Position numbers and translations under genes: made by a program. Under the pieces are notes generated by a model. It searched no databases. It saw only the letters and a list, made by a program, of their open reading frames with translations, and was not told the DNA's origin. This document shows, in pieces, positions 1 to 64,000 of a DNA stretch of 64,000 bases (the first letter of the stretch is position 1; every line of letters begins with the position of its first letter). The DNA is from Thermoproteota archaeon. Its GTDB lineage: Archaea; Thermoproteota; Thermoprotei; Thermoproteales; Thermocladiaceae. The DNA lies in assembly GCA_013153275.1 (NCBI GenBank), contig JAADER010000033.1:1-64000 (forward strand), given 5' to 3'.

Positions 1-1113
1 TGTACAAGCGACATGATAGGAGACGACATAGAAACAATAACACAAAAACTCAAACAAAAACTAAAAACACCAATAATATACAGCACAGGAAACAAGGCCG
101 GAAAGATGAAGCCTGTGGGGTCTCAAGACGTGTTTTATAGTATAGTTGAGCAGTATGTTACGAAGGTTGTTAGAGAGTATGCCTATCTTGAGAGATGCAT
201 CAACGTTCAAGTCCTAGGTGTGCATGGTGTTGGCGAGCTTGACGAGTTTGTTAACGTACTTGAGAGCTCTGGTGTGAAGGTTCTTCATCAGTATTTCCAG
301 GGAACACGTGTTGCAGATCTTCTCGATATGGCTAGGGTCGAGATGAACATAAGTCCGTATAGACAGCTCTGGTGTGAGTACCTTAGGGATAGGTATGGTG
401 TTAAGGAGTATCATCTGTTTAGAGCTGAGGAGGCTGATCTGGATAGGGCATATCCTTCAGGAATATCAGGTTTCTGGAAAGTATGTCTCGATGTTGGGAG
501 GATGCTTGGAGTTGAGGGAGAGGTTGAGTCTACTCTGAGACGACTGGACCAGACCTATCGCGAGGACGTTGAGAGAATGAGGAGAGAGATCCCACAGATC
601 AGGATAGGTGTGGATAGTTATGGTCTTGGAGTAGCGTTAACGTTAGCAAGAGACTTCAATGTGAAGGTAACTCATGTCATATACTATACAAAGCATATGA
701 GAGCGTTCGGATTATCAGAGAAGGCTATAGAGGATCGACTAAGAAACATTGTTGAGATATTTAGAAGATATGGATCTGATCCTGAGCTCATAGTTGACGA
801 AAGCGTGGACGAGGCTTGTGATAAAGTTAGAGGGAAGGTTGACCTGATGATAGTCTCCAAGCCATACCTATGCCATAGAATGGGAATCAAGGCCTTATCA
901 AGCAGGTTCCTGGGATTGAAGATAAGGCAGCATGTCACGCTAGGCTACGAGGCATCTCTCAAGCTTGCTAGAACTATCCTAAAGTATGCGAGAGGTAGCT
1001 ACCTTCCTAGGGCCTCACTATACGATTTTAAGCTAGGCGAGACGTATCCAGGTCTTCCAGACTACTGGGACAGGATAGCTACAACGTTCCTGTACAACAG
1101 GTTGAGAAAATGA
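1..1113 (+). CDS. nitrogenase-like oxidoreductase, D-type subunit (5' end cut off by window)
   Basis: This is a component-1 subunit of the nitrogenase superfamily (NifD/NifE/CfbD/BchN relatives). The reading frame is open from base 1 and begins CTSDMIGDD, the family's third cluster-binding Cys followed by the GDD motif. The first ATG at position 13 is therefore internal, and roughly 100 N-terminal residues with the other cysteines lie outside. Near the C-terminus RQHVTLGYEAS sits where NifD has RQMHSWDYSG, the region of the homocitrate/FeMo-co His ligand. No obvious counterpart of the FeMo-co Cys is seen. It overlaps the next subunit by ATGA, so the two form one operon and presumably one complex; a NifH-like reductase would be expected upstream. 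The substrate cannot be told. CfbD (F430 synthesis) is less likely because that enzyme uses a single D-type subunit. Confidence 0.85.
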   Translation, partial: CTSDMIGDDIETITQKLKQKLKTPIIYSTGNKAGKMKPVGSQDVFYSIVEQYVTKVVREYAYLERCINVQVLGVHGVGELDEFVNVLESSGVKVLHQYFQGTRVADLLDMARVEMNISPYRQLWCEYLRDRYGVKEYHLFRAEEADLDRAYPSGISGFWKVCLDVGRMLGVEGEVESTLRRLDQTYREDVERMRREIPQIRIGVDSYGLGVALTLARDFNVKVTHVIYYTKHMRAFGLSEKAIEDRLRNIVEIFRRYGSDPELIVDESVDEACDKVRGKVDLMIVSKPYLCHRMGIKALSSRFLGLKIRQHVTLGYEASLKLARTILKYARGSYLPRASLYDFKLGETYPGLPDYWDRIATTFLYNRLRK

Positions 1114-2393
1114 GAGGAGGTAAAGAGAGGCCTCTCCTGGACCCAATACATGATTGCGGTCTGCTGGGAGTCGTACGTAGCGTATATGGCATGCCTGACT
1201 GTGCAGTAATAATACATGGCAGGCCAGGATGTCATAGTGGAATGCTCACATTACAGGGCTTGACGGGTCCTCAGACAAGAATGAACATAGTCTACAGTGG
1301 CCTCAAAGACGAGGATCTTGCAATAGGTGGAGAGGATGTTCTAAAGAGAGCTATATTGAATACATATAAGATACTTAGACCAGAATTGATCATTGTCGCC
1401 TCTGCTTCGGCTGTTGGTATTATGGGTGATGATGTTGATGGTGTTATTCGTGAAGTATCTAGCCACGTAAGATCAAGAATAATACACATACAAGCACACG
1501 GATACACAAAACAAGAACAAACAACATACGAAGAAACGCTGGAAGCCATAGCAAGACTATGTAGTAGAGGCAGCAGACAGGAGCCTAACGCCATCAACAT
1601 AATAGGGTTCAGATGCGATCTTCCACATTGGAGGCAGGACCTACATGAGATCTGTAGGATCTTGAGAGAGCAGGATGTGAAGATAAATGTGGTCGTGCCG
1701 TACTCAAGCTTTAGAGAGATAGAGGAGAACATTGGGAAGGCATCTCTCAATATTGTGTTAGGAGGTGACGGAATACTTATGGCTAGATACCTTGAGAGCG
1801 AGCTTGGAATACCGTACATAGTTGTACCATATCCCTACGGTGGCCAGAACATGGAGATCCTGATAGAGGAGACCTGTAGAGAGCTAGGTAAAGTGCCGAG
1901 ACTTGAGTCTCTAGAGAGAGAGCGTGAGCAGGCGATAGAGGTAGTCAGAGATAGTTACACATATTTAGATGGGACGTATGGTGCACTGTCCTGTTGCATG
2001 ATAGGAGACCAGTCCAGAGTCCTTCCCATGGCGGAGACAATAGAGAGCGAGCTTGGACTACCTGTAGAGCTCGTTGTCGTACGTTCTAGAAACCCCTTCT
2101 ATACCCAAAACTCAAGATTTGAGACCCTCTACGAGATAGATTTCAACGAGTTCGTTAACAATGTTGTAAGAAGAGACGTAGATGTTATATATGGTTCAAC
2201 ATTTGAGAGAGTCCTATCGTCCAGATATAATAAGGTTCTTGTCAGAGTATTCTATCCTACTTTTGATGAGATAGTCCTAACTGATAGACCTCTAGTAGGT
2301 TTTAGAGGGCTTCTCACAATATTTGAGAAGACACTCAACGAGATCATGCGTTGTCAGGAGAGGACAGAGGTTAGGTACTTCTCTAATCTGTGA
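1110..2393 (+). CDS. nitrogenase-like oxidoreductase, K-type subunit
   Basis: The 427-residue protein is the partner of the upstream D-type subunit, with a translationally coupled ATGA start. C16 and C41 are 25 residues apart, the same spacing as the P-cluster ligands C70 and C95 of NifK; C31 is an extra Cys between them. The third ligand position, six residues before the glycine of the MGDD motif, is Ser (S100) instead of Cys. A glycine-rich GGDGILMARYLE segment and a C-terminal SCCMIGDQSRV segment follow the component-1 fold. The protein is about 90 residues shorter than NifK because the N-terminal arm is missing. This is an electron-transfer and catalytic subunit of a nitrogenase-like enzyme of unknown substrate, not true nitrogenase. 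Confidence 0.85.
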   Translation: MRGGKERPLLDPIHDCGLLGVVRSVYGMPDCAVIIHGRPGCHSGMLTLQGLTGPQTRMNIVYSGLKDEDLAIGGEDVLKRAILNTYKILRPELIIVASASAVGIMGDDVDGVIREVSSHVRSRIIHIQAHGYTKQEQTTYEETLEAIARLCSRGSRQEPNAINIIGFRCDLPHWRQDLHEICRILREQDVKINVVVPYSSFREIEENIGKASLNIVLGGDGILMARYLESELGIPYIVVPYPYGGQNMEILIEETCRELGKVPRLESLEREREQAIEVVRDSYTYLDGTYGALSCCMIGDQSRVLPMAETIESELGLPVELVVVRSRNPFYTQNSRFETLYEIDFNEFVNNVVRRDVDVIYGSTFERVLSSRYNKVLVRVFYPTFDEIVLTDRPLVGFRGLLTIFEKTLNEIMRCQERTEVRYFSNL

Positions 2394-2434
2394 CAGTTAG
2401 GTAATCTTCATAACGTTAAGAGGAGGCTTTACTA

Positions 2435-3367
2435 TTGACCGTGAGAGATAGAGACCAAGTATGGGCTGAGAGAGTTGAAGGCATCGTCGGCATCCTGATA
2501 TCGCTAGTCGTATGGTTCATCAGATACATCGTGTCGGTAAGCACACGTAGCGTTGCAGTGTTCGTAGATGCGTTACATGCTCTTATAGATGCTTCAACCT
2601 CGGGAATAGTACTAGGGATGAGCTTCCTAGCTGAGAAACCTGCAGATGAGGAACATCCCTATGGGCATGGTAGAGCGGTGGCCCTGGGCTCTAACATAAT
2701 TGGTATGATTGTTGCAGGTATAGGAGCATGGATGATTTATGAGGCGTTTATGAGGTACATATCTGGTACATATCCCGTACTTAGAGAGCTCCTTCCTCTT
2801 GCTCCACTGATGCTTCTGACAGCGTTCATAAAGCTCGGTCAGTGGCTCTTTGCGAGATATCTAGGAGTCAGATACGGCTCGAGACTATGTCTGGCTGATG
2901 CTAAGCATCATCTTGCAGATGCGGTGATGACAGGTGCTGTAGTAGCATCAATGTATGCCATATACTTTACAAAGATATTCGTCATAGACATAATAATAGC
3001 CATTGGAATAGGAACGTTCATAGTTAAAGAAGGCATAAAGATAATGAAGGAGTCCTCCTCAATACTCCTAGACAGATGCGTTAGACCTCTTGCAAGGGAG
3101 GTCGAGAAGATTGCTAGATCAGTGAGAGGCGTGAAAGATGTTAGAAGAGTGCGTGTAAGAGACTTCGGGAGATACTATGTTGCTGAGCTCGATATAGTAG
3201 TAGATAAGAACATGACTCTCGAAGAGGCTCACAAGCTTGCTCATGAGGTCGAGAATATAATCATGAGAAGGATACCTGAGATCAAGCAAGTACATACACA
3301 TTTTGCTCCGGAAGATAGCGTTAGAGAGGGTACCAACATGAAACAAAGTGTTCCTCATCAATCTTGA
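2435..3367 (+). CDS. cation diffusion facilitator (CDF) family metal transporter
   Basis: This is a 310-residue membrane antiporter that would export divalent metal ions (Zn, Fe, Mn, Co or similar). Metal-site signatures are visible: the DALHALID segment in the second membrane helix, HPYGHGR in the first loop, and AKHHLAD in the fifth helix. The C-terminal third (from about residue 210) is the cytosolic dimerisation domain ending in QVHTHF. The TTG start at 2435 is chosen because AGGAGG at 2421-2426 lies eight bases upstream. The 3' end overlaps the convergent ABC ATPase gene by 47 bp. Metal specificity cannot be assigned; placement after the nitrogenase-like pair is suggestive but may be chance. 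Confidence 0.9.
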   Translation: MTVRDRDQVWAERVEGIVGILISLVVWFIRYIVSVSTRSVAVFVDALHALIDASTSGIVLGMSFLAEKPADEEHPYGHGRAVALGSNIIGMIVAGIGAWMIYEAFMRYISGTYPVLRELLPLAPLMLLTAFIKLGQWLFARYLGVRYGSRLCLADAKHHLADAVMTGAVVASMYAIYFTKIFVIDIIIAIGIGTFIVKEGIKIMKESSSILLDRCVRPLAREVEKIARSVRGVKDVRRVRVRDFGRYYVAELDIVVDKNMTLEEAHKLAHEVENIIMRRIPEIKQVHTHFAPEDSVREGTNMKQSVPHQS

Positions 3368-4400
3368 CTAGAGGTGGCCTCTCTTTGGCACATCTCTCTC
3401 TGGCATATATGCACCTTGGATAGAATGGACAGCCTTCAGGAAGATCTATAGGGTTAGGCGGCACGTCGCCTCTAATAGGTATGTCCGTTATCTTCTTCTC
3501 AAGATCCACTGTAGGTACTGCAGCTATGAGCGCCCTAGTATATGGGTGAGCTGGGCTGAACACTATCTTGTCAGCATCACCTATCTCGACCATGAAGCCT
3601 AGGTATAGTACCCCTATCCTGTTTCCAACGTATCTTGCTGTTGCTATGTCATGCGTGATATACAGGTACGTTAGGTTGAACTGCTCTTTGAGATCCATCA
3701 TCAGGTTAAGGATGTCTGCTCTGAGCGATACATCTAGCATCGATATGGGCTCGTCAGCAACTATGAGCCTAGGTCTAAGTATGAGTGCTCTGGCTATAGC
3801 GACTCTCTGACGCTGACCTCCAGATAGCTCATGTGGGTACCTGTCCAGGAAGTCCTCTGGAGGTGTAAGTTGTACTTGTTCAAGCATCTTTTTGACTATT
3901 CTCTCCACTTCTTCTCTCTTCTTAGCTATGCCGTACACGTATAGGGGCTCTGCAACTATGTCACGTACCTTCAGTCTGGGATTGAGTGAGCCGTAGGGGT
4001 CCTGGAAGATTACCTGTATATATTTCCTATGTAGTCTCACTTCCTTGTCGCTCAGTTTTGCAAAATCTATCTCCTTACCGTCTAGATACATCATTACGCT
4101 TCCAGATGTTATTGGTACCAGCCTTGCGATAGCTTTTCCAAGAGTGGTTTTTCCACACCCGCTCTCTCCGACTAGAGAGAATATCTCGCCCTGCCTTATG
4201 GTGAACGTCACGTCGTTAACGGCCTTCACGTACTTGACCTTCTTCTTAGATATTACAATGCCTCTGACAAGTGGGTACCATACTCTGAGCTTTATGACTC
4301 GTAGTAGAGCCTCACTATCCTTGAGAACATATTCCTCATACTCTGGCGATAGTGGCTGTAATGGCTTCTCCACGCTCATGGCTAGCTTACTAGATGGCAT
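3321..4400 (-). CDS. peptide/oligosaccharide ABC transporter ATP-binding protein (DppF/OppF type)
   Basis: This ATPase of 359 residues is one of two that energise the family-5 importer encoded upstream. Walker A is GESGCGKTT, the ABC signature is LSGGQRQRVAIARAL and Walker B is LIVADEP followed by the D-loop. The C-terminal oligopeptide-transporter domain has the Cys pattern CPFYPRCIYARERC typical of OppD/OppF. It is the last gene of the five-gene unit and overlaps the preceding ATPase by 19 bp, so the two are probably translated together. An N-terminal extension of about 30 residues precedes the ABC domain. The real substrate may be peptides or oligosaccharides, since crenarchaeal importers of this family often carry sugars. 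Confidence 0.92.
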   Translation of the reverse strand: MPSSKLAMSVEKPLQPLSPEYEEYVLKDSEALLRVIKLRVWYPLVRGIVISKKKVKYVKAVNDVTFTIRQGEIFSLVGESGCGKTTLGKAIARLVPITSGSVMMYLDGKEIDFAKLSDKEVRLHRKYIQVIFQDPYGSLNPRLKVRDIVAEPLYVYGIAKKREEVERIVKKMLEQVQLTPPEDFLDRYPHELSGGQRQRVAIARALILRPRLIVADEPISMLDVSLRADILNLMMDLKEQFNLTYLYITHDIATARYVGNRIGVLYLGFMVEIGDADKIVFSPAHPYTRALIAAVPTVDLEKKITDIPIRGDVPPNPIDLPEGCPFYPRCIYARERCAKERPPLVKIDEEHFVSCWYPL

Positions 4401-5362
4401 GCTACTAATCTCCCATCACCTACTGACTTAAGCTGTGGCTCCTCTTTTTTACATATATCGTCAGCATATGGGCATCTAGGGTGAAATCTACATCCAGGAG
4501 GTGGAGATCTGAGATCAGGCGGCGTGCCGGGGATGCCTCTTAGTCTGCGTTTCTCGCCATATAGTCTCGGTATAGCTTCTAGCAGAGCCCTAGTATATGG
4601 GTGTAGAGGCTCCCTGTATAGCTTCTCTAGAGGACCATACTCTACTATCTTCCCAGCGTACATTACTGCGACATAGTCCGCTATCTGAGCTATCAGTGAC
4701 AGGTCATGTGTTATGAATATAAGACCGAAATCAAACTTCTTCTGAAGCTCCTTAAGTAGCTTTATGACCTGTGCCTGAGTTATCACGTCGAGCGCTGTAG
4801 TGGGCTCATCAGCTACTATGACTCTCGGATACGTTGCTAGAGCCATCGCTATGACAGCTCTCTGGCGCTGTCCACCAGATAGCTCATGAGGATACGAGTC
4901 GAGTCTAGATGGGTCAATTCCTACGTACTTGACTATGTTCTTAGCTCTCTCTAGGGCCTCTCTCTTAGAGATGTTCTCGTGGAGGAGAATTGCCTCTATT
5001 ATCTGGTCTCCAATCTTCATAAATGGGTTGAGAGCGTTCATGGCACCTTGAGGAATGACGGAGATGTATTTCCACCTTATCCTGCTACGTAGCTCTGGCT
5101 CACTTAGCTTAACTATGTCTACGAATCCTCTATCTGTAGCTATCTCTATGCTTCCCTCTACTATCCTAGCGTTTAGTGGAAGTATTCTCACGAGAGTCAT
5201 TGCAAGGCTCGACTTTCCTGAACCACTCTCTCCAACTATTCCGAGGGTCTTTCCTCTGAACACTGAGAACGTTATTCCGTCGACTGCATGTACCTTCGAG
5301 CCGTCTTCGAGAAAGTACCACATTTTCAAATTATTAACTTTAAGAACCTCTATGTTACTCAT
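4382..5362 (-). CDS. peptide/oligosaccharide ABC transporter ATP-binding protein (DppD/OppD type)
   Basis: A 326-residue ABC ATPase with Walker A GESGSGKSS, signature LSGGQRQRAVIAMAL, Walker B VIVADEPTTALD and the H-loop ITHD. The oligopeptide C-terminal domain ends with CRFHPRCPYADDIC. It pairs with the DppF-type subunit to form the two nucleotide-binding sites on the inner face of the membrane. It begins six bases after the DppC-type permease, which shows operon organisation. No sequence oddity was noted. Confidence 0.93.
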   Translation of the reverse strand: MSNIEVLKVNNLKMWYFLEDGSKVHAVDGITFSVFRGKTLGIVGESGSGKSSLAMTLVRILPLNARIVEGSIEIATDRGFVDIVKLSEPELRSRIRWKYISVIPQGAMNALNPFMKIGDQIIEAILLHENISKREALERAKNIVKYVGIDPSRLDSYPHELSGGQRQRAVIAMALATYPRVIVADEPTTALDVITQAQVIKLLKELQKKFDFGLIFITHDLSLIAQIADYVAVMYAGKIVEYGPLEKLYREPLHPYTRALLEAIPRLYGEKRRLRGIPGTPPDLRSPPPGCRFHPRCPYADDICKKEEPQLKSVGDGRLVACHLVS

Positions 5363-5368
5363 GGTCTC

Positions 5369-6673
5369 TCACCTGAAGTGTCTTAATCTTGGATTTAACA
5401 CTTCTTCTAAACCTCTACCTATTAGTACAAATGCTAGACACACTATTGAGAGCATTATGCCAGGAGGAATCCACTGCCACCAGTAGACGCTCCATAGTGC
5501 CCTCTCTGCGCTCTCTAACATTATGCCCCATGTTGGCCAGTTCGGGTTTGTTAGGCCTAGGAACGCTAGTATAGCTTCTGATAGTATTGCAGATGGTACT
5601 GAGAGAACAGTTCTTATTAATACGTAAGGCATCACATGTGGTAATACATGCTTAAACATTATTCTACGATCAGTAGCACCTATTGCACGTTCAGCCTCTA
5701 TGAACGGTGTCGCAGATGTCTGTTGAGCTATGACGTGCACTACTCTCGCAGTTCCACCCCACCCAAGCAGGCCCAGTATCAGGGCAACTGTAGGTGGGTC
5801 AGGTGGTGAGACGACAGAGATCAACATCAGGAGCAGGAGACCAGGGAAGTTTATTATAACGTCGTAGAACCAGACCAAGCTCTCGCTCATGAATACTCTG
5901 CCTAGTCTCCCGAGAAGTCTACCTATAAATCCCTGATATCCGCTAAGTATTCCGAGGCCTACGGCTATTACTGTCGATACTAGGGCAGCTATCAGTCCCA
6001 CCATTAGCGATATTGGTGCACCCCATACAAGACCAGCCCACTGGTCTCGTCCTACGTTGTCTGTACCGAGAAGACCGTAAACGCTGCTCTTTACTATGAC
6101 CTGCATGTCTAGACATTTTGAATGTTCTACAACTACTATGAACCTATAGACTCCTCTTCCACCTCTCTCGAAGAGCTTTGCTGTTACTAGTGGGCTAGGC
6201 ATAAGTATGTGGAATATGTTGAGAATGTAGTCTCCGGACTCGATATCGAGCGTCACGGATGAGGATGAGGATATTGAGTAATCTACAGGTAGTTTCTCAC
6301 CATTTGGCAGTATGACGTAGAGTACTGTCTTAGCAAATGTCTGTGGTTTATGTACTATGAACTCTATATCCTGTGGTGGAACATCATAGTGATAATAATA
6401 GTCGAACTCGCAGACGCTTGATCCATTTCCCTGTACCTTAGTTAATATATACGGTGCATATGTCTTTCCCGTGAATAACGATATCCATGATGGAGGTGCA
6501 TTTATTGGGTAATACGTCTCCCAGTACGTCAAGTTTGACCACTGAGTAAACACCCAAGAGTACTGGGTAAACGCTAGGGCGCACATGTATAATATTATGC
6601 CTAGGAAGACTAGTCCAGCTATGACGTTCTTGTTCTTCAATATCTGGATTATGAGTTTTCTTCTCTCGCTCAT
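5369..6673 (-). CDS. ABC transporter permease (DppC/OppC type) with large extracytoplasmic insert
   Basis: The 434-residue permease has one N-terminal membrane helix (about residues 18-38), a roughly 160-residue mostly beta-type segment likely outside the cell, then the five-helix permease core. The coupling helix region reads EAERAIGATDRRIMFKHVLPH, matching the EAA motif that docks on the ATPases. Bacterial DppC is near 300 residues, so the insert after helix 1 accounts for the extra length; similar inserts are common in archaeal members. The start lies four bases after the DppB-type gene. Confidence 0.9.
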   Translation of the reverse strand: MSERRKLIIQILKNKNVIAGLVFLGIILYMCALAFTQYSWVFTQWSNLTYWETYYPINAPPSWISLFTGKTYAPYILTKVQGNGSSVCEFDYYYHYDVPPQDIEFIVHKPQTFAKTVLYVILPNGEKLPVDYSISSSSSVTLDIESGDYILNIFHILMPSPLVTAKLFERGGRGVYRFIVVVEHSKCLDMQVIVKSSVYGLLGTDNVGRDQWAGLVWGAPISLMVGLIAALVSTVIAVGLGILSGYQGFIGRLLGRLGRVFMSESLVWFYDVIINFPGLLLLMLISVVSPPDPPTVALILGLLGWGGTARVVHVIAQQTSATPFIEAERAIGATDRRIMFKHVLPHVMPYVLIRTVLSVPSAILSEAILAFLGLTNPNWPTWGIMLESAERALWSVYWWQWIPPGIMLSIVCLAFVLIGRGLEEVLNPRLRHFR

Positions 6674-6677
6674 GATC

Positions 6678-7745
6678 TCACCCTCTTCTCAGCCTTGGAT
6701 CTAGTATGAGCACAAGTATGTCAGCCATAAGCAGAGCGCCAGCATATATAAGTATTAGCACATAGGTGACTGAGAGTATCATAGCTATGTCATGGCTCAG
6801 TAGTGCATTCCAGAAGAGCCATCCCATTCCTGGCCAGTTAAATACTTGTTCGATGACTATTCCTCCACCGAAGGACTCTGCTAGTGCTATTGCGGTCATT
6901 ATCACTATAGATGGCATCGCGGCTCTTAGTGCGTGGCCATAGATTACCTTACGTTCAGGTACGCCTTTAGCACGTGCTGTTAATACATAGTCTTCTCTGA
7001 GCACATCAAGCATCAGTGCTCTAACTATTAGAGCTCCACCTCCAAAATGTAGCAGAGCAAGCGACACTATTGGAAGAACGAGATGCCTCAGAACATCTAT
7101 GGGGTTACTCAGATTTGGTACTCCAGGCGGTGGAAGAAGCTTCAGCTGGAAGGCGAATATGTATATGAATATCATCGCGATATAGAACGCTGGTATGCTC
7201 CATGTAGTTATGCTGAATAGAGTTATTGCATTATCTGCAAGGGACCCTCTTCTAGATGCTATGTATGGACCTACCAGCAGAGCAAGTCCTATACCCACTA
7301 TGGCCGAGGTGACGAGAAGAAGCATAGTGTTAGCTATCGCCTGAGCAATTATCTGCGCAGTGTTTGTTCCTGAGAATCCTAGCTGCTGATATGCTCTCAC
7401 GTTGTTTGTCTGAGGGAAGTTGAATGTTAGGAAGGACCACAGATAGTACCCTAACAGGTTGAGCTCATTAACTATCTCTGGCGCGTGACATCCACAGAGA
7501 GAGTAGCAGTAATGGTACTGGTACTTCAGCATGTTACATGCTATCAACTTCACGTACTCGTTCACGTTTATTCCTGGCCTCTTCGCAGCTATCATCTTCA
7601 CGGCTCTAGCGGCTCCCTGAAATGCCTCTACAACGACCAGCTTACTGTACAGTGGATACATGAGGAAATACGTTATAAGCAGGACTGCCAGCACTATGAC
7701 TACTCTCTTCACAGTCTGATTTGCTATATATCTAATGCTTACCAT
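6678..7745 (-). CDS. ABC transporter permease (DppB/OppB type)
   Basis: A 355-residue integral membrane subunit of the family-5 importer. After the first helix there is an external segment with several Cys residues (CYSLCGCHAPE), which could form disulphides. The core contains the EAA-like coupling motif TARAKGVPERKVIYGHALR and ends in a typical LDPRLRRG tail. ATG at 7745 is preceded by a GAGGT ribosome-binding sequence about nine bases upstream and by its own TATA box, so permeases and ATPases can be made separately from the binding protein upstream. Confidence 0.92.
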   Translation of the reverse strand: MVSIRYIANQTVKRVVIVLAVLLITYFLMYPLYSKLVVVEAFQGAARAVKMIAAKRPGINVNEYVKLIACNMLKYQYHYCYSLCGCHAPEIVNELNLLGYYLWSFLTFNFPQTNNVRAYQQLGFSGTNTAQIIAQAIANTMLLLVTSAIVGIGLALLVGPYIASRRGSLADNAITLFSITTWSIPAFYIAMIFIYIFAFQLKLLPPPGVPNLSNPIDVLRHLVLPIVSLALLHFGGGALIVRALMLDVLREDYVLTARAKGVPERKVIYGHALRAAMPSIVIMTAIALAESFGGGIVIEQVFNWPGMGWLFWNALLSHDIAMILSVTYVLILIYAGALLMADILVLILDPRLRRG

Positions 7746-7777
7746 TTAGGGAACCTCAATAGTGAGAGTCTACTGGA

Positions 7778-7793
7778 GTATATAAGAATTTCC
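7778..7793 (-). promoter_or_regulatory. candidate TATA/BRE promoter for the dppBCDF-type genes
   Basis: Read on the minus strand, the gap between the binding-protein gene and the permease gene contains a purine BRE-like GGAAAT followed by TCTTATATAC, about 35 bases upstream of the permease ATG. The spacing fits archaeal promoters. Just upstream (7830-7860) the minus strand is T-rich, which could end the binding-protein transcript. Confidence 0.5.
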
Positions 7794-7876
7794 AAATCCT
7801 ATGAAGATAGTAGAATAAGAGACAACAGGTAGCAAAGAAAGGAAATTTGAAGTACCTAGAATTAGATGGAACCTCC

Positions 7877-10123
7877 CTAGGTTGGTGATACGTAGACATG
7901 TAACATGTTTAGCGTGTGCCAGAATCCGAACAGGTTCGGTACTAGTCCACTTACCTTCGGGTTCACTATATATATTCCCTTCAGCGCTGCAAGCCACACT
8001 CTCACAGCCTGTAGTGTACAGTAGTATGTTGACCAGTAGAATAGTTCTTTTCTCTGCTGGAGTGAGCTGAACTTTCCATTCTCAAGCTCCCATGTTGCCT
8101 TGTACAGGCTCATATGTAGCTCAGGTATGTAGACCTTAGATGCATTGTACTGCCAGTATCCTGGTGTTCCCCATCCTGGCATTAGTGAGTACATTGCGCA
8201 GAAGCTGAATGGGTTCTCGTCGTGGTACTTCTCTATCTCCGTATCTATCCAGCCCTCTGTGTATATCATCCACTTCATGTCAGCTGGGTTGGAACCGTAC
8301 ACCATCGTATATGCCTGCTCTCCAGTTATCGGCTTGTCTATGACCTCGAAACCAAGCTTCTTCAGTATGCTCTCCACATACGATCCTATCTCGCTTCTCT
8401 GGTCCTCTATTCTTCTTGCAACTATTATCTTTACAGGAACCAGCTTTCCTCCCGTCGTGTTTAGTGGACAGTACCATTTGCCATTCTTGTATACGTAGCC
8501 GTGCGCCTTCAGCGTGTCATATATTAGCTTCCATCCTTTCTGCCAGTTATAGCTCAGGTCAAGCTTATATATTATTGGCTCTATTATCTGGTAATCAGTC
8601 TTGTACTGTGGTGGTATTCCTATGAAGTAGAGTGGCTCAGCATATCCTAGATATATGTGCTTCACAATGTAGTTTCTATCTACTAGATAGTTGAATGCGA
8701 ATCTGACATTAGCATAGACGAATGGGTTACAGTAGATTCCGTTTGCCTTGGCGTTAGAGTCTGGAGGTGCAGGGTTGAATAGTAGGTCCACATATCCGTT
8801 TCCTAGTGCGTATACTTTTAGCCACTTGCTATACCCCTTTGATATCAGTGTTGCAGCCTCGGTTGGGCTTAGACTGAACAAGTATCCTGTCAATATTCCT
8901 GATGTAACCTCGGTAACGGCCTCTGAACGTGGAACGGTCTCTATCATTATCTTCTTGTACTTCCATACATCGTCAGGTACCGGTGTGACGTTCAGATGCA
9001 TCACGTTGTTGAGTATGTAGTCGAAGGCTTTTCCGTGAATCGGATAGTATGGCCATACCTTAAGCTCGACTTTTCTCTGATGGAAGTAGACGTGAGTTAT
9101 CATGTAGTATCCATCTCCTATCCAGCCGTGCTGGTACGTATTTATGAACTTTAGAACAAGGTCATAGAGCTTAGATGCCTCGCTTGGCGTGACAGTTCCT
9201 AGTATGTTCTTCCAGCTGGCTGGTGCGTTCTTTATTGCTGGCGGGACCGTGCCCTCCTTAGCAAGCTTCTCAAGCTCAGGTACTAGGTACGTCTCTACTG
9301 AGCTGTAGTCCTTCAGATCTATACAGGGTACCTTCTTTGTTGATGCTGTCTGGTCTGTTACAGCTACCTTTCCACTTGCTGCGACAAGCTCTATAGCATA
9401 GACTTCTGGCCATGGTAGGGACGGCCAGAGTAGTGCGTTTATAACTATCTTACCGTAGTACGGATGTGTGTAGTTTACATATACTACATATGCCGTCTTG
9501 TTTAATATGTTTATAGCCTTGATTATTGGGAAGAAGGTTGGTGCAACAAGAGACGCATATACAGGATCATAGAATGTCTGGTTCGGAACCCACTTCTTAG
9601 CCCACTCCCAGTTCAGGTAGTACTCATATATTATGTCCCATAGTGTCTCAGTCTGATTGTCCTGCCATCTGCTGAGCCTACAGTTGAAGACAACCGCATT
9701 CAGAGCCGTTCCATTCACCTTGACCCATCTCATAAGCTTTCCATTCCATGCATAACCGTTTATCTTTAGTGGACCGTGAATGACCTTGAACTTGCACTGG
9801 AATGGAACGACGTCTCCCGTGAGTGGGTTCCTGACTACTGGATTAGCCGCAACTAGACTTAGGACATCGTAATCGTAGATCCAAGCATTTACCATCGTGT
9901 TCCATGGATTCCACTCTACAGTCCATGCATGCAGGTTCCCATACTTCATGAACTCTATCTGCGCGAGCTTCGATGTAGGTACCGTAGGTGTCGTAGGCTT
10001 AGTAGGCTTTGTTGGAGTGACGACCTTCTTCGCAGCATGGTGAAGTGCAACCCACGCTCCAACACCTATGACTATTATGGCTATTATGACGCCTATAATT
10101 ATGCCTACTGTTTTCTTGGACAT
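7877..10123 (-). CDS. ABC transporter substrate-binding protein, family 5 (membrane-anchored)
   Basis: This 748-residue protein would capture the substrate outside the cell for the importer encoded downstream. Residues 5-27 are a single hydrophobic helix after a short basic start (MSKKT). A Thr/Pro/Lys-rich linker (TPTKPTKPTTPTVPT) follows; such linkers are likely glycosylated in archaea. The body has the SBP_bac_5 pattern, for example VRFAFNYLVDRNYIVKHIYLG. It is longer than bacterial DppA (about 530), as is common in crenarchaea. It is first in the unit and separated by 131 bp from the permeases, in line with the higher expression binding proteins usually need. The ligand is not predictable. 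Confidence 0.9.
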   Translation of the reverse strand: MSKKTVGIIIGVIIAIIVIGVGAWVALHHAAKKVVTPTKPTKPTTPTVPTSKLAQIEFMKYGNLHAWTVEWNPWNTMVNAWIYDYDVLSLVAANPVVRNPLTGDVVPFQCKFKVIHGPLKINGYAWNGKLMRWVKVNGTALNAVVFNCRLSRWQDNQTETLWDIIYEYYLNWEWAKKWVPNQTFYDPVYASLVAPTFFPIIKAINILNKTAYVVYVNYTHPYYGKIVINALLWPSLPWPEVYAIELVAASGKVAVTDQTASTKKVPCIDLKDYSSVETYLVPELEKLAKEGTVPPAIKNAPASWKNILGTVTPSEASKLYDLVLKFINTYQHGWIGDGYYMITHVYFHQRKVELKVWPYYPIHGKAFDYILNNVMHLNVTPVPDDVWKYKKIMIETVPRSEAVTEVTSGILTGYLFSLSPTEAATLISKGYSKWLKVYALGNGYVDLLFNPAPPDSNAKANGIYCNPFVYANVRFAFNYLVDRNYIVKHIYLGYAEPLYFIGIPPQYKTDYQIIEPIIYKLDLSYNWQKGWKLIYDTLKAHGYVYKNGKWYCPLNTTGGKLVPVKIIVARRIEDQRSEIGSYVESILKKLGFEVIDKPITGEQAYTMVYGSNPADMKWMIYTEGWIDTEIEKYHDENPFSFCAMYSLMPGWGTPGYWQYNASKVYIPELHMSLYKATWELENGKFSSLQQRKELFYWSTYYCTLQAVRVWLAALKGIYIVNPKVSGLVPNLFGFWHTLNMLHVYVSPT

Positions 10124-10161
10124 TCAGAATTCTTAGACTGTTAGAGTAATTATTAAGTATT

Positions 10162-10175
10162 ATTATCTAGATAAT
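10162..10175. promoter_or_regulatory. 14-bp perfect palindrome in a divergent promoter region
   Basis: ATTATCTAGATAAT is a perfect palindrome within the 63-bp AT-rich space between the minus-strand binding-protein gene and the plus-strand small membrane protein gene. TATA-like tracts for both directions are in the same space. It could be an operator for a dimeric regulator, but base composition makes a chance palindrome possible. Confidence 0.35.
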
Positions 10176-10186
10176 TTATTGAAAGT

Positions 10187-10384
10187 ATGGCTAATGTAAA
10201 TCCTAGACAAACCATAATTGCCATAATTATCGCAATAGTCGGCACAATAATAAGCTATGTAGGAGGTTATATTTACGAAAATCTTACAATAGCGATAATA
10301 GGAGCAATAATAGCCATGGTAGGTGTATTCTTCATACTCAGAGAGATAATCAGAATATTCATGCCACAGATAGAGGAACAATGA
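10187..10384 (+). CDS. small two-helix membrane protein, function unknown
   Basis: A 65-residue protein with two hydrophobic helices (about residues 9-27 and 33-52) separated by the short loop GGYIYEN, and a charged C-terminus. Its stop codon overlaps the start of the Thg1-like gene by ATGA, so the two are cotranslated. The frame is supported by this overlap and by the membrane-protein pattern; no family was recognised. It shares a divergent promoter region with the ABC binding-protein gene. Confidence 0.6.
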   Translation: MANVNPRQTIIAIIIAIVGTIISYVGGYIYENLTIAIIGAIIAMVGVFFILREIIRIFMPQIEEQ

Positions 10385-11124
10385 GCATAACAGACAGAGC
10401 TCTCACGACGTTAATAATGAGCATACCTATAGGAAAGCTTCATAACATGTTCAAGAACAGAGAGATTACATCAGAAAAAGTCGACCCTCCCTTCATAGTG
10501 AGACTAGACGGAGTCAAGTTCGGCAAGAGACTTCAACGTTTCCAGAGGCCTAGAGATAGAACCGTGCATGAGGCACTTCTCATGTCCGCTGAGAGAATAA
10601 TGAGGTACATGGGAGCAGAGTTAGGATACGTGACCTCGGACGAGATAAACATACTTTTCCTCAGGTACAGCCCATATAGTTCAAGATATTTCAAAATAAT
10701 ATCAATATCCTCAGGAATAGCGTCATCAGCAACAACGAACATGCTAAAGACAGAGCTCTTCTATGATTCTAGAATAATAAAAGTATATAATATAGATGAA
10801 ATTTTCAAATACATACTATATAGAGTTAGGACAGGTTTTAACAATTTCGTATCGTCGCTCTGCCACATCTATGGTAAGATTCCTAGAGAATATACACCAC
10901 ATATTCAGGACATGATATGTATAGCTATGAAGATAAGAAAAGATATTGAAAATTGGGAGCTCTTTGGAACATTACTCTACAGAGAGAAATATTTCAAGAC
11001 CTGCGAAGACCGCATAAGTGGAGGTAGAGTTCAAGTTAGAAGAAGTAGGATCGTGAGGAGAGAGGTAAGCATAGATGTGGTACATGAGCTCAGGAACATC
11101 ATGGAGACGCTATTCAAGTCTTAG
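10381..11124 (+). CDS. Thg1-like tRNA 3'-5' nucleotidyltransferase
   Basis: Thg1 and Thg1-like proteins add nucleotides in the 3'-5' direction, either G-1 on tRNA-His or in 5'-end repair of tRNAs. The 247-residue length fits. The first metal-binding region is IVRLDGVKFGK (family RxDGRGFxxF) and the second is VTSDEINILF (family SDExSFVF), so both catalytic Asp positions are kept. The motif between them is less standard, so repair-type activity is as likely as tRNA-His guanylylation. Tail-to-tail with the methyltransferase gene (15-bp overlap). Confidence 0.82.
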   Translation: MSITDRALTTLIMSIPIGKLHNMFKNREITSEKVDPPFIVRLDGVKFGKRLQRFQRPRDRTVHEALLMSAERIMRYMGAELGYVTSDEINILFLRYSPYSSRYFKIISISSGIASSATTNMLKTELFYDSRIIKVYNIDEIFKYILYRVRTGFNNFVSSLCHIYGKIPREYTPHIQDMICIAMKIRKDIENWELFGTLLYREKYFKTCEDRISGGRVQVRRSRIVRREVSIDVVHELRNIMETLFKS

Positions 11125-11799
11125 CACCATAGCTACATCATTTAAGTATCCTCCTACTTTTAGGACAGATGATACAACTATTCTAATAGAAAGTCTGTAG
11201 ATTAGCTTTGCCTTATGTATCTCCTCACTGAGCTCATTCCTCGTGTAAAGGTGATAGTAACGTTCAACCTTATTGTTAAGTTTCCAGCTCCATGGAACTA
11301 TCAGGTCTGAGTCTGATGACAACGTTATATATCTTCTGATTCTGTTCTTGCTTTCAACTCTCCACACTGTTAATACTAGCCTTCCCGATTTACGCAGGAT
11401 TCTGCACATCTCGTATATTGCTCTAATACGATTCTCTCTAGATGGTATATGGTGAAGCGTTGCTATACATGTCACCACGGTAGCTATGTTGTCTCTCACA
11501 GGTAGCATACGTATGTCACCACATATTACGTTGATTTCTCCGCATCTTTTCTTAAGATTCTTCAACATGTTGAAACATACATCAATACCTACATATCTCG
11601 TCCTGAGTCTCTTTATCAGGTACTCAGCATTAGCTCCAGAGCCACAGCCTGCATCTACTGTCAATCCCGTGTCTCCCTCTATCTCTACAAGTCTGAGAGC
11701 CTCGTGCCAGGGTCTTCTTCTGGACTCGTTAAATATCTGGGCTATCTTCTCGTAACTCTCCTTCACTTTTTCTCTCAGTATTCTGCTGGCGTCTATCAT
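11110..11799 (-). CDS. class I SAM-dependent methyltransferase (Trm9/UbiE-like)
   Basis: The 229-residue protein has the SAM-binding motif I DAGCGSGANAEYL, motif post-I VGIDVCFNMLK, and the methyltransferase-11 TCIATLHHIPS segment. The opening YEKIAQIFNESRRRPW resembles the start of archaeal Trm9-like tRNA wobble-uridine methyltransferases, but substrate is not shown. The ATG start overlaps the upstream SWIM gene by 71 bases in another frame; a GTG at codon 12 would shorten this to 38. The overlap argues for cotranscription with the SWIM protein. Confidence 0.8.
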   Translation of the reverse strand: MIDASRILREKVKESYEKIAQIFNESRRRPWHEALRLVEIEGDTGLTVDAGCGSGANAEYLIKRLRTRYVGIDVCFNMLKNLKKRCGEINVICGDIRMLPVRDNIATVVTCIATLHHIPSRENRIRAIYEMCRILRKSGRLVLTVWRVESKNRIRRYITLSSDSDLIVPWSWKLNNKVERYYHLYTRNELSEEIHKAKLIYRLSIRIVVSSVLKVGGYLNDVAMVLRLE

Positions 11800-12205
11800 A
11801 TAGCCATCTTATCCTATATACATCTAGGGCCTTTCCGGTCTTAAATACGTTTATCACGTTCCACAGCATCAGAACTGCGAGCACGTGTTTACATATCCTT
11901 CCTCTGTACATTGTTGCCTCACAGTTACACTTGTAGCCATAGTAGCCGACAGTTACATAGTAGTAATGTCCTGGTCTGCTCTCTGAAGGTACTCTTGCTC
12001 TTATCCCTATTATCTCGTTGTTCTCTATCTTTATGTCTATTATTTCTGCTGCTCTTGCTAGGTTGAGCGCATCTAGAATTTTCTCTAGTCTCATATTAAG
12101 TACTTCGCTTATCTTTTTTGCGAACTCCCTGATCTCCTTTCCTATCTCCCTAGTTACCTCTACTAGGTCTTTCTCGCTCACTTCTCCTAAACTTTCAGTC
12201 TTCAC
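11729..12205 (-). CDS. SWIM zinc-finger protein
   Basis: A 158-residue protein with the SWIM signature CNCEATMYRGRICKHVLAVL (CxCxnCxH) at about residues 94-113. The N-terminal half is helical and charged, and a short region before the finger (YYYVTVGYYGYKCNC) matches the usual SWIM beta strands. SWIM domains bind nucleic acid or protein partners. It precedes and overlaps a methyltransferase gene, so it may help recruit substrate RNA, but that is inference. Confidence 0.75.
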   Translation of the reverse strand: MKTESLGEVSEKDLVEVTREIGKEIREFAKKISEVLNMRLEKILDALNLARAAEIIDIKIENNEIIGIRARVPSESRPGHYYYVTVGYYGYKCNCEATMYRGRICKHVLAVLMLWNVINVFKTGKALDVYRIRWLYDRRQQNTERKSEGELREDSPDI

Positions 12206-12266
12206 TCCTTATAAACAGTTCACCAGAGCATCACTAATATTAACCTTCTCAAAACTAAGACTCTGC

Positions 12267-13457
12267 GTGAGAATAATCACATTATCGAACGTTAAACACT
12301 ACTTCAGATGCAACATGTGTGGTGCATGTTGTAAGGGAAGTGTTGAACTTACTCCAAGAGAGTTCGAGAAGATAAGACAGCTGGGAAGAAAGCTGGGACT
12401 GAGAGTTCCAATAGAGCTTAGAGACTACATCTACGTATCGAAGATAATAATGAAGCCAATAGAGGACTCGGAAGGTGAGAAATGGTGCGTATTCCTTAAA
12501 AGAGAAGACGGAAGAGCACTATGTCAAATATATGAGGACAGACCCGCCTTCTGCAGACTGTACCCCCTCTACATGGGATACTCAAGAGAGCAGGACACTA
12601 TATATGTTGATGTAGTCCATTGCCCAAATATGAGACATAACGATCCAAGAGACAGAGAGGAGATAGACCAGAGCTACGTTGAGAAGTGTATAAAAGAGAT
12701 AGTCGAGCGTGACGACACGATACTTAACATAGTTCCATCACTAGATAGAGAGAGCATAGTCCTGGATCTCGGCGACAGAATAGTAACTACGAAGTTATAT
12801 AAAAAGTTCTATCTTGTGAAGGAGATTAATGAGAAGATATTAGAGATGTTTAGAGAGTCTGACAGGAAGTTGAGAGATATTCTTGATATTATGTTCAGAT
12901 TCCAGTCCTGTATAAAGGACTCAACTATAGAGGCGTCAAACAGGGAGATATCCTCGATAGATGGTATTAGAGATACAGTAATGCGAGGTCTTGAAAGATT
13001 CTACAATAACTACATGTTCAGAGACCCAGAGCTCTCTCATACTATTAACCTGATGATGTCAGACATGGGGCTAAGTATCGAGAGCTCTCTTCTCGTAGTT
13101 CACGATATGGTGTCCTTTAAGACAAGGCTGTTTAAGATCGATTATAGAGAACTGTTAGATACCTACATCGGTGAGCTATCTGGGATAGTTAGCGAGTACC
13201 TCTGTCAGCGTTTTCCCATATTTCACCAGATATATTATCTTCCTCTTGAGGTAGTGTACTCTCATGGTTTCGCTCCCATCCTCATAGTGCTCACAATATA
13301 CTACATGTGTCTCCGAAAGATACATGACATCGATGAGATCGCTGCATGTGTCGATATGGGCGGTCTACCCTATGTTTTTAAGTACGTGAGCACCTTTGTC
13401 AAACTTACATATTCCTCTTATTTTCAGGATAGTTGGCGTAGAGTAATAGAAGTCTAG
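12267..13457 (+). CDS. YkgJ-family metal-cluster protein with long C-terminal extension
   Basis: The N-terminal 170 residues carry the YkgJ (putative zinc- or iron-chelating) Cys pattern: CNMCGACCKG, then CVFLKREDGRALCQIYEDRPAFCRLYP, then VHCP. The remaining roughly 220 residues are unrecognised and mainly helical. The frame is open from 12018 but that part is antisense to the SWIM gene. I choose GTG at 12267 because the conserved domain starts about 15 codons later and a TATA-like CTTATAAAC lies at 12208-12216. The protein would have 396 residues. The function of YkgJ proteins is not settled; a second, short member is at 36423-36983. Confidence 0.7.
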   Translation: MRIITLSNVKHYFRCNMCGACCKGSVELTPREFEKIRQLGRKLGLRVPIELRDYIYVSKIIMKPIEDSEGEKWCVFLKREDGRALCQIYEDRPAFCRLYPLYMGYSREQDTIYVDVVHCPNMRHNDPRDREEIDQSYVEKCIKEIVERDDTILNIVPSLDRESIVLDLGDRIVTTKLYKKFYLVKEINEKILEMFRESDRKLRDILDIMFRFQSCIKDSTIEASNREISSIDGIRDTVMRGLERFYNNYMFRDPELSHTINLMMSDMGLSIESSLLVVHDMVSFKTRLFKIDYRELLDTYIGELSGIVSEYLCQRFPIFHQIYYLPLEVVYSHGFAPILIVLTIYYMCLRKIHDIDEIAACVDMGGLPYVFKYVSTFVKLTYSSYFQDSWRRVIEV

Positions 13458-13649
13458 CACTAGCCGAAGTATGACGTTGCTCCAGTTCAGTCTATCTCTC
13501 TCCTTCATGTTTCTCTCTATCTCTCTCTTGCTTTCCCGAAGACCTATACCACACCGTGGACATTGTATCTCAACGAACATCTTTTTCTCTAATAGTATAA
13601 GATTGTTTCCGCATATTGGACACTTGTAGTCTAGAGTTATCTTGACCAT
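13365..13649 (-). CDS. small zinc-ribbon protein
   Basis: The 94-residue frame has two CxxC knuckles, CPICG at about residue 10 and CPRCG at about 31, spaced as in a zinc ribbon, followed by a basic/acidic helix (RESKREIERNMKERDRLNW). The last 30 residues overlap the convergent YkgJ gene by 93 bases and show no clear pattern, so the true end of the conserved part may be earlier. No function assigned. Probably real because of the knuckles and the ATG start outside the neighbouring gene. Confidence 0.55.
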   Translation of the reverse strand: MVKITLDYKCPICGNNLILLEKKMFVEIQCPRCGIGLRESKREIERNMKERDRLNWSNVILRLVLDFYYSTPTILKIRGICKFDKGAHVLKNIG

Positions 13650-13712
13650 CGAGTACTTATCTGCGTATACGTTTTTTATACCGTTTCCTGTATCCTATCT
13701 CATAAGTATACA

Positions 13713-14555
13713 CTAAAACTTTCGGAGAACCTTGTGGAAGATCTCTACTATCCTATCTACGACATCGTTAAACCTCGACAAGACAAAGCTAGACCTAGGA
13801 AGCTCAAGAATTACTCTCTCACCTAGATCCCTACCGCTAACATCAACTGCATGAGCATTGCATACAGAAGCGCATACATATGCTGCAGATATGTCTACCA
13901 CACGAAGCTTATTCCTAACATCTATGAACCCTGTAAATTTTCCGAGAACTGACTGCATCATCTCTATGCTTGCGGCTCCAAATATCCTTACCTTGACGTC
14001 AGGAAACGTAATCCAGAACTCTCTCAAAAACTCGAGCATCATCTCCCTGTTACGAGGCTCGACATATATTACGAAGCTTGGTTTCTCGTGAGGAAACTCT
14101 CTGAACATTATGTCGTCTCCCTCTATCTTGAAGACCTTAGTCTCTTTATCTGAGTAGTATATTACATTTCTGGGTACATAGTTGATCACGCCTACCTGTA
14201 AGTCTCTTATCATAGTTCTATCTCCTCTATATCTACCTGCTGCTATTGAGACGGCGTAAAATGGTAAGTTTGAGACGAAGTTAGCTGATCCGTCTAGAGG
14301 GTCCACGACGAAGATGTATCTAGGGTTGGTGTTGCTTGTGCGTACTATCCCATGTTCCTCACAGACTATTATGCTATCTATCTCTCTTCTCTTTATCTCG
14401 TCTATTATCAGATTCTCAACTTCTAGGTCTATCTTTCGAGTGACGTCGTCCTGCGACCTAGCTACTATGTCTATGGATCCTAGATCTAGAGCTCTCTTCC
14501 TCAGTAGATCACCAGCTCTCTTAGCTATGTCTAACGTGAGCTCAAGTAGATCCAT
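13713..14555 (-). CDS. inositol monophosphatase / fructose-1,6-bisphosphatase family phosphatase
   Basis: This 280-residue member of the Mg-dependent, Li-sensitive phosphatase family has the metal motif CEEHG (family EExG), the signature VDPLDGSANF, and a later DISAAYV in place of WDxAA. The Asp that normally activates water in the last motif is therefore present but in an altered context. Archaeal enzymes of this type hydrolyse inositol-1-phosphate and often fructose-1,6-bisphosphate. It is preceded only by a short AT-rich gap, so it is probably monocistronic. Confidence 0.85.
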   Translation of the reverse strand: MDLLELTLDIAKRAGDLLRKRALDLGSIDIVARSQDDVTRKIDLEVENLIIDEIKRREIDSIIVCEEHGIVRTSNTNPRYIFVVDPLDGSANFVSNLPFYAVSIAAGRYRGDRTMIRDLQVGVINYVPRNVIYYSDKETKVFKIEGDDIMFREFPHEKPSFVIYVEPRNREMMLEFLREFWITFPDVKVRIFGAASIEMMQSVLGKFTGFIDVRNKLRVVDISAAYVCASVCNAHAVDVSGRDLGERVILELPRSSFVLSRFNDVVDRIVEIFHKVLRKF

Positions 14556-14605
14556 TTACGTGGTTTAGAAAAGGTTAAGTATTAAACGTATTATCTTTCA
14601 TAGCT

Positions 14606-14655
14606 GTGATGAGCACGCTGGTAGCAGATGCGATGAAGATGGTCAGAGGTTCTGA
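14606..14655 (+). ncRNA. candidate C/D box guide RNA (weak)
   Basis: In the 165-bp space between two minus-strand genes, a perfect C box GTGATGA (14606-14612) and a D box CTGA (14652-14655) are 50 bases apart overall, the usual archaeal sRNA size. A C'-like GCGATGA is at 14630-14636, preceded by a D'-like CAGA at 14625-14628. The second guide would be about 15 bases, longer than usual, D' is imperfect, and no terminal stem is seen. I could not match either guide to an rRNA or tRNA site. Confidence 0.3.
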
Positions 14656-14720
14656 TCAGACGGTACGTGAACTCTTCATTTATTCTGATCCGGGAGCTGT
14701 CATCACTTGCTGCTTACTCT

Positions 14721-15437
14721 CTAGTCAAGATACTTATCTACGTTTCTCCATATTGGAGCTAGGTGTGGAGCTATATAGTACTCATTTATCACTTTAACGT
14801 CAAGCTTCTCGAAGTCTCTTATAGCTATGTTGCAGTACATTATGAGACCGATCTTGTTGAGCTCGACGACAGCTATCTCAAGCTTCTTCATATCGACCTC
14901 CTCCTCACCATATACCTCCTTTATCCTGTCCTTGTAATGTTCTCCAAGCCACTTCTCGTCAAACACTATTGAACCAACAGTCATTAGCTCTCGATCAAGT
15001 GCTAGCACTCTTAGAAGTTTTTTAGCATAGTCGCTCATTAGTTTAAGCTTGTGTTTAATGTTCTCCACATATAGTCTACATAGATCCTCGCGTTCGGAGA
15101 AGTACCATACTAGGAACATGTTTATTATCTGGCTCATCTTCATCTCTCTGTCTCCTATCTTCACCACTGTACGTAGGGCCTCCTTGGGGTCAGGTTGAGC
15201 TCCAAGTTCTTTCAGGAGCTCTTCTGCTATCCTGTTCCACATGTCTCTGAGATCTCTGTATCCTAGAGAGAAGTACACGACGTAGTGTTTATATACGCAC
15301 ATGTCGATACAGTGTAGTGCTATCCATGCTCTGTCGAAGCTGTATATCAGGTTGCGTGTGTTAAGCTCTCTCTCGAACATGTCCTTGAACTTCCTGTAGA
15401 CACTCTTCAATTTCTCGTCGATGACGAGGCTTCCCAC
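14721..15437 (-). CDS. hypothetical protein, function unknown
   Basis: A 238-residue, highly charged, mostly helical protein with no recognised domain, signal peptide or membrane helix. Notable segments are IYSFDRAWIALHCIDMCVYKH and the acidic EVYGEEEVDMKKLE. It is divergent from glmS across a 97-bp region that holds the glmS TATA box. The frame is supported by its length, codon use like the neighbours and an ATG start. Confidence 0.65.
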   Translation of the reverse strand: MGSLVIDEKLKSVYRKFKDMFERELNTRNLIYSFDRAWIALHCIDMCVYKHYVVYFSLGYRDLRDMWNRIAEELLKELGAQPDPKEALRTVVKIGDREMKMSQIINMFLVWYFSEREDLCRLYVENIKHKLKLMSDYAKKLLRVLALDRELMTVGSIVFDEKWLGEHYKDRIKEVYGEEEVDMKKLEIAVVELNKIGLIMYCNIAIRDFEKLDVKVINEYYIAPHLAPIWRNVDKYLD

Positions 15438-15495
15438 AGTCTATGAGTACCTTCGTCGAGACTCAAAAACATTCCGAGGAGGTGTACAGAGAGTA

Positions 15496-15506
15496 TCTAT
15501 ATAAGG
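15496..15506 (+). promoter_or_regulatory. TATA box for the glmS operon
   Basis: TCTATATAAGG lies about 30 bases before the GTG start of glmS. The predicted transcription start would fall at or within a few bases of that codon, so the mRNA is likely leaderless. This supports GTG 15535 as the start. Confidence 0.6.
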
Positions 15507-15534
15507 TAGATAGATCCATAGATATCGTAGAAAC

Positions 15535-17361
15535 GTGTGCGGCATAGTGGGAATAGCATGCTTAGAAATTGAAAATATAGGAAAGATGATCAGAAGATGC
15601 CTAGAACGACTAGAATATAGAGGATACGACTCAGCAGGAATAGCAGTGATAAAGAATGGGACGCTGATAGTTAGAAAAGGAAGAGGAAAGATAGCAGAGC
15701 TCAACAAGAGACTAAAGTTCGACGAGATCTACGGAAAAGTTGGAATAGGACACACCAGATGGGCCACTCACGGAAAGCCAAGCGACGAGAACGCGCACCC
15801 CCACACAGACTGTAGAGACATGATAGCGGTAGTACATAACGGAATAATTTCAAACTATCTCGAGCTTAGAGAGAAGCTAGAGAGTACCGGACACGTCTTC
15901 AGAAGCGAGACAGATACAGAGGTCATAGCTCACCTCGTCGAAGAGCATCTTCGACCGGGATCAGAGCCTCTAGATGCCTTCAGGATGGCCGTATCCGAGC
16001 TCTGCGGAACATATGCCATAGGGCTCATAACTGTTCTTGATCCCTCAAAAATATTTTTCGCGAGAATGACATCACCACTGATAATAGGGGTCGGAGAAGG
16101 TATGAACATGATAGCAAGTGACATACCTGCCGTACTAGAGTATACTAATAGAGTGATAGTTCTTAAAGATGGTGAAATAGGGTACATAACTCCGACAGAG
16201 ATCTACATAGAACGTGAAGGTAGACCTGTGAGCTGGAAGGAGAGAGTCAGAGTGATATCCTGGAGCGTCGACATGGCGAGCAAGGGAGGCTATCCTCACT
16301 TTATGTTGAAAGAGATACATGAGCAGCCCCTCGCACTGTCAAATACGTTGAGTGGTATAGAGATGGAGAACATTAGGAACATATGTTCTCTTCTAGCTAA
16401 GTCAGATAGAATATTTATAACAGGAGCGGGAACATCGTACCATGCAGGGCTCGTCTGTGATTACGTTCTCACAGAGCTCGCGGGAGCGGACGTCACAACG
16501 TTCATAGCGTCAGAGTACAGGAAATATATCAACGCGGTTGACGAGAGATCTGTCCTCATAGCGATATCTCAGTCGGGAGAGACTATAGACACGTTGATGG
16601 CTGTCAGAGCGTTCAAGGAGAGGGGGTGCAGAGTCATAGCTGTCTCGAACGTTGTTGATAGCACGATTCCTAGAGAGTCAGATATGGTTGTGTATACGCG
16701 TGCTGGACCTGAGATAGGTGTTGCTGCAACGAAGACGTTTACTACTCAGATAATGGTTCTAACGATAATGAGTCTGACTCTTGCGTACATGATTGAGAGA
16801 TTAAGGGAGGCTGAGTACCGTGAGCTTATCAGGCAGATCCGTGAGCTGCCGACGGTGACTGAGAGCATAATACGTATGCACGAGGCTAGATGTATGATAC
16901 TTGCACGATATATGAAGAACAGGGCAAACGCCTTCTACCTAGGCAGAGGACTCGGAGTCCCTATAGCCATGGAGGGTGCTCTAAAGCTGAAGGAGATAGC
17001 ATACATACATGCAGAGGCGTATCCAGCAGGCGAGAGCAAGCACGGACCAATAGCGCTAGTAGAGAGAGACTTCCCAGTGTTCTTCGTGGTCCTAGACGAC
17101 TACTATGTGGAAGCTATCGTAGGCAACGTGATGGAGATGCGGGCAAGAGATGCATACACTATAGCTCTTGCACCAAGAAAGTACATATACAAGTTTGCTA
17201 AACTCTGCGACTATGTGATAGATATGCCGAACATCGATTACAGGATTGCGCCGATACCATACATAGTCCCTCTACAGCTAGTCGCCTACTATACCTCGGT
17301 CATGAGGGGGCTGGATCCAGATAAGCCTAGAAATCTTGCAAAGACAGTAACGGTAGAGTAA
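15535..17361 (+). CDS. glmS: glutamine--fructose-6-phosphate aminotransferase (GlmS)
   Basis: GlmS makes glucosamine-6-phosphate from fructose-6-phosphate and glutamine, the entry to UDP-GlcNAc and glycan synthesis. The 608-residue length is standard. The protein starts MCGIVG with the N-terminal nucleophile Cys right after Met, which fixes the GTG start. The glutaminase half contains HTRWATHGKPS and HNGI; two SIS sugar-isomerase domains follow (ITGAGTSYHAGL and YLGRGLGVPIAMEGALKLKE with the ESKHGPIAL loop). It is followed after two bases by a GlmU-like gene, a direct pathway link. Confidence 0.97.
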   Translation: MCGIVGIACLEIENIGKMIRRCLERLEYRGYDSAGIAVIKNGTLIVRKGRGKIAELNKRLKFDEIYGKVGIGHTRWATHGKPSDENAHPHTDCRDMIAVVHNGIISNYLELREKLESTGHVFRSETDTEVIAHLVEEHLRPGSEPLDAFRMAVSELCGTYAIGLITVLDPSKIFFARMTSPLIIGVGEGMNMIASDIPAVLEYTNRVIVLKDGEIGYITPTEIYIEREGRPVSWKERVRVISWSVDMASKGGYPHFMLKEIHEQPLALSNTLSGIEMENIRNICSLLAKSDRIFITGAGTSYHAGLVCDYVLTELAGADVTTFIASEYRKYINAVDERSVLIAISQSGETIDTLMAVRAFKERGCRVIAVSNVVDSTIPRESDMVVYTRAGPEIGVAATKTFTTQIMVLTIMSLTLAYMIERLREAEYRELIRQIRELPTVTESIIRMHEARCMILARYMKNRANAFYLGRGLGVPIAMEGALKLKEIAYIHAEAYPAGESKHGPIALVERDFPVFFVVLDDYYVEAIVGNVMEMRARDAYTIALAPRKYIYKFAKLCDYVIDMPNIDYRIAPIPYIVPLQLVAYYTSVMRGLDPDKPRNLAKTVTVE

Positions 17362-17363
17362 TC

Positions 17364-18485
17364 ATGCAGCTCCGGGCTCTACTCATATATGAGGAACCTT
17401 CCATAGAGATGAAGAAGTTCACAGACTATCCTGTACCAACTGTGCTCGGGAAAGACATGATAAGGCACTACGTGGATCTTCTACGAGAGGAGTTCGATGT
17501 TGTGGATGTCTACATTTACACGAGAGCTCCCACACTAGAGCTGTCTGAGAACTTGGAGAACGTTCAAGTGCTAGATAAGGTCGACAACGTGCCCTCAGGA
17601 ACATACGTCATAATTCCATTAAACGTGTATATACCATCAGATGCGCTGAAGATACTAATAAACTATCATACCTCTACAGGCTCTGACATAACGGTCCTTG
17701 TCGCTCCCTGTGAGAACGCGCTCGGTTTCTTGACGTTCGACATCGACCCTGCAACAGGAAGAATAACTGGGATAACCACTATAAGGGAGGAGAGACCGGA
17801 CCTCGTGCTGACAGGTGTAGGCGTTGCAGAGAGCACGAAGCTTGCTGACATAGTCAACGCTGGATGGGAATGCCTTGGAGGGCTCATGGAGAAGGGTGCA
17901 AGAGTAGACAAGACGTACTGGTCTGGCGAGTGGTGTAGAGTAGAGACACCATGGGACCTTCTTGCGCTAGCCAGAGCGTCACTATTATCAGAGAAGGAGC
18001 CTGGCCTTTACATTCATCCAAAAGCAAAAATAAGCACTAGAGCGCTAATAGAGGCCAAGGAGGGGCCCGTCATAATAGACGAGAACGCATACATCGACCA
18101 CGACGTCCTAATACGAGGCCCAGTATATATTGGACGTGAAGTACAGGTAGGATACGGCTCCTTAATAAGAAACTACACAGTAATAGAGGAAGGATCGAGA
18201 ATAGGATCAAACGTAGACATAACAGAGAGCGTGATCCTCAGAGAATCAACGATCGGAAGAAGCTCATATATAAGTTGCTCAGTCATTGGAGAGAGAGTGA
18301 TACTCGAGCCTGGAGTAGTAACACGAAGTGTGTCAGGAGGATCGCAGAGAAGAGTTAAAGGAAGAGAGGTTGAAAAGAGAGGATCAATAATAGGGTCCGG
18401 GAGCAGGATAGGTACATATACCGTGCTGAGTCCTGGAAAGTTCGTGGAGAAGAATAGCCTGATAGAGCCACTATCAAAGCTATGA
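17364..18485 (+). CDS. GlmU-like protein with degenerate nucleotidyltransferase domain and left-handed beta-helix acyltransferase domain
   Basis: The 373-residue protein follows glmS by two bases. The C-terminal half (about residues 220-370) has hexapeptide repeats (YIDHDVLIRGPVYIGREVQVG, STIGRSSYISCSVIGE) as in the acetyltransferase half of GlmU. The N-terminal half has the fold length of a sugar-phosphate nucleotidyltransferase, but the glycine-rich GxGTRxRP loop is missing: the protein opens MQLRALLIYEEPSIEMKKFTDYPVPTV. This half is therefore probably inactive or altered. The likely role is acetylation of glucosamine-1-phosphate, with uridylylation done by another protein; that is inference. 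Confidence 0.75.
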   Translation: MQLRALLIYEEPSIEMKKFTDYPVPTVLGKDMIRHYVDLLREEFDVVDVYIYTRAPTLELSENLENVQVLDKVDNVPSGTYVIIPLNVYIPSDALKILINYHTSTGSDITVLVAPCENALGFLTFDIDPATGRITGITTIREERPDLVLTGVGVAESTKLADIVNAGWECLGGLMEKGARVDKTYWSGEWCRVETPWDLLALARASLLSEKEPGLYIHPKAKISTRALIEAKEGPVIIDENAYIDHDVLIRGPVYIGREVQVGYGSLIRNYTVIEEGSRIGSNVDITESVILRESTIGRSSYISCSVIGERVILEPGVVTRSVSGGSQRRVKGREVEKRGSIIGSGSRIGTYTVLSPGKFVEKNSLIEPLSKL

Positions 18486-19387
18486 TAGAGCTACACGTAT
18501 CGTCACGTGTAGATGACGCTCTACGGGACTTAGAGATACCTCGTAGAGTAGAGGCAAGGACGTTAGAAGACTATATAATACTGCGAAAACTGAGACAGGT
18601 AAATATTGATGTGGTGTATAGTCCACATACGGAGCTTGAAAAGCAGATACTGAGATATCTCGAGTTAAAAGATGAGAAGAGATCCTCAGATGAGTATAGG
18701 AAACTGAAAAACCTGATAAGAAGCGAAGCAAACACGGTTCTCAAGCTCATGTTGAGAGAGCTCGACTGGAAGAGAGCATATAAGACAATTATCGACATGG
18801 CCAACATATATATACGAGACCTCTCATATCTATGGATACTATCCCAGTACCACATTCACTCCCTATCCAGAGCTGTGATGAATAGGATAGTTGAGAGAAC
18901 ATTATCAAACTACGAGAAGATTCTACTACTCTCTATCATCCTTTTTTCAATAGCTAACCTGGAGATAATTGATAGGAAATTTATATCAATTAAGGTACAC
19001 GATGTGTTCTACTACTTCAAGTGGCTTCTTCTATTGATTAATAATATTCCTGTTGTAATTTTCAGGAGCTGTGATCGCATATACACGCTGTCTCCGGTTT
19101 ATGTCGTATCTGACCAGGCGAGGATGACGATAGATTCTGAATATAGGATTGACAGAGTGGACGAGCATGTGATGATAATACATGCGAGAGGCTACAGAAC
19201 CCTCATATGCTTGACCACCCACAGAGATAACCTATCCCTCAGATTATCCTATGATAAGATAGTTATAAAGTGCGAAGATAGCGATTTTGAAGATAGCAAA
19301 GGCTCCATGAAGATCATAGTTCCTCCAGACTCCTCATGTATTGTTAAAGGTTCCTTCGAAATAGACGAGCTCGATCATCTTTGTTAA
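18482..19387 (+). CDS. hypothetical protein in the glmS operon
   Basis: A 301-residue protein starting within the stop of the GlmU-like gene (ATGA). The N-terminal 130 residues are helical and charged; about residues 140-190 include hydrophobic stretches (ILLLSIILFSIANLEII and WLLLLINNIPVVIF) that could be buried or membrane-associated; the C-terminal 110 residues look beta-rich. No family recognised. Its coupling to glmS and the GlmU-like gene suggests a role with amino-sugar or glycan synthesis, but the sequence itself does not show one. Confidence 0.65.
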   Translation: MIELHVSSRVDDALRDLEIPRRVEARTLEDYIILRKLRQVNIDVVYSPHTELEKQILRYLELKDEKRSSDEYRKLKNLIRSEANTVLKLMLRELDWKRAYKTIIDMANIYIRDLSYLWILSQYHIHSLSRAVMNRIVERTLSNYEKILLLSIILFSIANLEIIDRKFISIKVHDVFYYFKWLLLLINNIPVVIFRSCDRIYTLSPVYVVSDQARMTIDSEYRIDRVDEHVMIIHARGYRTLICLTTHRDNLSLRLSYDKIVIKCEDSDFEDSKGSMKIIVPPDSSCIVKGSFEIDELDHLC

Positions 19388-20120
19388 GTACTATCCTTAA
19401 TATGTGTCTCCTATATACCAGCTCTCTGATTAGTAGATCATCTATAAGTCTACCTATATCTATATTTGAAAGGTAATCCTTATAATATTCTAAGTATCTC
19501 CATAATATGGCTTTATATACCAATTTTGATGCTAAATTCCCTACTGTAGTAGCAACTCCACATGTAAGAAACCCATCGTCCTTTAGCGGAGCGCCAACAG
19601 TCACTGTGTCCGTTACAGTACCGGTAGGCCTGCTCTCGCAGGATAGCAACGTGTCCGCGATGGCTGCTGTCTTTGCCTCTGTTACTGTCCTGTATAGGTC
19701 TACAAGTGCCTGAGGAGCGAGTTCTGCATCTGTTAGCACTATTATGTTTATTGTTCCTTTAAGTGGCGTATAAACGTATTTCCTCTCTATACATGCTACA
19801 GGACTGAACCCAATCGTCGATATTAGAGAAACTCTATATCCTTCTTTCGTTCTATCCTCTATCTTTACTCTCTCTTCAACTTCAACCGCTGTTAGCAGTA
19901 CTATATAGTCCTCTCTACCTATCTCATCCAGAACGTTTTTTAGACACCATTCACGCACATTGTCTACATGAAAGTCTGGATCTACTGTTCTTATGATTAT
20001 TCCTCTCCTTTTAACTAGTCCTCCGAACATTCCTGATGATAGGTATGTTAAGTCTATCGACGGCTCTATAAGTAGAGTCTTTCTATCTATAAGTGTCTCC
20101 CTTATGAATTCTTCCGGCAC
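19344..20120 (-). CDS. cbiZ: adenosylcobinamide amidohydrolase (CbiZ)
   Basis: CbiZ removes the aminopropanol chain from adenosylcobinamide so archaea can salvage corrinoids. The 258-residue protein has the family block VDLYRTVTEAKTAAIADTL followed by RPTGTVTDTVTVGAP (family TATEAK...TGTGTDA), and an N-terminal SSGMFGGLVKR segment. The start is GTG at 20120. It overlaps the convergent hypothetical gene by 44 bp and is divergent from argG. It indicates a B12-dependent metabolism. The central TGTGTDA motif is changed to TGTVTDT, so it may be a divergent member. Confidence 0.78.
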   Translation of the reverse strand: MPEEFIRETLIDRKTLLIEPSIDLTYLSSGMFGGLVKRRGIIIRTVDPDFHVDNVREWCLKNVLDEIGREDYIVLLTAVEVEERVKIEDRTKEGYRVSLISTIGFSPVACIERKYVYTPLKGTINIIVLTDAELAPQALVDLYRTVTEAKTAAIADTLLSCESRPTGTVTDTVTVGAPLKDDGFLTCGVATTVGNLASKLVYKAILWRYLEYYKDYLSNIDIGRLIDDLLIRELVYRRHILRIVLNKDDRARLFRRNL

Positions 20121-20187
20121 TCTGCTAGCTTCATGAGATTATGCTTAAAAATTTAGTCTGATACATAGAGGCGTAGGTGGTCATTAT

Positions 20188-21390
20188 ACGAGCAAGATCT
20201 CTAGAATAGTACTTGCATACTCAGGAGGTCTCGATACATCAGTATGTATAAGGTGGCTCGTTGAAAAGTACAACTGTGAGGTCATAACTGTCACGGTAGA
20301 TGTCGGTCAGGAGGATGATTTCAGAGAGATAGAGGAACGTGCATATAAGATCGGTGCCGTTAGACACTATACCATAGATGCTAAGAACGAGTTTGTAGAG
20401 AGCTATATTGCTCAAGCAATAAAGGCTAACGCATTCTACGAGGGCAAGTATCCTCTTGGAACTGCCCTAGCAAGACCTCTGATAGCTGAGAAGGTCGTGG
20501 AGATAGCGAAGAGGGAGGGTGCAGATGCTATAGCTCATGGATGTACATCGAAGGGGAATGACCAGATAAGGTTTGAGGCTGTTATAAGGGCTCTCGCTCC
20601 AGATATAAAGATTCTCGCACCTGTGAGATCGTGGAACATGACTAGGGCGGAGGAGATAGAGTATGCTAAGAGCAGAGGTATACCTGTACCTGAGAAGCAT
20701 AAGAGGTTCAGCATAGACTCTAACCTATGGTCAAGAAGCATAGAGGGACCTGAGCTTGACGATCCTATGAACCCGGTTCCAGAAGACGCTCTAGAGTGGG
20801 TTACGCCGCCAGAGAAGGCTCCAGATAAGCCTGTCATAGTGGAGCTCGAGTTCAGGAACGGGCTTCCAGTAGCTGTCAACGGGGAGAAGGTTCCCCTCAT
20901 AGATATTGTGAGAATGTTAAACAAGATTGCTGGAGGCTGTGGCGTGGGGCTGATAGATCATATAGAGAACAGGACTGTAGGCTTCAAGAGTAGAGAGGTC
21001 TATGAGGCTCCTGCAGCTGTTACGATACTGGAAGCTCATAGAGAGCTTGAGAAGATAGTATATACACCGCATGAATGGCGTTTCAAGAACATTGTAGACC
21101 AGACATGGAGCGACCTCGTGTACTCAGGTCTCTGGCTTGAACCTCTACGTATAGAGTTATCGAAGCTTGTGGACGAGATGAACAGATGGATAAGCGGAGT
21201 AGTCAAGCTCAAGCTATATAAGGGAGGCATCGTACCATTAGGAAGATGGAGCGAGTACGCAAGCTACGATAAGGAGCTTGCAGACTACGTGAAAGGATGG
21301 TACCCGACAGATGAGGAGGCCCGTGGCTTCATAATGATGCATACACAGCACTCAACTACCGCATATTTAAGAAGGTACTTAAAGAGATGA
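20188..21390 (+). CDS. argG: argininosuccinate synthase (no standard start codon)
   Basis: ArgG joins citrulline and aspartate with ATP in arginine synthesis. The frame from 20149 (after a TAA) reads through IVLAYSGGLDTSVCIRW, the ATP-pyrophosphatase signature, then VDVGQ, GTALARPLIA and GCTSKGNDQIRFE, and ends at 21390. Between 20149 and the conserved motif there is no ATG, GTG or TTG in frame; the first ATG is at 20497, far inside. I place the start at ACG 20188 because GGTGG at 20176-20180 is a plausible ribosome-binding site and gives about 400 residues, the family length. CTG 20158 is the alternative, and a base error near 20185 is also possible. Confidence 0.85.
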   Translation, partial: TSKISRIVLAYSGGLDTSVCIRWLVEKYNCEVITVTVDVGQEDDFREIEERAYKIGAVRHYTIDAKNEFVESYIAQAIKANAFYEGKYPLGTALARPLIAEKVVEIAKREGADAIAHGCTSKGNDQIRFEAVIRALAPDIKILAPVRSWNMTRAEEIEYAKSRGIPVPEKHKRFSIDSNLWSRSIEGPELDDPMNPVPEDALEWVTPPEKAPDKPVIVELEFRNGLPVAVNGEKVPLIDIVRMLNKIAGGCGVGLIDHIENRTVGFKSREVYEAPAAVTILEAHRELEKIVYTPHEWRFKNIVDQTWSDLVYSGLWLEPLRIELSKLVDEMNRWISGVVKLKLYKGGIVPLGRWSEYASYDKELADYVKGWYPTDEEARGFIMMHTQHSTTAYLRRYLKR

Positions 21391-21422
21391 TGAGCAACGG
21401 CCGTTCAGAGAGGTGAAGAAGC

Positions 21423-22295
21423 TTGCTACTATCTGAGATCGAGCTTAAACAAGCTGTGAAGAAGCTCATATTTGATGTTCAAACATCCCTTCCAGATGAT
21501 GTATATAGGTGTTTACTAGATATTAGAAGTAGCTACAAGCTCTCAGAGATAGGAGAGAGGATCCTCGACTGCATGATAGAGAACGTGAGGCTAGCCAAGG
21601 AGCTTGGAAGGCCAATATGTCAGGACACGGGAACACACATATTTATACTCAGAGGATCTAATATACCACTGAGCGAGAAGCTCCTGAAAATCCTCAGAGA
21701 AGCTGTCGCAGAGGCAACACTAGAGATTCCTCTGAGGCCAAATGCTGTGGATCCAGTAACAAATAAGAACACTGGTACAGGAGTAGGTAGAGGCATACCT
21801 GACATAGAGTTCGAGATCTGCGAGGATCATACAGACCTGGAGATACATTACATACCGAAAGGAGGAGGGTGCGAGCTACCTTGTAGAGCATTCACGGTTC
21901 CCCCAAGCATGGGATTCGAATCTCTAAAACGAGCTGTGATAGGCATAGTTAGATCACTTGGAAGATACTCCTGTCCACCCCTAGTAGTGGGAGTAGGAAT
22001 CGGAGCTACGGTGCATGCGGCTGTTAGAAATGCCCTGAAAGCACTCTACCTAAGAAAGATTGGTGAACGATCACCAGAGGAAAAGATTGCAAAGCTAGAG
22101 GAAGAGCTACTCCACAAGTGTAACCAGCTAGATGTTGGCATCCAAGGAATAGGAGAAGGACCTACAGTCCTAGACGTACATATCGAACACACGTGCAGAC
22201 ATCCAGCAACATTCTCCATCTCTATTCTCACATCATGCTGGGTCCTCAGAAGAGGAGCTCTCAAACTGACAAGCAGTACCAGAGCATCAAGTTAA
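21423..22295 (+). CDS. fumarate hydratase class I (FumA/TtdA-type), alpha subunit
   Basis: The iron-sulphur fumarase interconverts fumarate and malate. This 290-residue chain corresponds to the N-terminal (alpha) part of two-subunit enzymes. Visible motifs are RPICQDTGTHIF, NTGTGVGRGIPDIEFE, IPKGGGCELPC (family KGGGSE, here Cys), GIGATVHAAVRNAL and TSCWVLRRG near the end; the Cys residues in the first and last blocks are probable 4Fe-4S ligands. The start is TTG at 21423 with GAGGTGA at 21412-21418. The beta subunit is not next to it and must be elsewhere. It follows argG by 32 bp; fumarate is a product downstream of ArgG, so cotranscription would make sense. Confidence 0.88.
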   Translation: MLLSEIELKQAVKKLIFDVQTSLPDDVYRCLLDIRSSYKLSEIGERILDCMIENVRLAKELGRPICQDTGTHIFILRGSNIPLSEKLLKILREAVAEATLEIPLRPNAVDPVTNKNTGTGVGRGIPDIEFEICEDHTDLEIHYIPKGGGCELPCRAFTVPPSMGFESLKRAVIGIVRSLGRYSCPPLVVGVGIGATVHAAVRNALKALYLRKIGERSPEEKIAKLEEELLHKCNQLDVGIQGIGEGPTVLDVHIEHTCRHPATFSISILTSCWVLRRGALKLTSSTRASS

Positions 22296-22326
22296 TGCTA
22301 CTTACCTCAACGTAGAGAGTTTTTGT

Positions 22327-22352
22327 AGAGTGAGAAAATTATACACTCTTTT
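22327..22352 (+). terminator. possible terminator hairpin after the fumarase gene
   Basis: AGAGTG at 22327-22332 can pair with CACTCT at 22344-22349, leaving an 11-base loop, and is followed by TTTTC. Archaeal termination relies mainly on T-runs, so the T tract may matter more than the stem. Confidence 0.3.
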
Positions 22353-22387
22353 CAATTCTATTAATAGTCTCAGCAGCATAGATAGAT

Positions 22388-23062
22388 ATGAGAGTCAACA
22401 TAGATCACTTGAGAAGCTTTCTTGAGGACAACTATCTGAAAGAGGAGTTCAAAAGATGGTATAGAAAGTATAGACTAGTGATAACAGACCTCGTACTAGT
22501 ACGTAGATTATCAACATTTATCAGAGAGGAGCTAGAAGAATTGAAAAAGAGGAGCATCGAGATAAACGAGAATGTAAAGACAGTGATAGCAGAATCTTGG
22601 ACAAAAGCTATTAATGACCTTGAAATAGATAGATACAGTATAATCCGTGGAGAATTGAATGGATTAAACAGCGACGTCCTTGACATAATATTGAAGATAT
22701 TCCCAAATGTAAGACACTACTCCAGAAAGCCCTTCACAACAACGGTCACAGCTAGGGCGAAAAGAAGACGCGTGCACGATATTGCGAAGTTATCTAAATT
22801 TTTTAAAGAAATTAGGAGGAACATATCGTTAAGCTCGGTATTTCTATGTATACTATTTATTGTAACTCTCGCTAGTCTAATAGTACTGACGATCAAAAAT
22901 ATTGAGATACAGAACAAGTTGAGTCACGTTAACAGTACAAGCCCGAACTATACTAAGCCGAGAGAGAACATTACAGAAGAACATAGAACAAACATGAGTA
23001 GATCATTATCTCTGGAGCAGTCACGTAGACTACCTACTTTAGGTCTTCAACAAATTCCCTAA
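22388..23062 (+). CDS. hypothetical membrane-anchored protein
   Basis: A 224-residue protein with a charged helical N-terminal domain (residues 1-135), one clear membrane helix (about 147-170, SVFLCILFIVTLASLIVLTI) and a polar Ser/Asn/Thr-rich tail (residues 175-224) rich in potential N-glycosylation sites. It is probably a bitopic protein with its large domain inside the cell. CTATTAATA at 22358-22366 could be the TATA box of a leaderless mRNA. The end overlaps convergent aroD by 29 bp. No family recognised. Confidence 0.6.
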   Translation: MRVNIDHLRSFLEDNYLKEEFKRWYRKYRLVITDLVLVRRLSTFIREELEELKKRSIEINENVKTVIAESWTKAINDLEIDRYSIIRGELNGLNSDVLDIILKIFPNVRHYSRKPFTTTVTARAKRRRVHDIAKLSKFFKEIRRNISLSSVFLCILFIVTLASLIVLTIKNIEIQNKLSHVNSTSPNYTKPRENITEEHRTNMSRSLSLEQSRRLPTLGLQQIP

Positions 23063-23783
23063 ACTTGTTACATAGACCGAGCTGTATCTGTCCCGGTGCT
23101 GTTCCCTCGTCTAATGAGCAGAACATGAGTTTAGATCCCAACAGTGGTGGAACAAGTCTAAAAACTCTATTATTGCTCATTGGAAACACTGCTATATATG
23201 GTCTCTCCTTTCGTGGGGCTATCTTCAGAAGATCAAGAAGATCTTTCTCTGACGATACTATAGACGCAATCTTCACGAGATCGACTCCTGGAACTCTCAG
23301 CGCCTCGTTTAAGGTTATCGTGAGCTCTCTTTCTGTAGGTCTTTCATAGAAATAGTGTTTAGATATTATTAGTCCTGAAAATGAGAGGTTTCTGAGCGAG
23401 TTTATATATTTTTTATAGAACTCAAGCTCTATATCTACGTAAGTATCATCGATATTCTGTAACATTGATAGGGTCTCAATTTTCAGCAGAGGTGGAGTCT
23501 CTCTGAATCCTCCTTCAGACTTCTCGCGGATTGTTATTATCTTGGGTCCAGGGAACTCGCTGACTATCCTCTTCACAGCCTCTAGATACTCGTCTGTCTC
23601 TATTGTTGTCAGGTAATCAAGCCTGAACTCGACAATATCTGCACCCTCTCCTACTGCTCTCTCTGCCTTTTCCAAGGCCATATCTACATTTCTGACAGGT
23701 ATAGGACATGCTATTACGAAGTCCCTTGAAGATAATAGCTCTGCAAGTCTCACAGTTAGTAATCTTTTTCTATGCTTTTTCAA
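23034..23783 (-). CDS. aroD: type I 3-dehydroquinate dehydratase
   Basis: AroD converts 3-dehydroquinate to 3-dehydroshikimate through a Schiff base. The 249-residue protein shows GADIVEFRLDYL, the active-site His region LIISKHYF and the Schiff-base Lys in DLVKIASIV, then FPMSNNRVFRLVPPLLGSKLMFCSL (family MG..G..SR). It lies 39 bp after aroA on the same strand, a small shikimate unit. Other aro genes are not in the window. Confidence 0.93.
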   Translation of the reverse strand: MKKHRKRLLTVRLAELLSSRDFVIACPIPVRNVDMALEKAERAVGEGADIVEFRLDYLTTIETDEYLEAVKRIVSEFPGPKIITIREKSEGGFRETPPLLKIETLSMLQNIDDTYVDIELEFYKKYINSLRNLSFSGLIISKHYFYERPTERELTITLNEALRVPGVDLVKIASIVSSEKDLLDLLKIAPRKERPYIAVFPMSNNRVFRLVPPLLGSKLMFCSLDEGTAPGQIQLGLCNKFREFVEDLK

Positions 23784-23822
23784 AGTATTTAAGATGTAAT
23801 TGTTGCAGTGTCAATGAAACAT

Positions 23823-25115
23823 TTAAGACAGTATATCCACCTTTGCACCAAGCTTCTTGAGAACATTCCAGTACTCTGGCCATGATTTTCTCACGCACTC
23901 CGCTCCTCTTAGGATGGTTCTCCCCTCTATGGCAAGTCCAAGTATGCTACACATCATAGCTATCCTATGATCATCAGGTAAGTCTATCATAGCTGGAGAA
24001 AGTTTTCGTCTACCCTTCACTTCTATGACTCCTCTCTCCTCATCTATGTTAACACTTACTCCGAAGCTTGTCAACGTTCTAGCGATCTCTCTCAGCCTGT
24101 TACTTTCCTTGTATGCTAGATGTCTAACATTTCTAACTCTAGATACGCCGTCTGCGAATGACATCACGGCGACGATAGGCATGACAAGATCAGGATTATT
24201 CCCGAGATCTAGTTCCGCCGGCTCTACATGCTCTGAAAACGATACATATACTATGTCTCCAAGCTTCCTCACCTTCAGGTTCATCTCCTTGAAATAGTCT
24301 ACAATCTCTGAGTCGACAGTATTTAAAGAGTCGTCGAAGCCTCTTATTATAATCTCATCTCCAGATATGCCTGCAATAGCCATAGGAAAGGCGCTTAAGG
24401 CATAGTCTCCAGGTGTGGTTATGCTGAATCTGTGAAGCTCTGAGGGGAACGAGTATATTGTTATCATATCGTTCTCTTCGATCTCCACATCTGCTCCAAG
24501 CTTCTCAAGTATGCGTAACGTAAGCTCGATATAGGGTCGAGAAACCACTGGAGGTCTCACACGGATCTCTATGCCGTCTCTGCTCCTGACTCCAGCATAT
24601 ATGAGAGAGCTAATGTATTGACTGCTTACGTCTCCTCTAATATCTATCTTACCACCTCTTATTGGTCCTCTGATCCTCAGAGGTGGGTGGCCTTCTCGCT
24701 CAAGATATTCTATATCTGCTCCCAGCCTTCTGAGCGCGTCTACAAGATCTCTCACAGGTCTTCTTCTCATAGATCTTCCACACTCCAGAACTATCTCACT
24801 ATCGAACGTGGAAGCTATGCCCATAGCTATCCTATATGTTGTACCACTATCACCAAGATTGACTATGTGTTCTCTTACTGAGAGCTCTTCAGGCACCACT
24901 ACGATTAGATGATCCTTCTCGCGTTCTACATCTGCTCCTAATGCTCTTATAAATCTTATGCTTGCCTCTACATCATCGCACGATGGTACCCTACTTATGG
25001 TGCTCTTTCCCGGGCTTGTCAAAGCTAGCGCTAGGATAAGTCTCTGGGCAACGCTTTTTGAAGGTGGTGCCTCGATTGCTCCTCTGATCGATGATCTTTC
25101 GAGAGCTACCTCCAT
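23823..25115 (-). CDS. aroA: 3-phosphoshikimate 1-carboxyvinyltransferase (EPSP synthase)
   Basis: AroA transfers the enolpyruvyl group of PEP to shikimate-3-phosphate. The 430-residue length is standard. Motifs: PPSKSVAQRLILALAL at the N-terminus, LGDSGTTYRIAMG (family GNAGTxxR), MRRRPVRDLVDALRRLGA, SSQYISSLIYA, and ESNRLREIA with DDHRIAMM near the C-terminus, where substrate-binding residues lie. It is first in the aroA-aroD unit and divergent from a conserved small gene. Confidence 0.96.
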   Translation of the reverse strand: MEVALERSSIRGAIEAPPSKSVAQRLILALALTSPGKSTISRVPSCDDVEASIRFIRALGADVEREKDHLIVVVPEELSVREHIVNLGDSGTTYRIAMGIASTFDSEIVLECGRSMRRRPVRDLVDALRRLGADIEYLEREGHPPLRIRGPIRGGKIDIRGDVSSQYISSLIYAGVRSRDGIEIRVRPPVVSRPYIELTLRILEKLGADVEIEENDMITIYSFPSELHRFSITTPGDYALSAFPMAIAGISGDEIIIRGFDDSLNTVDSEIVDYFKEMNLKVRKLGDIVYVSFSEHVEPAELDLGNNPDLVMPIVAVMSFADGVSRVRNVRHLAYKESNRLREIARTLTSFGVSVNIDEERGVIEVKGRRKLSPAMIDLPDDHRIAMMCSILGLAIEGRTILRGAECVRKSWPEYWNVLKKLGAKVDILS

Positions 25116-25141
25116 CTATCGTCTTATGCTTCTCTAGGACC

Positions 25142-25186
25142 CTTATATGTGCTATGTATCTACAGACACATAAGACAATACTTATA
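25142..25186. promoter_or_regulatory. divergent TATA boxes for aroA (minus) and the 148-residue gene (plus)
   Basis: CTTATATG at 25142-25149 read on the minus strand gives a TATA box about 30 bases before the aroA ATG. ACTTATAG at 25179-25186 is a TATA box on the plus strand about 26 bases before the ATG at 25212. Both mRNAs would have little or no leader. Confidence 0.45.
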
Positions 25187-25211
25187 GATTAGATATTCAA
25201 GTAATACCTGT

Positions 25212-25658
25212 ATGACAGCAGAGGAACGTAGGATAATAACAATAAGAGGAATAAGCATGCCAGTATACGAGAGAGCACTACGTCTTGCAAGAGAGCTAGG
25301 AATAACCATCGGAGAACTAGTAAACGAAGCTTTAAAAAGATACATCACGACACTAGAAGCAATACACAGAGCAATAGAGTCACACCTAGAGAACCTAGCT
25401 AGAGCCGGAGACGTCGTCATAGTAAGCAACATAGACTACCTCAAAGTTAAGAGAAAGGACCTCGAGGCAGTACCGAGAAAGATAGTGTTTAAAGATATAA
25501 GAGAGCTCGAGTTCGATGAAGATGTAACGGAGGATCTCTTCAACGAGAAGGTATACGAGATCGTTAGAGTAGACAAGGTAGTAGTACCGAAGACTCTTTC
25601 AACCCTCTTAGTAGCCTCCAAGTGCAAGCTAGTACACAAGATAACTCATAAAGAGTGA
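25212..25658 (+). CDS. conserved-looking small protein with ribbon-helix-helix-like N-terminus
   Basis: The 148-residue protein begins with a segment (residues 5-50: IITIRGISMPVYERALRLARELGITIGELVNEALKRY, shown only in part) that resembles a ribbon-helix-helix DNA-binding fold, then a helical linker and a C-terminal half with IVFKDIRELEFDEDVTEDL. DNA binding is inferred from the N-terminal pattern only. It precedes the nucleoside phosphorylase by 21 bp and is likely cotranscribed. Confidence 0.65.
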   Translation: MTAEERRIITIRGISMPVYERALRLARELGITIGELVNEALKRYITTLEAIHRAIESHLENLARAGDVVIVSNIDYLKVKRKDLEAVPRKIVFKDIRELEFDEDVTEDLFNEKVYEIVRVDKVVVPKTLSTLLVASKCKLVHKITHKE

Positions 25659-25679
25659 TAAACAGATAAGATAGGGTAC

Positions 25680-26405
25680 ATGTATAGGAGACCAATCCAT
25701 ATAAAAGCAGAGCCCGGCAAGGTCGCTGAAAAAGTGATAGTTGTAGGAGACCCCGACAGAACAACATTCATAGCATCCTTCCTGAAAAATGCGGAGAAGG
25801 TTAACACACACAGAGGATTCCTAGTATATACTGGAGAACATGAAGGAACAAAAATATCAGTAGCATGCCACGGAGTTGGAGCTCCCTCAGCAGCAATAGT
25901 TTTCGAAGAGCTCGTAATGCTTGGTGCAAGAACCATGATAAGACTTGGAACAACAGGAGCACTCATACCGGACCTGCACAGAGGAGACATAGTAATACCA
26001 AGCGGAGCCGCATACTTTCAGACCAGTCCCATACTGCAGCTAACAGAGAACGTTATAGTACCAGCAGTACCTGACATAGAGCTCACATACGACCTATATA
26101 GATATGTGAGAGAACGTTCAAAAAGAAACGTAGTACTAGGAAACGTGATAAGTAATGACATGTTCTATATGGAAAGTCCAGACCTAGCTAAAAAACTTTC
26201 AAGATTAGGAATCATAAGCATAGAGATGGAATGCGCAACGCTGTTCACCATATCGAGACTCAGAAATATAAGATCATGTGCACTTCTCCTAGTCTCTAAC
26301 AGTCTAGTAAACCCAGAGGAGTCGGAAATACCTCATTCAGGGGTCATAAATGAGTACTATTCGGAAATTATACCAGTAGTATTAGACTTTCTAGCTAAGA
26401 CTTAG
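25680..26405 (+). CDS. NP-I family nucleoside phosphorylase (purine nucleoside / methylthioadenosine / uridine phosphorylase)
   Basis: The enzyme splits nucleosides with phosphate. The 241-residue protein has the phosphate-binding VVGDPDRTTFIASFL, HGVGAPSAAIVFEELVMLGARTMIRLGTTGAL, and the ribose/base segment SIEMECATLFTISRL with the Met-Glu pair. It closely follows the pattern of crenarchaeal hexameric purine nucleoside/5'-methylthioadenosine phosphorylase, which I favour over uridine phosphorylase, though substrate choice needs assay. Confidence 0.88.
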   Translation: MYRRPIHIKAEPGKVAEKVIVVGDPDRTTFIASFLKNAEKVNTHRGFLVYTGEHEGTKISVACHGVGAPSAAIVFEELVMLGARTMIRLGTTGALIPDLHRGDIVIPSGAAYFQTSPILQLTENVIVPAVPDIELTYDLYRYVRERSKRNVVLGNVISNDMFYMESPDLAKKLSRLGIISIEMECATLFTISRLRNIRSCALLLVSNSLVNPEESEIPHSGVINEYYSEIIPVVLDFLAKT

Positions 26406-26406
26406 A

Positions 26407-27792
26407 TTATCTCTCCTCCTTTCTTCTAAGATATTCTATACCTATCCTCACGACCTTATATACAACATCTATAGGATCTTTACCGAACACTCTTATCTGA
26501 GGCTCCTTTCCCCATGCTCCCTTGTCATATATTATGTCAGGAGGCTCCTTAACGTTCCTTAACGCACGCTCTATACCCCAAGGTATTGATAGGCCCTCTC
26601 TCTTCTGAACGTCCTCAGGTTCCTCTGTTCTATCGAATGAGGTTATCCTGAATCCCAGGTCCTTAGCAACCTCAAGTATATCTTCGCTATATTTAATATT
26701 CATACATGCTCTATATGCGGGAAAATACTTCATATACGTGAGAACCGCTCTACCTACATGCCATGATGCTCCAAATTTAGGTTCTGCGAAGCATGTTATC
26801 TTACCATCTACTACAGTTATCCTCCCAGGTATCCCAGCAACGTCCTGTATACCTCTCACGTATTCTGGAGGAAGAGCATACGCTATGTTTGACCTCACCT
26901 CTGGTATCAGGTCTGCCACATATTCACTACTCTGTCTCAGTAGGTCAACTGCTTGTTTCAACTTTTCTATCACCCTGTACTTCTCTAACTGAAGCTCGAC
27001 TACTGCATATACGTTTGCTAGATTTCTCCTATAATCAAGATCTATGCTGAACTCTATCGCTACCTCGATTATCTTCTTAGCCTCTTTAACTGCTGATGGC
27101 ACATCAAGGCCTTGTGCAAGATATGCTGCTATCGCTGAAGATAATATACATCCTGTTCCATGAACATCCTTAACCTTCAATCTTTTCACGGTTATCGTCA
27201 TAAACGATCCCTTATCATATAGCACATCAGTCACGTTCTCAGCCTCCCTCATAAGATGACCACCCTTAACCAGCACATGCTCTATCCCATACTTCTTCGC
27301 TATTATCTCGGCAGCCGTCTTCATATCATCAACACTTCTTATCTCCATACCGGCCAAGATCTCAGCCTCATGTACGTTTGGTGTGACTATGGTGGCTCTC
27401 GGTATTATTCTATCCTCTATTACTCTAAGTGTGTCAGGATCCGTGAGCAAGGTCCCATCTCCAGCCCTTATCACAGGATCAACAACTATAGGACAGTCGA
27501 GAACTGAGATCCTATCAGCAATAATGTTAGCTATCTCGGAATCTCCTAGAACGCCTATCTTAACAACGTCGATGTTAAAACATGATAAGAGACGATCAAT
27601 AAGCTCCTTTACATATCTGCTATCTATCTTCTCAACAGTAACCACCTTGTCTGGAGTCTGCACTGTGAGCACAGTAACAACCGTGAGAGGGTACACTTCC
27701 AGGATCCTGAATGTAAAGGAGTCTAAGATTATGCCTGCACTTCCTGTAGGGTCAAACCCAGCTACTATTAGACCGAACTTCATGATAAACAC
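26407..27792 (-). CDS. thiDN: bifunctional hydroxymethylpyrimidine (phosphate) kinase / thiamine-phosphate synthase (ThiDN)
   Basis: The 461-residue fusion has ThiD at residues 1-260 (AGFDPTGSAGIILD, DPVIRAGDGTLL, VKGGH, and VHGTGCILSSAIAAYLA) and ThiN at about 275-461 (IPYALPPE-like NIAYALPPEYV, CAEPKFGASWHVGRAVL). ThiD phosphorylates HMP twice; ThiN joins HMP-PP to thiazole phosphate in archaea. It comes 21 bp after rad50 as the last gene of the repair operon. The start may also be Met5. Confidence 0.93.
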   Translation of the reverse strand: MFIMKFGLIVAGFDPTGSAGIILDSFTFRILEVYPLTVVTVLTVQTPDKVVTVEKIDSRYVKELIDRLLSCFNIDVVKIGVLGDSEIANIIADRISVLDCPIVVDPVIRAGDGTLLTDPDTLRVIEDRIIPRATIVTPNVHEAEILAGMEIRSVDDMKTAAEIIAKKYGIEHVLVKGGHLMREAENVTDVLYDKGSFMTITVKRLKVKDVHGTGCILSSAIAAYLAQGLDVPSAVKEAKKIIEVAIEFSIDLDYRRNLANVYAVVELQLEKYRVIEKLKQAVDLLRQSSEYVADLIPEVRSNIAYALPPEYVRGIQDVAGIPGRITVVDGKITCFAEPKFGASWHVGRAVLTYMKYFPAYRACMNIKYSEDILEVAKDLGFRITSFDRTEEPEDVQKREGLSIPWGIERALRNVKEPPDIIYDKGAWGKEPQIRVFGKDPIDVVYKVVRIGIEYLRRKEER

Positions 27793-27813
27793 TATATATC
27801 TTCAAAAGACATG

Positions 27814-30234
27814 TTAAGTATTTCTGAACGTAGACTCGCCCTCCTCATTAATAAACTCAACACGTATTATGTTATCAGCCACAGTCTCAAACGCATCAAC
27901 ATGACTAGTAATTATTATCATACCTACCTCACTACTCACATTCTTTAACCACTGCGCAATTCTTCTTCTATGCTCATCATCTAGATGTTCTGTGGGCTCA
28001 TCAAGAATTAGGAGAGGAACATTACCAAGAACAACTTTTGCAAGAGCATACCTGAACAATAGAGCAACTAGGTTACGTTCACCAACTGAGAGAGCGTCAA
28101 CGCTTAGCTCTACTCCATCTCTCCTCTTAACATATATCTCATAGTCCTCGGTAACTCTTATGCTAACGAATGCTGTCTTATGACAAACTTCTATAAACAT
28201 TGAGTTCAGTTCATTATTTAGAAGTTCTAGAAATATCTTACGAATAACCGGTTTTATCTTATCTACAACATCAATAACCTTGCTTATAAATTTATGAGCC
28301 TCATGATATTTAGAGTACTCTTCTCTCAGTTTATCTCTGAGAGCCTTCTTTTCTCGTATCTCTTTCTCAAATCTATCGATCTGTTCCTCTAACGTGACCA
28401 GTTTCCCCCTAATCTCACCTATCTTATCCATAATACTTCTCAGTTCTTCCATTATGGACTCATGCTCCATTCTAAGATTATCAAACCTCTCCTTTAGGGA
28501 GGACAGTGACTGAAGCTCTCTCCTGATCTCCTCTATCTCTTCACGTATCTCCTCTACATGTTTCTCGACCTGTTCGATCTCCTTTAGGGACTCCTCGCAG
28601 CTTGCAATCTTTCTCACTAGGTGATCTCTCTCCTCTAATCTCTCATTTATCTGAGATAGCTTCTTCTCAATATCTTTAATCTCTTTATCTATCTTATCAA
28701 GTCTTTTTTCCAGTGTTTTACTATTTTTGAGTAGGTTCTCTAATCTCGATATTTCTTCCTCAAGATTTGCTATGTCTTTCCTGATATCCTCCATTCTACT
28801 GACTATATCTTCCTTTCTTGATATTGTCTCGCGGATACGGTAGAACCTCTCTTTCAATTCTTCTTCTCTATTAACGAGCCTCTCATACTTATCTATCTTC
28901 TGCTTGAGAGCCTCTATCTTCTCAGTAATATTTCGTAACTCCTCTCTCTTTCTTTCCAAAATCTCTCTCCTATGGTCATCTGTAAGCTCTCTACCACATA
29001 GAGGACATATACCATGACTATCCTCTAGAAGTTTTATCTCTTCCTCAATCTTGACCCTTAAAGCTTCAAGACTTGCTAGCTCCTCTCTGAACTTCTCTAA
29101 GAGTCTCTTAGCCTTCTCAATCTTTCGAAGCTTCGTCTCGATATTAGAGATAGTACCCTCTAACTCCTCAATATTTTTCAATTCCTTCTCTAGCTCTGTA
29201 AGCTCACGTCTACGTCTATCCAGGAGAGATGAGAGCCTAGTATATGTCTTCTCATAGTTTTCGATACCTTTCAACTCTGATTCAAGTCTCGCCCTACATT
29301 CTCTCAAGCTCTCTAACCTATCTCTAAGTCTCTCAGCTTCCTCGACAAGACTATCAAGCTCTCTTAACCTCTCCCTAAGCCCCTCAAGCTCTCTTACGGC
29401 CTCCTCAAGCTCCCTTCTTCGGTCTTGAAGTCTCTCAAGCTCCTTCTCTTTCTCCTTTAACAGTACCTCGAGCTGAGAGATCTTATTCATATAATTTTCA
29501 TAGTTTTTGAGATCCTGCTCCAGTTCCTGTCTACGGCTCTCTAAGAGGCTCTTCTTTCTCTCAAGCTCAACTAGTAAAGCATTAAGTTTAGATAGCTCTT
29601 CACGATACTGCTTTACTGTTCTCTCCATTTTAGAGATCTCCTCCTCAAGAATTGAAAGCTTCCCCTCAATACGCCTAAGATGCATCTCCGCAAGCTTCCT
29701 TATCTCTCTCAGATAATCACTCCTCAACTTTTCTAGAGACTCTATACGGAGAACCTTGTCAAGCTTAGTCTCGGTTCTTCTACCACTTTCTAAAATTGAC
29801 CTAAGCTCTCCCTGTCTGACATATAGTAGCTCCGAAAAAACGTTAACAGACACATTTAAGACCCTCTCAACAAAACTCGTAACCTCTCTATCTCTAGAAG
29901 CGAGTCTTTTTCCAGACTCGTCGAGCACGTACGTGTTTGCTTCAACAGTCTTATCGGGAGTAAAGACCCTCTGAACAGTATACACCCTTCCATCTACTCC
30001 TCTAATCTTCACACGTATAATAGACGTTCTTGCCCTAACCCTAACAAGATCGGCGAGTCTCAGACGAGCCTTTCTGAGCCACTCTGAGCCGTATAATGCG
30101 TATGCTAACGCGTCCAGTATTGAGGACTTTCCTGCACCATTAGGACCATGTATGAAGTTTATGCCTTCAGTAAACTTAGCTCTACCATTCACGATGGACT
30201 TAAAGTTCTCTATGCTGAGCTCAGTTATCGACAT
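27814..30234 (-). CDS. rad50: DNA double-strand break repair ATPase Rad50
   Basis: Rad50 works with Mre11, HerA and NurA in DNA-end resection. The 806-residue protein has Walker A GPNGAGKSS near residue 32, two long coiled coils, the zinc hook CPLCG at about residues 408-412, the ABC signature LSVGERNLVALLFRYAL and Walker B LLILDEPTEHLDD near the C-terminus. It is four bases after mre11. The coiled coils are on the short side, as in other archaea. Confidence 0.97.
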   Translation of the reverse strand: MSITELSIENFKSIVNGRAKFTEGINFIHGPNGAGKSSILDALAYALYGSEWLRKARLRLADLVRVRARTSIIRVKIRGVDGRVYTVQRVFTPDKTVEANTYVLDESGKRLASRDREVTSFVERVLNVSVNVFSELLYVRQGELRSILESGRRTETKLDKVLRIESLEKLRSDYLREIRKLAEMHLRRIEGKLSILEEEISKMERTVKQYREELSKLNALLVELERKKSLLESRRQELEQDLKNYENYMNKISQLEVLLKEKEKELERLQDRRRELEEAVRELEGLRERLRELDSLVEEAERLRDRLESLRECRARLESELKGIENYEKTYTRLSSLLDRRRRELTELEKELKNIEELEGTISNIETKLRKIEKAKRLLEKFREELASLEALRVKIEEEIKLLEDSHGICPLCGRELTDDHRREILERKREELRNITEKIEALKQKIDKYERLVNREEELKERFYRIRETISRKEDIVSRMEDIRKDIANLEEEISRLENLLKNSKTLEKRLDKIDKEIKDIEKKLSQINERLEERDHLVRKIASCEESLKEIEQVEKHVEEIREEIEEIRRELQSLSSLKERFDNLRMEHESIMEELRSIMDKIGEIRGKLVTLEEQIDRFEKEIREKKALRDKLREEYSKYHEAHKFISKVIDVVDKIKPVIRKIFLELLNNELNSMFIEVCHKTAFVSIRVTEDYEIYVKRRDGVELSVDALSVGERNLVALLFRYALAKVVLGNVPLLILDEPTEHLDDEHRRRIAQWLKNVSSEVGMIIITSHVDAFETVADNIIRVEFINEEGESTFRNT

Positions 30235-30238
30235 AATA

Positions 30239-31531
30239 TCAGAAGAGTAGTGACCTTATGTCACTATCCTGTCTTAATTGAAGCCCCAGAATCTTCTCAA
30301 ATAATCTTACAACATTAGCCTTCTCTCCCCTCTCTACCAGGTCTATGAGCTCTAGCAGCATGTTCTCTATCTTACCCACATCAGGATCATTCTTCAGAAC
30401 CTCTCTGACAGCTCTCTTAATTATGATATCGATTCCATAGTACTCTCCGGAGACTCCTCTCGACGGTACTCTCGGAATCTGACCTGATGGACGTTCGATC
30501 TCGATCCTGAAATCGACTCTAAGAACGTTTCTAAACATTCTACGATACTGAGAACACTGGAGATCTCGCACAGAGTATCCCCTAGCAATTCTACCTTTAA
30601 TCTCCAGTTGTAGATAAGCTTCAGGAATATCAAACTTCTCTATTATATACACTATATCTCTACGAAGACGTGATGGATCGATTTCGTCATACTTCAGTAC
30701 TACCTTTACCATTCTTCGTGAAGGCTCTACAGTAACAGGCTCCACTCTGAACTTACCACTAGACTCGGACACATCAAAGAGTAGAAAGCCCTTTCTTGAC
30801 ATGTCTCTAATCTTGGTGAGCTTACCATTCTCTAGAACATAAGTCTCGAACTCGCGAGAATCCCATATCTCAAGACTACCAGGATAGTATACAGGAAACT
30901 TAGGATGCCTAAGATTAAAATCATGAATGTGACCACACAGAAAGAGCACATCTCTGCCATCCATAGCAGACTCAACGATCTTCGAACTTATAGCATAATA
31001 ATCTATGTTAGGCATTGGGTAAAGATATGGAGTACCCTCGACATACTGATGCAGAAGTACTATATTAGGAGCATTCTCAACAAGAGAGTTAAGGATATAG
31101 GCATATAACTTGTTCTGATGCTCAGTATATATGCAGCCGTAACATACGAAATTGAGGTCCCCAATCTTACATACGCCTCGCTCTACATATCTTACAAGTC
31201 CCATAGATGATAACACAGTCAACGGATTCTCGCTAGGGTTTATGACCGAGGCCTCATGGTTACCTCTTATTACTAGGATCTGAAGACCAGCCTCTCTAAG
31301 CTTTCTTAGACAGTCAATAGCGTTAATATATGCCATAGGGCCAGGTTTCGCGCTATCAAAAAGATCGCCACATATTACTACAAGATCTATATCCTTCTCC
31401 TCCTTCAGCCTTAGAATCAGCTCTACCGCCCTGTTAAACGCTCTGGCATAATCTTCGGCACGTTTATCGAGTCCGTACTGACGATGGCCTATATGGACAT
31501 CTGCTAAATGAGCTATCAGCATTGCCCTCAC
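30239..31531 (-). CDS. mre11: DNA double-strand break repair nuclease Mre11
   Basis: This Mn-dependent 3'-5' exonuclease/endonuclease has 430 residues. Phosphoesterase motifs are HLADVHIGH, ICGDLFD, RGNHE and LCGHIHD, in order. The C-terminal part is a capping and Rad50-binding region. Its ATG overlaps the herA stop (ATGA), and rad50 follows at four bases. Confidence 0.97.
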   Translation of the reverse strand: MRAMLIAHLADVHIGHRQYGLDKRAEDYARAFNRAVELILRLKEEKDIDLVVICGDLFDSAKPGPMAYINAIDCLRKLREAGLQILVIRGNHEASVINPSENPLTVLSSMGLVRYVERGVCKIGDLNFVCYGCIYTEHQNKLYAYILNSLVENAPNIVLLHQYVEGTPYLYPMPNIDYYAISSKIVESAMDGRDVLFLCGHIHDFNLRHPKFPVYYPGSLEIWDSREFETYVLENGKLTKIRDMSRKGFLLFDVSESSGKFRVEPVTVEPSRRMVKVVLKYDEIDPSRLRRDIVYIIEKFDIPEAYLQLEIKGRIARGYSVRDLQCSQYRRMFRNVLRVDFRIEIERPSGQIPRVPSRGVSGEYYGIDIIIKRAVREVLKNDPDVGKIENMLLELIDLVERGEKANVVRLFEKILGLQLRQDSDIRSLLF

Positions 31532-33501
31532 CTTACAGTATCCTCACCAGGTCTTAAATTACCGTCTAGAAAGGCTCTTGCAAGTAGCTGCATAACGTGG
31601 CTACATGGTGTAAGCATGACACCATTACACTTGGTGCATGACCATGTTCTGTCACCGAGCCTCACCTCAACATATGCGCCTTTGACAAATCCCGAGAGAA
31701 CACCGTCCTCCATTGAGTACTTGTCAACCATACAGGCAGAAACCAGAGCTCTCTCAGCCTCAGCTTTAGGCACCTCAACATCGAACAATGATGACACTAT
31801 TCTACGAAACTCTTCCAGCTTATTGTCACTTGCAGAATATGATTTGCTCCACTCAGCCACAATATCGATGTCGGCGCCTCCATAGTCAAGCACACGATCA
31901 CGTAATCTTATTATGACAGGCATAGGCACGACAGGTCCTGTCACTATTGCCTCTCCGACATTGAGCTGCGGTATCAGTCTCGAGATCTCTGAATCAACAA
32001 CCTCGCTTGCCTGAACCACAGCATCAATATCTCGAGGATTAACGAGCCTGAGAATTATCTGACTATTACACTGGCTTAAAACGTCTGGATCTATTCTGGA
32101 AGGCCTCTGCGTAATTATGACTAGATATACTCCAAACTTTCTACCCTCACATGCTATCTTGGATAGCGTCTCTATACTCCACTTCCTCTCCTTACTACGT
32201 GGAGGTGCGAACTTGTGAGCCTCCTCGACTACCACAACAACAGGATAGGGATATTTTGGACCCCTAAGACCTCTCACATGCCTTATCCTTGCTGCAAGTA
32301 TGCGAGATAGGATATGATGAACCACATGATCCTGAACTTCGTCGCTAACGCCCGCCAGGTTCAGTATCGTTATATGTCTAGGCTTTAATAGCCTGTTCAG
32401 CGGTGTAGAGAAGTAGGTGTATACTCTAAGCCTCTCTAACTTTCTCAATCTTATTATTACAGAGGCAGCAACCGCTCTATTTCTCTTATCTTCTGCGAAC
32501 TCTCTAAGCTCGTTTATGAGCGACTCTATCTTTCTACGTATCTTTATATCAATGCTATTAAGTACCGATTGATCGAATCTTGGTCTTAGTATAGTTGATA
32601 GCGAGCCTATGGATTTTATCTTACCGGCAGCGACAGCACGTAGAATCCTCCTAATGTTTCTCAACGTGCAGAACCTCTTATCACCTGTAGCCTCTCTTAT
32701 AAGCTTGAGTAGACTATGTGCAAGAACTAGGACGTGCCTCATCTTTGCAGCATTTGGAGGTATTCTCATAAGAGATGCGAGGGTATCAGAGTCTATGGCA
32801 GCAACATTTATCCTATACTTTTTCTCTCCTGGCTGATATTTCGCTATCTTGAACACAGTTACAGACCCTCTATATTCGGGTCCTAACCTCTCTACTGTTC
32901 TCCTTATCGGGACGTACTCTCCGTGAGGATCTATAACCACTATTGTGGCTCCCTTTTTCAGAAGCTCCTCTATTAGCAGAACGCTGGTCCAAGTTTTTCC
33001 GCTACCTGTCGCAGCGATAATTGCGAGATGTCTACGTAGGCCATTAACATCAATGAAGGCAGGTATAGACGGTCTAGTCACCAGATAGCCTATGTGAAGA
33101 CCTCTTCTTTCAGGAACCTCAATAAGCTTTCTCACATCCTCGTCATCAGCTAAGTATACTGGGCTACCTACAGGAGGTACCGAACGAGGCTTAAGTATGA
33201 CATCTCCTTTCCTGAATCCGAGAGTTATGACCTTACCTGACAATACCTCTATCAGGCTCTCATGAGGTGTTGATTCTATGATATCAGCTATGTAGGACTC
33301 TGGGGTGAGCCTATAGGGTTCTCTCCTGATATCAAGTATCTGACCTATAACCTTGACATTCATTAGTTTTCCGTCTACCTTATCTACTACCTCATAGTAC
33401 ACGTAATCGTATCTTGACACATTTATCCTCTTTAGTGCTACTGAGAGAACTCCGGCTCCTTCTGCTGCTACTACATAACCTACTGGTTCTCTGATACCCA
33501 T
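31528..33501 (-). CDS. herA: bipolar DNA helicase HerA with C-terminal zinc-finger-like extension
   Basis: HerA is the hexameric motor of the HerA-NurA resection complex. Walker A is ATGSGKTWTS near residue 166 and Walker B is VVVVEEAHKFAP; the N-terminal barrel (HAS) and the motif IITQRPSRIDPDVLSQCNSQIILRL are typical, the latter shown in part of its length. Most HerA proteins are near 500 residues; this one has 657. The extra tail (from about 535) ends with CTKCNGVMLTPCSHV (C622, C625, C633, H635), which looks like a SWIM or related zinc finger and may add DNA or protein binding. Confidence 0.93.
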   Translation of the reverse strand: MGIREPVGYVVAAEGAGVLSVALKRINVSRYDYVYYEVVDKVDGKLMNVKVIGQILDIRREPYRLTPESYIADIIESTPHESLIEVLSGKVITLGFRKGDVILKPRSVPPVGSPVYLADDEDVRKLIEVPERRGLHIGYLVTRPSIPAFIDVNGLRRHLAIIAATGSGKTWTSVLLIEELLKKGATIVVIDPHGEYVPIRRTVERLGPEYRGSVTVFKIAKYQPGEKKYRINVAAIDSDTLASLMRIPPNAAKMRHVLVLAHSLLKLIREATGDKRFCTLRNIRRILRAVAAGKIKSIGSLSTILRPRFDQSVLNSIDIKIRRKIESLINELREFAEDKRNRAVAASVIIRLRKLERLRVYTYFSTPLNRLLKPRHITILNLAGVSDEVQDHVVHHILSRILAARIRHVRGLRGPKYPYPVVVVVEEAHKFAPPRSKERKWSIETLSKIACEGRKFGVYLVIITQRPSRIDPDVLSQCNSQIILRLVNPRDIDAVVQASEVVDSEISRLIPQLNVGEAIVTGPVVPMPVIIRLRDRVLDYGGADIDIVAEWSKSYSASDNKLEEFRRIVSSLFDVEVPKAEAERALVSACMVDKYSMEDGVLSGFVKGAYVEVRLGDRTWSCTKCNGVMLTPCSHVMQLLARAFLDGNLRPGEDTVR

Positions 33502-33503
33502 AG

Positions 33504-34979
33504 CTATGCACCCATTATTAAGGTATGTATTCTACGTCCCTTGACCTCATCCAGGTTCCTTATGGCCACCATCTCATACTCCCTGAACTCGCTGTCACTA
33601 AATGTTACATAGTTATGTGCTAGCCACAGCATCCTATTATAATGATAGGGGTCCTTATACTCCGAGTACAACATCTCAAGCGTGTTCCACATATTGAAGC
33701 TGTCGTAGAATATTTTTGGAGGTATTGTATCGTCGAACAGTCTCCATTTTGGTATTGTCTGTTCTATAAGTATTGGAGAGTCGTCTTTTCTGAATTTCAC
33801 ATATGTGAGGAGAATTCTTGGAAAGTACTCAAGCCTATCTTTAACTCTCTTTGCTAGTCTACGATACTCTTCTGCTTCTTCCTCGTCACACATTCTCAGC
33901 ATTATGCTGTCTTCTACTCTATCTATTATCATTCTATATATTGCTTCTGGTGTGACCAGTTTCTTATCGTTCATGTATGCATCTACTATGCCTATAAGTA
34001 GCTTTCTAGAGATTGCAAATGATATGTTGTTCCTCGACGCTATGTATTCGAGGACGCAGGTATCTGTCACAGACTGTGATATAACTATTCTTATACCCTG
34101 ACGTACGGTCTCTCTCTTCGCTCCGTTATAGTCCTTTGCTAGCTCTACTAGCTTCTTTCTATATCTCCTGAGCCATACTATGCTATACCATTCTGCTCCC
34201 CGGGTAAATATCTCGTAGACGTCTGTCGAAAAGTTGAATGATGAGTCCTCTTTTAGAGCCTCTTTAAGCATCGTGAAGACTATGTGATCTTTCAGCATTT
34301 TTAGACTAGAGTTCTTCGATACAAAGACTATGTTAACGTTGTAGCTCCCACATATGTCGAGAAGAGTACATAGCTTGTATAGGTTCTCCATTATCTCAGG
34401 AACATAGTACAGGTCCAGGAAGCCTCTCGTGAGTATGAGATTGTGTACTGCTGCAGTGAACCTAGCGTATAGGCTTCCGTCGACGAGGAGATACTTCTCC
34501 CTATCGTCCGGTAGTGAGGCCAGCTGTTCAACGACTGCCCTGATGCAGGTGTCGAGCTCTGCTATCCCAAGATAGGTCCAGTAGGCTGCCGAGCTGGGAA
34601 CTGGGAGGTACTTCGTCTTGAGGGTTCTCACTGGTTGTGCTCCGAAGTTGTTTACGGCTATGGCTCTTGCTATGACCACCTCTGAGCCATCTGTGAACGA
34701 TATCGTACGTATTCCTCCGTCCACAGCTACGACATAGTAATCGCTTCTTCTTGATAGTCCTCTCAGCCCGCGCCATACCTCGTCTGGTCTCACGTTGTCC
34801 AGTATCCTCAATAGAGAAGCATGTGTCCTCTCCTGTCCGTTCCTGAGCTTCTCCTTCACGTCCTTCTCGAACTCTCTCGCATATAGGTCGAAGAACAGGT
34901 CAGGCATCTCGCGATTATACCTTGCTCTTACGTGATTTATTGGTCTGTTGTGTATTTTCTGTAAAGTAGCGTTCGGCAA
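33504..34979 (-). CDS. nurA: 5'-3' nuclease NurA
   Basis: NurA is the nuclease partner of HerA. The 491-residue protein has the catalytic AVDGGIR motif near residue 83 and LLVDGSLYARF near 168, two acidic sites of the RNase-H-like fold. The length is greater than in Sulfolobus (about 340), with extra helical segments in the middle. It is first in the operon nurA-herA-mre11-rad50-thiDN, two bases before herA. Confidence 0.9.
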   Translation of the reverse strand: MPNATLQKIHNRPINHVRARYNREMPDLFFDLYAREFEKDVKEKLRNGQERTHASLLRILDNVRPDEVWRGLRGLSRRSDYYVVAVDGGIRTISFTDGSEVVIARAIAVNNFGAQPVRTLKTKYLPVPSSAAYWTYLGIAELDTCIRAVVEQLASLPDDREKYLLVDGSLYARFTAAVHNLILTRGFLDLYYVPEIMENLYKLCTLLDICGSYNVNIVFVSKNSSLKMLKDHIVFTMLKEALKEDSSFNFSTDVYEIFTRGAEWYSIVWLRRYRKKLVELAKDYNGAKRETVRQGIRIVISQSVTDTCVLEYIASRNNISFAISRKLLIGIVDAYMNDKKLVTPEAIYRMIIDRVEDSIMLRMCDEEEAEEYRRLAKRVKDRLEYFPRILLTYVKFRKDDSPILIEQTIPKWRLFDDTIPPKIFYDSFNMWNTLEMLYSEYKDPYHYNRMLWLAHNYVTFSDSEFREYEMVAIRNLDEVKGRRIHTLIMGA

Positions 34980-35043
34980 AACTTTCGGAGAAATATGGTG
35001 AAGATAATCACATATTAATACCCGACAGGTCTATTAGTATCTG

Positions 35044-35931
35044 ATGAAGATAAGAGAGCCAGCAGTAGCGGGAGCATTCTACGAGGGTACAAGAGAGGGA
35101 CTTATTAGACAGATAGAGTGGTGCATAGCGCACCCTCTCGGACCCGGCACAACAGAAAAGGAGAGAGAACCTGACGTAGTGGCTGTACCGATCGGCATAG
35201 CACCACACGCGGGATATATATTCTCTGGACCCATAGCAGCTCACACATATGTTGAACTTAACACATACGAGAGGCCTAGAACGGTAATAATAGCTGGCCC
35301 GAATCATTATGGTATAGGAGCTCCAGTAGCAATAATGGTAGAGGGAATATGGAGAACACCTCTCGGAGATGTTGAGGTAGATACAGAGATAGCAAGAGAG
35401 CTCATGAGATACTGCAGAGTACTTGAACCTGACTGGTACGCATTCATGCGCGAGCACAGTCTCGAAGTCCAGCTACCATTTCTACAGTACTTCTACAATG
35501 CGAAGTTCAGGATAGTCCCTATATGCATGTTCTATCAGGGGATAGATGCAGCAGAGGAGCTAGGAAGAGCAATTGCTAAGGTAATCGCAGCAAGAGAGCC
35601 AGGAGAAGTAGTATTCATAGCATCGACAGACTGGAACCACTACGAACCTCACGAGGTCACTGTAAAGAAGGATCTCAAAGCGATAGAGAGAGTTCTAGAA
35701 CTAGACTTAAAAGGGTTCTACAGAGTGATATCTGAATACTCAATATCGGTATGTGGTTACGGACCTGTCGGAGCATGTATAGTAGCTGCACGAGAGCTAG
35801 GTGTAAGAAAGGTAAGATTGCTAAAACATGCAACGTCAGGCGATGTCATCAAAGTACAGCCAGAGCTCTATGGAGACTTGATATATAGTGACGAAGTCGT
35901 TGGTTATGCAGCTATTGCATTCTACCTATAA
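35044..35931 (+). CDS. MEMO1 family protein
   Basis: The 295-residue protein belongs to the MEMO/extradiol-dioxygenase-like family. Family positions are visible: PHAGYIFSGPIAAH, AGPNHYGIGAPVA, EHSLEVQLPFLQYF, STDWNHYE and VCGYGPVGACIVAA, including the metal-binding His pair and Cys. The biochemical role in archaea is unknown; links with AMMECR1 and a radical SAM protein occur elsewhere but not here. ATG is preceded by a TATA-like ACATATTAATA about 25-35 bases upstream. Confidence 0.92.
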   Translation: MKIREPAVAGAFYEGTREGLIRQIEWCIAHPLGPGTTEKEREPDVVAVPIGIAPHAGYIFSGPIAAHTYVELNTYERPRTVIIAGPNHYGIGAPVAIMVEGIWRTPLGDVEVDTEIARELMRYCRVLEPDWYAFMREHSLEVQLPFLQYFYNAKFRIVPICMFYQGIDAAEELGRAIAKVIAAREPGEVVFIASTDWNHYEPHEVTVKKDLKAIERVLELDLKGFYRVISEYSISVCGYGPVGACIVAARELGVRKVRLLKHATSGDVIKVQPELYGDLIYSDEVVGYAAIAFYL

Positions 35932-36385
35932 TGCTCTCTATAACTTTTCTTATACCCTTAATAACCTTATACATACCTGACTCCACTATAACCTTTCCAT
36001 CACACCCAACCTTGATTATCCTAGTCTTCCCATCAGCCTGAATCCTAAATCTATACCCGTCCTTTACCTGCCATATGTCAACGATCCTCCATTCAGGAAA
36101 CCTTCTAGCAACTATGATTATCGCAGACCTCTTATCGATACAGAACGTTGACGAGCCACTTTGCTCTATATTGACTACCTCTTCAACGCTCTTGATCTCT
36201 CCTTCAAGATTAGCAATAACCTTGAATGTTCTCAGACCTGAAGAAAAATACATAACTATCTCACCGTTACTGAACTCGACGCTCAGAAACTTCAGACTTT
36301 TCTCATCAACATTCATCACGCTAGATATTACTTTTCTAGCTCTGTTCTTAACAGACTGAAGAATGGGCTGAATGTTCTCAGACAT
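35912..36385 (-). CDS. hypothetical protein, possibly PepSY-like
   Basis: The 157-residue soluble protein has an alternating strand/helix pattern with repeated segments such as GEIVMYFSSGLRTFKVIANLEGE and WRIVDIWQVKDGYRFRIQADGK that recall PepSY-type units. No catalytic motif is seen. It overlaps convergent MEMO by 20 bp and precedes nothing on its strand. Assignment to PepSY is only by look. Confidence 0.6.
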   Translation of the reverse strand: MSENIQPILQSVKNRARKVISSVMNVDEKSLKFLSVEFSNGEIVMYFSSGLRTFKVIANLEGEIKSVEEVVNIEQSGSSTFCIDKRSAIIIVARRFPEWRIVDIWQVKDGYRFRIQADGKTRIIKVGCDGKVIVESGMYKVIKGIRKVIESIIGRMQ

Positions 36386-36422
36386 TATTTAAACTGTACT
36401 ATGGAGGATATTTATAGTGATC

Positions 36423-36983
36423 TCATAAGATAGGGACCTTGTCCCACATCTCTGATATTAACCTTATAAGATGTTCTAGAGACATAATCTCTCTGTTCAT
36501 AAAGAGTCTATAATGGTCTTCCATCTCTCTGACATATATGTTAAGCATGTATCTCTCAAAACTTAGATCGACACCATACCTGATGAGGAGGCAGGACTCA
36601 TCAGGTCCAGTTACTTTAAGAGGAAACGCTCTGCATGCTATAGGTCTTACAGGATATATAGAGCATGTGTTATCATCTTTCAAGAATATACAGGAATGAT
36701 CTACTTTACGTAACTTAATTATCAGAAGTCTCTCAAAGTATCTTCCAAGCCTTCTTTTCAGTTCCATAATGGTCTCGTAACTTATCGTCACGTTGTATCT
36801 TGATGGGAGAACATTACATAGATATTCCTCGTGAGTGTATACTTCAAAGTACTGAAGTACATCTTTGGGAGGTCTTCCAAGATGTTTAAGTATTCTAACT
36901 ACGTCAAATATTGTGATGTTTGGACTCGGGCCCTTGCAACATCTTGCGCCACATTCTCTACATATCTCTTCTTTTCTTTTCAT
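36423..36983 (-). CDS. YkgJ-family Cys-rich metal-cluster protein
   Basis: The 186-residue protein has CRECGARCCKG at residues 8-18, then CIFLKDDNTCSIYPVRPIACRAFPL in the middle, the usual YkgJ pattern of up to eight Cys ligands. It overlaps the GGGP synthase gene upstream by 26 bp, so it belongs to the rpoA1-elf1-GGGPS transcription unit. Function unknown; iron-sulphur or zinc binding is likely. Confidence 0.85.
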   Translation of the reverse strand: MKRKEEICRECGARCCKGPSPNITIFDVVRILKHLGRPPKDVLQYFEVYTHEEYLCNVLPSRYNVTISYETIMELKRRLGRYFERLLIIKLRKVDHSCIFLKDDNTCSIYPVRPIACRAFPLKVTGPDESCLLIRYGVDLSFERYMLNIYVREMEDHYRLFMNREIMSLEHLIRLISEMWDKVPIL

Positions 36984-37728
36984 TTCCTCCTCTGTGAACG
37001 GCCTCGACGATCTTTCTAAGCTTTTCAGGTTCCTTCTCTACTACTGTTCCTGTAACTATTATGTCAGCGCCAGCTCTAGCTATCTCATATGCGGTATCAG
37101 GCTCTCTTATTCCTCCGCCAACTATGAGTACACCATTGTAGAGTTCTCTACTCTTATGAACTATCGGTGGAGGGACGGGAGACGATGCGCCGCTGCCAGC
37201 TTCAAGGTATAGAAATGGGTACTCCAAGTATCGTGCTGCTAAAACATATGCCAGTATGATCTCAGCTCTAGAGAAAGGTATCACTCTAGCATTGCTTACA
37301 AACCCGACAGCGCCACCATCACCAACGATTAGATATGCTAGTGGGATTGTCTCAAGGTTCCTGTAGACCTTGTACAGTATCACTGAAGCCTGCATCTGCG
37401 CTTCTATGACATAGTAAGTGTTGAGGCTGTTTAGGACAGTTATGAACCAGAGTGCATCAGCTTTACCGCTTATCGATGATAAGTTGCCTGGAAACAGTAT
37501 TATAGGAATGCTGACTTCTCTCTTCAGCTCTGAGATATATTCATCAAGTATTCTCTCGTTAACTCCTAGCGAACCCCCGACCATTATAGCTGACGATCCA
37601 GCATCCTCTGCATGTTTCCCCAGCTTCACGAACGTCTCGATATCAACCTTATCAGGATCTAGAAGTGTGATATGTATGCTTCCTCTCCTCTCTATCTCCC
37701 TGGTTATGTACTCTCGCACTCTGCCCAT
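36958..37728 (-). CDS. geranylgeranylglyceryl phosphate synthase
   Basis: The enzyme forms the first ether bond of archaeal membrane lipids from glycerol-1-phosphate and GGPP. The 256-residue TIM-barrel protein has ITLLDPDK, AIMVGGSLGV, IILFPGN, YLEAGSGA and LIVGGGIREPDTA, all family landmarks for substrate phosphate binding. It lies 15 bp after elf1. It is a clear archaeal marker gene. Confidence 0.96.
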   Translation of the reverse strand: MGRVREYITREIERRGSIHITLLDPDKVDIETFVKLGKHAEDAGSSAIMVGGSLGVNERILDEYISELKREVSIPIILFPGNLSSISGKADALWFITVLNSLNTYYVIEAQMQASVILYKVYRNLETIPLAYLIVGDGGAVGFVSNARVIPFSRAEIILAYVLAARYLEYPFLYLEAGSGASSPVPPPIVHKSRELYNGVLIVGGGIREPDTAYEIARAGADIIVTGTVVEKEPEKLRKIVEAVHRGGNEKKRRDM

Positions 37729-37743
37729 TCGAATATTGAGATT

Positions 37744-38124
37744 CTACTCCTTCTCTTCACTTTCACCTTCTCCTTCACTCTCATAGGTCTCATATTCCTC
37801 GCCCGCAAAAGCCGTCTCCTCACTTTCCTCCGACTCTTCCGACGATAGTTGCTCTAGCGTCACAATCTCCTCCTTCTTCGGCTTTATAGCCCCCTCATAG
37901 TAGAGATCTACAAACTTGTTATAGTAATCAACGGGAAGTAGACCCTCTACAAGCTCGAACTCTGCCTCTAGTCCACAGTTCCCACATATTACTTTAACCT
38001 TCTTCTTTTTCTTATCCTGCTTCACGTTCACCACCACGCTACCACAGTTTGGACAGGTAAATATCTTTGGAAGACGTCTCTGAGGTCTCGCAATAACACG
38101 TTTTCTCTTTCTTCTTCTCCCCAT
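37744..38124 (-). CDS. transcription elongation factor Elf1-like protein
   Basis: The 126-residue protein has a basic N-terminal tail (MGRRRKRKR), then the zinc ribbon FTCPNCGSVVVNVKQDKKKKK and CGNCGLE of Elf1, the YYNKFVDLYYE segment and an acidic C-terminal tail (residues 95-126) rich in Glu and Ser. Elf1 binds elongating RNA polymerase. It lies 40 bp after rpoA1, a functional link. The acidic tail is longer than in many archaeal members. Confidence 0.9.
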   Translation of the reverse strand: MGRRRKRKRVIARPQRRLPKIFTCPNCGSVVVNVKQDKKKKKVKVICGNCGLEAEFELVEGLLPVDYYNKFVDLYYEGAIKPKKEEIVTLEQLSSEESEESEETAFAGEEYETYESEGEGESEEKE

Positions 38125-38164
38125 TGTGTATCTACTTGTTTGTGGATGTTATAAAAACATGTCT

Positions 38165-40840
38165 TTAAGACGTTATACCGGCCTCTCTCAGTAGCTCGTC
38201 GATGTCTATCTTTCCACTATCGCTTCTTGATACGTCTATCCCGTCCTCACCATACCTGTACTGTACTACTATTCCTGAGCCTCCTCTGACAGTTCCATCA
38301 TATGCAACATATACGTCCTGTAACGCGTTTATGAGCCTTCTCTGCATGTATCCTGACTGGGCTGTACGTACTGCAGTGTCTACTAGACCGTCTCTACCTC
38401 CAGCGGCATGGAAGAAGTACTCCACAGGTGGTAGTCCCTTCCTGAAACATGACTTGACGAATCCTCTACACTCTGGACCGAGGTCTCCCCACATGAAGTG
38501 TGCTGTTGTTCTTCCTTCGAATCCTCGCTTTATTCTTTCTCCACGTATGCTCTGTTGTCCTATCATTGCAACCATCTGCATTATGTTAAGTATGCTTCCT
38601 CTTGCTCCAGTCTTAGCCATTATATATGCTTCACATCTCTTATTTATGTACTTCTCAGTTATCTTCTGAGCCTCCTCTCTAAGCCTGACAAGCACCCTAT
38701 TAATATAGTCTTCCAGAGTCTCCTCAACTGTTAGACCAGGCTCAGCCTGTAGAGTACCCTCCTTATACATCTTGATGTACTTCTCTACCTCCTCCTTAGC
38801 TTTCCTGTAAATCTCCTCCAGCTCCTTATACGCCTCCTCTGGCAACACTAGGCTATCTAGACCCATTGTGAATCCTTTGAGATCCAGATAACGTAGTAAC
38901 ATTCTAAGTATCGAGTCTATCCACTTTCTCGCAAACTCGTTTCCATATCTCTTAACTATGACATGCCACAGTGAGTTCACTTGTTCTGCTCCTATAGACT
39001 TCTTGTCTATAACTCCTGTAGCCATATACCCCTTAACGATAACCATGAACTCGTCAGTATTACACGTGTATGGATCTGTACATTTCGACTTTATCGCAGT
39101 AGCCTGTACCCAGTCAAGGTCTTTGGGAAGAACCATCGATACAACCTGCTTTCCAGTCCAGAGCTGTACCGGGTGCATTATGGCAGGCTCCTCTATCTCC
39201 CCCTCATATCCTGCCGCGGCTAATAGGTACATTAACGTTCTTCTATCAACGAAAGTATCCTTCTTAGTTAATAGATAACCTCCAGTAATGTAGTCCTGTC
39301 TAGCGCCTATTATTGGACCTCCATATCTTGGAGTTATTATATGCTTCTCGACAAGCGTCAACGTCCTTGCCTCTGCTCTAGCCTCCTCGTTCTGAGGCAC
39401 GTGCAGGTTCATCTCGTCTCCATCGAAGTCGGCATTATATGGTGGACATACTGCAAGGTGCAGTCTGAAGGTTCTTCCGGGAAGGACCTTGACTAGGTGT
39501 CCCATCATGGACATCCTATGTAGACTTGGCTGTCTGTTGAATAGAACTATGTCTCCATTTACCAGATGTCTCTCGACTACCCATCCAGGTTCTAGCTGTT
39601 CTGCAAGTCTCTTTCTATCTTTCATATATCTGAGATCTATCCTCCTCCCACCTGGCATTATCACGTAGTTTGCTCCAGGCCAGATCTCTGGACCGTTTAT
39701 CACGAGCTGTCTAAGCCACTCCACGTTCCACTCTGTTACAACTTCTGGAACTGTGAGTATCTTGGCTATGTCTATGGGTACTCCAACCTCGTTTATGCTT
39801 AGGTTCGGGTCTGGACTGATTACTGTTCTTGCAGAGAAGTCTACTCTCTTTCCTGATAGGCTGCCTCTAAATCTGCCTTCCTTTCCCTTAAGCCTCTGGG
39901 CAAGCGTCTTCAGAGGTCTTCCACTTCTATGCTTTGCTGGTGCAAGATTAGGTAGCTCATTATTGAAGTACGTTGCAACATGATACTGCAGTAGCTCCCA
40001 TAGATCCTCTATCACGCTCGCTGGAGCTCCAGACTCTATAGCATTTCTAAGCTTCTCATTCGTTCTAACTATGTCTACCAGCTTATGAGTAAGATCGTCC
40101 TCGCTCCTTATACCCGTCTCCAGCTGGATAGAGGGTCTAACATGAGGCGGAGGTACAGGAAGAACTTCGAGGACGGTCCACTCTGGTCTAGCATACTTGG
40201 GATCTATCCCAAGAACCTCAAGATCCGAGTCAGGAATCTTCTCAAGTCTCTCCTTTATCTTTATTGGATCTAGCTTCACTAGACCCCCGTCCTCAAGCTC
40301 CTCATAGAAGTGGTACGGCCTCTCGAAGATCACTCGTCTCTGCTTTGCTCCACAGTGTGGACACTTGTCACGTTCCTGAGCCTTCTTAAGTATCCTCTTA
40401 GTAAGCATCTCAGCAATAGGTCTCCAGTGCTTCCTCAGTCTCTCTAGACGTCTACGATACTTCTCTATCTCCGAGTCTGTCAGCAGGAGTCTACCACACT
40501 CTCTACATGTTGCTCGTAGAAGCTCATGTATGTACTTGGCAAACTCTACATGTATTACAGGTCTAGCAAGCTCTATTCTGCCAAAATGACCCGGACACTT
40601 ATCATGAGTGTTTCCACACTTCTCACATCTCGCACCTGGCTCAACAACTCCAAGCCTCCTATCCATCAGACCACCTTTCACAGGCTGACCTGCCTCATCG
40701 TACGTTTCTGAAGTTGTTATCTCAACTACGGACATCTTGCGAATCAGATCAGGAGATAAAATACCGAACTTTATCTCCTTTATTACCTTCAATGGAACCT
40801 CTGTCTCAAGCTCGAGGTCGTGAGGAACGAATGAGGACAC
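38165..40840 (-). CDS. rpoA1: DNA-directed RNA polymerase subunit A' (Rpo1N)
   Basis: This is the larger half of the archaeal beta'-type subunit, 891 residues. The zinc motif CEKCGNTHDKCPGHFG, a second CRECG/CPHCG pair, and the catalytic NADFDGDEMNLH at about residues 470-481 are intact, and the RRIDLRYM/NRQPSLHRMSMMGH active-site region is present. The C-terminus fits the usual A'/A'' split. Commonly rpoB lies upstream and rpoA2 downstream in archaea; here neither is adjacent, and elf1 follows instead. A minus-strand TATA box is 30 bases upstream. Confidence 0.98.
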   Translation of the reverse strand: MSSFVPHDLELETEVPLKVIKEIKFGILSPDLIRKMSVVEITTSETYDEAGQPVKGGLMDRRLGVVEPGARCEKCGNTHDKCPGHFGRIELARPVIHVEFAKYIHELLRATCRECGRLLLTDSEIEKYRRRLERLRKHWRPIAEMLTKRILKKAQERDKCPHCGAKQRRVIFERPYHFYEELEDGGLVKLDPIKIKERLEKIPDSDLEVLGIDPKYARPEWTVLEVLPVPPPHVRPSIQLETGIRSEDDLTHKLVDIVRTNEKLRNAIESGAPASVIEDLWELLQYHVATYFNNELPNLAPAKHRSGRPLKTLAQRLKGKEGRFRGSLSGKRVDFSARTVISPDPNLSINEVGVPIDIAKILTVPEVVTEWNVEWLRQLVINGPEIWPGANYVIMPGGRRIDLRYMKDRKRLAEQLEPGWVVERHLVNGDIVLFNRQPSLHRMSMMGHLVKVLPGRTFRLHLAVCPPYNADFDGDEMNLHVPQNEEARAEARTLTLVEKHIITPRYGGPIIGARQDYITGGYLLTKKDTFVDRRTLMYLLAAAGYEGEIEEPAIMHPVQLWTGKQVVSMVLPKDLDWVQATAIKSKCTDPYTCNTDEFMVIVKGYMATGVIDKKSIGAEQVNSLWHVIVKRYGNEFARKWIDSILRMLLRYLDLKGFTMGLDSLVLPEEAYKELEEIYRKAKEEVEKYIKMYKEGTLQAEPGLTVEETLEDYINRVLVRLREEAQKITEKYINKRCEAYIMAKTGARGSILNIMQMVAMIGQQSIRGERIKRGFEGRTTAHFMWGDLGPECRGFVKSCFRKGLPPVEYFFHAAGGRDGLVDTAVRTAQSGYMQRRLINALQDVYVAYDGTVRGGSGIVVQYRYGEDGIDVSRSDSGKIDIDELLREAGITS

Positions 40841-40867
40841 AGTATCTTATACCTAGCTGATACCCTG

Positions 40868-40877
40868 TTTATAAGCA
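40868..40877 (-). promoter_or_regulatory. TATA box for rpoA1
   Basis: GCTTATAAAC on the minus strand, centred about 33 bases before the rpoA1 ATG at 40840. Predicted transcription start near 40847 gives a very short leader. It shows that rpoA1 has its own promoter rather than being read from rpoB. Confidence 0.55.
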
Positions 40878-40902
40878 TTACTATCAAGGATATAGAACAA
40901 GG

Positions 40903-40910
40903 TTAATAAG
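40903..40910 (+). promoter_or_regulatory. TATA box for the H/ACA RNA
   Basis: TTAATAAG on the plus strand is centred 26 bases before 40932, the predicted first base of the RNA stem. The match of spacing supports independent transcription of the guide RNA. Confidence 0.45.
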
Positions 40911-40931
40911 GACTAAGAAAGAACATAATCA

Positions 40932-41008
40932 CGGCCCTCCCGGCGTGGGTCGGGCGAGCAGGTCTGAGACCACCGATGAGCCCGACTCCTCCAAGAGGGC
41001 TCACAGGA
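40932..41008 (+). ncRNA. H/ACA box guide RNA (pseudouridylation guide)
   Basis: One hairpin with all parts of an archaeal H/ACA RNA. The lower stem pairs 40933-40939 with 40995-41001; the pocket arms are CCGGCGT (40940-40946) and CTCCAA (40989-40994). The upper stem pairs 40947-40955 with 40980-40988, 9 bp with one G-U. Tandem GA (40956-40957) faces GATGA (40975-40979), a kink-turn for L7Ae. Box ACA is at 41003-41005, 14 bases after the pocket. The arms are complementary to TTGGAG and ACGCCGG, which flank a UCA in the conserved archaeal 16S rRNA segment used for primer 958R. The gap is three bases instead of two, so the exact uridine is uncertain. Confidence 0.78.
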
Positions 41009-41032
41009 AACCCCTTAAATATCCTGTGAGCC
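40998..41032 (+). repeat. 11-bp perfect inverted repeat between the H/ACA RNA and elp3
   Basis: GGCTCACAGGA (40998-41008) and TCCTGTGAGCC (41022-41032) are exact reverse complements around a 13-base loop that contains CTTAAATAT, a likely TATA box for elp3. The left arm includes the ACA box and part of the 3' strand of the H/ACA lower stem, so in a longer transcript the two structures exclude each other. It could serve as a terminator or processing signal for the RNA, or as an operator for elp3. Confidence 0.6.
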
Positions 41033-41057
41033 TATATAGTACATGAAGTAGCGAGAC

Positions 41058-42551
41058 ATGCATACGAGATCTACATGTAAGGGGCTTGAAGCCAAGAAGA
41101 GAATATTCAGGAACATAAAGAAGCCTGTAAGGACAATATCTGGAGTAGTACCCATAGCAGTAATGACGAGACCCTATCCCTGTCCTGGAAGGTGCATATA
41201 CTGCCCTGGAGGATTGCAGATATCGACGCCTAAGAGCTACATGCCGGACAGTCCAGTAGTACTGAGAGCTTCACCTCTCAACTATGACCCGTATCTCCAG
41301 ACTGCGAAGAGAGTAAAGGCATACATAGAGATGGGTCACAGAGTGTCGAAAGTAGAGATAATAGTGATGGGAGGCTCCTTCACGGCTCTTCCAGAAAGCT
41401 ACAGGATCTGGTTCATAGGTAACATATATAAGGCACTGAACGATTACCCAGTATGGTCAGGCTCTGCAGATAACGTTGATATTGAGAGAGAGATGCTTAG
41501 AAATGAGAAGGCAAAGATAAGGGTAGTTGTTCTGAATATTGAGACACGGCCTGACCTCATAAACGAGAGAATAGTAGATGAGCTACTTTACCTTGGCGTG
41601 ACGAGAGTAGAGATGGGAGTACAGACTATATATGACGATGTGTTAGAAAAGGTGAAGAGAGGTCACACAGTTAGAGAGGTTATTGAAGCTACGAGGATGC
41701 TAAAGGATTCTGCATATAAGGTCTGTTATCACATAATGCCGGGGCTTCCAGGTTCAGATCCTGATAGAGATCTCGAGATGGTGAGGACGATATTTGAGGA
41801 TCCCGTCTTCAGACCGGACTGTGTGAAGATCTATCCGACTCTGGTTATACCCGGTACTGAGCTGTATGAGATGTGGAGAAGGGGGGAGTACAGGAGCTAT
41901 GATATGGATACCTGGATAGAGCTACTTACGAAGATCATGAGCATAATTCCAAGATGGGTAAGAGTGATGAGATTTGGAAGAGACATACCCTTACACTGGG
42001 TCGTGGACGGGCCGAGGATAGGAAATCTTAGGCAGGTGATTCTTGATGAATTAAATAGGAGGGGACTATCATGTATGGAGATCAGATGTAGAGAGGCTGG
42101 TCATAGAATGTTAGAGAGAGGAGAGCTCTCACGGCTGGATCGTATCGAGATAAAGAAGACGGTCTATGAGGCGTCGGGAGGAGTCGAGGTGTTTCTAGAG
42201 GCTGTGGACGATGAGGACACTCTCTATGGCATACTTAGGCTGCGCATACCTAGCGATAGAGCTCATAGGAGGGAGATACGGGCAGGGAGATCTGCGCTAG
42301 TGAGGGAGCTTCACGTATATGGGCCACAGGTACCGATAGAGGAGAGGAGAGAGCTAGCATGTCAGCATAAGGGAATTGGTAGGATGCTGTTAGCGGAGGC
42401 TGAGAAAATAGCGTTAGATGATTTTTCCTGTTATCGTATGTTCATAATCTCTGCGGTAGGAGTAAGAGATTACTATAGGAGACTTGGCTATAGGAGATAT
42501 CCAGGAAGCTTCTACATGTATAAGAATCTTAAGAAGAGCATGCTCTGCTGA
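41058..42551 (+). CDS. elp3: Elp3 tRNA uridine(34) acetyltransferase/radical SAM protein
   Basis: Elp3 modifies wobble uridine 34 of tRNA. The 497-residue protein has the radical-SAM Cys triad C42, C46, C49 (CPGRCIYC), VEIIVMGGSFTALP and RVEMGVQTIYDDVL, and a C-terminal acetyltransferase domain (about 360-497) with RELHVYG and QHKGIGRMLLAEAEKIA for acetyl-CoA binding. Archaeal Elp3 acts alone without the other Elongator subunits. The TATA-like CTTAAATAT lies about 40 bases upstream inside the inverted repeat loop. The end overlaps the convergent HD gene by 23 bp. Confidence 0.96.
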   Translation: MHTRSTCKGLEAKKRIFRNIKKPVRTISGVVPIAVMTRPYPCPGRCIYCPGGLQISTPKSYMPDSPVVLRASPLNYDPYLQTAKRVKAYIEMGHRVSKVEIIVMGGSFTALPESYRIWFIGNIYKALNDYPVWSGSADNVDIEREMLRNEKAKIRVVVLNIETRPDLINERIVDELLYLGVTRVEMGVQTIYDDVLEKVKRGHTVREVIEATRMLKDSAYKVCYHIMPGLPGSDPDRDLEMVRTIFEDPVFRPDCVKIYPTLVIPGTELYEMWRRGEYRSYDMDTWIELLTKIMSIIPRWVRVMRFGRDIPLHWVVDGPRIGNLRQVILDELNRRGLSCMEIRCREAGHRMLERGELSRLDRIEIKKTVYEASGGVEVFLEAVDDEDTLYGILRLRIPSDRAHRREIRAGRSALVRELHVYGPQVPIEERRELACQHKGIGRMLLAEAEKIALDDFSCYRMFIISAVGVRDYYRRLGYRRYPGSFYMYKNLKKSMLC

Positions 42552-43164
42552 CTTCTTTACTAACCTCAGCAAGTATGCTCTCGAGAGCTTGCTTGAAAGG
42601 CTCGCAACGTACGTAACTGAGAAGATTTCTAACTTCGTTTATGTAGTACTGTGCTAGATCTATGACCTCTCTATTACCCTGCTGTATATATCTGCACGCT
42701 CTGAGAAGTGTCGAGATCTTGTCAGATATTCTTACGAGTATGGCTTCTACACATGTTGACTCTCTATACTCTAGGAAGTATGTTCCAATAATCTTCGATA
42801 TCGATAAGGGATACTCTTTGAATAGTTCTTCAAGCTTTTTCAACTCTATGCTCCTGAAGTTTGGAATAAGTCTTCTCACATCTCCTGCTATGTTACCGAT
42901 GGACGCCTCATGTACGTCATGTATGAGACACATTGTCGATACTTTATCACAGTTGACCTTATCGTCACATAGGCTCTTATAGTAGTTGCAGAGTATCAGT
43001 CCTATGTATGATGTTAGGAGAATATGCTTTCCAACGTCCTCTGCCTCGAACTTGCTTACTGATCTCTGAACCCATCCTATTCTCGGTATCGAACATAATG
43101 AGTCGACGGTTCTCAGAATCTTTAAAAGGCCCTCCAGGCTCAATTTCTCGATGTTTGCACTCAT
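42529..43164 (-). CDS. HD-domain phosphohydrolase (YfbR/HDDC2-like)
   Basis: The 211-residue protein has the opening RIGWVQRSV, then EDVGKHILLT, the HD pair in CLIHDVHEASIGNIAGDVRR and a later ISDKISTLL, which together give the metal-binding HxHDxD pattern of HDDC2/YfbR. Such enzymes are 5'-deoxyribonucleotidases. The exact substrate is not shown. It is convergent with elp3 and divergent from ksgA across 62 bp. Confidence 0.85.
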   Translation of the reverse strand: MSANIEKLSLEGLLKILRTVDSLCSIPRIGWVQRSVSKFEAEDVGKHILLTSYIGLILCNYYKSLCDDKVNCDKVSTMCLIHDVHEASIGNIAGDVRRLIPNFRSIELKKLEELFKEYPLSISKIIGTYFLEYRESTCVEAILVRISDKISTLLRACRYIQQGNREVIDLAQYYINEVRNLLSYVRCEPFKQALESILAEVSKEVSRACSS

Positions 43165-43226
43165 CTGTGACCTATTAGGATCGACAGAATTATGTATTAC
43201 TATTCTGCGACTAGCAACGTGAGATT

Positions 43227-44066
43227 ATGAGACGTGCATCGATATTCGAGAAATTGAGAATTGACGATCTCAGTAGAGATAACATGATAAGAATTGTTAG
43301 AATGCTTATCAAGAAAAATATAGTTAGGCCAAAGAAGAGGTACGGACAACACTTCCTGATCGATCCACGGGCGATGCGCTGTATAATCGACCTCTTGAGA
43401 GGACGTGATAGAGTTCTCGAGATAGGTCCTGGACCTGGAATCCTTACATACATCATATCTCACGTGTGTAGACACGTTGTTGGAGTTGAGATAGATAGGT
43501 CATTTATAGGTATTTTGAGAGAACTATGTGAAGTGAGAGACAACGTTGATGTAGTGATTAGCGATGCTCTTCATATTTATTTTCCATATAATATCGACGT
43601 GTTTTCCAACCTCCCTTTCTATATAACAAGTGACATTATAGTGAAGCTTGTCAGAGATTGTGTGAGGAGAGCTGTCTTGACTGTGCAGAAGGAGGTCGCT
43701 GACCGGCTTGTGGCCTCTCCAGGTTCTCATAGTTATGGTAGGCTGACTGTTTTAGTGCAATGTTTTTATAATGTGAGAAAGGTGTATGTAATAGATAGGT
43801 TCTCTTTTTATCCTGCTCCAGAGGTTAATGGGTGTGTAATAGTGCTTGAGAGGAAGGAAAAACCATGTATTTCTGTCAGCATGTTAAGCGTCTTTGAGAA
43901 GGTAACTGCTACTCTGTTCTCTTTTAGGAATAAGAATGTTGATAAGGTTCTTAGACGTTATCTAAATGTTCAGGTTCCTCCTCACTTGAGCGGAAAGAGG
44001 GTGTTTGAGCTCAGTATTGAGGATGTAGTGTCCATTGTTGAGCTTGTTGGGGGTCGTGTGGAGTAA
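43227..44066 (+). CDS. ksgA: 16S rRNA dimethyladenosine transferase (KsgA/RsmA)
   Basis: KsgA dimethylates two adjacent adenines in 16S rRNA helix 45. The 279-residue protein has KKRYGQHFLIDPRAM, motif I VLEIGPGPGILT, and the catalytic motif IV SNLPFYITS (NLPF, as in many archaea, instead of NIPY), then VQKEVADRLVASPGSHSYGRLTVLVQ and FYPAPEVNGCVI. The first 33 residues before the conserved start are an extra basic tail; a later start would still give a full enzyme. Confidence 0.94.
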   Translation: MRRASIFEKLRIDDLSRDNMIRIVRMLIKKNIVRPKKRYGQHFLIDPRAMRCIIDLLRGRDRVLEIGPGPGILTYIISHVCRHVVGVEIDRSFIGILRELCEVRDNVDVVISDALHIYFPYNIDVFSNLPFYITSDIIVKLVRDCVRRAVLTVQKEVADRLVASPGSHSYGRLTVLVQCFYNVRKVYVIDRFSFYPAPEVNGCVIVLERKEKPCISVSMLSVFEKVTATLFSFRNKNVDKVLRRYLNVQVPPHLSGKRVFELSIEDVVSIVELVGGRVE

Positions 44067-44093
44067 GGCTTATAAGTTCTCTCACAGCTGTAG

Positions 44094-47000
44094 GTGAGGG
44101 TCATTACTGCGAACTCTAGGGAGAGTATCAGAAGTGTCCTGATAATAGGGTCGGGCCCTATTAAGATTGCTGAGGCAGCAGAGTTCGACTACTCGGGAAC
44201 TCAGGCACTGAAGGCGGTAAAGGAGGAGGGTATACGTACTATACTTGTTAATCCTAATGTTGCTACAATACAAACCTCTCACATATTTGCAGACAGGGTT
44301 TATCTTGTTCCGTTAAAGGTTGAGTTTGTTGAGAAGGTTATAGAGAGAGAGAGGCCAGACGGTATAATGATAGGGTTTGGTGGTCAGACGGCTCTGAGCC
44401 TTGGTGTTGAGCTCTGGAGGAGAGGTGTGTTGGATAGGTATGGTGTTAAGGTGCTTGGTACTCCTATGGAGGGGATAGAGGCAGCTCTCGATCGTGACAA
44501 GTTTAAGGAGCTTATGAGTCTTAGAGGGATTCCAGTACCTCCTAGCAGGGCGGCGTATAGTCCTGAGGAGGCTATAGACATAGCTTTGGAGATAGGTTTT
44601 CCTGTCATAGTTAGAGTCAGCTTTAACCTAGGTGGATCCGGATCGTTTGTTGCCTGGAGTCTCGATGAGATGAGAGAGCGGATCTACAGGGCCTTCGCTA
44701 ATGCGGGACTTGTAAAGTCCGTCCTTGTTGAGAAGTATCTACATTTTTGGAAGGAGGTCGAGTACGAGATTATGCGTGATCGTAAGGACAATGCTATAGC
44801 TATAGCCTGTATGGAGAACATGGATCCTATGGGTGTGCATACTGGAGAGTCGATAGTTGTTGCTCCATGTCAGACTCTGACCGATAGAGATTATCAGTTA
44901 GGTAGAGATCTATCTATCGCGGTCGCTAGAGCTATAGGTCTGGTAGGCGAGTGCAATGTCCAGGTTGCTCTGTCTCCTAGAAGCGAGGAGGCGTATGTGA
45001 TAGAGACTAATCCGAGAATGTCAAGGTCAAGCGCACTGGCAAGTAAGGCAACTGGATATCCTCTGGCATACATAGCAGCGAAGCTTGCTCTAGGGTACAC
45101 ACTTGATGAGCTTCTCAATAAGGTTACTGGGAGAACCAGTGCCTGTTTCGAGCCTAGCCTGGACTATGTGGTAGTGAAGATACCTCGCTGGGATCTTCAG
45201 AAGTTTGACTATGTTGACAGGAGCATAGGATCAGAGATGATGAGTGTTGGCGAGGTCATGGCTATCGGTAGGACTCTGGAGGAGGCGCTTCAGAAGGCTA
45301 TAAGAATGCTGGATATTGGCGAGCCGGGAGTAGTTGGGGGTCCCACGTACGAGGAGGATGTAAGTATCGAGGAGGTGCTCGAGAAGCTCAGGAAGAGGGA
45401 GCCGTACTGGCCTCTCTGGGCTGCAAGGGCTTTCAAGGAAGGTCTCTCCGTGGATGATCTGTACGAGATCACTGGCATAGATAGGTTCTTTCTGAACGTT
45501 GTGAAGAGGATAGTTGACGTGTACGAGAAATTGAGAGAGTTCACGGAGAGCGATCTGGAGAACATGAGACCAGAGCTTTTACAGCTCATAGGGGAGGCTA
45601 AGAGACTAGGATTCTCAGACACACAGATAGCAAGAGCTCTCAAAACAAGTGAAAGAAAGCTGAGAGAGCTCAGAAAGAGGCTTATAGAGCCAGTGGTCAA
45701 ACAGATTGATACTCTAGCAGCAGAGTGGCCGGCCCAGACTAACTATCTATATCTCACATATGGAGGAGATGAGGACGACATATCTTTCAGATCGGAGAGA
45801 CCTAAGATCATAGTCCTTGGTGCGGGAGGTTTCAGGATAGGGGTAAGCGTGGAGTTCGATTGGGCAACAGTGAACTACACATACTATGCTAGAGAGCTTG
45901 GGTACGAGGTAATGGTAGTTAACTACAATCCTGAGACAGTATCAACAGATTGGGACATGAACGAGAAACTATACTTCGACGAGATAACACTCGAGAGAGT
46001 GCTAGACATCTACGAGAAGGAGAGGCCTATAGGAGTGGTCACATTTGTTGGAGGACAGATAGCTAACAACCTCGCAAAGAAGCTTGAAGACAACAATGTG
46101 CCTCTCATAGGCACCAAGGGCCGGAACGTCGATAGAGCAGAAGATAGAGAGAAGTTCAGCAAGCTACTAGACAAGTTAGGCATCAAGCAACCTCCCTGGA
46201 TATCTGCGAGATCTATCGAGGAGGTGCTACGCTTTGCTGAGGAGGTGGGCTATCCCGTGATCGTGAGACCAAGCTACGTTCTGAGCGGCTCTGCTATGGC
46301 TGTCGCATACAATAAGGAGGAGCTACTTAGATATCTTAGGGCTGCCGTGAAGGTCTCTCCTGAACATCCTGCTGTTGTGAGTAAGTTCATAGATGAGGCT
46401 ATTGAGGCTGAGATTGATGGAGTATCTGATGGTGGTAGACATACTGTTGGAATATTTAACGAACATATTGAACATGCTGGAATACATAGTGGCGATGCGA
46501 TGATGGTTATCCCAACGTTCAGGTTAGGTGAGAACGTGCTGTCTAAGATGAGGGACATAGCTGTGACTCTTGCGAAGGAGCTTGAGATTAGAGGTCCCTT
46601 CAACATACAGTACCTTGTAAAAGACGATGACGTATATGTGATCGAGCTGAATCTGAGAGCAAGCCGCTCGATGCCGTTTGCGAGCAAGGCTAAGGGTATA
46701 AATCTTATGAAGCTTGCAGTAGAGGCGACTCTGGGCGGGGGTTTAAGAGTAGATGGAGAGTTCTACGAGCCTCCTAGCACATGCTGGGCAGTTAAGAGTC
46801 CTCAGTTTTCATGGATAAAGCTCAGAAGAGCTTATCCATATCTTGGTCCTGAGATGAGGAGCACAGGCGAGGTTGCAAGTCTTGGAGAAAACATTAATGA
46901 TGCTCTACTAAAATCCTGGCTATCGACAACGCCCAGCAAGATCCCTGAAAAGACAGTCCTCGTCTACACATACTATGAGAGAGCAAGCCAGACACTAACT

Positions 47001-47315
47001 AAGATCGCCGACACACTGTCAAGATACAGGTATGTGATAACTGTTGAGGACTCGTGTCTAGGATATAGGAACAATATAGAGACATATCCAGCAGAGAAGA
47101 TACTTAACATGATGATGAGAGGAGACATAGACCTGGTCGTGACTAGCGGATACACACCTGATAAAGATTACAGGCTCCGGAGAACGGCAATAGATCTAAA
47201 TATTCCAGTGATACTGCATCACGATACTGCCAGGGCAATAACAGAGGCATTGACATGGTACTGGTCTGGAGGCAGACTTACCATATATGAGATGAGTGAG
47301 TACTGGAGATCATAG
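44094..47315 (+). CDS. carB: carbamoyl-phosphate synthase large subunit
   Basis: CarB makes carbamoyl phosphate for pyrimidines and arginine. The 1073-residue length is standard. Two ATP-grasp halves are seen: IIGSGPIKIAEAAEFDYSGTQA and FNLGGSGSFVAW in the first, VLGAGGFRIGVSVEFDWA and PSYVLSGSAMAVAY in the second, with the regulatory MGS-like domain at the C-terminus. The start is GTG at 44094, 28 bp after ksgA. The first-half P-loop motif reads GPIKI where most have GPIVIG. carA is not adjacent. Codon use changes in patches along the gene. Confidence 0.97.
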   Translation: MRVITANSRESIRSVLIIGSGPIKIAEAAEFDYSGTQALKAVKEEGIRTILVNPNVATIQTSHIFADRVYLVPLKVEFVEKVIERERPDGIMIGFGGQTALSLGVELWRRGVLDRYGVKVLGTPMEGIEAALDRDKFKELMSLRGIPVPPSRAAYSPEEAIDIALEIGFPVIVRVSFNLGGSGSFVAWSLDEMRERIYRAFANAGLVKSVLVEKYLHFWKEVEYEIMRDRKDNAIAIACMENMDPMGVHTGESIVVAPCQTLTDRDYQLGRDLSIAVARAIGLVGECNVQVALSPRSEEAYVIETNPRMSRSSALASKATGYPLAYIAAKLALGYTLDELLNKVTGRTSACFEPSLDYVVVKIPRWDLQKFDYVDRSIGSEMMSVGEVMAIGRTLEEALQKAIRMLDIGEPGVVGGPTYEEDVSIEEVLEKLRKREPYWPLWAARAFKEGLSVDDLYEITGIDRFFLNVVKRIVDVYEKLREFTESDLENMRPELLQLIGEAKRLGFSDTQIARALKTSERKLRELRKRLIEPVVKQIDTLAAEWPAQTNYLYLTYGGDEDDISFRSERPKIIVLGAGGFRIGVSVEFDWATVNYTYYARELGYEVMVVNYNPETVSTDWDMNEKLYFDEITLERVLDIYEKERPIGVVTFVGGQIANNLAKKLEDNNVPLIGTKGRNVDRAEDREKFSKLLDKLGIKQPPWISARSIEEVLRFAEEVGYPVIVRPSYVLSGSAMAVAYNKEELLRYLRAAVKVSPEHPAVVSKFIDEAIEAEIDGVSDGGRHTVGIFNEHIEHAGIHSGDAMMVIPTFRLGENVLSKMRDIAVTLAKELEIRGPFNIQYLVKDDDVYVIELNLRASRSMPFASKAKGINLMKLAVEATLGGGLRVDGEFYEPPSTCWAVKSPQFSWIKLRRAYPYLGPEMRSTGEVASLGENINDALLKSWLSTTPSKIPEKTVLVYTYYERASQTLTKIADTLSRYRYVITVEDSCLGYRNNIETYPAEKILNMMMRGDIDLVVTSGYTPDKDYRLRRTAIDLNIPVILHHDTARAITEALTWYWSGGRLTIYEMSEYWRS

Positions 47316-47366
47316 ATCAGACATAGGTTCCTCCTCACCTCTCAGAGTATCCCGTCCTCATCACTT

Positions 47367-49340
47367 CTAGGTCTCTAGACTCTCTCTGAGTCTCGTCATT
47401 ATGTTCTCTATCTCCTGTATCTCAGTTCTAAAGAAAGCTGACACAGTTGGACCCCACCTGTTCTTCACATCATTAAGAATCTCGTAAGCTTCCTCAAGTC
47501 TCTCTCGCGCTTTGTCAAAGAGCAGGTTATTTATAAGAGCCTTTATCTCTGATATAAGCTCGTAGAGTCTTGAGAGCTCGTCAGGCATGTGCGCCTTGAC
47601 GAACGTATGGTACTCGCTTAGCTGCTCTCTATTATTTATAAGGTACTTCAACACTCTCAACGTTGCGATACGTATAGTGTATGGATCAAGTACGAGATCA
47701 CCAAGTTCCAGCGCAATGAGAGAGGCAACATATAGAGCAACCTTGACTCTCGTTCTATTGCTCACAGGCACATGCTCTATGAAGCTCGCTATGATCGGCG
47801 AAACATGTCTAGCAAGAGCCTCAAGGTTAGAATATACAAAGCCTAGAAGAGAATCATGACACATCTTCACGTCACTCATCGACGCTACAGATGAGAGACT
47901 CTCTAATTCTCTTCTAAGAAGCCATCCCTTAATTATGAGGTTCTCAGTCTCCTCTGGCATAGCATAGCTGAGGAACGATCTCAGCGGAAATCTATCATAG
48001 AGCGCTTGAAGCTCCTCATCTTCAGGTACTCTGTTAGAGGATGCATATACCGTCCAGGTCTTGACCGGTATGACCTTATCGCCGTCATATATGACCCTCT
48101 CATTAAGTATGGATAGCAATGTGTTAAGTATGGCACTGGAAGCATTAAATATCTCATCGAGCAGCGCTAGATCCGACTCCACGATGCTGTTCGCATATAT
48201 TCTAACGACTCTACCTTTGAGAAGCTCTGCTATATCTATGGGCCCCAGTATCTCCTCGAGATCTGTGAACTTTGTAAGCTGTCTGTAGAACCACTTTGCG
48301 TTTAGAAGCTTAGATAACGTGTATATTAGAGTAGTCTTTCCCGTGCCTGGGGGACCTATGAGGACATAATTCTCTCTTGATAGGAGGGACATGAATATTC
48401 CCGTTATCTCGTCTTCAAGTTTGTAAAACATGCTCTGCATCTTCAGGTATGCCTTCCTGATCCTCTCAATGCTTGACTTGAGGCTTGTCTCCACATGTGT
48501 TGTTTGACGTCTCTCATTTATAGGTCTTCCACCTATGCAGATAATGATGACGGACGAGGTAACAAGTATCATTCCCACTATCTCTGTTGGTGTGATGACT
48601 ATCCTGTGCAACATGCTCTCAACAACTATGGCTGATACCGGCTCTATACTGAGAGCAAATGCTACAATTGTGGAATCAAGATCCTCATGCGACATGCCTT
48701 CAAGCATATAGCATACATGTACTATAACTGCAAGCAATGTACATATTGCTAGGAGCTCAATTATGTTGCGTACTCTACCAATAGTGAACATAGATAGTGC
48801 TCCGCTCATAGCGGCGGTTATCATATATGTGGCTATGTTCAGAGCCTCAAAATCATGGTCTTCACAGAACCTGTTATAGAGCACTACATATATTGTGTAT
48901 ACTACGGCAAGTGCTATTCCAGCTACTAGTCCAATTATGTTATACCTTGTTGCTTTAAATAGGAGGAATACTCCTATAGTATATAATGGTACTGTTATGA
49001 GAGCTGCTTTCCCATTATATCCGTCTACTATCATTGTTAGTATGGGGTATAACTGTGCTATGAATGCTATGAATGCGGCGTTTGTGTACTTAACTCCTAT
49101 GTAGAAGAGCGCCATGCTTATGATGTTTAGTGTAGCGAGTATGCTTCCTCTTGCCAGCACTTTCTCGTCTATCAGTATCTTTCTACTTCGCATCTCTACT
49201 ATCCCTATCATGGTGAGCATGAGGTACACTAGGAACGTCACAAGTAGGTAGTTTCCCAGAGTAATAGCTAGCTCAGTGAGAGGGTAGGTTACTCCCCAGA
49301 GTATTCCCGCAGTTATTGCATATACTACTGCACGTCTCAT
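47367..49340 (-). CDS. fusion of EamA/DMT-type membrane transporter with MoxR/RavA-type AAA+ ATPase
   Basis: One continuous 657-residue frame. Residues 1-270 hold about ten membrane helices with the EamA pattern (ITAGILWGVTYPLTELAI, YTNAAFIAFIAQLYPIL, SIEPVSAIVVESMLH). A short charged linker (272-290) leads into a MoxR ATPase: Walker A GPPGTGKTT at 329-337, Walker B LALLDEIFNA at 391-400, the MoxR segment NTLLSILNERV, sensor 1 VYASSNRVP and a helical C-terminal lid. MoxR/RavA proteins are chaperone-like motors usually paired with VWA proteins; none is adjacent. ATG at 49340 has a GAGGTGA ribosome-binding site. I know of no standard family with this architecture. A lost stop between two formerly separate genes is the simplest origin. 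Confidence 0.85.
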   Translation of the reverse strand: MRRAVVYAITAGILWGVTYPLTELAITLGNYLLVTFLVYLMLTMIGIVEMRSRKILIDEKVLARGSILATLNIISMALFYIGVKYTNAAFIAFIAQLYPILTMIVDGYNGKAALITVPLYTIGVFLLFKATRYNIIGLVAGIALAVVYTIYVVLYNRFCEDHDFEALNIATYMITAAMSGALSMFTIGRVRNIIELLAICTLLAVIVHVCYMLEGMSHEDLDSTIVAFALSIEPVSAIVVESMLHRIVITPTEIVGMILVTSSVIIICIGGRPINERRQTTHVETSLKSSIERIRKAYLKMQSMFYKLEDEITGIFMSLLSRENYVLIGPPGTGKTTLIYTLSKLLNAKWFYRQLTKFTDLEEILGPIDIAELLKGRVVRIYANSIVESDLALLDEIFNASSAILNTLLSILNERVIYDGDKVIPVKTWTVYASSNRVPEDEELQALYDRFPLRSFLSYAMPEETENLIIKGWLLRRELESLSSVASMSDVKMCHDSLLGFVYSNLEALARHVSPIIASFIEHVPVSNRTRVKVALYVASLIALELGDLVLDPYTIRIATLRVLKYLINNREQLSEYHTFVKAHMPDELSRLYELISEIKALINNLLFDKARERLEEAYEILNDVKNRWGPTVSAFFRTEIQEIENIMTRLRESLET

Positions 49341-49408
49341 GCTCTCACCTCAAGGGGTCACAAGCGAACTAGGGAAAGCTGGCTCAAATAGTACAACCAA
49401 GAACCTAA

Positions 49409-49416
49409 TTATAAAA
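49409..49416 (+). promoter_or_regulatory. TATA box for the ftr gene
   Basis: TTATAAAA at 49409-49416 would start transcription near 49439. An AGAGGAG ribosome-binding sequence at 49447-49453 then precedes the start codons, so this mRNA probably has a short leader. Confidence 0.5.
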
Positions 49417-49456
49417 CCTCCTTCACATAGAGCTGAAAACTCCGCTAGAGGAGTCT

Positions 49457-50455
49457 GTGAGAGTGGCTGGAAGGATATTTGAGAGATCGTTCAATTATAA
49501 AGGAGTTGAAATAGAGGACGTACAGGTCGAGGCATTTGACGGGCTCTTCCTGAGAGTCCTCGTGACTGCAGAAAGAGGAATAAAGCCTAAAGACATAGAG
49601 AGTCCATGGCTAGAGGATGACGAACTAAGATGGATAGCTTACAGAGCAACCTCGACACCATCAATAGTTGTTGGGAGACTTGAAGCAGGAACTGAGATGT
49701 ATGTCCCATCAGAGAGAACTCCCGACAAGAGAGATGGAGTCGTGATACAGTACTGGTACAGCTACAGGAGAGATATATCTGTCGAGGAGCAGATTAGAAA
49801 GTTCTGGAGAGAGGTCTCGATAAGGATAAGGCAGGACATACTCTCATGCTCGGGAGGCACCTCAAGATTATTCAATTATCTTCCTAAAGAAGTCTCGGTA
49901 GGCGAAGTAGACACTTACGAGCTTGTTGGAAAATGTGGAGGAGGATATGAGAGAGTGGTAAACAAATATGATGGAAGAGAGATGATAATAGTACCTCTGA
50001 TGAGCGGATTCGACTTTGAGATAGAGAGAAAATTATTATACGGAATAGGCATAGCCGGAGCAGCCTTATGGATCTTCTGTACTAGCGTGAACGAGTGTAG
50101 GGAAGCATGTAGAGAAGCTGTGAAAAGACTCTACAACGTTGAAGGATGTATAACACCATTTGGAGCATGCCCATCTGGCTCACTTCCAGAAAACTATCCT
50201 CCTATAGGCCCGCCAACAAACTACTATTATTGTCCATCTCTGAGAAATATTGTGAAGAATAGCAAGGTTCCCGAAGGGGTCCGAGCGATATATGAGATAG
50301 TTATCAATTCTATGGACATAGACTCTCTTAGGAAGGCTATAAGAGAGAGTGTTAACGTTCTCGTTCAGTATCCTGGAGTAGTTGGGATATCGGCTGCAAA
50401 CTATGGAGGAAGGCTAGGAAGACTCCTTCTGAGGCTCTCCGATTTACTTTGCTAG
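49457..50455 (+). CDS. ftr: formylmethanofuran:tetrahydromethanopterin formyltransferase (Ftr)
   Basis: Ftr moves the formyl group between methanofuran and tetrahydromethanopterin in archaeal C1 metabolism. Matching blocks are YKGVEIEDVQVEAFDG, GRLEAGTEMYVPSERTPDKRDGV, PEGVRAIYEIVINSM and PGVVGISAANYGGRLGRLLLRLSDL. The length is 332, about 35 more than methanogen Ftr, with inserts near residues 55-65 and 100-130. It starts at GTG 49457, or GTG 49463, which is better spaced from AGAGGAG. It is divergent from the transporter-MoxR fusion; no other methanofuran-pathway genes are in the window. Confidence 0.88.
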   Translation: MRVAGRIFERSFNYKGVEIEDVQVEAFDGLFLRVLVTAERGIKPKDIESPWLEDDELRWIAYRATSTPSIVVGRLEAGTEMYVPSERTPDKRDGVVIQYWYSYRRDISVEEQIRKFWREVSIRIRQDILSCSGGTSRLFNYLPKEVSVGEVDTYELVGKCGGGYERVVNKYDGREMIIVPLMSGFDFEIERKLLYGIGIAGAALWIFCTSVNECREACREAVKRLYNVEGCITPFGACPSGSLPENYPPIGPPTNYYYCPSLRNIVKNSKVPEGVRAIYEIVINSMDIDSLRKAIRESVNVLVQYPGVVGISAANYGGRLGRLLLRLSDLLC

Positions 50456-50860
50456 CTCGCTCTGTATTAGTCTCTCTGCCTCTTGAGGACTAGCCTTCGC
50501 GATGTTCCATAACCTCATTCCTTCATGTACAACATAGTTTAGTGACCTGGATCTCTGGAATCTCTTCCTTATCTCGCTCTTTATCAAGTTCTTTATGACT
50601 AGCTTCTTCAGAAACATAGATACCTTCACAATGCTTCTCTGGTCAACCTTCTCTCCAGCTATTCTGAGGAGAAGTCTCGCACGGATCGTGACTCTTCTTC
50701 CCTTACTCTCGTATATCACCTTTACGAGCGCCTGTATAAGCCTCTTCTCGAACTCTCTGTTCAGCTCCTCCTGCTTTCGTGGATGTTCGTTCACGATGTT
50801 CTCTCCACGTAGGTAGTTCTCTAAGTCATATATTAACGTATCGGTCCTATCTTTGAACAA
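50444..50860 (-). CDS. hypothetical protein downstream of pdxT
   Basis: A 138-residue basic, helical protein (EFEKRLIQALVKVIYESKG, LLLRIAGEKVDQRSIVKVSMFLKKL). The middle part could be a winged-helix-like fold, but I do not recognise a family. It begins inside the end of pdxT (14-bp overlap) and ends overlapping convergent ftr by 12 bp. Cotranscription with pdxT is likely. Confidence 0.65.
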   Translation of the reverse strand: MFKDRTDTLIYDLENYLRGENIVNEHPRKQEELNREFEKRLIQALVKVIYESKGRRVTIRARLLLRIAGEKVDQRSIVKVSMFLKKLVIKNLIKSEIRKRFQRSRSLNYVVHEGMRLWNIAKASPQEAERLIQSELAK

Positions 50861-51482
50861 GACCAGCTACCTCACAGATGAAGTATCTATGTACTCTAGT
50901 GTCTAGAACAAGCTCTGGATGAAATGCGCAGGCAAGCATGTTTCTCTGTCTTACCATTACTATAAGATCACCATATCTCTCATGTCTGAGCGTTGCGAGA
51001 GGCTGTGCATCGTTCCAGCATCTTACAGCTGCTGGAGCTCTTATGAATACAGCTCTGAAAGGTTGGTTACCTAGCACAGGTATCTTAAGGTCTACCTCGA
51101 ACGACTCTCTCTGTCTTCCAAACACGTTTCTTATGACAGATATGTCCATTACTCCGAGAAGAGGTTGAGAGGTCTCTCCAACTACGGCATCTCTGACCTC
51201 CTTAGCCATCATGACCATTCCAGCGCAGGTTCCGAGTGTTGGAAGACCGTTCTCTATTCTCTCTTTCAGCTTGTCAAGTATTCCTGTTCTTCTCGATACG
51301 AAGCCTATTGTTGTTGATTCTCCTCCAGGTATTGTTATTAGGTCTATCTTAGAGAGCTGGTCCACCTTCTTTACAAGTACTATCCTATAATCTACACCCA
51401 GCTCTCTAAGTGCTCTGTCTAACGCTTGAACATGTTCTTCTATATCTCCCTGTAGTGCTAGCACGCCTGCTACTATCACCAT
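50847..51482 (-). CDS. pdxT: pyridoxal 5'-phosphate synthase glutaminase subunit PdxT
   Basis: PdxT frees ammonia from glutamine for PdxS in vitamin B6 synthesis. The 211-residue protein has GVLALQGDIEEHV, IPGGESTTIG, the nucleophile Cys in LGTCAGMVMMA and the His/Glu pair in CAFHPELVLD. pdxS is not adjacent in this window. Confidence 0.95.
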   Translation of the reverse strand: MVIVAGVLALQGDIEEHVQALDRALRELGVDYRIVLVKKVDQLSKIDLITIPGGESTTIGFVSRRTGILDKLKERIENGLPTLGTCAGMVMMAKEVRDAVVGETSQPLLGVMDISVIRNVFGRQRESFEVDLKIPVLGNQPFRAVFIRAPAAVRCWNDAQPLATLRHERYGDLIVMVRQRNMLACAFHPELVLDTRVHRYFICEVAGLVQR

Positions 51483-51579
51483 CCCGGTCTAGCTAGATCT
51501 CGTCTCGCGGGTCTATTAATGTATTCTCAGTCACGCTAGCGCTCCTCATCTGTCAGCATACCCGTTAGTCATCACATTT

Positions 51580-51587
51580 TTATATGG
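51580..51587 (+). promoter_or_regulatory. TATA box that decides the RFC start
   Basis: TTATATGG at 51580-51587 predicts a transcription start near 51608. The ATG at 51589 would then lie upstream of the mRNA, so the ATG at 51616 is the likely start. Confidence 0.5.
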
Positions 51588-51615
51588 TATGGACGGATCT
51601 ATATATGTATACTGC

Positions 51616-52617
51616 ATGGTCGAGGTAGTAAGATTCGAACAACTATGGGTTGAGAAGTATCGTCCTAGGAGGATTGATGATATAATAGATCAGGACCACG
51701 TTAAGGAGAGGATAAAGGAGTTTATTAAGATTGGCGACCTACCTCATCTTCTATTTCACGGTCCTCCTGGTGTTGGTAAGACTACGATGGCTCTTGCAAT
51801 TGCTTACGAGCTATATGGTGATGCATGGAGAGAAAACGTACTCGAACTAAACGCAAGCGACGAAAGAGGAATAAACGTTATCCGTGAGAAAGTTAAGGAG
51901 TTTGCTAAGAGCCTTCCGACTGCCGGCAAGGTGTCGTTTAGACTAGTCATTCTTGATGAGGCTGACAACATGACAAGCGACGCACAACAGGCGCTTCGTC
52001 GTATAATGGAGATCTATTACCATACTGCACGCTTTATCCTGATAGCTAACTATGTGTCGGGAATAATCGAGCCTATACAGTCAAGATGCGCTGTCTTCAG
52101 ATTTGCACCAATCCCTAAGGAGGCGCTGTTCGAGAGGCTAAGATACATCGCATCCTGTGAAGGTCTCGAGATAACAGATGATGGTCTTGAGGCTATCTGG
52201 GAGATCTCGCAGGGAGACATGAGAAAAGCAATAAACACACTACAAGCAGCAGCCGCAGTATCGAGGAAGATAGATGCTGAGACAGTGTACAAGGCTCTAG
52301 GTAAGGCGAGCCCTACATTAATGAGAGCTTTCGTGTATGAAGCTGTACATGGTCAGTTCAGCTCTGCTATGAAGAGACTTGAGGAGCTGTTCAACGTGTA
52401 CTGTGCTGACCCTATAGATATTGTGAAGACGATACATAGGGAGGTCATGTCGTCTCACTCTCAGCTAAAGATTCCTGAGGTTGAGAAGCCTAAGATCATA
52501 GCCATGGTTGGCGATGCTCACTATAGGTTGCTTAGAGGTGCTGATCCTAGAGTGCAGATTCTCGGACTTCTATGTAAGATCAGGCGCAGACTTGTGAGCT
52601 CGGGCCCCGAATCCTGA
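51616..52617 (+). CDS. rfcS: replication factor C small subunit
   Basis: RFC loads the PCNA sliding clamp. With the start at 51616 the protein has 333 residues and begins just before FEQLWVEKYRPRRIDDI, the family opening. Walker A is GPPGVGKTT, Walker B LVILDEADNMT, sensor and arginine finger SRCAVFRF, and the C-terminal collar follows. An ATG nine codons upstream (51589) is possible but lies before the predicted transcript start. The large subunit gene is not next to it. Confidence 0.95.
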   Translation: MVEVVRFEQLWVEKYRPRRIDDIIDQDHVKERIKEFIKIGDLPHLLFHGPPGVGKTTMALAIAYELYGDAWRENVLELNASDERGINVIREKVKEFAKSLPTAGKVSFRLVILDEADNMTSDAQQALRRIMEIYYHTARFILIANYVSGIIEPIQSRCAVFRFAPIPKEALFERLRYIASCEGLEITDDGLEAIWEISQGDMRKAINTLQAAAAVSRKIDAETVYKALGKASPTLMRAFVYEAVHGQFSSAMKRLEELFNVYCADPIDIVKTIHREVMSSHSQLKIPEVEKPKIIAMVGDAHYRLLRGADPRVQILGLLCKIRRRLVSSGPES

Positions 52618-52640
52618 TAATTCTTCATTATCGTTATAGA

Positions 52641-52654
52641 GAAACCTTTTTAAA
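52641..52654 (+). promoter_or_regulatory. BRE/TATA promoter of the TFB gene
   Basis: GAAACC followed by TTTTTAAA (52641-52654) is a good BRE plus TATA pair, with the predicted start near 52677. GGGTG at 52690-52694 could act as a ribosome-binding site before ATG 52699. Confidence 0.55.
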
Positions 52655-52698
52655 CCTCTTACCATCTAGTTGAACACAAAGCTTAAAAGGGTGCTAGC

Positions 52699-53793
52699 AT
52701 GAGTTCGATATTCCAAACTCCGGGAGCTCGGGGGGAGGAGAAGGACAAGAACACGAGCAACCAGCAGTCTCAGGAGTCCACCACCTCCAGACCACAGACA
52801 TCTTCGATACTTGAGAAACTCTACTCGATACATAGGAAAGCAAAGACAGAGCAAGCGCAAGCCCAGAAGCCAGAGGAAGAGCAACGCACCCTAGTATGTC
52901 CTCACTGTGGATCTAACAGGATAATAAAGAACGAGCTTGGACAACTGGTATGTGAAAGATGTGGATTCGTGCTTGAGGATAGGCCAATAGATCTTGGCCC
53001 AGAGTGGAGAGCCTTCACACCAGAGGAGAAAGATGCGAGAGCAAGAACAGGAGGGCCTCTGAGACATGTAGGCCTCACAAGTGAGTCGCTTACCACTAAG
53101 ATAGATCTGGTACATAAGGACTCTAGCGGGAAGGAGCTGTCTCTGAAGCAGAAGCTCGAGATAATAAAGTTCAGAAAGTGGCAGCAGAGAATAAGAATAC
53201 AGACAAGCCATGAGAGAAATACCCTACAAGCACTTAACGAGCTCAACAGACTTGCATCACAGTTAAACATTCCGAAGACAGTAGTCGATGAGGCGCTAGC
53301 TATCTACATGAAGGTTCTCGAGCAGGGACTTGTCAAGGGCAGGAGCATAGAGGCCATAGTGGCAGCATGCTTACACATGGCCTGCAGGAAACATGGCATA
53401 CCTAGAGCGCTTGATGAGATAGCTCAGTATACAAAAGCTACGAGAAAAGAGATAGCACGATGCTTCAGACTGATTGCTAGAGAGCTTGGTATAAGACTGC
53501 CACTTGCCGATCCTAAGATGTATGTACCTAGAATATGTGAGCAGCTTAAGCTAAGTGGAGAGATAATGAGAGAGGCTATGAGAATTCTAGATGAGGCAAA
53601 GAGGCGAGGGCTCACGGCTGGCAAGGACCCAGCAGGTCTTGCGGCAGCAGCGGTCTACATAGCGTCTCTGCTCAAAGGTGAGATAAGGACACAGAAGGAG
53701 GTTGCGATGGCTGCTCAGGTCACGGAGGTCACTGTGAGGAACAGGTATAAGGAGCTTGCCAAGGAGCTCAATATTAAGATTCCTATAAAGTAG
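52699..53793 (+). CDS. tfb: transcription initiation factor TFB
   Basis: TFB recruits RNA polymerase to TBP-bound promoters. The zinc ribbon has C67, C70, C85 and C88, followed by the B-reader/linker region LGPEWRAFTPEEKDARARTGGP. Two cyclin folds occupy about residues 170-364 and include the repeated VEAIVAACLHMACRKHGIPR and PAGLAAAAVYIASLLKGE. The first 62 residues, before the ribbon, are a low-complexity Gln/Ser/Thr/Glu-rich tail longer than in most TFBs. The C-terminal recognition helix contains VTEVTVRNRYKEL. Confidence 0.96.
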   Translation: MSSIFQTPGARGEEKDKNTSNQQSQESTTSRPQTSSILEKLYSIHRKAKTEQAQAQKPEEEQRTLVCPHCGSNRIIKNELGQLVCERCGFVLEDRPIDLGPEWRAFTPEEKDARARTGGPLRHVGLTSESLTTKIDLVHKDSSGKELSLKQKLEIIKFRKWQQRIRIQTSHERNTLQALNELNRLASQLNIPKTVVDEALAIYMKVLEQGLVKGRSIEAIVAACLHMACRKHGIPRALDEIAQYTKATRKEIARCFRLIARELGIRLPLADPKMYVPRICEQLKLSGEIMREAMRILDEAKRRGLTAGKDPAGLAAAAVYIASLLKGEIRTQKEVAMAAQVTEVTVRNRYKELAKELNIKIPIK

Positions 53794-53842
53794 TAGTCTA
53801 CATGATAGGAAACATATATAAACTTTCACCTATTTTCTGTCA

Positions 53843-54283
53843 GTGTTCATAAGAGGAGTAAAATACCTCGAGGAGTGTAATATATGTGAGAGTATTAAGA
53901 AGGGGGACCTGGTATTGGAGAGCGATGATAGGTACATAGTCTATGTATGTAGGAGACCGTACAATAATGGTCATCTAATTATCACATTAAGAGAGCATAC
54001 CCCGCTAAACAGAGTTGACCCAGCTGTTATTAAGAACCTATTTAAGATCTGTAAGAACTGTATAAGACTTTTATCGGAAGCTTATTCACCACATGGTTTT
54101 AATATAGATATAATTTATGAGCCTCATGTAGCATTTCAGGTAGTGCCTAGATGGAATGGTGATGCAAGTTTTGTATCAGTCTTTCATAATACTAGAGTTA
54201 TCGCGGAACCTCCACATCTGACGTTGAGATATCTTAGGGAGGTTTCCTGTAGGACAGGTATAAAGTTGTTAGGAGGTCTGTAA
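53843..54283 (+). CDS. HIT-family protein with degenerate catalytic triad
   Basis: The 146-residue protein has the HIT fold pattern: CNICESIKKGD near the start, NNGHLIITLREHTP, and the motif region EPHVAFQVVPRW. In active HIT enzymes this is HxHxH; here H95 is kept but the middle, nucleophilic His is Ala (A97) and the third is Gln (Q99). It is therefore unlikely to have the usual nucleotide hydrolase activity. Start is GTG at 53843. A small membrane-anchored gene overlaps its stop by one base. Confidence 0.78.
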   Translation: MFIRGVKYLEECNICESIKKGDLVLESDDRYIVYVCRRPYNNGHLIITLREHTPLNRVDPAVIKNLFKICKNCIRLLSEAYSPHGFNIDIIYEPHVAFQVVPRWNGDASFVSVFHNTRVIAEPPHLTLRYLREVSCRTGIKLLGGL

Positions 54284-54651
54284 TGATTGTATATGATATA
54301 ATTTTTTCGATTACTGTCGTTTCTCTTTGTTTAGTAGTGTTTATTAGACTTGTGAGTGATTATAGGCTCGTTTTCACGGTTTCAAAGCTTCTTAAGAAGG
54401 AGTACAAGGTTACCCCTAAGAGACCCCTAATCATTAATCTAGGAATCAACATGTTTATGCAGAATTACGATATTGTCAATGTTGAATGTGTTAATGGCGA
54501 TGCTTATCTTGAGTATCCTGACATTATCGTGATTAGGGATGTGCAACCAGACATATATACAGGTAAAGCATATCTTTACGTAACGGTGCGAGTTTATGGG
54601 AGACTGGACACTTATGAGATAACTCGTAAGATAGTTCTCTCTTTTGCATAG
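54283..54651 (+). CDS. small protein with N-terminal membrane helix, function unknown
   Basis: A 122-residue protein with one membrane helix (about residues 5-24, IIFSITVVSLCLVVFIRLV) and a roughly 95-residue soluble domain that looks beta-rich (YDIVNVECVNGDAYLEYPDIIVI). It starts at the last base of the HIT gene stop, so it is cotranslated with it. No family recognised. Confidence 0.6.
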   Translation: MIVYDIIFSITVVSLCLVVFIRLVSDYRLVFTVSKLLKKEYKVTPKRPLIINLGINMFMQNYDIVNVECVNGDAYLEYPDIIVIRDVQPDIYTGKAYLYVTVRVYGRLDTYEITRKIVLSFA

Positions 54652-54652
54652 C

Positions 54653-55006
54653 TCACTCTCTTCTTACCAGCTCTATGCTTAGTAGTGTGAGGACTGTGTC
54701 TATCAGAATGTTGCTGGTGAACGCTATGTATGCTGTGAGTATCCTTAATCCTGAAGTGATGAGTACTGAGAGAAGCCCTATGTCTGTTATTAGACAGACC
54801 GAGGACGTCACTAGTAGGAGGAGTTTTCCTTTCTCAGGTGTTATCTGATGTATCAGTATGACTGTGAGTATCAGTATGACCTCTACGAACTGTATTGCGA
54901 GTATGAGGCGTGCATAGAGTAGGAATAGAAAGCTCTCTAAGATGAGGTAGAGAAGTACAAGCTCCACTCCTCTCACATATGCTAATATTGTGAGGATCTT
55001 TCTCAT
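54653..55006 (-). CDS. small integral membrane protein, function unknown
   Basis: A 117-residue, very hydrophobic protein with about four predicted membrane helices (residues 17-37, 39-52, 62-81 and 88-110) and charged ends (MRKI and ELVRRE). It is convergent with the membrane-anchored gene, one base apart, and divergent from eL13. No motif or family is recognised. Confidence 0.55.
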   Translation of the reverse strand: MRKILTILAYVRGVELVLLYLILESFLFLLYARLILAIQFVEVILILTVILIHQITPEKGKLLLLVTSSVCLITDIGLLSVLITSGLRILTAYIAFTSNILIDTVLTLLSIELVRRE

Positions 55007-55037
55007 CTAATGCTTGCTATGAGAGCCTGGGAGAACG

Positions 55038-55047
55038 TTTTTAAATA
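55038..55047 (+). promoter_or_regulatory. TATA box for the eL13 gene
   Basis: TTTTTAAATA predicts transcription starting near 55069, between the possible TTG 55063 and ATG 55075, which favours the ATG. Confidence 0.5.
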
Positions 55048-55074
55048 CTAGTCTAGGCTAGATTGAGAAGAATA

Positions 55075-55548
55075 ATGTCGGCCAGCAGGAACGTACCTGT
55101 AGTACCTCCACCACCACCTCTAGTGAAGGTTCCACGATTAATAAAGTATGGTGGCCTGCCACCACATGAGTGGAAGGAAGGTAGAGGATACTCTATAGGA
55201 GAGATAAAGGCTCTGGGTCTCACTGTGAGAGATGCTAGACTTCTCGGAATATATGTCGATGAGAGAAGAAGAACAACATGGCAACATAATGTAGATAGAC
55301 TACGTGAGTGGCTAATAAAGGTTCTCAAGGGAGAGATTGCTCCACCTGACCCGGCTCTTCCAAAGGTCATAAAGATCAAGCCTAAGAGAGGAAGGGTATA
55401 CAGAGGACTCACACCGGCTGGAAGAAGGATGAGAGGACTCATGTCTGTCAAGCTTAGAGAGACTCACAGGCACAAGTGGAAGAAGAAACAGAAAGAGAGG
55501 GAGCTCAAGAAGAGGCATGAGGTTGTTAGAGCTAAGGGAGGACACTAG
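55075..55548 (+). CDS. rpl13e: large-subunit ribosomal protein eL13
   Basis: The 157-residue basic protein matches archaeal eL13: a Pro-rich N-terminal tail, [33 protein letters not shown], shown in part as the conserved core, and a very basic C-terminal tail ([14 protein letters not shown]). eL13 is found in crenarchaea but not in all archaea, which supports the lineage call. The frame is open from TTG 55063, but ATG 55075 fits the TATA box. It overlaps convergent HAD by 4 bp. Confidence 0.9.
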
Positions 55549-56285
55549 GAGGATCCCAACACTATTGGTATTATCTCTCTGAGAGAGCTCACAGTATAGT
55601 CAGGAACGAGCTCAGTCTTCTTGTCTCCTCTGTTAACGAATATTATTTTAAGTCCTACAAGTTTCGATCCTATAATGTCCTCAAGTAGACCGCTCACGAG
55701 GACGCACTCATCCTTATACGCTTTTGCTCTCGTCAGTGCTGCCTGATAGATTCTTAATGAGGGTTTACCTGCTCTAGACAGGTCTGAGCTTATGACACCT
55801 TTGAAATATTTCAGCATGTTATGCTTTAAGAGTATCTTCTTTGCAATATCATTATCAAGGTTCGTTAATATGTACATGTCTATGTTGTTCTCACTCAACT
55901 TTGAAACTGTCTCAGGCACGTCATCGTATATCTGTGCCTGTTCCACGAATATTGACGATATAGCGTTGCTGAAGTAATCAACTTCCTGAGGGCTGAGGCT
56001 CAGTGTGTACTGTTTTACAACTGATATCACTACCTCACGTGCTAGCTGTCTGAGCGACCTATACGCTCCCTTGCTTATGAGCATGTTATACTTATTTGTC
56101 CACTCTGTTCTAACTTTCTCCGCTATCTCACTTATCTGAGCTGGTAATCGCAACTCTGATGCGAGGAGCCTCGCAATCTCTTCATGAAGTCTTTCAACTT
56201 TTATCAATGTGTCAAGAAGCTCAAAGAACACGACCTTAAATCTCATAAACCTCATGGTATGTGGGGAGAGTTTTAAAAGATTCAC
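55545..56285 (-). CDS. HAD-superfamily-like protein with altered nucleophile
   Basis: The 246-residue protein has the haloacid-dehalogenase layout: motif [12 protein letters not shown] near residue 22, a helical cap, motif [10 protein letters not shown], motif [15 protein letters not shown] and motif [16 protein letters not shown]. In motif I the nucleophilic Asp is Glu (E22), which would hinder phosphoaspartate formation. It may be inactive or use other chemistry. Met11 or Met14 are alternative starts closer to motif I. It lies 10 bp after the HTH gene on the same strand. Confidence 0.72.
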
Positions 56286-56295
56286 TATTATGTTA

Positions 56296-57066
56296 CTATA
56301 GTTCTGACAGTGATCCTAGCCTTCTGAGGTTCCTAATTATATCGCTTATGCTTAGCCTCGTTACGACGAGAGGAATTCTATCTCTCTTAGCTATCTCGAG
56401 ACCAAGAGGATCCGGCCTCTCGATACCGTGAAGTACGACCACTGCTGGTCTCAGATCTGTGAATGCTAGAAATGTATGTATGGCTATGAGAGGCGATCTT
56501 CCATATTTCACGTTTGTAAATATCGCAGCTCTCTCTGTTGTTGTACCGTAGAGCCTAAAATAGTCCTGGGGAGAGACTTCTAGAACTAGTCTTATACTGT
56601 CAACGATTGTGTATCCATGTATATCAATCTTGTAGTAGTCTGGCTGGACAACGACCTCTCCATCTATGGCCTTGAGGAAGTCTTCGAAGCTTATTGGTCT
56701 AGTGAAGTCCATCATGTCTATGACGGCTGCGAGATAACGGTCACTCATGGTGAGCTGTCTCATCAGGAGCTCGAGCCTCTTTCCTCCTCTCTCAAGCTCA
56801 ATAGATATTAATGTGGTCACGAACTTTCTAATGAAGTATGATCCGGGGCTCTTTCTTCGTCCTGACTCGTAGTCGCTTATCACGCTTGGAGTCGTTCCCA
56901 TCCTCTCTGCAAGCTCTGCCTGCGATACTTCGAAGAACTCTCGCCATTTTCTCATCATCCTGCCAGGGTTGTCTGAGAGCACTATCTCGCCAGCTATCAG
57001 GCGTGAAATATCTGAGAGCAAGTCCCTACCGAAGTCCAGCATCTCGAAAGATGAGACAGGGAACAA
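56296..57066 (-). CDS. XRE-type helix-turn-helix transcriptional regulator
   Basis: The 256-residue protein has an HTH_3 domain at about residues 38-85 (REFFEVSQAELAERMGTTPSVISDYESGRRKSPG, in part), then a C-terminal 140-residue domain with AIFTNVKYGRSPLIAIHTFLAF and VVVLHGIERPDPL. This combination is a conserved archaeal regulator family (COG1709 type, by my recognition). It is divergent from the coiled-coil gene across only 28 bp, so it could control that promoter. Target unknown. Confidence 0.82.
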   Translation of the reverse strand: MFPVSSFEMLDFGRDLLSDISRLIAGEIVLSDNPGRMMRKWREFFEVSQAELAERMGTTPSVISDYESGRRKSPGSYFIRKFVTTLISIELERGGKRLELLMRQLTMSDRYLAAVIDMMDFTRPISFEDFLKAIDGEVVVQPDYYKIDIHGYTIVDSIRLVLEVSPQDYFRLYGTTTERAAIFTNVKYGRSPLIAIHTFLAFTDLRPAVVVLHGIERPDPLGLEIAKRDRIPLVVTRLSISDIIRNLRRLGSLSEL

Positions 57067-57094
57067 TGTTTAAAACCTTCATCTACGTCTTCTC

Positions 57095-58090
57095 ATGGAA
57101 ATGCTGATTAACTTGGAACAGCTCGAGAGACAGCTTCAAGAGATAGAGTCCAGGTTTAATGATATTAACTCAAGAATCGAGGAGAGGCTTAACAACATAG
57201 CGCAGCTTAAGGCTGAGCTTAACAACGTTAGAGCCGAGATAGATAAGGTTAGGGCACAGCTGGAGAAGCTTAATGGTGAGCTTGCGGAGAAGCGTAGGAA
57301 GCTACAAGAGCTGAAGCAGAGGAGGCAGGAGCTGATAAATAGGCTCAGGGAATTGAAGCAGAGGAAGAGAGATCTAGCTAACGAGCTTCGCCAGAAGAAG
57401 GAGCTTGTCAAGAAGCTTGGTCAGATGATAACCGAGCTCAAGCAACAGATGAGGCTAGGCAAGAAGCTCAGCAAGGACGATATTAGGAGGATGATAGAGC
57501 AGCTTGAGCTTGAGCATGAGATCTCTCCGACCGACCCGATGAGAGAGTGGGAGTTCTTTAAGAGGATAATGAGTCTTGAGAGAGAGCTTAACATAATGGA
57601 GCTTACTGAGAAGCTGAGAGAGAGAGCTAACAGCCTAGTAATGGACATAGACTACATAAGGAGCGAGCTTGTACTTACAGGTGAGGAGATAAGGAAGATA
57701 TCCGAGAAGGAGATACCGTCGATAAATCAGGAGATAGAGAAGACTAGGCAGGAAATAGGCTCACTCATAGAGAACATTAGGCAGCTCATAAGTCAGCGAG
57801 AACAACTTAAGCAGAGGAGAGACTCCATAAAGGAGGAGATACTGAAGAACTATGCAGAGATAAAGAAGTTGAAGGAACAGCTCTTCGAGCTCAGACAGGA
57901 GCTAGAGAAGATCCAGATACTTAAGGTTGCTGCAGAGAAGAGCCAGAAGCTAATGCAGAAGATGCAGAAGAAGATCGAGGTAAAGAGAAACCTGGAAGAG
58001 AGGTTCAAACAAGCATATGAGAGACTAATGAAAGGCGAGAGAGTGAGTCTGGAGGAGTTAAATATTGCTGAATACATAGAGAAAGAGTAG
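57095..58090 (+). CDS. archaeal long coiled-coil protein (COG1340-like)
   Basis: The 331-residue protein is almost wholly coiled coil (residues 3-115 and 150-300), with Leu/Glu/Lys/Arg heptads and a non-coil break around ELEHEISPTDPMREWEFFK, a hallmark segment of this archaeal family. It resembles the arms of SMC proteins but has no ATPase head. The cellular role is unknown. TTTAAAACC at 57069-57077 is a TATA box so close that a start at Met3 (57101) is as likely. DUF373 follows by five bases. Confidence 0.85.
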   Translation: MEMLINLEQLERQLQEIESRFNDINSRIEERLNNIAQLKAELNNVRAEIDKVRAQLEKLNGELAEKRRKLQELKQRRQELINRLRELKQRKRDLANELRQKKELVKKLGQMITELKQQMRLGKKLSKDDIRRMIEQLELEHEISPTDPMREWEFFKRIMSLERELNIMELTEKLRERANSLVMDIDYIRSELVLTGEEIRKISEKEIPSINQEIEKTRQEIGSLIENIRQLISQREQLKQRRDSIKEEILKNYAEIKKLKEQLFELRQELEKIQILKVAAEKSQKLMQKMQKKIEVKRNLEERFKQAYERLMKGERVSLEELNIAEYIEKE

Positions 58091-58095
58091 GCTTA

Positions 58096-59187
58096 ATGTC
58101 TGTACCTGTAAGAAAGATACTTGTACTCTGCATAGACAGGGATAACGACGTAGGAAGCAGACTCGGAATACCTACCCCCGTGATAGGTAGAGAACAGCTA
58201 CTCAACGTTGCTGTACAGTACATACTCAGATACCCAGACGACTCTGACGCTAACGCCATGTTTGGAGCAATACAGCTCTACGATAACCTCGTAGCATCCC
58301 TAGGAAGAGAGAACGTAGAGGTAGCTCTAGTCACGGGAGCCGAGAGCGAGGACACAATGGCTGATCTGAAGCTACTAGGAGAGGTCGATATAGTGTTAGC
58401 AAGATTCAATGCGGATGCAATAATAGTGGTCTCCGATGGCCCTGCAGATGAGGCAGTAGTGCCTCTATTACAGTCAAGGAGACCCGTGATCTCAGTACGC
58501 AGAATAGTTGTAAGACAGTCAAGAGGTTTCGAGGAGTTTGCAGTACTTGCAAAGTACTACCTAACGAAGCTGTTCGTAGAACCTAAATATAGGAAATATG
58601 CTCTAGGATTGCCAGGTCTCATACTGCTACTATATGGTATCGCAAGCATTGTGGCATCAAACCTTCCATCAATAGTTGCAGCACTTATAGGATCCATAAT
58701 CGCCTTACTGATAGGTGTTGGTGCCCTGCTCTTCGCATTTAACATCCATGAGAAGATACTCAGCTTCATAAGGAGATACGAGCTCACATTCTTCACCATC
58801 GTTGTGTCAGCTATGTTACTGATCCTCTATCCTCTAGTTAACATATATGTTCTCGGCGTACCACTAAGAAGCATAATACTCACAAGACCGACAATATTTG
58901 ACGTGCTCAGCATAGCAATAGCTATAGCACTATTCACAAACATAGTAGAGATATATGCAAAGAAGGGAATAATACCTGTAAGAAAAGTAGTGACAAGCAT
59001 AGCAGTATCACTGTTCCCAGCTCTAGTGATAAACGGAATGATATGGTTCATACTTAAGGTAATAACGTTCTCAGAGTTCGTAGGACTAGTCACGGGCTAC
59101 ATCGTGATAAATATAATAGCCATAGGACTAGCATTAAGATTGTTAAGAAGATATCATGAGAAAGGTATCAGCTATCCTCAGTATTAG
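58096..59187 (+). CDS. DUF373 family membrane protein
   Basis: The 363-residue protein has the DUF373 N-terminal domain: LVLCIDRDNDVG, then TPVIGREQLLNVAV, DSDANAMFGAIQLYDNL and VVSDGPADEAVVP, followed by five or more membrane helices from about residue 175 to the C-terminus. It is conserved in archaea but of unknown function. It sits between the coiled-coil gene and a methyltransferase that overlaps its end by 32 bp. Confidence 0.9.
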   Translation: MSVPVRKILVLCIDRDNDVGSRLGIPTPVIGREQLLNVAVQYILRYPDDSDANAMFGAIQLYDNLVASLGRENVEVALVTGAESEDTMADLKLLGEVDIVLARFNADAIIVVSDGPADEAVVPLLQSRRPVISVRRIVVRQSRGFEEFAVLAKYYLTKLFVEPKYRKYALGLPGLILLLYGIASIVASNLPSIVAALIGSIIALLIGVGALLFAFNIHEKILSFIRRYELTFFTIVVSAMLLILYPLVNIYVLGVPLRSIILTRPTIFDVLSIAIAIALFTNIVEIYAKKGIIPVRKVVTSIAVSLFPALVINGMIWFILKVITFSEFVGLVTGYIVINIIAIGLALRLLRRYHEKGISYPQY

Positions 59188-59929
59188 AGAAGACTTCACT
59201 AGAAATCTCATACATCTTGAGCTGGCGTCGCTAGCGGACCTTTATGGGGTAACCATAGAGGACGTAGACTTAGAGAATAGAAAGGCCGTTCTTGCAGGAG
59301 ATATATCTCAGATATTCGAGATGACATGTAGAAGCATATTTGTTAAATCATTAATCACAGAAGACCTATCACTAACATACCCTAGAAGCTTTCTAGTTAA
59401 AGGTAGATCGTTAGAGAAAGTTGACACCGCATCATCACCTCTAGAGGTTGTGTTGTCTAGGCTTCTGCTAAACATCTCGAGAGTAAAATATCAAGATAGA
59501 GTGCTAGACCCCTTTTCTGGAGTTGGAGGAATATTATTTGAAGCAAGGATGCTTGGAGCACATGTCATAGGCATAGATATAGTAGAAAGATATCTGAAAA
59601 CACAGAGAAAAAATGTTGACGGAGATCTACTACTGTCAGATTCGTCATGCATGATACCACTGAGAAGAGGATCTATCGATGCTGTAGTCTCAGATCCACC
59701 TTATTCTAAGCTTTCGATAATAGATGTTGATCTAGATCTACTTTACAGGAACCTCGCAAAGATATGTGCTATAGCGCTTAAAAGAGGTGGTAGAGCTGCA
59801 GTATCCTGTATATGCTCAATACCGCTTGAAGACTATCTGGAAGAGGAAGGATTACTCCCAGTCTCTACTGGTTACCAGTATGTTCATAAGACCCTCATAC
59901 GTAAGATCGTATGTGTTGAGAAGATCTGA
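59156..59929 (+). CDS. SAM-dependent methyltransferase, Trm11/TrmG10-like
   Basis: The 257-residue protein has motif I LDPFSGVGGILFEARMLG and motif IV SDPPYSKLSII (DPPY), typical of N2-guanosine tRNA methyltransferases such as TrmG10/Trm11. The N-terminal 85 residues are shorter than a full THUMP plus linker, so the tRNA-binding domain is reduced or replaced. It overlaps DUF373 by 32 bp. The alternative is an rRNA or DNA N-methyltransferase. Confidence 0.82.
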   Translation: MRKVSAILSIREDFTRNLIHLELASLADLYGVTIEDVDLENRKAVLAGDISQIFEMTCRSIFVKSLITEDLSLTYPRSFLVKGRSLEKVDTASSPLEVVLSRLLLNISRVKYQDRVLDPFSGVGGILFEARMLGAHVIGIDIVERYLKTQRKNVDGDLLLSDSSCMIPLRRGSIDAVVSDPPYSKLSIIDVDLDLLYRNLAKICAIALKRGGRAAVSCICSIPLEDYLEEEGLLPVSTGYQYVHKTLIRKIVCVEKI

Positions 59930-59931
59930 AA

Positions 59932-60195
59932 TTATATTAGTCCCAGTCTTGAGAGTAGATCCATCGCGTTATGCTCAGGCGACAGTTTGACGTATGCTTT
60001 CTTCTCTCCCTGTGGCGTTATTAACGTGTTTACTTTAACAACCTTGACGTTATATAGCTTCTCTACGGTGTCTCTTATCTGCTTCTTTGTACATTCTCTT
60101 CTGACTATTATGGTTATCTTGTTCTCTCTCTCTGCTAGTCTGAGACTTTTCTCTGTTAGTACGAATCTAACTATCACGTTCTCCATAGCCGACAC
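59932..60195 (-). CDS. rpl23: large-subunit ribosomal protein uL23
   Basis: The 87-residue protein shows the L23 features VRFVLTEKSLRLAERENKITIIV and IRDTVEKLYNVKVVKVNTLITPQGEKKAYVKL, in part. It binds 23S rRNA at the exit tunnel. It is one base after uL4. uL2 is expected next in archaeal operons, but a methyltransferase on the opposite strand is there instead. Confidence 0.95.
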   Translation of the reverse strand: MSAMENVIVRFVLTEKSLRLAERENKITIIVRRECTKKQIRDTVEKLYNVKVVKVNTLITPQGEKKAYVKLSPEHNAMDLLSRLGLI

Positions 60196-60196
60196 C

Positions 60197-61030
60197 CTAT
60201 ATCTTGAAGAGGTTATTTAGCTTTCTCAGAGCCTCGTCGGTCCATAGTGTGAGCCTTCCTGGATGTCCTCCTGGTGCTAGGACCAGCATGTTCAACATGT
60301 CGACTCTAACAGCATCCACGCCTGGTAGGTTTCTTAATGCATTTATTACAGGACAGCTCTCACTGACTACGACTAGTATGCTCTTCGGGGTCTTGTATCT
60401 TCTGCCTCTTCTCTTTCCTTTCCCAGCCCTTATTCTTATTCTCTCATGTGCTCTCTCGATATCGTCCCACAGTCCAAGTCTCTTCAAGACTCTCTTCACA
60501 TCACTAAGAAATTGAAGCTTCTCGAAGTCCCTGACAACGACAGGCGGTATCTGGACTACAGGATCAACAATGTGACCCCTAGCCCTGACGAGGTCAGGTA
60601 TAGCAGTGGCAGCTATGGCAGACCTTATAGCAAGCCTCTTCTCCTTCTTATTTATCCTCTCGTGAATCCTCTTCTCAACCTTAGGAGGATGAGCTCTCCT
60701 GCCACCAACACACATTGGTGCAAAGGCGGCTCTAGGCCAGAGATGTCCCTTTATTCTTGGAACTCTTGCAAGACCGAGACCAACACCGAAGGACTCGGCG
60801 GTTGTTCTCTTGCCAGCCATGGGGTCAGTACCCTTAGGCTGTAGCCTCATCGTGAACGAGCTGAGGAAGGCTCTCCTTATTAGATCAACACGTACAGGAG
60901 TCCTGAAATGCTCAGGTAGCTCTATATCACTCACAGGATTACCCTCTAGATCAAATACCTTGACCCTGGTAGGAACTGTCCAGAGCGGTTTTATCCAGGG
61001 CTCCAGATTCAGCTCAGGTACAATCGCCAT
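60197..61030 (-). CDS. rpl4: large-subunit ribosomal protein uL4
   Basis: The 277-residue protein has the archaeal L4 pattern: VFDLEGNPVSDIELPEHF, QPKGTDPMAGKRTTAESFGVG, PRIKG, WPRAAFAPMCVGGRRAHPPK and PGVDAVRVDMLNMLVLAPGGHPGRLTLW, in part. The uL3 gene normally upstream is absent; hisC starts there on the plus strand. A bidirectional CTTATAAATTTT at 61061-61072 could serve both genes. Confidence 0.96.
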   Translation of the reverse strand: MAIVPELNLEPWIKPLWTVPTRVKVFDLEGNPVSDIELPEHFRTPVRVDLIRRAFLSSFTMRLQPKGTDPMAGKRTTAESFGVGLGLARVPRIKGHLWPRAAFAPMCVGGRRAHPPKVEKRIHERINKKEKRLAIRSAIAATAIPDLVRARGHIVDPVVQIPPVVVRDFEKLQFLSDVKRVLKRLGLWDDIERAHERIRIRAGKGKRRGRRYKTPKSILVVVSESCPVINALRNLPGVDAVRVDMLNMLVLAPGGHPGRLTLWTDEALRKLNNLFKI

Positions 61031-61090
61031 CTCTAGCTCTTAACCACATGCACACTACTACTTATAAATTTTGAGGTAGCTTAACGAGGA

Positions 61091-62209
61091 GTGACCAAGA
61101 TAACGACGAGACTGCATGAGTGGTCCAGAGAGGTTGAACATTATGCAGACCCAACAGCAGAGATAGATCCCAACATAAAATATGGAAGACTAATATTTAA
61201 CGAGAACCTACTCTTACCAGAAGAGTACTATATAGAGATAGTGAGACACATAGAGAAGAAGGTCGACCAAGCGATCAGATTCTACCCTTCAGCAAAAGTT
61301 AGAGAAAAAGTAGAAGATAAACTATCAGAAATATACAAAATAGACCGCGAAAAAATACTACTCACAGCAGGAGCAGACGAAGCAATGAAGCTGATATACG
61401 ACATGTGTTCAAAGATAACGGACACCACGCTCATAGTGAGACCATGCTACGGCATGGCAAAGATATATGCAAGATCCATGAGAATGAGAGCAGAGGACTA
61501 CATAATAGAGAGAGACTACACGATAGATCCCGACAAGGTTATAGAGAGAATTAGAGAGAAGAACGTTGGAATAGTATATATATGTAACCCAAACAATCCA
61601 CTAAGCATAGAGTTCGAAAAGAGAGACATAGAGAAGATAGTTGAGAGAAGTGACACAATAATGATGATAGATGAGACGTACCACGAGTTCGGGACAATAG
61701 ACCACTCAAGACTAGTAGAAAGGTACGATAACGTGGTAGTAATAAGATCCCTGTCAAAGAGCTGGGGACTTGCCGGACTCAGGCTAGGATACGTTATAGC
61801 TCCAGAGTACATAATAAGGATACTTAGAGGAATAGCACAACCTTTCAACATTAGTAGCGTAGCACTGATAGCACTAGAGAGAGCATTAGAGATGTATGAC
61901 ATAGTTCGAAAAGCAATAGAAGAGATAAAGACTATACGAGACGAGATGATTAAGAGAATAGAAGAGATAGACCATGTAACAGAAGTCTTTAGATCGCGAA
62001 CGAACTTCATAACATTTAGATTAGATAACACATTAAAGAACAGAGAGATAGTGAAGAGACTCAGAGAGAAGGGGTTCTACGTGAGAACATCGTCGGAACC
62101 TCTATTAGATAACTGTATCAGAGTAACAGTAGCACAGAGAGAAGTGATGTATAAATTCGTCACAGCACTAGAGGAAGCGATATATGAACATGAGAGATCT
62201 CATAGCTGA
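61091..62209 (+). CDS. hisC: histidinol-phosphate aminotransferase-like PLP enzyme
   Basis: The 372-residue fold-type I aminotransferase begins at GTG 61091, right after GAGGAG and 30 bases after a TATA box. Motifs: FYPSAKVREKVEDKL, TAGADEAMKLI, NPNNPLS, DETYHEFG and the PLP Lys in RSLSKSWGLAGLRLGYV. The pattern fits HisC, but no other his genes are near, and other aromatic or phosphoserine-type aminotransferases are possible. A MoaE-like gene overlaps its 3' end by 26 bp. Confidence 0.85.
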   Translation: MTKITTRLHEWSREVEHYADPTAEIDPNIKYGRLIFNENLLLPEEYYIEIVRHIEKKVDQAIRFYPSAKVREKVEDKLSEIYKIDREKILLTAGADEAMKLIYDMCSKITDTTLIVRPCYGMAKIYARSMRMRAEDYIIERDYTIDPDKVIERIREKNVGIVYICNPNNPLSIEFEKRDIEKIVERSDTIMMIDETYHEFGTIDHSRLVERYDNVVVIRSLSKSWGLAGLRLGYVIAPEYIIRILRGIAQPFNISSVALIALERALEMYDIVRKAIEEIKTIRDEMIKRIEEIDHVTEVFRSRTNFITFRLDNTLKNREIVKRLREKGFYVRTSSEPLLDNCIRVTVAQREVMYKFVTALEEAIYEHERSHS

Positions 62210-62540
62210 GATAGAGGAACAGGAGATAAGGCCAGAGAACGGTGCAGTAATAATATATATAGGAGTTGTAAAAGGATTGAAAGAGGGTAGAAAGATAGAA
62301 AAAATCCATGTAAGACATAACACAGAGAAAATCGAGAAAGAGATTTATGAAAAATTTAAGGAAGACATCGAGAAAAATAACATAAAAATTAAATTAAAAG
62401 ACGGAGACCTAAGACCAGGAGAACCAATAACAATAATCCAAATTCAGTCAGAGGACAGATATAGCGCAACAATGAAGCTTCTGAAAATAATAGATATAGT
62501 GAAAAGAAACACCATAATAGAAGAACACTACACAGACTAA
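62184..62540 (+). CDS. divergent MoaE-like protein (molybdopterin synthase large-subunit family)
   Basis: The 118-residue protein has the MoaE outline: NGAVIIYIGVVKGLKEGRK (family GAVVxFxGxVR), GDLRPGEPIT (family GxLxxGE), and SEDRYSATMKLLKIIDIVKR (family SxHRxxAFxAxxxxIDxLK). The final PIWKKE segment with the catalytic Lys pair is replaced by NTIIEEHY, and the HRxG motif is absent. It probably lacks normal molybdopterin synthase activity. Codons here are more A-rich than in the neighbours. Confidence 0.62.
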   Translation: MNMRDLIAEIEEQEIRPENGAVIIYIGVVKGLKEGRKIEKIHVRHNTEKIEKEIYEKFKEDIEKNNIKIKLKDGDLRPGEPITIIQIQSEDRYSATMKLLKIIDIVKRNTIIEEHYTD

Positions 62541-62541
62541 A

Positions 62542-63075
62542 TTACGAGACCTTACGCACAGCCCTGTACCTCTCATACATCACCCTACCTAGAGAAACCT
62601 TAGAGGAATCATAATTATAACCAAGAACCATTAACACATAGTGAAGTATACATACTCTCTCACGATCATCAAGAGCTCCTGAATCAATTAAACGTCTGAT
62701 AAAAATATCATTAATAATATGTATAAGACCTATCTTCCTAACTATCTCTACATCACTTGAGGAAACATAAGGGAAATACTCACAATTGATAGGAATATTC
62801 CTCACAATAACGCCAGACCCAACTATCCTCCTAATAATAGCTTGCGAGAAAACGGAACACATTCTAAGATCTCGACAACGAGAAAATAATCCTCTAACAA
62901 ACATTCTAAAATCCCTAATACTATTAATAGAAAATACCTCATTAGCTATGCAGGATATTTTCAGAAAATTACTAGAAACAGATAGAGAAGCAGTACATGA
63001 CCCATATAGGTATCTCACATCGCTTCCTGAAACTAATATATGAAATACATGATACTTCTCTCTAAACGTCCTCAT
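62542..63075 (-). CDS. unknown protein paired with the HerA/VirB4-like ATPase
   Basis: The 177-residue protein is helical with many Ile, Arg and Ser residues and several Cys (CTAS, CIAN, CRDLRMC, CEYF). No family, membrane helix or catalytic motif is recognised. Its start overlaps the ATPase stop by ATGA, so the two are translated together and probably act together. The region is more AT-rich than the rest of the window. Confidence 0.6.
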   Translation of the reverse strand: MRTFREKYHVFHILVSGSDVRYLYGSCTASLSVSSNFLKISCIANEVFSINSIRDFRMFVRGLFSRCRDLRMCSVFSQAIIRRIVGSGVIVRNIPINCEYFPYVSSSDVEIVRKIGLIHIINDIFIRRLIDSGALDDRERVCILHYVLMVLGYNYDSSKVSLGRVMYERYRAVRKVS

Positions 63076-63971
63076 AAAGGTCTGAACCTCATGAGAAACC
63101 TTCTAGGAAGATCTCTGAATCTTCTACAACCTGAGATCTCTATTAATGCTGATCCAGGACCGGAGTGTGGGTGAGAAATATCTAATCTAACTTTAACATT
63201 TATATTATTTAAGACACTTGAAGGAATATCATCTATAGATTGTGTTGCTAAAATGAAGTATCTTCTAAAGTTTCTACCTATCTTAATATTTTCAGAAAGT
63301 ATCGAACACTCATATGGAAAATATATATGAGCTTCATCTATTATCAGTACAACATTTCTTGTAGATTGATCTCTAAGGATCTCTACTAGGAATAGAACGT
63401 ACGCTATCTTCTGTAGATCAACAAGATCCCTAAGATCTATGCTGACAGCTTGGTTCTCTATTGATGATCTTATAATATTTTTGAGTATTTCATGAGTATC
63501 TTTAAACATATCATTATTTAAAAATCTCAATCTTCGTAATGTCGCTAACATTGTAAGCCTCTCATATCTATCTCTACAGTCAGCTAGTAACCTGTTAAAA
63601 GTATTAAATAAGGACTCTACACTGTTATTATTAATTTTCTTGAGAGTCCTTATCAGAAGCTCCTCCATTGCAGGCGATAGCATGTACCTGCTATTTCTGT
63701 ACTTTATATAGAGAATCTCATTAATTATGTCACATATTCTTGCTAAGTCTTTTAAAAACTCTAAAGGATTTATAGATATCTTACCGTAGTAATTTACGCA
63801 TTTTTCATATGATCCTAGTATGTCGAACATTACTATGTTTATATCACTTCTCTTAGTTTTTAGAGAATATCTTATCAACGTAGTCTTCCCTGATCCCGGT
63901 GGTCCTACTATCAGTATATGAGAGTCCAACATTACTGCCAGGTCTACTAGACTGTTGATCCTGCCTATCAT
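63072..63971 (-). CDS. HerA/VirB4-like P-loop ATPase
   Basis: The 299-residue protein has Walker A GPPGSGKTT at about residues 23-31, Walker B VVLIIDEAHIYFP near 207-219, and a C-terminal ILATQSIDDIPSSVLNNINVKVRL segment like the sensor region of HerA/FtsK-type motors (ATQRPxxxDxxVxxN). It lacks the N-terminal barrel of true HerA and is much shorter. It is first of a two-gene unit with the unknown downstream protein. It may act on DNA, or in secretion or pilus-like machinery; I cannot tell which. Confidence 0.78.
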   Translation of the reverse strand: MIGRINSLVDLAVMLDSHILIVGPPGSGKTTLIRYSLKTKRSDINIVMFDILGSYEKCVNYYGKISINPLEFLKDLARICDIINEILYIKYRNSRYMLSPAMEELLIRTLKKINNNSVESLFNTFNRLLADCRDRYERLTMLATLRRLRFLNNDMFKDTHEILKNIIRSSIENQAVSIDLRDLVDLQKIAYVLFLVEILRDQSTRNVVLIIDEAHIYFPYECSILSENIKIGRNFRRYFILATQSIDDIPSSVLNNINVKVRLDISHPHSGPGSALIEISGCRRFRDLPRRFLMRFRPL

Positions 63972-64000
63972 ATTTGTACTATGATGTTCATATTTTTGAG

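Follow-up and report, generated by a model that had tools for sequence, protein, structure and literature searches.

One minus-strand open frame in the window (the whole 64,000-nucleotide stretch of archaeal DNA that was analyzed) encodes an EamA-type membrane transporter joined to a RavA-like MoxR AAA+ ATPase (Table 1). The frame runs from an ATG at 49340 without an ambiguous base; stops occur throughout both other coding-strand frames, and the plus strand of the same interval contains many. An initial annotation, made from the sequence alone, had proposed a single transporter-MoxR frame here; its coordinates were right, and the strand, which it did not state, is minus. The computed mass of the product, 74.3 kDa, agrees with its estimate of roughly 73 kDa.

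Table 1. Features of the fusion gene in the window and, by contig, TatA/B-like genes in genomes of the genus
Feature	Position	Strand	Basis or remark
Whole fusion gene	47367..49340	-	657 codons plus stop; frame shared by five genomes of the genus
EamA/DMT transporter half, residues 1-270	48531..49340	-	Pfam EamA, AlphaFold, PDB fold matches
Linker, residues 271-289	48474..48530	-	Length and sequence vary (alignment of five fusions); residues 275-284 with pLDDT <50
RavA-like MoxR AAA+ ATPase half, residues 290-657 plus stop	47367..48473	-	Pfam bpMoxR; orthologue identity; fold nearest RavA 3nbx
Walker A GPPGTGKT, residues 329-336	48333..48356	-	Motif
Walker B LLDEIF, residues 393-398	48147..48164	-	Motif
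Sensor 1 region YASSNRV, residues 432-438	48027..48047	-	N436 invariant in 31 orthologues
Presumed Arg-finger region LYDRFPLR, residues 447-454	47979..48002	-	R450 and R454 invariant in 31 orthologues
Presumed sensor 2 region SNRTRVK, residues 527-533	47742..47762	-	R529 invariant in 31 orthologues
Shine-Dalgarno-like GAGGTGA, immediately 5′ of the ATG	49345..49351	-	Sequence; kept in 4/5 genomes
TATA-like box TTTTATAATT, putative promoter element	49407..49416	-	Sequence; similar box in 5/5 genomes
TatA/B-like gene	L071:2185-2490	+	Downstream of VWA gene
TatA/B-like gene	L072:5273-5584	-	Downstream of VWA gene
TatA/B-like gene	L073:509-802	-	Downstream of VWA gene

Four of the five genomes from the genus that carries the fusion have GAGGTGA or AAGGTGA 5′ of the same ATG; in G003, the compared stretch stops at an upstream in-frame ATG, and the region 5′ of the corresponding start is out of view. 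A T/A-rich box followed by GGTTC is found upstream of the gene in all five. An internal start yielding a free ATPase was considered and rejected, since no conserved Shine-Dalgarno sequence was seen, by eye, before the internal methionines at the EamA-ATPase junction in these genomes. The presence of a Shine-Dalgarno sequence at the EamA start and the lack of a conserved one at the junction favor a single fused product, short of proof. The linker might be cleaved, or an unconserved internal start might release some ATPase.

The carB and Ftr genes are common neighbors of the fusion gene in the genomes where the flanks were readable. The Ftr (formylmethanofuran-tetrahydromethanopterin formyltransferase) gene of the window, at 49457-50455 (+), is divergent from the fusion gene and 116 bases from it; this neighbor is kept in G001, G002, and G004.

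Transporter and ATPase halves of the fused protein

Ten membrane helices are predicted in residues 1 to 270, matching the "about ten" EamA-type helices of the initial annotation, and Pfam EamA matches two stretches in the first 267 residues (3.5e-16; 60.2 bits versus a cut-off of 28.2). The AlphaFold model of this half (pLDDT, 87.5; pTM, 0.85) has broken TM4 and TM9, and its best PDB fold matches are 5i20, LicB, and nucleotide-sugar transporters. TM-scores are 0.79 to 5i20_B and 0.81 to LicB 7paf, at 14 to 18% identity. The two EamA repeats and the ten-helix fold place this half in the EamA/DMT superfamily, and these features and the broken TM4 and TM9 are shared with YddG (5i20) and LicB. These known carriers are stand-alone proteins, whereas the transporter in the window is fused to an ATPase. 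No match to the EamA half with an E value of ≤1e-15 was found outside the fusion genus in 398 Thermoproteota genomes, and origin from a close paralogue was therefore set aside at that threshold; its relatives are only distant DMT proteins of about 19 to 25% identity.

Invariant helix positions in the EamA half are enriched in TM1, 3, 4, 6, 8, and 9 (53/148 versus 14/80 elsewhere; Fisher P = 0.004, with the grouping picked post hoc). Polar residues as a class are no more conserved than nonpolar ones (P = 0.35) but are more conserved than V, L, I, and M alone (P = 0.004). This pattern is a hint, no more, that the carrier core has been kept. If such a core is kept, binding or movement of a small molecule is probably still a function of the EamA half.

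The ATPase half is matched from residue 293 by Pfam bpMoxR (9.2e-46; 155.9 bits versus a cut-off of 27) and AAA_5 (1e-26; 94 bits); like the EamA match, both exceed the curated cut-offs. As the initial annotation had it, this is a full MoxR ATPase. Walker A (residue 329), Walker B (393), sensor 1 (N436), R450/R454, and R529 are all present, and the key motif residues sit in columns that are invariant across 31 orthologues. We take LYDRFPLR to be the Arg-finger region and SNRTRVK to be sensor 2 from knowledge of the family. Identity to separate orthologues in the order is 52 to 61%. The nearest solved relative, by both sequence and fold, is RavA (3nbx), with a sequence match that spans only residues 292 to 459; the score against the NCBIfam RavA equivalog, 82.7 bits, falls far short of its cut-off of 681 bits. 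The bpMoxR family belongs to ternary systems in which MoxR is accompanied by a vWA and a beta-propeller component. The MoxR domain in the window is above the cut-off for this family, and no beta-propeller was found among the scanned genes, which were the neighbors only.

Modeled in full, the protein has a pLDDT of 87.7 and a pTM of 0.58, with residues 275 to 284 below 50. These values indicate two domains that are each well predicted, joined by a linker predicted to be disordered, and a relative placement that is not well predicted. Because the helices are even in number and the ATPase needs ATP, the C terminus is taken to be cytosolic, and the loop charges point weakly the same way. No second close ATPase copy was found in the five genomes of the genus, which are 69 to 88% complete, so every subunit of an ATPase ring probably carries a transporter domain. 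At that completeness, a separate copy in any single genome could have escaped notice.

Conservation of the fusion and its VWA partner

The fused frame is without stops in all five examined genomes of the genus; in G004, the copy runs off a contig end and continues with its 3′ part on a different contig. The window protein has 87, 86, 59, and 58% identity with the other four fusions. Neither of the findings that the initial annotation had named as fatal to its claim was made: there is no stop or frameshift at codons 270 to 300, and the homologues are not always separate proteins. All titled fusion records are metagenome-assembled genomes, which speaks for a false joining of two genes during sequencing or assembly. 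Against this, assemblies that are separate and carry different isolate names share the fusion (three fusions were matched under public contig names to metagenome assemblies L_MaxBin.140, L_MaxBin.038, and 4281-140), it recurs with a clean frame in five genomes at identities as low as 58%, and carB and Ftr are the same neighbors where readable. An artefact has next to no chance of being the explanation and was ruled out on these grounds. Judged by these sequences, the gene fusion is genuine and fixed in one uncultured genus of heat-loving archaea, whose family also contains Caldivirga, Thermocladium, and Vulcanisaeta.

Pairwise identity among the five fusions is 37 to 91% in the EamA half and 73 to 93% in the ATPase core. 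In three close pairs, dN/dS is about 0.08 for the EamA half and about 0.04 for the ATPase half; these pairs were used for the estimate, the dS of distant pairs being partly saturated or undefined. The ratios show purifying selection on both halves. Between divergent species, dN of the transporter half is about 3 to 4 times that of the ATPase half.

Across the phylum sample of 398 Thermoproteota genomes, an ATPase match (E ≤ 1e-15) was present in 111, 4 of which are fusion genomes. At this threshold, the fusion is absent from the other 107, in which complete copies are separate frames of about 340 to 450 codons. A single pattern-based scan of public contigs gave matches only in this group and close relatives. 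The search for two-domain homologues in other crenarchaeal genomes, which the initial annotation had proposed, yielded them in four further genomes, all of one genus. The sole exception in frame length, a 769-codon ATPase in G367, was considered as a second fusion and rejected: its extra residues are intein-like and lie within Walker A, and a VWA gene then follows as usual. In translation, this RavA-like orthologue (L101:821-3094, +) reads GEPG, then CVTGDA ... LLSHN, then TAKS. The ATPase gene of a Vulcanisaeta genome, G020 (L054:6186-7308, +), is in pieces with stops between them, and several of its neighbors look split; these splits are likely sequencing errors.

Separate ATPase genes usually lie directly 5′ of a gene for a VWA-domain protein. 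The two genes directly adjoin in Caldivirga, Thermocladium, Pyrobaculum, and Thermoproteus (genus names partly inferred), and the same is true of all 16 loci read from other parts of the phylum. The VWA MIDAS motif, DKSGSM, is invariant in the aligned Thermoproteales set, and the two relatives' VWA proteins that were scanned fall just under the curated Pfam VWA cut-offs. In 45 genomes of the order, the ATPase was found in 43 and the VWA protein in 41 of those 43; the two with the ATPase only, G003 and G024, are incomplete genomes. Co-occurring VWA genes, which the initial annotation had suggested looking for, are seen, but not in linkage to the fusion, which has carB and Ftr as neighbors. Four of the five genomes of the fusion genus encode a VWA orthologue on other contigs, with its DKSGSM motif intact. 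ATPase-VWA linkage has also been lost in Vulcanisaeta, where the stem branches are alike (0.26 in the VWA tree and 0.3 in the ATPase tree), whereas the fusion genus has a longer stem in the VWA tree (1.07) than in the ATPase tree (0.44). The long VWA branch may reflect an altered partnership.

In the three genomes of the fusion genus where it could be read, the unlinked VWA gene (on L072, at 5614-6957) is followed about 30 to 55 bases downstream by a TatA/B-like gene. The VWA partner in G376 (L104:7474-9315, +) has an intein-like insert in its MIDAS motif, which in translation reads DK, then CLASSTLV ... FIVHN, then SGSM.

Proposed role of the fused ATPase

The lipid-binding proteins RavA and ViaA localize to the inner membrane of E. 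coli (PMC9489729). In NorQD, NorD acts as a plug in the NorQ hexamer and thereby activates a membrane enzyme (PMC9976466). The initial annotation described MoxR proteins as soluble motors with VWA partners; the VWA partnership is upheld by co-occurrence, but the inner-membrane location of RavA and ViaA shows that these motors are not simply soluble (PMC9489729). The fusion resembles RavA-ViaA in that RavA is its nearest solved relative, a VWA partner is also encoded in genomes of the fusion genus, and the site of action of RavA-ViaA is a membrane (PMC9489729). RavA, however, has no membrane helices and gets to the membrane through lipid binding by its LARA domain, while the fusion has a membrane domain of its own. 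NorQ-NorD is similar in that a MoxR ring there works together with a VWA protein on a membrane enzyme (PMC9976466), but NorQ is not fused to a membrane domain and instead binds its client in the membrane as a separate protein. The separate RavA-like ATPases of Caldivirga, Pyrobaculum, Thermoproteus, and other crenarchaea are orthologous and have the same motifs and the same VWA partner family; they differ in lacking a membrane domain, at about 340 to 450 codons, and in adjoining a VWA gene except in Vulcanisaeta. A MoxR/VWA pair at the membrane is thus already known, and what is new is that it carries its own membrane domain. The fusion is a new architecture built from known parts and not a new system. 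The view of the initial annotation that the architecture has no standard description still stands, as no description of an EamA-MoxR fusion was found in the literature searched, most subscription journals being outside its reach.

The reading that we rather favor is that of a MoxR/VWA chaperone tethered to the membrane, in which its own part resembles a carrier. The only RavA-like MoxR ATPase detected in the genus is joined to the C terminus of a ten-helix EamA/DMT carrier and, by analogy with NorQD and RavA-ViaA, would still form a ring with the VWA protein. With a carrier domain fused to the ATPase, several carrier copies would anchor the ring permanently in the membrane; the covalent architecture itself suggests tethering, one of the possibilities raised by the initial annotation, and the motor is probably tied to the cell membrane for good. 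The anchored ring would then remodel or mature a membrane-associated client.

The MoxR ring might instead act in cis, gating, powering, or assembling its own EamA carrier in a new form of ATP-coupled transport; the initial annotation had also allowed for a motor that remodels or drives the transporter. The covalent joining of the halves by a short linker agrees with this, as does the concentration of invariant positions in six helices, which is expected for a kept carrier core, but that helix grouping was chosen after the counts were seen. DMT carriers are secondary transporters that require no ATPase, and the known role of MoxR motors is to serve other proteins as chaperones; on balance, we regard action in cis as unlikely. 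A secondary carrier with a built-in, ATP-fueled AAA+ ring, in which up to six DMT carriers surround the MoxR ring, a VWA protein forms a plug, and hydrolysis gates or drives the passage of a metabolite or lipid, appears decidedly improbable. The fusion could also be near neutral, two unrelated functions placed on one chain by accident, with the linker cut or tolerated and the ATPase working as the separate protein does elsewhere. The variable, predictedly disordered linker and the faster divergence of the transporter half would fit such an accident. Even so, every genome of the genus has the fusion, unbroken by any stop or split, despite divergence of the transporter half to 37 to 42% identity, and near neutrality seems a rather poor prospect.

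MoxR/VWA pairs are widespread, with few known targets. If the fused carrier represents a functional partnership, the fusion would hint that the crenarchaeal MoxR/VWA pair has its site of action at the membrane and that a DMT carrier is perhaps its target. Such a membrane partnership could be tested directly in cultivable relatives that have the separate ATPase.

In two relatives (L045 and L034), the ATPase-VWA pair lies near the DNA-repair genes rad50, mre11, herA, and nurA, as identified by Pfam. The same four genes are found in the window at 27814-34979, about 12 kb from the fusion gene.
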